Origin: a virus
DNA: 25,282 bases
IMG/VR virus record: IMGVR_UViG_3300035698_025752
Coordinates: 1-25,282 of that record
Strand: one strand, 5' to 3'
Made by a program: the position numbers and the translations under genes. Shown here in pieces: positions 1-25,282 of this stretch (position 1 is the stretch's first letter; each line of letters starts with the position of its first letter). A model generated the notes under the pieces. It made no database searches and was not told where the DNA came from. It saw only the letters and a list, made by a program, of their open reading frames with translations.

Positions 1-273
1 ATTGTACGACTTGTACTATATATCAAGAGAGCGTTTGAAGATTTCTGTCGTTTCTTCATTTTTGAACAAAATGATCAAATTACTTGGTCTCAAGTTGCAA
101 CTCAACTTGTTGAATTCCTTGAGACTATTAGAAAGAAACGTGGTTTGTATGACTACACAGTAGAAGTTGGTGCAACTGATTATGAAAAACGTACGAAGAA
201 ATTCCACGTCAATGTAACACTTGATCCAACTAGAGTTGTTGAACAAATTGAATTGAATTTCTTTATTCAATAA
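1..273 (+). CDS. Tail sheath protein, C-terminal end (5' partial)
   Basis: The reading frame is open from base 1 and ends at TAA 271-273, giving the last 90 residues of a longer protein. The segment GLYDYTVEVGATDYEKRTKK followed by FHVNVTLDPTRVVEQIELNF has the look of the C-terminal domain of contractile-tail sheath proteins: a helix, the KRGLYDY turn, then a beta strand and a final VEQIxLxFxI strand that in known sheaths takes part in subunit-to-subunit beta augmentation. The sheath contracts around the tube to drive DNA injection. The tail tube gene lies about 4 kb downstream on the same strand, which supports the call. A bidirectional terminator follows 11 bases after the stop. The N-terminal part lies outside the window. 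The assignment rests on pattern recall, not on an alignment. Confidence 0.75.
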   Translation: MVRLVLYIKRAFEDFCRFFIFEQNDQITWSQVATQLVEFLETIRKKRGLYDYTVEVGATDYEKRTKKFHVNVTLDPTRVVEQIELNFFIQ

Positions 274-281
274 TTTTTACC

Positions 282-325
282 AAAAAAAAGAGTCACTCTA
301 TATATATTTAGAGTGACTCTTTTTC
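282..325. terminator. Strong bidirectional intrinsic terminator
   Basis: A perfect 12-bp stem, AGAGTCACTCTA (289-300) with TAGAGTGACTCT (309-320), is extended by A/T pairs and has an 8-base loop. On the plus strand it is followed by T5 (320-324). On the minus strand it is followed by T8 (complement of A282-289). It therefore fits as terminator for both the sheath gene (+) and the convergent nadE cassette (-), which face each other here. Confidence 0.92.
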
Positions 326-331
326 CCTACC

Positions 332-1177
332 TTAATCAATTAAAATACTCCGAGATATATTCAATGGATTATTCCTTTTAATATGTGTATTCTCATATCT
401 TTTAATCACTGGATGATCTTGATATTTTAAACTTTTGTTTACAATATAATCTATCAATATCCGATCAACTTCAAAATATGAATCAGCTTCAATTTGAATT
501 AAATCAGATTCAGTTATCCCAAGACCATCAGTTGGTTCTGCTTTAATACAAGACTTTATGGCTTCGGAAGTATCACTTCTGTCAATTAATTCATATTTAT
601 CACTTATATATTTAGCCAGTCCGTACACTTCTGTTTTCCATAAATTCTGCATCATGCCAAAATCGCCCACATCACCATGTAATGTCCAAAAACCTAGATA
701 ATATTCAGTAAGATTATCAGTTGATAAAACCATACCTTCAAATTCATGTGCTAAATGATATAGTTGGATCATTCTTATTCTTGCGCGAATATTTCCCATT
801 CGGATCTTTTCTTCAAATGATAGTTTTTGTGAAAATCTTTTTATTTCTATATTCTTAATGAAACTTGTATAAGCATTTTCTAAATCAATAACTTTAAAAT
901 CATCACAAAAGATTGATCCAATTTTTATTGATCTTTGTATTTCATCTTTTTTAGAAGGTTTCATAGGAAGACTTCTTCCTATCAGTTTTACACTGGGAAT
1001 CCTATTAACAGCTGCCCTTGCAATCGCAGCTGTTATTGCAGAATCAATTCCTCCTGATATTCCTATTACAAGTGATTTTAGTTTTTTATGTCCTATCAAA
1101 TAAGATAGAAGAGAATTTGTAGCTGAGTAGTACATTGACGCATAATTTCGGCATAGATGTAAATATTCTCCCATCAT
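332..1177 (-). CDS. nadE: NAD+ synthetase (NadE, ammonia-type, no glutaminase domain)
   Basis: This 281-residue protein should adenylate and amidate nicotinic acid adenine dinucleotide to NAD+ in the cytoplasm. Visible motifs are the PP-loop SGGIDS (residues 41-46), GNIRARIRM (128-136), the substrate loop STDNLTEYYLGFWTLHGD (152-169), PTDGLGITESD (215-225) and the C-terminal HIKR...P (265-271), in the order typical of NadE. The length matches the short synthetase domain, and no nitrilase/glutaminase domain is present, so ammonia is the likely nitrogen donor. The start is a double ATG; the first (1177-1175) has AAAGGA 5-6 bases upstream. It is the last gene of the minus-strand cassette, 14 bases after the YkgJ-type gene, and ends at the shared terminator. 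A metabolic gene inside a tail-structure block is unusual (see findings). The family call is firm; the anti-defence role is inference. Confidence 0.93.
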   Translation of the reverse strand: MMGEYLHLCRNYASMYYSATNSLLSYLIGHKKLKSLVIGISGGIDSAITAAIARAAVNRIPSVKLIGRSLPMKPSKKDEIQRSIKIGSIFCDDFKVIDLENAYTSFIKNIEIKRFSQKLSFEEKIRMGNIRARIRMIQLYHLAHEFEGMVLSTDNLTEYYLGFWTLHGDVGDFGMMQNLWKTEVYGLAKYISDKYELIDRSDTSEAIKSCIKAEPTDGLGITESDLIQIEADSYFEVDRILIDYIVNKSLKYQDHPVIKRYENTHIKRNNPLNISRSILID

Positions 1178-1191
1178 TACATTCCTTTCTT

Positions 1192-1506
1192 TTATTTTTT
1201 ACAAAATGTATTTCTGACATTTATCTTATTTTCTCTCATCCAAATACCTGTTCTACATGGATCATCTTTACAAGATTCTACTTGACCATGACTATAACAA
1301 GGTGTCTGTTTATACCATTCATAATGATGAATCTTACATATTGCTATATTGCCATCCCAAGATAAATGAGGACAAGGTCCACTACTTAAACCAAGAAACG
1401 CTTCCTTTGGTAACTTATCTATATTAAGGTGTTCTTTGACAAAATCTGGATGGATAACACCTATAAAAAAACCACAACAACATTTTCCACATCGTTGGCA
1501 AATCAT
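1192..1506 (-). CDS. YkgJ-type zinc/iron-chelating Cys-cluster protein
   Basis: A 104-residue protein opens with the hallmark cluster CxxCxxCC (C3, C6, C9, C10, with an extra C11). The later cysteines of the family are also present: GPCPHL (C45), CKIH (C57) and TPC (C70), plus C79 and C84. The UPF0153/YkgJ family is thought to bind a metal or an iron-sulphur cluster; its biochemical role is poorly defined. The start codon overlaps the stop of the upstream gene in an ATGA, which indicates translational coupling inside the cassette. Being next to a radical SAM enzyme gene set, it might help in iron or cluster supply, but that is only inference. Family membership is well supported by cysteine spacing. 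Confidence 0.8.
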   Translation of the reverse strand: MICQRCGKCCCGFFIGVIHPDFVKEHLNIDKLPKEAFLGLSSGPCPHLSWDGNIAICKIHHYEWYKQTPCYSHGQVESCKDDPCRTGIWMRENKINVRNTFCKK

Positions 1507-2096
1507 GACATTAAATCCAGGTCAGGTATTTTACCCAAACTTTTATTGAGTTCTACCTGATATTTTTGAAGGTTCATTGCAATTTCAAGACTTTCCTTAA
1601 TAATTTCATCTCCTACAAATAGAAAAATATTTATTAATATAATATTTAAACTATATCTATCTTCTGGAGCCATTCTTGAGTTATAATTTATGAAGTTTTC
1701 ATATTGTTCATATGTTTTTCTTATTGGATTATGAATTGACTTTACGACAAGATTCAGTTCCTCAAGAATTGATAATAGATATAAAACAGATCCACTTCGC
1801 AGTTTATTGTCAAATAGTGCAAGAATTGGAGAATTTTTAGCACTTTCAGCCAAAAATTTAACTTGCTCCAAATCAAGACCGTCATATCTTGACATACCGT
1901 GTTGTTCTCGTAAACTGAGAAAACTAGAAATATCAAAATTCGCTGGAATAGCCACGACCTCAAGAATTGTAAAATTGTTTTGTAGTTGATCGGTTGGTTG
2001 GTCGTTTTGATTTTGATAACTTCTTAGAAGATCACATTGACCTTCCAGAGATTTTATTTCTGCTTCTAGTCTTTTAATGGTGGCTGATTCTGACAT
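1503..2096 (-). CDS. Unknown protein with N-terminal coiled coil (cassette gene)
   Basis: I do not recognise this 197-residue protein. I chose the ATG at 2096-2094 because GGGAGGA (complement of 2104-2110) lies 7 bases upstream. A longer reading to an ATG at 2180 would overlap more of the preceding gene and lacks that signal. The first ~30 residues (SESATIKRLEAEIKSLEGQ) read as a heptad-like coiled coil. The rest is predicted to be mostly helical, with a hydrophobic LNIILINIFLF stretch (about residues 150-160 from this start) that could be a buried helix. It overlaps the end of the TNSSS gene by 23 bases and the YkgJ-type gene by 4 bases, so it is a tightly coupled member of the cassette. No catalytic motif is apparent. 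Confidence 0.75.
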   Translation of the reverse strand: MSESATIKRLEAEIKSLEGQCDLLRSYQNQNDQPTDQLQNNFTILEVVAIPANFDISSFLSLREQHGMSRYDGLDLEQVKFLAESAKNSPILALFDNKLRSGSVLYLLSILEELNLVVKSIHNPIRKTYEQYENFINYNSRMAPEDRYSLNIILINIFLFVGDEIIKESLEIAMNLQKYQVELNKSLGKIPDLDLMS

Positions 2097-2571
2097 ATGG
2101 AAGTCCTCCCCAATCGTTTTCGTGTTCAAGGTCTGAAAATATTTGTCCATCATTGTCCGAATAGCTGAAGAAATAGACATATTGTCCTCCGTGTGGTTCT
2201 AAGAATTCAATAGATTTTTGAGTGGCTTGGTTTTGTTGTTCTGCTCTATAAGCATCCCAAAATTGTCCACGCCATGTATGGTTTAATTGTAATTGTTCTG
2301 TTGTAATATTATGCAGTTTAGCAAAGTTTTTCATAAAGATATCATAATCTACACCTTCTTCCATTTCACTCCATACTTTGCTTAATACTTTTGGATCATT
2401 AATATCTATCTTGTTTATGGATTGACCCATAATATCATCAAATATAATTTGAGCATGTTGTGTATTTGAAATAAACTTATTAACATCCTCCAATGTCTCA
2501 ACTATATTTGGCCAAACAACTATAAAAGCAGTTGAACTTGAGTTCGTTATAAAATCCGTTTTTATTTTCAA
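2074..2571 (-). CDS. Protein with N-terminal TDFxTNSSS motif, possible radical SAM partner
   Basis: The product is 165 residues and starts MKIKTDFITNSSSTAFIV. From memory, many small bacterial proteins of unknown function begin in much the same way (K-x-R/K-x-D-F-V-T-N-S-S-S-S-S-F), but I know of no settled role for the motif. The start is TTG (2571-2569) with AAGGAGG (complement of 2581-2587) 9 bases upstream; there is no closer ATG. The remainder is acidic and rich in aromatic residues (HTWRGQFWDAYRAEQ, YVYFFSYSDNDGQIF), without a known catalytic motif. It lies 15 bases after the radical SAM/SPASM gene, whose TAA overlaps its ribosome site. A substrate or specificity-partner relationship with that enzyme is inference. 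Confidence 0.75.
   Translation of the reverse strand: MKIKTDFITNSSSTAFIVVWPNIVETLEDVNKFISNTQHAQIIFDDIMGQSINKIDINDPKVLSKVWSEMEEGVDYDIFMKNFAKLHNITTEQLQLNHTWRGQFWDAYRAEQQNQATQKSIEFLEPHGGQYVYFFSYSDNDGQIFSDLEHENDWGGLPYVRISHH
2104..2110 (-). promoter_or_regulatory. Shine-Dalgarno site that fixes the start at 2096
   Basis: GGGAGGA on the minus strand sits 7 bases before the ATG at 2096-2094, inside the coding end of the upstream gene. It decides between the short start and an in-frame ATG at 2180. Confidence 0.75.
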
Positions 2572-2586
2572 ATCTAAATTCCTCCT

Positions 2587-3576
2587 TTATAGTTTAAGCG
2601 GACATTCGTTTCCATTGTATAATAATTGTTTTCTAAAGTTGATAAATATATCAGATTCATTCCAAATTTTATAAATGTCATTTTTTATTGGTATTCCAAA
2701 TACTTCTTCATCTGCAAAACTACACGGTACCATTTTCATAGTTGGACTTATATAAGAAGACATCCTGGATGCCTCACATGTTTGAACCGTTGATTTTTGT
2801 AATGCTGTTAATTTTGTATATTTAGTAATATGGTTGGCAAGACAGCTATCTATGCCAATCTTAAATTTAGCTTTACCATTAAATACTTTTTTTGCCATTA
2901 TTTTAAGTTGATCATCAGTTGGATTCAGTTCTTTTAAATCTTTTCCGGCACCCGATTGTTTAAATAACAGAAATATTACAGCGTTCAGTTTTTCAATGTT
3001 AATAGCTCCATTCCAAACATCAATTCCATCCAACATATCTATACAATCTTTAAAATTTACAGATGAAAAGATATAATGAATATTTGTTTTTATTCCTGAA
3101 TCCATTAATCTATTTAATGCGTCATATGTGTAAGGTTTTCTGTAATCGCTGACGGCAACGGCCCCGCACATTTTTGATATCTCAATCTGTTTATCGGTTA
3201 TATCAATACCGCTTGTTGTATAATTCGGTACAACATTTTTTTGTCTACAGTATTTAAGCATTTCTTCAAAATCAGGATGTTGATTTGGATCTCCTCGTCC
3301 TCCCAATGCAACTTGACTTGTATGATAAAAGACTTCATCTATAATTTGTTTAAAATCACTGAGTTTCATATTTGGACGATTCACATGTCCTTGGTAACAA
3401 AACTTACATTTATGTTTACAAGTCCCCATAACCCCAATATCTAGAAGAGATGGTAAAATTAAACAGAATGGATCTTTTCTTCCATTAACTCCATTCAGTA
3501 TTTCAAGACCTGTTTTTGTATCAAAAAAAAGTACATAATGCCCATTTGTAAAATACCTGATTCTTTTATTCTTCAT
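2587..3576 (-). CDS. Radical SAM enzyme with SPASM/twitch-like C-terminal cluster domain
   Basis: The 329-residue protein carries CKHKCKFC (C53, C57, C60), the CxxxCxxC motif that holds the [4Fe-4S] cluster used to cleave S-adenosylmethionine. GGRGDP (92-97) matches the GGE-type SAM-contacting strand. The C-terminal third has C245, C267, C285 and C325, with the phrase YISPTMKMVPCSF, typical of SPASM/twitch domains that bind an auxiliary cluster in peptide- and protein-modifying enzymes. LLDIGVMGTCKHKCKFCYQG resembles uncharacterised bacterial radical SAM proteins rather than the anaerobic ribonucleotide reductase activase or QueE. The ATG has AAGGAG 5 bases upstream. It is the first gene of the minus-strand cassette. 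The substrate is unknown; the neighbouring TNSSS protein is the obvious candidate. Confidence 0.9.
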   Translation of the reverse strand: MKNKRIRYFTNGHYVLFFDTKTGLEILNGVNGRKDPFCLILPSLLDIGVMGTCKHKCKFCYQGHVNRPNMKLSDFKQIIDEVFYHTSQVALGGRGDPNQHPDFEEMLKYCRQKNVVPNYTTSGIDITDKQIEISKMCGAVAVSDYRKPYTYDALNRLMDSGIKTNIHYIFSSVNFKDCIDMLDGIDVWNGAINIEKLNAVIFLLFKQSGAGKDLKELNPTDDQLKIMAKKVFNGKAKFKIGIDSCLANHITKYTKLTALQKSTVQTCEASRMSSYISPTMKMVPCSFADEEVFGIPIKNDIYKIWNESDIFINFRKQLLYNGNECPLKL

Positions 3577-3707
3577 TTTTCTCCTTTTCTGATAAAAATA
3601 AGTTATATAGTTTATTAGATATTAATATATATAGATTTTAATTATTACTTTAAAACGATATGTTCTTAACTTTAGAACAAAATATAAATTGATAGTATAG
3701 GGTTAAA
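3577..3707. promoter_or_regulatory. Divergent control region with two outward AGAACA elements
   Basis: These 131 non-coding bases separate the radical SAM gene (-) from the HAD gene (+). The inverted repeat TGTTCT-TAACTTT-AGAACA (3661-3679) consists of one outward-facing AGAACA per strand. The plus copy reads TTAGAACAAAATATAAA (3672-3688). The minus copy reads AGAACATAT (3666 to 3658). A 16-mer, ATTAATATATATAGAT (3621-3636), recurs exactly at 19688-19703. No convincing TTGACA/TATAAT pair with 17-base spacing was found, so a phage-specific or modified-polymerase promoter is the working idea. The region must hold promoters on layout grounds; the identity of the elements is inference. Confidence 0.5.
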
Positions 3708-4232
3708 ATGGAAAACAGACATATACCTTTAGATAAGAAAACTTACGATGATGAGTCCGTTGGGTCCTTTGCTATTGATTCATTCCCCAAAACCAAAAGA
3801 AAAAAGAAACGACAGATCATAAGGACAATCTATCCAGAATCGGTTAATGAAAAAATACCGAGAAGGGCAATGATTGATCTTGATGGAACGATACATAAAT
3901 ATTCAAAAGGGTTTGGGGATGGAAGTATATATGATGATGCTTTTGATGGGGCAAAAGAAGTTATTAACTGGTTAAAAAGACAAGGATTTGAAATTGTAAT
4001 TTTTACAACCAGAGCGTCAAAGACAAGTGCAAAAGAGTATGGGCAAGATCATAAAGATCAAATTAAAAAAGTTTCCCAATGGCTTAAAGATAATAATATT
4101 TATTTTGATCGTATCACTGCAGAGAAGTTAGCAGCTGAATTTTATATTGATGATAAAAATATTCATATAGAAGATGGCGATTGGGATACAGTTTTAAATA
4201 TAATTAAAAAACGCATTAAATACAAAAATTAA
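3708..4232 (+). CDS. HAD-superfamily hydrolase (small phosphatase)
   Basis: The 174-residue protein carries the HAD motifs: MIDLDGT (D57 nucleophile, D59 acid/base), FTTRAS (T100/T101, motif II), K140 (motif III) and YIDDKN (D148, D149, motif IV for Mg2+). The cap is minimal, so a nucleotidase or small-molecule/nucleic-acid phosphatase is likely; the substrate cannot be told. The first ~50 residues before the fold are a hydrophilic extension with the basic run KTKRKKKRQ (28-36), which may bind nucleic acid or protein. The ribosome site is weak (AGGG about 4 bases before the ATG). The gene stands between the divergent control region and the tail tube gene, so it may be part of the same inserted block as the minus-strand cassette. 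Confidence 0.8.
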   Translation: MENRHIPLDKKTYDDESVGSFAIDSFPKTKRKKKRQIIRTIYPESVNEKIPRRAMIDLDGTIHKYSKGFGDGSIYDDAFDGAKEVINWLKRQGFEIVIFTTRASKTSAKEYGQDHKDQIKKVSQWLKDNNIYFDRITAEKLAAEFYIDDKNIHIEDGDWDTVLNIIKKRIKYKN

Positions 4233-4258
4233 TATGCCTCAAACAAACTTCTAAATAT

Positions 4259-4294
4259 AGAACATATTAAAAAGAACTATTTGTTCTTAGGAGG
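4259..4294 (+). promoter_or_regulatory. Leader of the tail tube gene: AGAACA element, hairpin and strong SD
   Basis: AGAACATATTAAA (4259-4271) resembles the elements at other transcription-unit starts in this window. It is followed by a 6-bp hairpin, AAGAAC (4272-4277) with GTTCTT (4283-4288), immediately next to AGGAGG (4289-4294), 8 bases before the ATG at 4303. A stable 5' hairpin beside a strong ribosome site would suit a very abundant virion protein. Function is inferred from position. Confidence 0.45.
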
Positions 4295-4302
4295 AATAAA
4301 AA

Positions 4303-5037
4303 ATGACTATGAAATATAGTTTTGCTGAACTTGGTCAAAACATATTAACAAGAAAATTCGGTGGTACAACTGTAGGTGTTGCTGATCCTTATGTAACTGG
4401 TTATCACTTTATATGGTTTGATAAGATCCCGCCGGGATTGGCTGGAGCAATTGTAAAGAATGGAATTAGTGGTATATCTTCATCTGGAGAAATTCAAACT
4501 ATATTGGCAGCATCATGTTTATCTGTAACACCACCAGGTGGTACTTTAAATAAGATTGAATATACTGGTTTGGGTGGAGTTAAGTGGGCAGTACCGGGAA
4601 ACATTGATTATGGTAATACAGTTTCTGTAAAGTTTCTTGAGTTTAACAAAACACCTCTTCTTGATATTATGCATAACTGGGTTAAGTTGATTCGAGATTA
4701 TAGAACTGGTATCACAGATTTAGAAGACGGTGCTCAAGGTGAAGGATATAGCAAGAAAACATATGCTGGTTTGATGTATTACTGGACTACAGCGCCTGAT
4801 GCTAAAACAGTAGAATACTATGCATGTTATGATGGTATATTCCCAGGCAAAGATCCACAAGATTTATATACCAGTGATGTTGAAACAGTTGGTCGTCTCG
4901 ATGTTGAAATTGAATTTAATGTCGACTATGCTTGGCATGAGAAGTGGGTGTTTGATAAGTGTCAAGCATTTGCAAATGATTTTGCTAAGATTAAAGACAC
5001 AGTTAAAAATTATGGTTCTAGACAATCTGGAACATAA
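4303..5037 (+). CDS. Tail tube protein (gp19-like)
   Basis: This 244-residue protein is the probable inner tube of the contractile tail, which the DNA passes through. The central signature is a long VSVKFLEFNKTPLLDIMHNW helix region with WVKLIRDYRTG (about 107-136), flanked by beta-rich segments (GGVKWAVPGNIDYG; VGRLDVEIEFNVDYAW), as in gp19-type tube proteins. It is larger than T4 gp19 (about 163 residues), with inserted loops around 55-90 and 138-150. The start ATG has AGGAGG 8 bases upstream and codons are evenly used, consistent with high expression. The tube gene normally sits directly after the sheath gene; here a ~3.9-kb block separates them. The call rests on recalled family pattern and position. 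Confidence 0.65.
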   Translation: MTMKYSFAELGQNILTRKFGGTTVGVADPYVTGYHFIWFDKIPPGLAGAIVKNGISGISSSGEIQTILAASCLSVTPPGGTLNKIEYTGLGGVKWAVPGNIDYGNTVSVKFLEFNKTPLLDIMHNWVKLIRDYRTGITDLEDGAQGEGYSKKTYAGLMYYWTTAPDAKTVEYYACYDGIFPGKDPQDLYTSDVETVGRLDVEIEFNVDYAWHEKWVFDKCQAFANDFAKIKDTVKNYGSRQSGT

Positions 5038-5046
5038 AAGGTAGAT

Positions 5047-5664
5047 ATGTTACAAAAACAAAATGAAGCATTTTGGGTTCCTGCGATGCTGATTTTCACT
5101 GCTTTGTCGGTTGCTAAAAAAATATATGATAATGAGATGAGTGCTTCCGGAAAAGCATGTCAGGGGAAACAGGGATATGCTTTGGATGTATGTGTTCGTA
5201 ATTTTAAAACTAAAGCCCTCAATGCTAAAAGTACTTTGTTAAAAAAAGAAATGGCAAAGTGTAGTAATACCGAAAAGCCAAAAAAATGTAGAAAAACGTT
5301 TATGAAGCATATAAATAAAATACAGAATCAAATGATAAAAATTAATTCCGCCAGGAGGAAGATGGAAATGGATATTAATAGGTTAAAGTTAGGACTTATG
5401 TATATTTTTAATGAAAGTAAAAAAATACCGAATAAGTCAAAACTCCATTTATTTAGATTTATAGAACAAGCTGATGAATATCAACTAAAAGTTCTTGCTT
5501 TAGATGGAGAGATTGTAAGTAATAGTTTTGATAAAACCACAAAGAAAATTATTGATGCTAGATGTGTAAGTGAAAATATTCCAGCTCTTGCTGTTGGTGC
5601 TTCTACTGGTGCGTTGACTTGGGTAACATCTAGACACCAATTAAGAAAAAACAAACAAAAATAG
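5047..5664 (+). CDS. Cys-rich membrane-hairpin protein, single module (unknown)
   Basis: I do not recognise this 205-residue, lysine-rich protein. Residues 9-24 (FWVPAMLIFTALSVAK) form a hydrophobic segment near the N-terminus, and 178-194 (IPALAVGASTGALTWVT) form a second. Between them lies a four-cysteine helical module: C38-x10-C49-x22-C72-x8-C81. The same spacing from the second cysteine onward (x22, then x8) occurs twice in the protein at 7142-8305, so the two genes are related. The following stretch KSKLHLFRFIEQADEYQLKV also resembles repeated segments there (HFRDHIDLYHFVLKEDEYKM). The ATG at 5047 has AAGG about 6 bases upstream. It lies between tail tube and tail chaperone genes, so a tail or membrane-penetration role is possible but unproven. 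Confidence 0.8.
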   Translation: MLQKQNEAFWVPAMLIFTALSVAKKIYDNEMSASGKACQGKQGYALDVCVRNFKTKALNAKSTLLKKEMAKCSNTEKPKKCRKTFMKHINKIQNQMIKINSARRKMEMDINRLKLGLMYIFNESKKIPNKSKLHLFRFIEQADEYQLKVLALDGEIVSNSFDKTTKKIIDARCVSENIPALAVGASTGALTWVTSRHQLRKNKQK

Positions 5665-5729
5665 ATGCGATACATAAAGGATTATCGAAATAATTTTAAA
5701 TAGATCCGAAAGGAAAGGAGATAGAACAA
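5665..5729 (+). other. Short intergenic leader before the gp26-like gene
   Basis: The only clear signal in these 65 AT-rich bases is the AAAGGAG ribosome site at about 5714-5720, followed by AGAACAA just before the ATG at 5730. No terminator hairpin is visible, so transcription probably runs on from the previous gene. Confidence 0.5.
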
Positions 5730-6521
5730 ATGGCATTCACAGGATTTCAAACACAGTACCCGGAGTATGAAGTTATCACTCCACAAACAAAAAAGTCTTT
5801 TACTTTAAGATCTTTAACTGTTCAAGAAGAAGAAAATCTTAAAGGAAGTCTTATAACACCAGCAAAAATTGCTGACCATTTAAATACTTGTATATTTAGA
5901 TCGCTTGTTAAAAAACCAGAAGAAATTGATGATTTAGATACATTTCTTCATAGTATTACTTTAAAAGATCGAGACGCTTTACTATATGGTTTATATCATA
6001 TAACTTATGAAGAGATTCGAAATTATGCAGTCAAATGTACTAAATGTTCTAATGAATATGAAGTAACGGTTCAGGCATCAAGTACATTTAATTTTAATAG
6101 TTATCCGGATGATGATGTTTTATCTAAAAAAGTTAAAATCAAATTACCAATATCTAAAGGAGTTGTTGTTGTTATTAAGCAACCAACTCTAATTGATGAA
6201 ATGATGTCTATTAAAAATTTAAGCAATAGACCCGGAACTTCATTAGAGATTATTACTGAAACCTTAATTATTGATAGTTTTGAACACGATATTGAGGACT
6301 CGAAAGAACCAAAAGTTTATTCAGATCGAATTGATATTATGGATGCTTATTTATCTTTACCAGCTAAAGATAAACGAAATATATTTAAAGCATACAAAGA
6401 ACATTTTGGCAAATATGGTATCGAGTTGAAGATGAGAAGTTTTTGTTCATCTTGTGGTAATGAAGATAATTTTGATATAGACTTGGTGGACAGCTTTTTT
6501 CGTTCATTGTACGAAGCATAG
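5730..6521 (+). CDS. gp26-like tail chaperone/baseplate protein with zinc ribbon (zero-frame product)
   Basis: The zero-frame product is 263 residues. It resembles the T4 gp26 baseplate family (the position equivalent to tail-assembly chaperones in other phages): an N-terminal ITPQTKKSFTLRSLTVQEEENL beta/helix start, a middle helical LKDRDALLYGLYHITYEEIRN, and a four-cysteine zinc ribbon made of C103/C106 and C239/C242 that brackets a beta domain. The C-terminus DIDLVDSFFRSLYEA corresponds to the family's FF-containing helix, but the protein stops there while family members usually carry on. The missing part is encoded in the +1 frame (next entry). The ATG has AAAGGAG 9 bases upstream. The next gene is gp25-like, the usual baseplate context. 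Confidence 0.65.
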   Translation: MAFTGFQTQYPEYEVITPQTKKSFTLRSLTVQEEENLKGSLITPAKIADHLNTCIFRSLVKKPEEIDDLDTFLHSITLKDRDALLYGLYHITYEEIRNYAVKCTKCSNEYEVTVQASSTFNFNSYPDDDVLSKKVKIKLPISKGVVVVIKQPTLIDEMMSIKNLSNRPGTSLEIITETLIIDSFEHDIEDSKEPKVYSDRIDIMDAYLSLPAKDKRNIFKAYKEHFGKYGIELKMRSFCSSCGNEDNFDIDLVDSFFRSLYEA

Positions 6522-6699
6522 TGAATTAGCGGATTTTAAAGACGAACTTAATGAAACCATATATGCGTGTATGGAAATGAGTAAACAATCATATATTGAA
6601 GTTTGTATGATGCCTTATAAAAGATTTCAGGATTATATGAAGTGGAAGGCTCGATTAGAAGAAGAAAAACAAAAAAGGATTGAAGAGGAAATAAAGTAA
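6481..6699 (+). CDS. Frameshifted C-terminal extension of the gp26-like chaperone
   Basis: In the +1 frame relative to the upstream gene, bases 6481-6699 are open and encode, from 6520, SELADFKDELNETIYACMEM, then SKQSYIEVCMMPYKRFQDYM, then KWKARLEEEKQKRIEEEIK. It is a typical chaperone tail with the MPYxRFxDYxxWK..LEEE pattern. There is no ATG, GTG or TTG in this frame before the ATG at 6571, and that one has no ribosome site, so entry by frameshift is more likely than a separate start. The candidate site is CTTTTTTCGT (6494-6503): the phenylalanine tRNA on TTT could move +1 onto TTC, giving a fusion of about 322 residues. A -2 slip there, or +1 at GCA-TAG (6516-6521), are alternatives. The stop TAA directly abuts the ATG of the gp25-like gene. 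Confidence 0.72.
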   Translation, partial: TWWTAFFVHCTKHSELADFKDELNETIYACMEMSKQSYIEVCMMPYKRFQDYMKWKARLEEEKQKRIEEEIK

Positions 6700-7140
6700 A
6701 TGGCAGATCTTCTTAGAAGATTTAATCAAACAGTTGCTGGTTCTGACTCTAAACTTGCAGATTATCAAGCAGTAATCTCAAGTGTTGGAGATTTTAGAAG
6801 AATCAAAAATCTTGAAGTTATTCTTTCATCTTGGAATAATATATTAATTACTCCCAGAAGAAGTTATCAATTTGATCCGGAATATGGAAGTGATATTTAT
6901 AAACTTATTTTTGAGCCTGCTGATAATGACACATTAGAAAGAATAAAAACAGAAGTAGTTGAGACTTTATTAAGATATGATAATCGAGCAATAATTGAAA
7001 ACGTTGAAGTAAACCTTCTTTCAAATCGTAAAGGTTTTAATATTTCTATTGATGTTAAATATGAAGGTAAAACTGGTCAGTTAGAAGTAGTTATTGATGA
7101 GGATGCTTATTTCAAGGTTTTTGAAACTACGGAGACATAA
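6700..7140 (+). CDS. Baseplate wedge protein, gp25-like
   Basis: The 146-residue product fits the gp25/W family of contractile tails and related injection machines. The signature ILITPRRSYQFDPEYGSDIYKLIFEP (49-73) matches the family phrase in which a glycine-arginine or double-arginine turn precedes PxYGSxL...FEP. It is followed by the amphipathic TLERIKTEVVETLLRYDNRAI and the beta strand IENVEVNLL. In T4, gp25 joins the wedge to the first sheath ring. The ATG lies one base after the stop of the chaperone extension, with GAGG in the coding end of that reading frame. Length and order (chaperone, gp25, ..., gp6-like wedge) match contractile-tail gene clusters. Confidence 0.88.
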   Translation: MADLLRRFNQTVAGSDSKLADYQAVISSVGDFRRIKNLEVILSSWNNILITPRRSYQFDPEYGSDIYKLIFEPADNDTLERIKTEVVETLLRYDNRAIIENVEVNLLSNRKGFNISIDVKYEGKTGQLEVVIDEDAYFKVFETTET

Positions 7141-7141
7141 A

Positions 7142-8305
7142 ATGATTATTGATCAAGATAGAAAAATATTAAAAGAAGTAGGAAAAGAATATTTGCTTGA
7201 TATTGCTCTAGATAGTAAACTTTTAAAAGATAAACTTACGTTTAAAGAACATGTTGAGTTATGTGATATGATTAGTACGCTGACCTATAAAGAAGTTATA
7301 TCTCTTGCTATTACTGAAAGCATTAGAGATTTTGAAGGTAAATTTGGAAAATTCTTAAAATATAGTATAGCTGCTATAGCTGGAATGAAGTGGATAGGTT
7401 TATTAAAGGGACCGCCAGTTGCTATGTTCCTTTTATATCTTTTTAGAAAAGCAACTGATACATGTAATTTAGCATGCATTAAGAAATTTCCTCTTTCAAC
7501 TGAGAAAAAGATTTGTAAAGCTGAGTGTAAAGTTGAAGGAGCAAAACGTATTGTAAGAGATCTTCGTTCTGAAATTAACAAGTGTAATCAATTTGAGAAT
7601 GCTGCCAAATGTGAAAAGGCTCTTCAAAAAGAATATATAAAATGGTCAAGGCGTTTGCAATCGCTTATGGTTAAACTAAATCAAGCTAAACTTGGTACAG
7701 AATTAAAGGCTAGAAGAGCAGCAGCAAAAGCGGCAGCTCAAAGAGCAAAACAACTTGCAGCAAGTTATCAAATACCTAAAACTCGTCTTATTAAAATGAT
7801 AGCTGAGAATTCTGAAATAAGGAAGAAAATTCATTTCAGAGATCATATAGATCTTTATCATTTTGTTTTAAAAGAAGATGAATATAAAATGACTCCTCCT
7901 AAAGTTGATCCAGAAAAAGAGAAGATGGCACGACAGGCTCTATATTTAGGACTTTGGATTATTCCGATACCATTCTTTAATGACTTAATAAATTATTTGG
8001 TTAAAAAATATAATTTTTCATGTATGACTAAATGTATAAGACAACAAAAGTTTCCAAAGGAAGTTTGTTATCATCAATGCTCATATTTGGCAGCAAAATA
8101 TGCAGTTGGTATTTTAAATAAAAATTTAAAGACATGTAATAAAGCGAAAGATCCAATTAAATGTAAAAATAAAACATATAATCTATTAAACGATTGGAAG
8201 CAAAGAGAAGTTGAAGCAAAAATAAAATTTGAAACCTCTATGAGAGGTGAAATCAAAAAAGCTAAAACCAAAAATTTAAAGTCTATGAAAAAACGGGACT
8301 TATAA
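7142..8305 (+). CDS. Membrane protein with two twin-CX3C/CX8C cysteine modules (unknown)
   Basis: I do not recognise this 387-residue protein. I chose the ATG at 7142 because GGAG lies 8 bases upstream; a start at 7094 would overlap gp25 with no ribosome site. It is an internal duplication. Each half has a K(x)HFxxHIxL-type helical segment (28-48; 227-250), a hydrophobic stretch (71-101; 266-288) and a cysteine module. Module 1 is C108-x3-C112-x12-C125-x3-C129-x18-C148-x8-C157. Module 2 is C294-x3-C298-x10-C309-x3-C313-x18-C332-x8-C341. The halves are joined by an alanine/arginine-rich coiled coil (170-208). Twin CX3C spacing recalls small disulphide-bonded helical hairpins such as mitochondrial small Tim proteins, but no homology is claimed. 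Its position among baseplate genes suggests a virion or injection-related role. Confidence 0.82.
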   Translation: MIIDQDRKILKEVGKEYLLDIALDSKLLKDKLTFKEHVELCDMISTLTYKEVISLAITESIRDFEGKFGKFLKYSIAAIAGMKWIGLLKGPPVAMFLLYLFRKATDTCNLACIKKFPLSTEKKICKAECKVEGAKRIVRDLRSEINKCNQFENAAKCEKALQKEYIKWSRRLQSLMVKLNQAKLGTELKARRAAAKAAAQRAKQLAASYQIPKTRLIKMIAENSEIRKKIHFRDHIDLYHFVLKEDEYKMTPPKVDPEKEKMARQALYLGLWIIPIPFFNDLINYLVKKYNFSCMTKCIRQQKFPKEVCYHQCSYLAAKYAVGILNKNLKTCNKAKDPIKCKNKTYNLLNDWKQREVEAKIKFETSMRGEIKKAKTKNLKSMKKRDL

Positions 8306-8309
8306 AATA

Positions 8310-8981
8310 ATGACAATACAACATTATGAACGTATTTATGATTATATTCATGAGTACCAAAATTTAGTATATGAATATTATAGTAAACATGTTGTGTCAT
8401 TTTTAGTTACATATTATAATTTGAATATTGATCAAACAATTTGGGAAGATGAAGATATTATGGGTGGTGCATATGAACAAGTTGGTAATCTTACAGGAAT
8501 AAAACGAAATAAAATATTACTTCTTCCAATTTACTATATTGAGGATATAACTGTTCAATATGATGGTCAAGAAACTGGATATAATAAAGATACAGAAACA
8601 ACATTCGTTTTTCCAAGCGCGTATAATTTTAAACCATATCCAAATGATATTATTAAGTTGGAACAATCATTTTTAAGACCTACCAATGATACATACCCAT
8701 TATATATAGTGACCGGCGTTGAGATTCATCCAAATACAGATAAACGTTTTTGGAAAATAAAATGTCAAGTATTTCAAAGTGAGACTCTGCCATCAGTTGA
8801 TGCACAAATTGAAAATATTTATTCATTTGTTGATTATGATAAAACAATACACACATTAGAAGATGCACAATTTATGAGTAGACTGTTATATAAAGATTCA
8901 AATCTTAAAGAAATTTTAAAGGGTTTATTTGATGATAGAGTTGGATTCTATTATATACAAAGAAATCCATTAATTTGTTAG
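8310..8981 (+). CDS. Unknown protein, probably baseplate-associated
   Basis: I cannot assign this 223-residue protein to a family. It begins with a tyrosine-rich helical segment (YERIYDYIHEYQNLVYEYYSK), then a beta-rich domain (ILLLPIYYIEDITVQYDGQE; FWKIKCQVFQSE) that ends with acidic helices and the motif DDRVGFYYIQRNPLIC. There is no signal peptide or membrane segment. The ATG lies 4 bases after the previous stop, with only a weak GGGA ribosome site, so translation is probably coupled. The 11-base gap to the gp6-like wedge gene contains that gene's AGGAG. Its place between gp25 and gp6-like genes suggests a baseplate or hub component; this is inference from order only. Confidence 0.75.
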   Translation: MTIQHYERIYDYIHEYQNLVYEYYSKHVVSFLVTYYNLNIDQTIWEDEDIMGGAYEQVGNLTGIKRNKILLLPIYYIEDITVQYDGQETGYNKDTETTFVFPSAYNFKPYPNDIIKLEQSFLRPTNDTYPLYIVTGVEIHPNTDKRFWKIKCQVFQSETLPSVDAQIENIYSFVDYDKTIHTLEDAQFMSRLLYKDSNLKEILKGLFDDRVGFYYIQRNPLIC

Positions 8982-8991
8982 GAGATAAAGG

Positions 8992-11472
8992 ATGTCTAAG
9001 TTATTATCAAGTCAAATATGGTTATCTAGAGATAGCATTAGAGAACAAATAAGTGCACAAGTTAAATCATATTTAGAATTAGAAAATGTAGATCTAACGA
9101 AATCGTCATTCCTTTCTTTCATGATTGATACAATTTCAACCCTTACAGGTAACTTGTTATTTTATCAAATCTCAACTTATAGGGAATTCTTCCTTACTAA
9201 AGCGCAACTTCCAGAATCAATCTTAAATCTTTCTGCGTTTCTCGGTTATAATACAAGAGAAGCTACAGCTTCTAGAGTTAATGTTCTTATAACCATTCCT
9301 TTCGGTTTTGATGATCCATCAACTACATTTTCAATACCTGAAGGGTTTGTTTTTACAGCGGATGGAGATGTTGAGTTTAGAACTTATTATTCAACCTCAA
9401 TAACTGTAACAGGAAATGCAAGTGCAGTTGCAACGGTTACAGAAGATAATAAAAGGTTTATCCTACCTGTGAATGAAACAACAGAAGATTTCAGTTTTGT
9501 TTTGCCATTACTTCAAGTAAAAGAAGTGGTTCAAGAGTACCAAATTGATAGTGATATTCAAGAATATCAATTTATAACTTTGGATGTATTAGTTGATGGT
9601 GAAGTTGCATCTCTTGAAGTTCAAATAAAACCTCCTGGAAGTGCTGGCTATACAACATGGACAGAATTTGCAAGTTTATTTCTGATGAGTGGGACAGATA
9701 AAGGATACGTTTCAAGGCGAACAGATACAGGTCGTAGATTAACTTTTGGTAATGATTTGAGTGGGGTTCAACCAGGCATTAATTCGTCAGTTTTGGTTAC
9801 AGTCGAAGTAACCAATGGTGAAGATGGAAATGTTATTGCAGGATCAATTAGAAGCGGTCAACGTATTTATGTTCAAACTTTAGCTGGTGTTAATCAAGTT
9901 GTGTCTTATGATGTTATTAATACTTCCCCCGCTTTTGGCGGTGAAAATGAAGAATCTATAGAAGAAGTTCGAAGCAATTCAATTGCATCTATTACATCTT
10001 TGAGCAAATTAGTTACTGAAAATGATTATAAAAATATTAATGTTATTGTTCCAGATAGTCCAATTGCTCAAAATGCTTTGCCTGTATTAAAAAGATCAGA
10101 TCTTCAAGTAAATGAAATTGAATTATTCAACAGTATTTTATTTGGAAGCGGCACAACCGAAATTGATAACTTGGTTCCAACCAGAAATGCAGTATTTGAA
10201 TTATCTTCTAGTCAGACAACAATTGATAGAGATACTTTAATTCAAATTGGTGATAGTTGGTATTATACATTGTTTAATATTATCGTTGATACTCACAATA
10301 CAGTTGGTATTTATGAGTATATTGTTTTGACTTTAGAAGTTATCCCTGCTCTTGAAACAAGTTATGTTTCTACATATGATATTTATTCTGATCTTTTTGA
10401 AATTGAAAGAGTTGGAACTCAAGGAATATTTAAATTACATTATAAGTCCACAGAAGTAGATTCTGATTTAACTACTTGCGATGTGGAGATTGAGTCAAGT
10501 GGAGTTGTATATCCAATGGTTAATGACTCAACAGGTGGATATTTTATCTATACATTTGATCCATATACAAATATACCACTTGGGGAACAGACTTTTAATT
10601 TTACAATTTCAGAACCTGGTGGAGATTCAATTGCTACATATTCTAACAAAGCTACATTTAGGGCTGACCTAAGTACATATATGAGATCGAATGTTCAGGA
10701 TGATGGTACGGCGGTAATAGTTTTTGATGTTCCTGTAATTGAGAAAGAATATTATGATAGTATTAACAAAAAAGATTTTGAATTAGAAGTTTTACAAACA
10801 CTAATTACTTCAATGGACTTAACTGATAGTAGAATGCTAACTGATTTTACAAATATTAAATTTACAAATACTTATGGAATTCTATCAAATATGTTACTTA
10901 ATCAATCTACGATATCTCCAGTTCTAGATGTTGTAGAAGATATTCCAATAAGTTGTAATGTTAATGATAGATTTATATATAGTCCGTGTACTTCCAATGA
11001 TCCGAATCAGGATGATATTATCAAGTGTACAGATTCTACAAATTTAACATTTATATATCAAGAAGCTGTTTCTGATACAATTGTATATGTTACAAATAAA
11101 GGAGAAAATTATATCTATTCTGAACGAGGGTGGATTCCTTTACCACTTTATACAGTCCCATTGGAGATTGAAGTGGAAGTATTTAGATCTGAAACATTTA
11201 GCGGGACTCTTGCGTCATTTACAGATACTATTCGACAAACTATTTTTGATGCGTTTGAAGGTAGGTTTGGAACTAATGCGACTATATATAGATCTGAAAT
11301 TATTAATGTAGTTCAAGGAATTGATGGTGTGGGACATTGTCGTTTAAGAAAACCCGAAACTAGTATATTCTTTAATTTTAAACTAAAAAAATTAACGGAA
11401 GATCAATTACTTAGATATGGACCGGAGTATATATTCTTCAGAGAAGAAGATATTACGGTTAAGGTGGCATAA
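8992..11472 (+). CDS. Baseplate wedge protein, gp6/J-like
   Basis: The 826-residue product has the layout of the baseplate J/gp6 family, which dimerises to form the wedge ring of contractile baseplates. The N-terminus combines IREQISAQVKSYLELENVDL with SSFLSFMIDTISTLTGNLLF and a Y-x-R-E-x-F helix, as in gp6-type proteins. A beta-rich region follows with SIPEGFVFTADGDVEFRTYY, typical of the family's G-x-x-F-x-x-x-x-x-x-x-F-x-T strand. Then come RRLTFGNDLSGVQPG (about 247-262) and the hallmark EEVRSNSIASITSLSKLVTE...DY (about 320-343). The C-terminal third is a long beta-rich arm with a final IINVVQGIDGVGHCRLRKP segment. AGGAG lies 8 bases before the ATG. This is the largest gene of the plus-strand tail arm. 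Confidence 0.85.
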   Translation: MSKLLSSQIWLSRDSIREQISAQVKSYLELENVDLTKSSFLSFMIDTISTLTGNLLFYQISTYREFFLTKAQLPESILNLSAFLGYNTREATASRVNVLITIPFGFDDPSTTFSIPEGFVFTADGDVEFRTYYSTSITVTGNASAVATVTEDNKRFILPVNETTEDFSFVLPLLQVKEVVQEYQIDSDIQEYQFITLDVLVDGEVASLEVQIKPPGSAGYTTWTEFASLFLMSGTDKGYVSRRTDTGRRLTFGNDLSGVQPGINSSVLVTVEVTNGEDGNVIAGSIRSGQRIYVQTLAGVNQVVSYDVINTSPAFGGENEESIEEVRSNSIASITSLSKLVTENDYKNINVIVPDSPIAQNALPVLKRSDLQVNEIELFNSILFGSGTTEIDNLVPTRNAVFELSSSQTTIDRDTLIQIGDSWYYTLFNIIVDTHNTVGIYEYIVLTLEVIPALETSYVSTYDIYSDLFEIERVGTQGIFKLHYKSTEVDSDLTTCDVEIESSGVVYPMVNDSTGGYFIYTFDPYTNIPLGEQTFNFTISEPGGDSIATYSNKATFRADLSTYMRSNVQDDGTAVIVFDVPVIEKEYYDSINKKDFELEVLQTLITSMDLTDSRMLTDFTNIKFTNTYGILSNMLLNQSTISPVLDVVEDIPISCNVNDRFIYSPCTSNDPNQDDIIKCTDSTNLTFIYQEAVSDTIVYVTNKGENYIYSERGWIPLPLYTVPLEIEVEVFRSETFSGTLASFTDTIRQTIFDAFEGRFGTNATIYRSEIINVVQGIDGVGHCRLRKPETSIFFNFKLKKLTEDQLLRYGPEYIFFREEDITVKVA

Positions 11473-11477
11473 TAAAT

Positions 11478-12590
11478 ATGGAACAATTACTAAAGAAAGC
11501 TAAGATAAAAGATGCTCAAATAAAGTCTCTTACAGCTAAAGTCGTAGCTCAAAATTTAAGTTCATTATCTGAACCATGTTTTTATCCGTCACTAAAAAAA
11601 CATTATTATGAATATTTAAAGTTATCTGGATTAACTGAAAAAGATATTAGAGAATTTGCAAAACGAAGATGGAAGGGAAGAAAAGAGGAAAAATTTGCAA
11701 CTCAAACAAATGCAATTGCTAATTTTTATGTTTTTCTAATAGAATATTTTCTTACAAAAAGAGATAAAACTGCCTACCAATATTTGATGATTTTTTATAT
11801 CATTCGCCATTATGCCAATCTTATGCATAAATCATTTAAATATTGTAATGAAGATAATTTTAAATACGCATTAGAAACTTTAACTAAAACCCATTTATTT
11901 GCAAGAGAAAAAACTATCTCAAATGCATTATATTTTATGGCGCAACAAATGATTCAGAAATGGACTAGAGGTTTGAGAAATGGAGATTTAGATTCAATTT
12001 CTGCATTTATGCAAGAGAGTCGTCATCGAGTATCTCAAAGTATGAAAAGTTTTGCTCAAACTTATTATAGAGCGGCTGAAGAAGATCATGGAATTAAAAC
12101 TGAAGTAATACCTGATGAAGATGATGAGAATTCATATCAAAAACAAACAGGAGAAAAAACTAATAAAATAATTGACGATGTTGTAAAGAAAATTACTGTT
12201 TATAGATATGTTGATCGTAAAGCCCAAGAAGATGCAAGAAAATTAGTTAAAATAAGCTCTTCACTTGCTACACAAATAGTTGGAAAATTAAATAACACAA
12301 AATACTCAGATAATATAAGACTTATTTTAAAGTTATTTATCAAAGATTTGAAAAAAACAGAAGAACTATGCGGGAAAGAATATTATGTTTATGTTCGACA
12401 GTTAATGTCACTAAAAAGAACTAAAATGAGAATTTATTTTAAACAACAAATCAATTTACTTCTCTTACAGCTAATTGATGAGTTCGGTTATACTAAACAA
12501 TATCACAGTGTCACATCCCAAACACAATTTTTAATCAACTTATACCTTGCCTATTATTTGACTACCATATTAAGAAAGTCTGTTTGTTAA
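11478..12590 (+). CDS. Unknown helical protein at the end of the plus-strand tail arm
   Basis: I do not recognise this 370-residue protein. It is strongly helical and basic. The N-terminus reads MEQLLKKAKIKDAQIKSLTA, followed by FYPSLKKHYYEYLKLSGLTE and an aromatic-rich core (AYQYLMIFYIIRHYANLMHK). The middle holds an acidic linker (VIPDEDDENSYQKQ, about 213-226) and the C-terminus is hydrophobic (NLYLAYYLTTILRKSVC). No enzyme motif is visible. The ATG is 6 bases after the wedge gene's stop, with AAGGTGG upstream inside that gene's end. The stop codon overlaps the stop of the convergent gene by 3 bases. Membership in the tail operon suggests an assembly or structural role, without direct evidence. 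Confidence 0.78.
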   Translation: MEQLLKKAKIKDAQIKSLTAKVVAQNLSSLSEPCFYPSLKKHYYEYLKLSGLTEKDIREFAKRRWKGRKEEKFATQTNAIANFYVFLIEYFLTKRDKTAYQYLMIFYIIRHYANLMHKSFKYCNEDNFKYALETLTKTHLFAREKTISNALYFMAQQMIQKWTRGLRNGDLDSISAFMQESRHRVSQSMKSFAQTYYRAAEEDHGIKTEVIPDEDDENSYQKQTGEKTNKIIDDVVKKITVYRYVDRKAQEDARKLVKISSSLATQIVGKLNNTKYSDNIRLILKLFIKDLKKTEELCGKEYYVYVRQLMSLKRTKMRIYFKQQINLLLLQLIDEFGYTKQYHSVTSQTQFLINLYLAYYLTTILRKSVC

Positions 12591-13870
12591 ACAACAATAC
12601 TATAATCTTCATCTGCCAAGAAACCGGGAGTTGTGTCTAAAGCTAATGCTTCTTCAAGTTCTTTTGTTGCTGCTGGAACTCTTGATGCTTGTACTATCTG
12701 CGAGACTGTAGGAGGAAGTCTTCTTTTTATTGCATTATTTTTTTGTATCAATCTTTGTCTTTCTTCACCTCTTGCAGATAATACCCGAACTACTTGACCT
12801 TCCTTGGTTGCTCCAGCAGCTCTTCCTGCATCAGCGTTCATTTTATTTCTCTTTGTAAATGAACCTGAATCTATATCACTGAGATTATCAAGATATCCTT
12901 TTACAGTTGGTCTATTTGAGATGTGCATGCCTTTAGATTCTGCAACCATACTAGTATATAAACTTCCAAAATCAATTCTAACATCAACCATTGCTAGACG
13001 TTGATTATATGCTATTTGTTGTTGATCCCCACCTTTAATAACTGTAATATTTGTAATGACTGCGGGATCAAGATTATAAATACCTCTTGCTTTTATTTTA
13101 TGGAAGAATGGCCACGAATATGTTTTTCCATCATCGCTTTGAGGCGTTCCCAAACATAAGATGACAGCTAAAGGACCAATAATATATTGTTTGGTTGCTT
13201 GATCACTCCCTGGATTTGGATTATATAATCTTATTGTAGCTGTATATGATGGAGTGAACCCACTATTTCTCCATATCATAGGAAAGTCAACTCTATGACC
13301 TGCTATCATTTTATCAACAATTTGGCCTGCATTTCCCATCATTTGTCTTATTCCTGTTGTTCCTGTTGTTTCTTCTTTTAGTTGCGTAAGAGCTTTTCCC
13401 ACACCTCCTGCTGCTCTACCAGCACCTCCTGCAATTCCCCCCATTATACCGCCTAATTCTTTTTCTGCTCCAACCCCAAAATTTTTGAATTTATCTAATG
13501 CAGCTGTTCCAGATCTTGCTCCTGTCATTTGCATTATTTCAGCCATTCCTTGTGAAGCAACATCTGTAAATTTTTGTAAAAAAGTTTCACTATAATCATT
13601 TGTAAATGTATCGGTTGGGAAACTATCAGCTATGAAAGCTAACTTAATAGATTTTCCAGGTAATTTATATCCTTGATAGGCAAGAAGTTCATTATAAGCT
13701 TCCCAATTGGGGTTCACTGTATATACGGACAAACCCACTTCTAACTGTGGAGTTCCGGGAGTAATTTCCATTGTCGGCATACTATTTATAATCATATCAT
13801 CGCTTACGTGACTTGCAGGCGGTAATCCAAATATACCGTTAAATGGATTTAGTGGTATTACGTTAGCCAT
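12587..13870 (-). CDS. Probable baseplate tail-tube cap/initiator protein (gp48/gp54-type)
   Basis: The 427-residue product has a tube-like beta domain: FPMIWRNSGFTPSYTATIRL (196-215), then YIIGPLAVILCLGTPQSDD, KIKARGIYNLDPAVITNITV and IDFGSLYTSM. This order (IW-N/P-S-Y, GPLAVI, ARG...P..I..I.V.KGG, I.FG.LY) recalls the proteins that cap the baseplate hub and start tube polymerisation, such as T4 gp48/gp54. An alanine/glycine-rich, probably flexible or hydrophobic insert lies at 134-158. The C-terminus is basic and helical. The ATG at 13870 has AGGAG 7 bases upstream. It is the last gene of the minus-strand arm that also holds the tape measure, a usual partner in tube initiation. The specific name is tentative; a tail structural role is likely. 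Confidence 0.5.
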   Translation of the reverse strand: MANVIPLNPFNGIFGLPPASHVSDDMIINSMPTMEITPGTPQLEVGLSVYTVNPNWEAYNELLAYQGYKLPGKSIKLAFIADSFPTDTFTNDYSETFLQKFTDVASQGMAEIMQMTGARSGTAALDKFKNFGVGAEKELGGIMGGIAGGAGRAAGGVGKALTQLKEETTGTTGIRQMMGNAGQIVDKMIAGHRVDFPMIWRNSGFTPSYTATIRLYNPNPGSDQATKQYIIGPLAVILCLGTPQSDDGKTYSWPFFHKIKARGIYNLDPAVITNITVIKGGDQQQIAYNQRLAMVDVRIDFGSLYTSMVAESKGMHISNRPTVKGYLDNLSDIDSGSFTKRNKMNADAGRAAGATKEGQVVRVLSARGEERQRLIQKNNAIKRRLPPTVSQIVQASRVPAATKELEEALALDTTPGFLADEDYSIVV

Positions 13871-13885
13871 TTTTAATCTCCTTGT

Positions 13886-16800
13886 TTATCCTATCTCACA
13901 GAATGCTACCTTTTCTGCTGAATTATAACCAGGTGAAAATCCAGGACTTGATCCTCCCCCACCACCACCTGTAGTTGAACTATTAATCATATTTGTATTA
14001 GAGCTTATTATAGAATTCGTTGATAAGATAATAGCTTTTGTTTGAGTCTGTCCTGTTTCTTCAAGTTTAGAAACTACCAATTTTGCAGATTTCTCAGATA
14101 TTTTTTCAGCCATGTTTTTCTCAGATTCTTTTTCTCTTGCCCTATTTTTAGCAATTTCGTTACCCCATTCTCGAGAGGCACGATTCGTTGGTGTTGGATT
14201 TTCTGGGTTGATTGCTCTTTCAAGATCTGTAGATAAAGTCCCTCCGCTAATTTTCTTTGCAATAGATTTTATACTTGTATAAAATTCACCAATTACAGGA
14301 ATTTTTGTTATTGTTGAATCTAATTTGTCTCTAAGCCAGCGATATGCTTTCATTATTGTAGAAATTGGAAACAGTGCTGCCATTATCCCTTCTTGAGCTG
14401 CTTTCTTTAGTTTTTGCATCCAATCAGCAGTAAAAAATTTAGTAAATACATCTTTCAAGGAGTTTATCATTTTCATAATTGCATCCCAAATTCCACCAAC
14501 TACATTTTTTAAGGCAGTCCATATTTCCCCAATAAATCCAGGGGTTGATAAATAAATATCTAATTTTTTATAGAGAAATTTTGTTAAAATCCAAAAACTT
14601 TTTATTCCCTCTTTCATGAAATCATAAGGGAATTTTACAACTTTCCAAATTGAAGATATAAGTTCTTTTGCATCTCCTAAAGCTTGACTAAGGGCTTTAG
14701 ATATATTTTTCCCTCCAACAAATCCTAATATACCGCCTGTTAAAGCTCCAAAAGCACCACCAAGCAATGTACCGAAACCAGGAATAAATGAACCAATACC
14801 GGCACCAATTGCAGCTCCTTTCATTGTTCCACGTGCAGTACCCTTTAGACCAGAATCTGTTCCGCCCAAAAATCCTGAAATTCCCCTAGCAAAAATTCCT
14901 CCAATAAATCCTTCTGGATCTTTTATAGCTCGTATTGCATCACCAATACTCATGACACCACCAATTAAAAGACCTCCAGCTCCAGCGGCTGCTTTTCCTG
15001 CCAGTTTTGCTCCACCACCGATTCCCCACTTAGCAAGACCGCCTACTCCCCCAGCTGCGAGAGCTGTTTGACCACCAGCGAAAGCTCCACCAATTGATCC
15101 GGCAATCCCTGATCCTAATTTTAGAGCTCCACCTCCAAGTATTAATCCAAGCCACTTAGCAAGTTTCCAAACTGGAGAAAAAAGATTTTTAAGAAAGCCA
15201 AAAAGGATTGGGAACCAACTCCAAATTTTCTTTCCCATCTTACTGAAATAGCCTTTTAATGCACCTAATTTGGATACTTGTTCTTTTGCTTTTTTCTTTA
15301 TTTGATCAAGTGTCCATAATTTTTTCTTTTCTGTTTTTACTCTATCTTTAAAATCTGCAGAAGCAGTTTTTGCAGTTGCGGCAATATTTTGTGCCATACT
15401 TGGTGAATGAGGTCCTTCTCTTTCTTCTTGATTCTTTTTTAACCTAACAAGTTCTTGCAAACTAAATAAGATATCTTTTCCTCTTTGTTTTGCTTCTGCT
15501 TTTGTTCCTTCTACAGTTCTATCACCCATCACTTCGCTTATATTTTCTCTGGAGATTCCCGCTCTTCTAGCAATCCTACCCGGTCTAAATAGATCACTAA
15601 GACTTTCAACCCCAGCATCTCTTAAAGATTGTTTATCTAATTCAAGAGCATCAACAAATGCATCAAATGCTTTTGTTTTAAATGGAACTGTACTTCTACT
15701 GGTCATAATTTCACGAATTTTATCAAACCATGTATAAGTTAAAGATGTTCCTGGTTTTATTTCTCTTCCAACTGCAGCTTCTGCTGATGCTTTAGTGTAG
15801 AGTGCAATATTATCTAATTTTGGCATACCTTTTGTATATAATATAGACAAAAGATTAACCATTTTCATATAAACATTATCTGTTGCGGTTGCTCGTCTAA
15901 CATCTGATGAATATCCGCCTCTGGCTCCAAAAAGCATTTTCCACGGAGCCGTTAAGACAGTTTTCATTGTTTGACCGAACATTAACATAGATCTAAATGC
16001 TGGATGTTGAAGAAGAGTACGTTGCCATGCAATTTTAAGTTGGGATGTTGTTCCTACCATTGCAACTTTTAATTCTAATGTAGCTTTAAGCAATCTCTCT
16101 TGCCACGATTCTACTCTTGGATTTCTTGCTCTTTGAAATTCATCAATAAATGTAGCTACTACATTTTTCTGTGTTTTTTCTCTTTCAACAACAACTGTCT
16201 CTAATCTATTCATTGTTTGAGACATTAATTGTATACTCACACCAAGACGTTTTGCAATTTCTGTACTTCTTGATTCATCAATTTCTTTTAGCAATTTATC
16301 AATAGGTGTAATAACTTCAGCAGCATGAACTTCAACCAGACCACCTTCTTTAACATAACCTCCAGTTTGAAGTTTTGGAGGTTCTTTTTCTATTTGTTGT
16401 CTTAAACCACTAACTTCAGAAGTAACGGCTCCAAAATCTTCTCTCATGTTATATTGTTCAGCTTCTTTTCCTTTTTTAAATATTCCTGCAACTGAATGAC
16501 CAGCTTTTGATAATCCTGATGATACAGCGTCACCAATTTTATCTTTAATTCTTCGGCCAGCTTCTTGAAACACATCCGTTTCCATAAATTTTGCTGCAAA
16601 GTAGCCAAAGAGCGGAGTAGCCTTTGAAAGAGCCATAGCGATTGTATTAGTTTTATTAATACTTATATCTTCTCCAACTGCTTTACTATATTGTTTGATT
16701 GCATCAGATGATGCGTTAGCAGTGTCTACAGTGATATTTTTAACGCCAAGAGATAATTGTTTAATTGTATTACCTAATCCTTTGATAACTCCAGAGTATG

Positions 16801-17044
16801 CTGATGCAGTATCGCTTGTAAATTCGCTTCTTTCAAATTCGAGCTGTTTCATTAATTTTTGCTGTTCTTTTGTTAACGAACTGATCTCATTTGAAACTTG
16901 TAGTCTTTTTTTGTTTTGCTCTTGAACCAGATCATCAACTGATCTGTGGAGACTACTAATGCGTTTAGCTCTATCGCTAGCCAATTGTGAAGACCCTTCT
17001 TCTAATATCTTAGTTCCGGGCATCATTTTTTCTTTATCAGCCAT
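13886..17044 (-). CDS. Tape-measure protein candidate
   Basis: This is the longest protein in the window (1052 residues). Its features are those of tape measures: a helical/coiled-coil N-terminus (1-120), the phrase GGYVKEGGLVEVHAAEVITP (about 228-247), which matches the GG-x-V-x-x-GG...VH-x-E-V motif common in tail tape measures, long helical stretches, and a strongly hydrophobic glycine/alanine-rich region (about 640-800). The C-terminus is rich in Ser, Thr, Asn and Gly (STNSIISSNTNM, TTGGGGGGSS). If each residue spans about 0.15 nm as in extended helical tape measures, the tail would be near 158 nm. AAGGAG lies about 6 bases before the ATG. A zinc-type metalloprotein gene follows upstream, which may be relevant if the tape measure is cleaved. 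Confidence 0.72.
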   Translation of the reverse strand: MADKEKMMPGTKILEEGSSQLASDRAKRISSLHRSVDDLVQEQNKKRLQVSNEISSLTKEQQKLMKQLEFERSEFTSDTASAYSGVIKGLGNTIKQLSLGVKNITVDTANASSDAIKQYSKAVGEDISINKTNTIAMALSKATPLFGYFAAKFMETDVFQEAGRRIKDKIGDAVSSGLSKAGHSVAGIFKKGKEAEQYNMREDFGAVTSEVSGLRQQIEKEPPKLQTGGYVKEGGLVEVHAAEVITPIDKLLKEIDESRSTEIAKRLGVSIQLMSQTMNRLETVVVEREKTQKNVVATFIDEFQRARNPRVESWQERLLKATLELKVAMVGTTSQLKIAWQRTLLQHPAFRSMLMFGQTMKTVLTAPWKMLFGARGGYSSDVRRATATDNVYMKMVNLLSILYTKGMPKLDNIALYTKASAEAAVGREIKPGTSLTYTWFDKIREIMTSRSTVPFKTKAFDAFVDALELDKQSLRDAGVESLSDLFRPGRIARRAGISRENISEVMGDRTVEGTKAEAKQRGKDILFSLQELVRLKKNQEEREGPHSPSMAQNIAATAKTASADFKDRVKTEKKKLWTLDQIKKKAKEQVSKLGALKGYFSKMGKKIWSWFPILFGFLKNLFSPVWKLAKWLGLILGGGALKLGSGIAGSIGGAFAGGQTALAAGGVGGLAKWGIGGGAKLAGKAAAGAGGLLIGGVMSIGDAIRAIKDPEGFIGGIFARGISGFLGGTDSGLKGTARGTMKGAAIGAGIGSFIPGFGTLLGGAFGALTGGILGFVGGKNISKALSQALGDAKELISSIWKVVKFPYDFMKEGIKSFWILTKFLYKKLDIYLSTPGFIGEIWTALKNVVGGIWDAIMKMINSLKDVFTKFFTADWMQKLKKAAQEGIMAALFPISTIMKAYRWLRDKLDSTITKIPVIGEFYTSIKSIAKKISGGTLSTDLERAINPENPTPTNRASREWGNEIAKNRAREKESEKNMAEKISEKSAKLVVSKLEETGQTQTKAIILSTNSIISSNTNMINSSTTGGGGGGSSPGFSPGYNSAEKVAFCEIG

Positions 17045-17053
17045 TTAAACTCC

Positions 17054-17992
17054 TTATAATCTCATTATCCCTTTTAATGCTTTAGATGTATGACGTTTAT
17101 TTTCTGATAGTATAGCTATAATTTCAGATGGATATATAAGTTCTTGAACACAAATTGTTGTCAAATTTTTCATAGCAAATGCTTCTTTATATGTAGCATA
17201 CATTGGAGATAGAATATGAGAAAATTTACGCCTTGCTTGAAAAAAAGCATTCATATTGGTAATAAATACTTTCACTAATACTATATAATCATTTAACATC
17301 TTTTCAAATGTATCGCTTTCTAGTTTGGTTATACTTTTTAAAGATGTATGTAGCATCTTATGATATTTAATTAAATCAGAATTAGACATTTTGCTTGTTG
17401 TTTTTTCTAAACCACTCAAAAAAAGAATCGTTGGTATAGTTTTTTTAGAAGATAATTCTTTTGGATCAAATTGAAATATTTTAGACCACAATATAGTATA
17501 AAATGTTACAAGTTCATTTACATACAGATTTACAAATCCGTTCCCAAGTTTGTTCGCTAACATATGCATACATTCATGAACTGTAAGTTCTGCCATAAAA
17601 TTATTAGAAACAAAACCAAATATATTAGCAGTATTTGAGATTAATACAAAAATTTTATCCTTATCTGGAGCATAGAATCCCATAATACTTTTACTACTTG
17701 ATGGAGTGAATAGTTTCCAAGCTGAAAATCCAACCACTCCTTTTGTAATAAAACATGGAATTATTTTTTGTTCGTCAAATGTAAGTTTAGTAAATTTATT
17801 AATCGCGTTCTTTGTTCTACCGCTTTTTCTTAGAGCTTTAATAAAACTTTCTTTTAGGCTTAAAGATGAATATAAAATAATGGAATCAAGTTTTGCAACA
17901 GGTTTTAATCCAATTGGAAAAGCGAATACCTCATTAATCTGAGGTGTATCTGGATCATCCCATATAAAATTTGATAAATCAATTTTATCCAT
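17054..17992 (-). CDS. HExxH putative zinc metallopeptidase
   Basis: The 312-residue protein has HECMH at 139-143 in a helix (AELTVHECMHMLANKLG), the zinc-binding and catalytic HExxH motif, preceded by the strand DKIFVLISNTANIFGF as is typical of such peptidases. A glutamate in VNELVTFY (E160) lies 17 residues beyond the second histidine and could be the third ligand of a gluzincin-like site. There is no signal peptide; hydrophobic NIFGFVSNNFM is short. The start ATG has AAGGAG 6 bases upstream, and that site overlaps the terminase TAA, so the two genes are coupled. A role in virion protein processing or host-envelope penetration is possible. The motif is clear, but HExxH alone does not prove activity, and the family is not identified. 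Confidence 0.65.
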   Translation of the reverse strand: MDKIDLSNFIWDDPDTPQINEVFAFPIGLKPVAKLDSIILYSSLSLKESFIKALRKSGRTKNAINKFTKLTFDEQKIIPCFITKGVVGFSAWKLFTPSSSKSIMGFYAPDKDKIFVLISNTANIFGFVSNNFMAELTVHECMHMLANKLGNGFVNLYVNELVTFYTILWSKIFQFDPKELSSKKTIPTILFLSGLEKTTSKMSNSDLIKYHKMLHTSLKSITKLESDTFEKMLNDYIVLVKVFITNMNAFFQARRKFSHILSPMYATYKEAFAMKNLTTICVQELIYPSEIIAILSENKRHTSKALKGIMRL

Positions 17993-18001
17993 AGTAACTC
18001 C

Positions 18002-19642
18002 TTATTGTTGGTCATATAAACTAAGTATATCAACGAATCCTGACATCTCATTCATATTGTCTTTAACATGTCTCATGATACCTTCATTTGAATGATCTAA
18101 TGGAATAGAAATATTACTTCCTATAATACTACTCATATCTTCAGTAAGAGCAGAATGTTCGTTAGAGTCAATTAATAGAGGTGGATCGTATTTTCGTACA
18201 TACATAACAACAGCTGTTGATAGTACCAAGTCATCATGACATCCTGAATCTGCTTCAACTCTACCAGAAGTTTTTGTAACTAAACCAGCTATTTCTAATG
18301 CTAATCTTTCTGATTTTACACTTTCTGGAAATTGAGTGATATATGAATATAGAGCATCAATCATTAAAGGTCTAGTTTTTGAGTTTGTTGAAAGGCCAGG
18401 TAAAATGGTTTGTTTCCCTCGTTTTTCTTTATATATCATATGTGAGAATTCGCTATTATTCAGTTGTTCAACAACTTGGTTTCCATATGAATTTGATTCT
18501 ATAACAATTAAACCCGGATATTGTGCTGCCATTACCTTTACTACTTTTACATAATCAAGCACTTTACATTTTCCACGATATTCAGCAACTTGCTCCATAG
18601 TTTCATAATCCCAAACAGTCATGGCAGATTTGTCTTCTCCATGTTCAGGGGCAGTATCTACACCTGATATATAATATCTTCCTTGAATTGGATTTGCAAA
18701 TCTCCAAACTTCTCCATTGAAGATCTTCAGTTTTTCTATAGGTTTTTGAACAGCATCTTGAACTTTCTCAACTGTTTCTGGTTCAAAGAATGATCCCTCT
18801 GCTGGTAAGAATTTTAACTCTAATTCTTGTGCTATTTTTCTTTGATCATTATCAAACAGTTTACATTGAGTATTGTACCAATCGGGATCATCTGCTAATT
18901 CTGGAATCATTTTCCAGTGAATTACAAATGGTTCAAATATATCATCTCGTGCTACTGCATTTGAGTATCGTTTAAAATACCACTCTCCAATACCAACAGT
19001 TTTGTTTGGCGTAGATAAAACAACTGTACCAAAAGGAACATTAGCTTTTTTTGCTTGCATTTGATTTGTAGAAAGGGCTGGCACAAGTGAAGTCCATGCA
19101 GTATCAATATGATGAACAAATGCTGCTTCATCAATAACTAAGAAAGTAATTGCTTTACCACGAAGAGTTTTATCAGGAGCATTTGGGTTAACAGGTGAAG
19201 CAAATACTTTTGATCCATTGGTTAAGATAAATGATTGTTCCGTTCTCTTTGCAAATCCTCTTCCTAAAGGACCTCTTGGAGGTTTCATCCATTCAGGAAG
19301 TTTTTCAACCATTCCACGAATAGCTCTTGCAAAATCGGTAGCTTCCTTTCCATCTTTTGAGATAATTCCAATAACAACATTATCATAAAAAACAGTTAAC
19401 CAGGCAGAATATGCTTGTATAATTGTTGAAATCCCAATCTGGCGGCTCTTTAAAACTAAAACATACCGCTTTGCTTCAACAAGATTGATTAACTCTACTT
19501 GTTTTCGATACGGAATTAGATTTATATCCCGTCCTGGAACTTCAATTAAAATATATTTTCGGCAAAAATAATCAAAGACTGCCTTACATCTAAGATATTC
19601 TGTAATATATTTATCTGCCAAACCCTGCAATTTTATTCCCAT
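18002..19642 (-). CDS. Terminase large subunit
   Basis: The 546-residue protein is the packaging motor ATPase and nuclease. The ATPase half has KSRQIGIST (65-73) at the Walker A position, Walker B VIDEAAF (169-175; E172 catalytic) and the coupling motif LSTPN (209-213). The nuclease half has GVDT (D329), VIESNSYG (E382) and CHDDL (D470, D471), the acidic triad of RNase H-like terminase nucleases. Length is standard. The Walker A lacks lysine at the usual G-K-T/S position; K65 sits at the N-terminal end instead, as in lambda gpA-type deviant P-loops. The ATG has AAAGGAGT 7 bases upstream. It heads the minus-strand arm terminase, metalloprotein, tape measure, cap. No small-terminase candidate was recognised here. 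Confidence 0.95.
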   Translation of the reverse strand: MGIKLQGLADKYITEYLRCKAVFDYFCRKYILIEVPGRDINLIPYRKQVELINLVEAKRYVLVLKSRQIGISTIIQAYSAWLTVFYDNVVIGIISKDGKEATDFARAIRGMVEKLPEWMKPPRGPLGRGFAKRTEQSFILTNGSKVFASPVNPNAPDKTLRGKAITFLVIDEAAFVHHIDTAWTSLVPALSTNQMQAKKANVPFGTVVLSTPNKTVGIGEWYFKRYSNAVARDDIFEPFVIHWKMIPELADDPDWYNTQCKLFDNDQRKIAQELELKFLPAEGSFFEPETVEKVQDAVQKPIEKLKIFNGEVWRFANPIQGRYYISGVDTAPEHGEDKSAMTVWDYETMEQVAEYRGKCKVLDYVKVVKVMAAQYPGLIVIESNSYGNQVVEQLNNSEFSHMIYKEKRGKQTILPGLSTNSKTRPLMIDALYSYITQFPESVKSERLALEIAGLVTKTSGRVEADSGCHDDLVLSTAVVMYVRKYDPPLLIDSNEHSALTEDMSSIIGSNISIPLDHSNEGIMRHVKDNMNEMSGFVDILSLYDQQ

Positions 19643-19758
19643 ACTATACTCCTTTATTTTTTGTTCTAATTATGGGAAGAGTTCTAGATCTATATATATT
19701 AATTAATGAAAAGGAAAATTTAGTTTTTTTAAAACCAATTTTTTAAGGGAGGTAAATA
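19643..19758. promoter_or_regulatory. Terminase upstream control region
   Basis: On the minus strand this region carries ATTAATATATATAGAT (19703 to 19688), identical to 3621-3636, and TTAGAACAAAAAATAAA (19669 to 19653), which matches 16 of 17 positions of the element upstream of the HAD gene. The second element is followed directly by the ribosome site AAAGGAGT and the terminase ATG. The shared pair suggests a common promoter type. No ordinary -35/-10 pair was convincing. Confidence 0.5.
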
Positions 19759-19848
19759 ATGAATATATTATTTGAAAGTATTAACTTTTGCAAAAAATGT
19801 TTTACCCTTGCTGGCGTTATAAGTAATCATAGAGTCAAAAAAAATTAA
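19759..19848 (+). CDS. 29-residue CxxC mini-protein (possible)
   Basis: A short plus-strand ORF encodes MNILFESINFCKKCFTLAGV and then ISNHRVKKN. AAGGGAGGT lies 6 bases before the ATG, a stronger ribosome site than many larger genes here have. FCKKC gives a CxxC pair that could bind metal or form a disulphide. The ORF runs opposite to its neighbours and ends in one arm of a hairpin whose other arm holds the stop codon of the convergent hub gene. The arrangement suggests a real transcript, but no promoter was identified and no homologue is known to me. Chance occurrence of a 29-codon ORF is not excluded. Confidence 0.45.
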   Translation: MNILFESINFCKKCFTLAGVISNHRVKKN

Positions 19849-19874
19849 TGGGGGCTTCCCCATTAGTTCTTTTT
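19837..19874. terminator. Bidirectional terminator with stop codons in its stem
   Basis: A perfect 8-bp stem, TAATGGGG (19846-19853) with CCCCATTA (19858-19865), and a 4-base loop. On the minus strand it is followed by A and T8 (19845 to 19837), a canonical terminator for the hub gene. On the plus strand it is followed by GTTCTTTTT. The stop codons of the hub gene (19865-19863) and of the plus-strand mini-ORF (19846-19848) form the two ends of the stem. Confidence 0.88.
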
Positions 19875-21146
19875 GTTGGTTCTAATAAGGTTAATTGTCG
19901 CTGTAGTTTGCCAACTCCCAGCCGGTCTTCTAAATTTTATAATCGAACTCCATAATATATATTTCCCTTCCAAGTCATTGTATTCTAATGTTTGTGGTTT
20001 AAATTTTACACACTCTCCAACATCAATTAAATTAATAACAGGCAAATTTCTTTCAAGATTTAAACTAATACTTGAAAGATCAGACAGCGATCTTCCAAAT
20101 CTTGAGTTGAATGGGGTTGCGCTTTCATTATATCCAGTATCTTCATTATAATATTTTTTTCTCTGAGCTGCTTCATCAATATAAAGTTTGGTATTTTTTT
20201 GGCTGTAAAATAGAGAATATGTCTTTGCTACAGTTTCTAAATTTTGTACAATGAGAGATGCAATTGTATCCTTGGGTTTAATAATATGATTAATATCTGT
20301 AGCTAATTCTGCAAATTTTGCATTTCCAGCATAGTCAGTACTAATTGTATCATAAGTATAAAATGTATCTCCCTTCAAACATTCTTTAAATATTTCATCT
20401 TGTTTTTTGGATGATAGTCCAGATGCTAACTGATATATAGTGAACGCTTGACTTTTCTTTAATTTTTGAGTTAAATTCTTTATATATACAGTTTTATCAT
20501 ATTGACAAAATACTCCAGGCGTTCCTAAGAATAAACCAAATCGTTGATCTAGAAAACCATCAAATAAATCGTTGCTTTTTGTATTGTATTCTTTTATAAT
20601 TTTGTAAAATGTCGTAGGTGGAATACAAACTTGATCAATTACTTCTGTATTTTCACCATTTGAGTCGAATTTTAATGTAGCACCTACATCGGATGATAAA
20701 GATGTTAAAACATCTCTAATAGTTTTCCCAATAAAAATGTCATTAACAAATGTTGTCATAATTTTGAATGGTTGTCTTGCAACCGTTGTTACCTTTAGCG
20801 GAGTTCTGTCTCTTACAGACATTGCTCCAACTTTAGATGCCTCAGTTTTTTCAGTTAATATAAACTCAGATTTAACATACATTAATTCAATATCTAATTT
20901 TGGTCCCGGAAATGTACTTTCTCGATATAAAATTATCGAAAGTTTGATTGGTTCTCCACCAAAAATTTCTTCGATGATAACATCATTTGGGTCAAGAGAA
21001 AATACCAAGTCAACAACTTGATATGAAGTAGATAGAGATGACGAAAGATCCACAGAAACCAGATCATTTGTGTAATCTAAGTCTTTGATTTTGACTATTA
21101 AATCATATAATCTATTTTGTTTATAATATGCTTTGGGTTCTGCCAT
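19863..21146 (-). CDS. Baseplate hub protein, gp27-like
   Basis: The 427-residue protein resembles phage baseplate hub proteins that form the ring under the tail tube (gp27/gpD-type). The N-terminus is a beta barrel (RLYDLIVKIKDLDYTNDLVS; LDPNDVIIEEIFGGEPIKLS). Residues ~130-240 (PFKIMTTFVNDIFIGKTIRD, DQVCIPPTTFYKIIKEYNTK, FDGFLDQRFGLFLGTPGVF) match the family's V-x-x-x-F...tF.A..yl..rf G.y.g.p segment. The C-terminus (IDVGECVKFKPQTLEYNDLE GKYILWSSIIKFRR split in two) resembles the end of the second barrel where the hub protein folds back. AAAGGA precedes the ATG. The gene has its own terminator and lies just after another, so it may be transcribed alone from the GGAACA element at 21158-21175. 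The call rests on remembered patterns. Confidence 0.58.
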   Translation of the reverse strand: MAEPKAYYKQNRLYDLIVKIKDLDYTNDLVSVDLSSSLSTSYQVVDLVFSLDPNDVIIEEIFGGEPIKLSIILYRESTFPGPKLDIELMYVKSEFILTEKTEASKVGAMSVRDRTPLKVTTVARQPFKIMTTFVNDIFIGKTIRDVLTSLSSDVGATLKFDSNGENTEVIDQVCIPPTTFYKIIKEYNTKSNDLFDGFLDQRFGLFLGTPGVFCQYDKTVYIKNLTQKLKKSQAFTIYQLASGLSSKKQDEIFKECLKGDTFYTYDTISTDYAGNAKFAELATDINHIIKPKDTIASLIVQNLETVAKTYSLFYSQKNTKLYIDEAAQRKKYYNEDTGYNESATPFNSRFGRSLSDLSSISLNLERNLPVINLIDVGECVKFKPQTLEYNDLEGKYILWSSIIKFRRPAGSWQTTATINLIRTNKKN

Positions 21147-21157
21147 TCACTTTCATC

Positions 21158-21175
21158 CTTTATTTTTTTGTTCCA
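21158..21175 (-). promoter_or_regulatory. Possible promoter element GGAACA-A7-TAAA before the hub gene
   Basis: On the minus strand GGAACAAAAAAATAAAGGA (about 21174 to 21156) resembles the terminase leader GAACAAAAAATAAAGGAG. It directly follows the U-tract of the preceding terminator and runs into the ribosome site. Part of the similarity is simple A-richness, so it is a weak case on its own. Confidence 0.35.
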
Positions 21176-21209
21176 AAAAAATGACGGGGTTATTAAGTCC
21201 CGTCATTTT
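21175..21209 (-). terminator. Intrinsic terminator between unknown gene and hub gene
   Basis: An 11-bp stem, AAAATGACGGG (21178-21188) with CCCGTCATTTT (21199-21209), and a 10-base loop. On the minus strand it is followed by a T7 run (complement of 21175-21181). It ends the transcript of the gene at 21217-22143. Confidence 0.9.
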
Positions 21210-21216
21210 AACTATG

Positions 21217-22143
21217 CTATGATGCTTGTAGTTTTTCTAAGACTTCATACATCCTTGTTGGAATAACGAGAACGCTTTCTGCAACATTCTCAAGCATTCT
21301 TTTAATATTAAGACTTGGCTCGAAAGCACTATATCTAACTATAGCTAAAAACATAAACCACGATGAGGGAAGTGGTGGAGTTTCCCCCTCAGATTGTGGG
21401 ATTAATTCTTGTAGAAATTTGACCACATCTTTACGCCTCTGTTTTCCAATTCCTTCAATTACATCAAGTGTAGAAAGCATCTGATGTTCTGTTAGTTGAG
21501 TTTGGAAACTTTCTGTAATCATATCGGTAATGTGTTCTGTAAATACTTCCATATAAGATGAAACTACAGAAGACATTTGCGTATTTGAATTTACAATATG
21601 GACCTGTCTCATTTCTCCAAGATTAAATGAGAAAATAACTCTATCATTATTGTGATATGTTGCAATACCAAAAGAAATACTTGCCGCTTTTGTTCCGTTA
21701 TAACTATTTTCCAAAATTATTACTGGCGCAATATCTCCTGCTTCAGGTATATTCTGGCTGCTTTGAATTATAATCTCATTTCTCATTCTTGTTAAATCAT
21801 AAGACATAATCGGATTTTCTACAAGAATTGGTATACCAACTTCTTGGATCGCATTTCGTATTTCTTGATTTAAAACATCATTTCCAATAAACTGATAAAA
21901 ATCTGACACATATCCGCAATATTGATATCCAAGCTGAGTTGGAGATTTTGTATATATTGCCATTATTGGAACTGCTAATCCATCAGTTTCATGTCCACCG
22001 GATAGATCAGGTTGGTAGGTTTGCCTGGTAGATAATTGTCTATATACAACTTCCCCATATTGATCTGAATATGTAAATAAGAGTTTATGAAGTTGAATAT
22101 CTAGCCCCATTTCATTTGCTCGTTGCGAGAACGGAGTCCTCAA
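21217..22143 (-). CDS. Unknown protein, weak resemblance to DUF932-type phage proteins
   Basis: The product is 308 residues from a TTG at 22143-22141, chosen because AAGGAGGTGAT lies 4 bases upstream; the GTG inside that site cannot serve as start. The middle phrase GDIAPVIILENSYNGTKAAS followed by ISFGIATYHNND recalls DUF932-family proteins, in which G-D-x-x-x-P-x-x-x-x-N-S-x-D-G precedes a G-x-x-R-x-x-C-S-N-G segment, but here the CSNG part is absent (FSFNLG). The C-terminal third is helical (VVSSYMEVFTEHITDMITES; VEGIGKQRRKDVVKFLQELI). The stop is followed by a strong terminator. It overlaps the 118-residue gene by 32 bases. Function is unknown. Confidence 0.7.
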   Translation of the reverse strand: MRTPFSQRANEMGLDIQLHKLLFTYSDQYGEVVYRQLSTRQTYQPDLSGGHETDGLAVPIMAIYTKSPTQLGYQYCGYVSDFYQFIGNDVLNQEIRNAIQEVGIPILVENPIMSYDLTRMRNEIIIQSSQNIPEAGDIAPVIILENSYNGTKAASISFGIATYHNNDRVIFSFNLGEMRQVHIVNSNTQMSSVVSSYMEVFTEHITDMITESFQTQLTEHQMLSTLDVIEGIGKQRRKDVVKFLQELIPQSEGETPPLPSSWFMFLAIVRYSAFEPSLNIKRMLENVAESVLVIPTRMYEVLEKLQAS

Positions 22144-22468
22144 TTGAATCACCTCCTTCTTCTATGAGAATTTTTGATATTTTTTTAACTAATTTAATTT
22201 TAAGTCCCTCTTGAAACATTTCTAGATTTCCTTTGAATACAGCAGAGGCTATCATTTGCGACATAAGATCTATCACAGTGCCAAGTGGTCTTGCCCCCGT
22301 TATTCCGTGTCTGCTTTTGAGTATATTTATTGTTCCATTAGATTCTATACTTAGGATTATATTTGCATTATATATTTTAGTGCGAAAGAAGTCAGGAGGA
22401 TTTATACGATGTGTATGTCCTGGCATTTCAGATAATGATAATTGATAAGGCTCATTCTTTTGTGTCAT
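22112..22468 (-). CDS. Small unknown protein, intact member of a tandem duplicate
   Basis: The 118-residue product contains PGHTHRI near its N-terminus, then FFRTKIYNANIILSIESNGT, TVIDLMSQMI and a C-terminal helix EMFQEGLKIKLVKKISKIL. I recognise no family. The same sequence plan is split over the two small genes immediately upstream (22559-22750 and 22452-22562). The ATG has AGAAGGAG 8 bases upstream, and that site is in the coding end of the 36-residue gene. Its 3' end overlaps the next gene by 32 bases and carries that gene's ribosome site. It probably belongs to one coupled operon running from the HNH gene to the terminator at 21175. Confidence 0.68.
   Translation of the reverse strand: MTQKNEPYQLSLSEMPGHTHRINPPDFFRTKIYNANIILSIESNGTINILKSRHGITGARPLGTVIDLMSQMIASAVFKGNLEMFQEGLKIKLVKKISKILIEEGGDSIEDSVLATSK
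22148..22158 (-). promoter_or_regulatory. Near-perfect Shine-Dalgarno site selecting a TTG start
   Basis: AAGGAGGTGAT on the minus strand is a near-complete match to the 16S rRNA 3' end. It lies inside the coding end of the upstream gene, 4 bases before TTG 22143-22141 (8 bases from GGAGG to the start). Confidence 0.75.
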
Positions 22469-22562
22469 TAAATTCTCCTTCTAAAATTTTTGTTATTTCT
22501 TTACGAAGGAGTTTAGTTAATCCTTCTTTAAACATACTAAGTTTTGTATCTTTCAATTTCAT
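22452..22562 (-). CDS. 36-residue protein, second half of the split duplicate
   Basis: A short ORF encodes MKLKDTKLSMFKEGLTKLLR and then KEITKILEGEFNDTKE. It aligns with the C-terminal helix of the 118-residue neighbour: MFKEGLTKLLRKEITKILEG against MFQEGLKIKLVKKISKILIE. Its ATG (22562-22560) overlaps the TGA of the preceding 63-residue gene as ATGA, so it may be read by coupling, or fused by a -1 slip at CCAAAATGA. It overlaps the 118-residue gene by 17 bases and holds its ribosome site. Together with the 63-residue gene it represents one ancestral protein now in two frames. Whether the pair works as two subunits or is a decaying copy cannot be told. Confidence 0.55.
   Translation of the reverse strand: MKLKDTKLSMFKEGLTKLLRKEITKILEGEFNDTKE
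22461..22480. repeat. 20-base direct repeat, copy 1 (copy 2 at 22743-22762)
   Basis: TGTGTCATTAAATTCTCCTT occurs identically at 22461-22480 and 22743-22762. Each copy covers the start codon and ribosome site of one member of the duplicated small genes, so the repeat marks the unit of duplication (about 282 bases). Confidence 0.9.
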
Positions 22563-22750
22563 TTTGGCAAGAACCTTTGAAAAATAATATATATAGAATC
22601 ATGTAAATCAAGCTGACCTAAACTACCGTTTTTATTTTTGCCAAATTCAACTGTGCCATCATGAAAAAAATATATAGCTAAATCAGCCTTATATAATTTT
22701 TCTGTCCTTGTAGGTCGTGACACATAATATGATAGTTTTGAATGTGTCAT
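22559..22750 (-). CDS. 63-residue protein, first half of the split duplicate
   Basis: The product MTHSKLSYYVSRPTRTEKLY followed by KADLAIYFFHDGTVEFGKNK and NGSLGQLDLHDSIYIIFQ is similar in plan to residues ~28-75 of the 118-residue neighbour (FFRTKIYNANIILSIESNGT, GTVIDLMSQ). The ATG (22750-22748) overlaps the stop of the methyltransferase-like gene by one base (TAATG), and AAGGAG lies in that gene's coding end. The bases around this start (22743-22762) are identical over 20 positions to those around the start of the 118-residue gene (22461-22480), as expected for a tandem duplication. Function is unknown. Confidence 0.6.
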   Translation of the reverse strand: MTHSKLSYYVSRPTRTEKLYKADLAIYFFHDGTVEFGKNKNGSLGQLDLHDSIYIIFQRFLPK

Positions 22751-22762
22751 TAAATTCTCCTT
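22743..22762. repeat. 20-base direct repeat, copy 2
   Basis: Identical to 22461-22480; covers the start region of the 63-residue gene. Confidence 0.9.
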
Positions 22763-23331
22763 GCGAAGAATCTCATATAAATATCTCGACCATCAAATTT
22801 GAACCTTCGATCTATTTCTTTTTCTAAAACTTCAAATCGTTTTTCTAATTCAAAGAAATACTTAGCTCTTTCCACTGTCCAGATTGATGTATGTGGGTCA
22901 GGTGGTTGGTTAAGTAATTCTGTAGTGAGAATTATATTATTTGCATGAAAATTATTATCTATTTTTTCATTTAATATCATTTCTGCTAGGATTGTATAAT
23001 TGGGTACTATAATATCAATTACCGAACCTTTATTTGTTATTGTTGATAAAAGGTATATAAAATAACATACTTTATCCATCGGTACATGTTCAAGAAATCT
23101 ATAAATACAAATTTTATTAAAAGATATTTTAGTTCTTTCCATGAATTCGTAAATATCTGTTTTACAATAATAAGTTTTATCTATTGTTTTAGTCCAGTCT
23201 GCCCATTCTTTTTCAATAATAACAGGATGAGAATTATGATAATACATTATATCAGAATTAATTAAAAAATAAGGTTTTGGCAGAGTCAAAGGTAATTCTT
23301 TTCCAGCTGCAATATTTAAAATTGTGTTCAT
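22750..23331 (-). CDS. Methyltransferase-like (class I fold) protein, degenerate
   Basis: The 193-residue protein has the plan of a small Rossmann-fold methyltransferase: ILNIAAGKELPL (4-15) at the motif I position, an INSDIMYY strand ending in an acidic residue (motif II-like), and the well-recognised IYRFLEHVPMDKVCYFIYLL followed by GSVIDIIVPNY, matching the LEHV...L...G.....VP segment of Methyltransf_11/23-type proteins. The glycine-rich SAM loop is poor (AAGK rather than GxGxG), so activity is uncertain. The ATG (23331) overlaps the stop of the HNH gene as ATGA, with AAGGAG just before it in the HNH coding end. Its own end carries the ribosome site of the 63-residue gene. The substrate is unknown. 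Confidence 0.55.
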   Translation of the reverse strand: MNTILNIAAGKELPLTLPKPYFLINSDIMYYHNSHPVIIEKEWADWTKTIDKTYYCKTDIYEFMERTKISFNKICIYRFLEHVPMDKVCYFIYLLSTITNKGSVIDIIVPNYTILAEMILNEKIDNNFHANNIILTTELLNQPPDPHTSIWTVERAKYFFELEKRFEVLEKEIDRRFKFDGRDIYMRFFARRI

Positions 23332-24029
23332 ATATTCTCCTTTTCAATAGTTTGACATTTCCATTTATACCATCGTTTGTTAGAAACAAATGATTTATGA
23401 TTAATATTATTTTCGAAACAAAATTTAGAAAGATCATTCGTGATAATAATTTTCCCTTCTGGATCAATAATTTCCCATATTTTTGATGAGGAATTATCTT
23501 TTCCAGTTAGTTTTCCTATTTTTGATTTGCTTATTTTTGATTTAGTAATATTAGATTTTTTCTTTCCAAAATTTGGATTGTCTTGCCCTCGTTTTCCAAA
23601 CATATGATTTTTTTCGCCAAGTTGTTTATTCCCAATTTTACGTTTGGTTTCTTCAGATAAGATTGCTCCACGTCTTGTTCCTGGTTTTCCATACCTCGGA
23701 TTGTTCTCTCTAGAATTAACTCCAGAAATTGACATATCTTTCATATTATCTACATGGGTTCCAATATATAAATGTTCTGGATTTATACACTTCTTGTTAT
23801 CTTTTTTATGATCATCACTACATTTATGTAAGACCATTAATCCATCTGGTATATTTCCATTAAATAAATAGTAACTAGCTCTATGAGCACTATAAAATTT
23901 TTTACCATCTATTATTCTTCTATATTCTCCATATTCTTGTGATGGAGTATCTTCATAAATCCAACAACCATTTTGATTAATTTTAATTTTACTTAACAAT
24001 TCCTTTTTAAATTTTTGGTTGTCTGTCAT
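23328..24029 (-). CDS. HNH homing endonuclease with NUMOD-type DNA-binding repeats
   Basis: The 233-residue protein has the HNH_3-type core: GCW (21-23), AHRASYYLFNG (49-58), VLHKC (H68, C70) and CINPEHLYIGTHVDNMKDM (81-99). After it come NUMOD3-like elements (LSEETKRKIG, 124-133; NHMFGK, 141-146; NPNFGKK, 151-157) and a C-terminal helix-turn-helix-like module (WEIIDPEGKIIITNDLSKFC). Such proteins cut a specific site and spread their own gene by repair. No intron boundary is seen, so it is free-standing. The ATG follows GAGGT, which is in the coding end of the polymerase-like gene. Being coupled on both sides suggests it was inserted without breaking the operon. Confidence 0.9.
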   Translation of the reverse strand: MTDNQKFKKELLSKIKINQNGCWIYEDTPSQEYGEYRRIIDGKKFYSAHRASYYLFNGNIPDGLMVLHKCSDDHKKDNKKCINPEHLYIGTHVDNMKDMSISGVNSRENNPRYGKPGTRRGAILSEETKRKIGNKQLGEKNHMFGKRGQDNPNFGKKKSNITKSKISKSKIGKLTGKDNSSSKIWEIIDPEGKIIITNDLSKFCFENNINHKSFVSNKRWYKWKCQTIEKENI

Positions 24030-24037
24030 TTCATTGT

Positions 24038-24766
24038 TTACCTCACAAATTGGACCACGATACTTTTAGTAAATGGCTCAATATAAAATTTAAAATACCT
24101 TTCTTTGTCTATATCATCAGTATCCATAATTTTCAAAGCTGCTTTTGACACTTCAAGTTGTCCATATTCTTTAAGAAATATATTAAATTTATCTTTTGTT
24201 GGAATAGCAAATAATTTTGGATCTTGCGATTTAATCATGCTATCTTTTATTCTTTGTAAATATCTAAATATCGTTTCTTTTCTTGCATAATTAATTTTAC
24301 AAATTGCCTCATAAATTTTATCCATTTCACTATAACGAAAAGGAACACCTTTGATTATTACTTCTCCTTTATTTGTCAAAGCAATGTATTTTTGTCTATC
24401 AATTGATGAAATAAATATTTGAAAATGTTTACGGATATTTAATGGTATATGTTTGGTGTCTGTATATTGAAGAATTTTTGATATTATTATACCATCATAT
24501 TGCCTCAAGATAATATCGTCTTCTGTAATCTTATTTATATGTATAAATTCATCTATTACAGATCGAGTTGTGTTTCTAAGAAGCGATGTTAATCTTGGAT
24601 TCTTTCTCATCATTTTACCAATTTGAATGTTTCTTTCAGTTTTATCTTGGAGGTTAATATGAGATAAATCAAGATCCAATTTTTGCATAATTGTGTAATG
24701 ACATGCTTCAATATCATAAAGATATAGATCTCTTAGAAATAATTTTACATTTTTATTAACTTTCAT
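24038..24766 (-). CDS. Small polymerase-palm-like protein (family B/A-type motifs), unknown
   Basis: The 242-residue protein carries LYDIEACHYTIM (16-27), which aligns position by position with DNA polymerase motif A (D-x-x-S-L-Y-P-S-I) with D18 as the metal ligand. ILRQYDGIII (86-95) recalls motif C (D91; polymerase A HDE or B DTDS). RQKYIALTNKGEVIIKGVPF (124-143) strongly recalls the family B KKxY...G.v..KG segment. Between them NIQIGKMMRKNPRLTSLLRN could stand for motif B. There is no exonuclease domain and the length is far below a full polymerase. The start ATG lacks a clear ribosome site. Either it is a minimal palm domain, part of a split polymerase, or an inactive relative. The resemblance is from motif reading only. 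Confidence 0.45.
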   Translation of the reverse strand: MKVNKNVKLFLRDLYLYDIEACHYTIMQKLDLDLSHINLQDKTERNIQIGKMMRKNPRLTSLLRNTTRSVIDEFIHINKITEDDIILRQYDGIIISKILQYTDTKHIPLNIRKHFQIFISSIDRQKYIALTNKGEVIIKGVPFRYSEMDKIYEAICKINYARKETIFRYLQRIKDSMIKSQDPKLFAIPTKDKFNIFLKEYGQLEVSKAALKIMDTDDIDKERYFKFYIEPFTKSIVVQFVR

Positions 24767-24778
24767 ATTATTAAGTTT

Positions 24779-24819
24779 TGGGGTTGATAGAAAAACATAT
24801 CATATCAACCCCATTTTTT
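24779..24819 (+). terminator. Hairpin with plus-strand terminator polarity
   Basis: An 11-bp stem, TGGGGTTGATA (24779-24789) with TATCAACCCCA (24803-24813), has a 13-base loop and T6 at 24814-24819. The T-run follows the stem on the plus strand; on the minus strand the stem is followed by AAAACTTAA. The flanking genes are both on the minus strand, so it would stop antisense transcripts, or act as a processing or 3'-end stability hairpin for the minus-strand mRNA. Confidence 0.6.
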
Positions 24820-25282
24820 ATTTCAGAATATCAATGATTACATTATCAATTTGAAGATGATGGTTGATATCTGTTACTTCATTTTGCTTTAAAGTTAACC
24901 AAGCAACCACGCTTCCGTTTGTGGTAAATTGATCCAAAGTTTTCACACTTTGTTTATAAAGAAGTTGAAGAGCTTCTATATCGGCATTTTGTTGTAGCTT
25001 TTGTTTAATTGATTCAATATCACTAGGATGAATTTCAAGTTCTGTATCTCTTTTTTTCACTCTTGTGATATTATAAGGAATCAATACTCCTTCAACCTTA
25101 TTGCAGAATGTGGCAATAAGTCCCGTACGAATCCCGTAGCATTTGATGAAAATACCATCATGTTCGTAGAGAATTCTAAATCCATTATTATAAATTTGCA
25201 TATCCAATCCTTCAAGATTTAGAACCGGATGTGTATCAGCATTTTCAAAGACTCTGAGATCTCTTTTATCATTTCCTTCTTC
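24818..25282 (-). CDS. Unknown protein, C-terminal part (5' end beyond window)
   Basis: The frame is open from the right edge, so the gene starts outside the window; the visible part is 154 residues. A TTG at 25207-25205 and an ATG at 25201-25199 are internal and have no convincing reason to be the start, since GAAGGA is within an otherwise uninterrupted frame. Visible segments are a beta-rich part (MQIYNNGFRILYEHDGIFIK; GLIATFCNKVEGVLIPYNIT) and a helical part (IHPSDIESIKQKLQQNADIE). I do not recognise a family. TAA at 24820-24818 lies inside the T-rich flank of the hairpin above. Confidence 0.75.
   Translation of the reverse strand, partial: EEGNDKRDLRVFENADTHPVLNLEGLDMQIYNNGFRILYEHDGIFIKCYGIRTGLIATFCNKVEGVLIPYNITRVKKRDTELEIHPSDIESIKQKLQQNADIEALQLLYKQSVKTLDQFTTNGSVVAWLTLKQNEVTDINHHLQIDNVIIDILK

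Follow-up and report, generated by a model that had tools for sequence, protein, structure and literature searches.

A paired-cysteine module in a multi-copy family of basic, mostly helical proteins of uncultivated T4-like phages

Genes and cysteine spacing at the locus

The viral DNA analysed here, a stretch of 25,282 nucleotides (the window), contains two genes, P0001 and P0002, whose products carry a repeated cysteine module (Table 1). In P0001 (205 aa) the module reads C38-x10-C49-x22-C72-x8-C81 and one further lone cysteine, C173, is present. P0002 (387 aa) possesses two six-cysteine modules, C108-x3-C112-x12-C125-x3-C129-x18-C148-x8-C157 and C294-x3-C298-x10-C309-x3-C313-x18-C332-x8-C341, together with a lone C41. 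The spacing x22 then x8 is common to all three modules, as the first-pass annotation of this DNA had claimed. In shuffled sequences of the same composition at least one C-x22-C-x8-C occurred in 0.1% of cases for P0001, and at least two occurred in 0.005% for P0002.

Table 1. Features of the window around the two module genes
Feature	Position	Strand	Evidence or remark
Tail-tube-like / virion structural protein	4303..5037	+	PHROG 21400 E=7e-13; PHROG 45 tail tube E=2e-5
P0001, 205 aa: hydrophobic N-terminus, 4-Cys module, N-domain (residues 108-168)	5047..5664	+	N-domain profile E=2.4e-16
P0001 hydrophobic helix AFWVPAMLIFTALSVAKK, residues 8-25	5068..5121	+	hydropathy
P0001 4-Cys module, C38-C81	5158..5289	+	module profile E=1e-31
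T4_baseplate family (PF12322) protein	5730..6521	+	E=4e-10
gp25-like baseplate wedge / sheath initiator	6700..7140	+	PF04965 E=7e-11
P0002, 387 aa, ATG at 7142, stop at 8305	7142..8305	+	tandem duplication, net charge +39
FKEHVEL, repeated flanking helix, copy one, residues 34-40 of P0002	7241..7261	+	
AITES, P0002 Glu59 with aliphatic residue two before; possible prohead-protease-type site	7307..7321	+	24/24 homologues
P0002 hydrophobic stretch one with GPP turn, residues 76-103	7367..7450	+	
P0002 6-Cys module 1 (C108 to C157)	7463..7612	+	
FRDHIDL, repeated flanking helix, copy two, residues 232-238 of P0002	7835..7855	+	
P0002 hydrophobic stretch two with PIP turn, residues 265-288	7934..8005	+	
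P0002 6-Cys module 2 (C294 to C341)	8021..8164	+	
gp6-like baseplate wedge subunit	8992..11472	+	PHROG 219 E=1e-26

P0002 is a tandem duplication of a unit composed of a helical domain, a hydrophobic hairpin, a 6-Cys module and a long helix; its halves match each other with E=3e-8 and 28% identity. The description of a duplicated cysteine module of the twin-CX3C or helix-hairpin type beside a hydrophobic stretch was borne out, and the arrangement is conserved in homologues. The flanking helices are also repeated, but the pattern HFxxHIxL proposed for them matches the second copy only.

Both proteins had been called membrane proteins. A hydrophobic stretch does lie beside each module, but membrane spanning is borderline, since the best 19-residue hydropathy is 1.47 in P0001 and 1.41 in P0002 and the usual cut-off is 1.6 over 19 residues, a value reached by 45 of 79 relatives. 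The end of the hydrophobic helix that faces the module is flanked by Lys and Arg residues, and therefore, by the positive-inside rule, the module would be cytoplasmic if the protein were inserted from within. No signal peptide is apparent in the module proteins.

Conservation and predicted structure of the module

Relatives were fetched from IMG/VR with the gp6-like gene as anchor (the best 80 of 162 confirmed). The module spacing, which might have varied among homologues, is kept in scores of them, from about 80 uncultivated phage contigs. Of 112 modules aligned, about 105 have all four core cysteines; the 4-Cys part of this survey is biased, its profiles being derived from 4-Cys members. The outer two cysteines of the twin CX3C are either both there or both missing in nearly all of the 112, and cysteine counts change by pairs (0, 2, 4, 6). 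Most module proteins also have a conserved N-domain of about 60 residues, and proteins found by this domain alone, independently of cysteines, contain 0, 2 or 4 cysteines in their C-terminal part with a single exception of 3. In P0002 each of the 12 module cysteines is either invariant or conserved to 90% or more among 24 homologues.

Structural models predict three antiparallel helices with the cysteines at helix ends; in that of P0002 the twin CX3C lies at the ends of adjoining helices. Pair partners, which the first-pass annotation allowed might turn out far apart, are placed at neighbouring helix ends. C2 and C3 share one helix in the models and are 23 residues apart, which by helix geometry corresponds to 34.5 Å. 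This arrangement agrees with two separate disulphide staples rather than one zinc site. A paired-cysteine disulphide module is well supported, with the pairs presumably forming disulphides rather than other two-cysteine sites, and the module probably forms such staples in proteins that the virion would carry.

The family is new to Pfam, PHROGs, NCBIfam, the PDB and the phage isolates searched. P0001, P0002 and their relatives gave no match above chance in the first three, a profile search of the PDB found nothing, and tblastn against 50,697 phage records returned no real match. Module and P0002 profiles, run against eight T4-like isolates and huge-phage genomes with a related terminase or gp6, gave only two sub-threshold matches, which were dismissed as chance after inspection of the reading frames. 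A scan of genome contigs with long members yielded 151 pattern matches and no relative. Fold searches of BFVD and the PDB gave nothing at E<=0.001. VIA-align reached Z values of 8-9 with three-helix bundles of designed proteins, with BAG domains and with ferritin-like bundles; for helical bundles such values may reflect a common arrangement only.

Gene neighbourhoods and host

In the window and in most relatives the module genes lie directly between genes for tail tube, PF12322, gp25 and gp53/gp6-like proteins. Head clusters hold further copies, placed between the genes for portal (PF07230), prohead protease gp21 (PF03420) and gp23 (PF07068); in T4 the genes between portal, prohead protease and gp23 encode prohead-core proteins. 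Copies are also located beside gp5/PAAR/amidase genes; in L121 the neighbours encode a peptidoglycan amidase as well as a small membrane protein with two helices, and in L126 a membrane protein as well as a DUF5675 protein. A 223-kb relative has a gene for a gp21-type protease, in line with cargo like the T4 internal proteins, but no module gene in its head cluster, which counts against such cargo. In L125 the end of one head-cluster protein is PrsW-protease-like, at the place where a similarly located protein of L123 has the cysteine module; the L125 protein showed no match to the N-domain. Fusions of the N-domain to enzymes, which would support a role as cargo tag, were absent from the fetched loci. 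Phage-encoded DsbA was found in none of eight relatives and a thioredoxin gene in one of them.

Contigs assigned to Heimdallarchaeota and Thermoplasmatales MAGs also contain genes for gp6-like and module proteins. An archaeal host was set aside, and a bacterial host with mis-binning of these contigs is more likely, because one relative encodes a peptidoglycan amidase (PF01510).

Possible roles and relation to known systems

These data are best explained by a lineage-specific family, present in multiple copies in an uncultivated group of T4-like phages, to which both P0001 and P0002 belong and whose members are small and basic, predominantly helical and made late. It is quite possible, if short of probable, that the module proteins resemble the internal proteins of T4 in being virion cargo, and that this cargo folds oxidatively and meets a membrane on delivery. 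T4 internal proteins are basic and the motif of the T4 prohead protease is L/I-X-E (PMC9026906). P0001 has a net charge of +23, and among 82 listed module proteins 81 carry a net positive charge (+3 to +48), that of L064 having a charge of 0. Many members carry L/I/V/F-x-E ahead of the hydrophobic helix. In short members the sole conserved [ILVFM]-x-E ends an indel-rich linker just before this helix (Glu in 12 of 13), four twin-CX3C members have V-x-E-A-G-G-R in the same place, and Glu59 of P0002 with its aliphatic partner likewise lies just upstream of the hydrophobic stretch. The motif occurs in 44 of 55 linkers against 23 expected, an excess matched in part by the N-domain control with 42 of 57 against 27.6 expected; in conserved columns the motif is not clearly denser than in tail-protein controls.

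Like the module proteins, IPI, IPII, IPIII (and Alt) of T4 are basic, poorly conserved between phages and encoded several per genome, in phages with a gp21-type prohead protease, and have L/I-x-E upstream of the mature part. However, they bear targeting propeptides of 10-19 residues, whereas the module proteins have an N-domain of about 60 residues, a hydrophobic helix and the cysteine module, and no sequence similarity between the two groups was found. The inner-head or ejection proteins of phiKZ-like giant phages (e.g. pfam12699 paralogues) are likewise paralogous and multi-copy and, in phiKZ, cut by the prohead protease after Glu; they are not known to have a cysteine module, and the module family gave no Pfam or PHROGs match to these families.

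For the cysteines the closest parallels lie elsewhere. The alpha-hairpinin motif is C-X3-C-X4-20-C-X3-C (PMC11591084), in those peptides a helix-loop-helix with two disulphides, and the 6-Cys modules (X10 or X12) match the motif. Alpha-hairpinins are free, short, secreted antimicrobial peptides of plants, whereas P0002 is a phage protein of 387 aa whose module adds a third helix and the C-x8-C pair; homology was not found. Small Tim and CHCH proteins consist of two antiparallel helices with twin CX3C or CX9C motifs (PMC7925007), joined by disulphides and oxidised after membrane crossing, and the P0002 model shares the twin-CX3C layout. These are eukaryotic proteins of the mitochondrial intermembrane space oxidised by MIA40; the phage family showed no Pfam or PDB profile match and only generic fold matches.

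For the module proteins we infer virion location, processing, membrane action and function as follows. In the common unit a helical bundle would come after a hydrophobic helix, and cysteine pairs would staple the turns of the bundle, C1-C2 the first and C3-C4 the second; in the 6-Cys form the extra pair would make the first turn a hairpin of the twin-CX3C type. Most likely these staples are disulphides made outside the reducing cytoplasm. The proteins would be synthesised late and packed into the particle like the basic internal proteins of T4, at least some being cut after L/I/V/F-x-E by the prohead protease, and delivered at infection. Hydrophobic helix and stapled bundle might then join the inner membrane of the host, with oxidation of the cysteines there. 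A further, rather unlikely elaboration is that the cargo is packed reduced and locked into an active state by disulphides only in the periplasm, bundles and hairpins assembling on or in the inner membrane. The several paralogues per genome, in head, tail and lysis clusters, would then constitute a redox-triggered membrane device.

The first-pass annotation had instead suggested that membrane-spanning proteins among baseplate genes could form pores or act after exposure to an oxidising environment. On such a reading, tail or baseplate proteins would insert in the host membrane at injection and build or line a pore, their disulphides arising in the periplasm. The prevailing position among tail and baseplate genes agrees with this, and hydrophobic stretches with GPP or PIP turns would suit re-entrant hairpins from the periplasmic side, module and Lys/Arg being on that side. 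However, head and lysis regions also hold copies, including some by head and DUF5675 genes, and the fold searches yielded generic helical bundles within chance range, with no pore-former above them or convincingly indicated. Neither tail specificity nor a pore is supported, and we regard this reading as unlikely. Somewhat less likely still are late non-virion membrane proteins for envelope remodelling, lysis or phage exclusion, oxidised after insertion. The neighbours of the L121 and L126 copies fit such a role, but most copies reside in structural clusters, and the apparent lack of a signal peptide and the predicted cytoplasmic side of the module argue against it. It is improbable that the proteins are scaffold- or chaperone-like assembly factors in which cysteines merely stiffen helical bundles and oxidation is dispensable. 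Long Lys/Ala-rich linkers, helical bundles, adjoining assembly genes and a weak match of one long member, in one relative only, to a tape-measure profile (PHROG 305, E=7e-4) are compatible with this, but near-absolute cysteine conservation amid high divergence, with gain and loss by pairs, is difficult to account for unless the cysteines act covalently. Zinc-finger-like metal binding is very improbable: four cysteines are conserved and one ion could in principle sit in the twin CX3C, but the spacing differs from known zinc ribbons, Pfam zinc families gave no match, and a zinc site in the 4-Cys form is ruled out by helix geometry, since cysteines paired at opposite ends of a predicted continuous helix of about 35 Å are unable to meet in one molecule.

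Phage late proteins arise in the reducing cytoplasm, and it is therefore unexpected that a large, fast-diversifying phage family should have cysteine pairs as its most conserved residues. These pairs offer a direct handle on when and where the module proteins fold, and the module profile provides an annotation marker for a family invisible to Pfam, PHROGs and NCBIfam. Should the module proteins indeed be cargo of the virion, they would reveal how an uncultivated T4-like group acts on the envelope of its host.

Cysteine modules and their relatives

The first-pass annotation had proposed a repeated cysteine module in two proteins, P0001 and P0002, and both are present where it placed them, with exactly the claimed spacing. 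When P0001 was shuffled, C-x22-C-x8-C arose at least once in 0.1% of cases; shuffled P0002 carried it two or more times in 0.005%. Within P0002 one half can be aligned to the other (E=3e-8), so that, as judged from its sequence, P0002 is one unit duplicated in tandem. Each unit comprises, in order, a FKEHVEL/FRDHIDL helix, a hydrophobic stretch that contains a GPP or PIP turn, a six-cysteine module (the four-cysteine core C1-C4 plus an extra pair making a twin CX3C) and a long helix. In one relative (L016) there is just one unit (191 aa); in two others (L026 and L027) the units lie on separate genes.

Selected features of the window
Feature	Position	Strand	Details
P0001, 205 aa	5047-5664	+	C38-x10-C49-x22-C72-x8-C81
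P0002, 387 aa	ATG 7142, stop 8305	+	two six-cysteine modules
P0002 module 1			C108-x3-C112-x12-C125-x3-C129-x18-C148-x8-C157
P0002 module 2			C294-x3-C298-x10-C309-x3-C313-x18-C332-x8-C341
Tail-tube-like gene			neighbour; PHROG 21400, 45
T4_baseplate gene	5730-6521		neighbour; PF12322
Slippery-like site and overlapping frame	6493-6699		GCTTTTTTC; frame ends ...RFQDYMKWKARLEEEKQKRIEEEIK
gp25 gene			neighbour; PF04965
gp6-like gene			neighbour; PHROG 219
NAD synthase, radical-SAM protein	332-1177, 2587-3576 (-)		PF02540 E=6e-36, PF04055 E=8e-9
Homing-endonuclease-like gene	23328-24029	-	HNH_3/NUMOD3

Relatives were fetched from IMG/VR by way of the gp6-like gene (the best 80 of 162 confirmed), and their genes between tail tube and gp6 yielded 86 module segments. 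Across 24 P0002 homologues, with a mean column identity of 54%, the cysteines of module 1 are invariant, those of module 2 are at least 90% conserved and the lone C41 is unconserved. Proteins that carry the four-cysteine form range in length from about 90 to 425 aa, and the four cysteines are its sole invariant residues (27 aligned modules). With the four-cysteine profile, further copies were found in other parts of larger contigs, with as many as six on one contig. Two contigs of the phage group, L088 (JAGXNV010000078.1) and L089 (DAOVGR010000059.1), come from MAGs labelled Heimdallarchaeota and Thermoplasmatales; they are probably mis-binned, because a relative has a peptidoglycan amidase.

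No credible relative of P0001 or P0002 was found by tblastn in any phage isolate, nor any above-chance family match in Pfam, PHROGs or NCBIfam, and a literature search within an open-access library gave no phage protein of the twin-CX3C type. The module family appears to be undescribed in the libraries searched. Disulphide-stapled helix hairpins as such are already known, as are phage internal proteins, to which the module proteins possibly belong. In the way it works, the twin-CX3C hairpin resembles its counterparts in alpha-hairpinins (PMC11591084) and mitochondrial intermembrane-space proteins (PMC7925007), a likeness that most likely reflects convergence.

Genomic context and the N-domain

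The window comes from a 25-kb contig of an uncultivated virus. Its module genes lie among tail and baseplate genes of a T4-like phage; the terminase shows about 30% identity to the terminases of Immutovirus, a genus of Flavobacterium phages. Module genes are not restricted to the baseplate region: copies also occur in head clusters (L123, L125) and near Amidase_2/DUF5675 genes (L121, L126). The L123 contig has three module genes (206, 186 and 139 aa) on the flanks of its portal (PF07230), acidic protein and prohead protease (PF03420) genes, and the major capsid gene lies downstream of them; L125 has one in the portal-protease interval, upstream of gp23 (PF07068). L121 carries several around gp5-like (PF04717), PAAR (PF05488), Amidase_2 (PF01510) and small membrane protein genes, and in L126 one follows the DUF5675 and membrane protein genes. 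A 223-kb relative encodes a gp21-type protease, with no module gene in that cluster. One head-cluster protein (L125:9278-10069, minus strand) resembles at its start the L123 module protein in the same position, and a match to PrsW-type intramembrane proteases (PF13367 E=2.6e-5) replaces the module.

A domain of about 60 residues, the N-domain (consensus near LSKxAKLQLLxFIxxEASExQLKxLLxDGxI), opens most four-cysteine members; it is also found by itself or accompanied by one or two cysteine pairs. In P0001 it lies on the C-terminal side, an arrangement that suggests fusion of two genes that are neighbours in relatives. By comparison with L007:3786-4760 and L014:750-1507, P0001 appears to combine the C-terminal half of one gene (module) with the next gene (N-domain); in the related locus L002 the 104-aa second part is all that is left, the module part being absent. 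In short members the variable linker after the N-domain ends in [VIL]-x-E-[VI], its Glu being retained in 12 of 13 amid gap-rich surroundings, and four twin-CX3C members have V-x-E-A-G-G-R at this site. T4 gp21 cleaves after L/I-x-E (PMC9026906). Putative cleavage motifs of this type are present in 44 linkers out of 55, where 23 would be expected, but the N-domain control is likewise above expectation (42 of 57 against 27.6), and tail proteins, too, have such conserved E columns.

Other features of the group were also recorded. The slippery-like site lies close to the end of the PF12322 gene, and after it an open +1 (or -2) frame runs on and stops just ahead of gp25. Both the site and the overlapping frame recur in every relative listed (half of the 58 loci with both genes), and the gene is likely to undergo programmed frameshifting like that of tail assembly chaperones. 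The NAD synthase and radical-SAM genes adjoin the tail genes and are retained in L002. Further homing-endonuclease-like genes occur in L002 (4281-5045), L128, L129 and L152. A second type, starting CDYGCGxEAKYQFKNGKWCC, has several copies in the 223-kb relative, and in L002 it forms an insertion ahead of the tail-tube gene.

Cysteine pairing and predicted fold

In 112 aligned module copies C1, C2, C3 and C4 are nearly always present, and almost every complete module has both or neither of the two extra cysteines. Two divergent copies exchange the second core cysteine for an alternative position, the total remaining even; one copy lacks C3 alone. Because the module profiles were built from cysteine-bearing members, a second sample was taken of proteins found solely by their N-terminal domain. 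Among 17 representatives missed by the module profiles, 16 have 0, 2 or 4 C-terminal cysteines, and the other has three, the extra one beside the N-domain. Those with four include proteins (L017, L040, L046, L048 and L013) that have them as a twin CX3C, without the C3-C4 pair. From these even counts and the joint presence or absence we infer that each pair is a unit that can be gained or lost.

AlphaFold2, run on the P0002 homologue alignment, predicted an all-helical protein (pLDDT 74, pTM 0.67). Module 1 comprises helices 93-115, 120-150 and 154-209, with C108/C112 near the end of the first, C125/C129 and C148 near the start and end of the second, and C157 close to where the third begins. 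The four-cysteine module alone (27 sequences, with the homologue from L063 as first row) gave pLDDT 84 and pTM 0.70; its helices span 11-36, 43-73 and 77-98, and its cysteines are at 37, 48, 71 and 80. C37-C48 and C71-C80 each span one of the two turns. C48 and C71 share one helix, separated by 23 residues or about 35 Å (sulphur distances being taken from helix boundaries rather than coordinates), so the model rules out a single metal site formed by all four cysteines of one molecule. Fold searches returned nothing beyond generic helical bundles.

Proposed working of the module proteins

It is well supported that the module is a helical bundle whose turns are stapled by cysteine pairs. The pairs are likely to be disulphides, because the four cysteines cannot share one site and the pairs come and go together. 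Disulphides need an oxidising place; for a phage protein the simplest candidates would be the infected cell's periplasm and the particle once it has been released. Net charge is positive in all listed module proteins but one, and mostly strongly so. It is plausible that they are virion cargo, since their genes are late genes among head and tail structural genes, they are basic and paralogous like the T4 internal proteins, and the prohead protease may trim them. More speculatively, the hydrophobic helix or hairpin would enter the inner membrane at delivery. Lys/Arg residues flank the hydrophobic helix at the end nearer the module; they would keep the module cytoplasmic if insertion were from inside and periplasmic if it were from outside. 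Their placement, taken with the cysteines, weakly favours delivery from outside.
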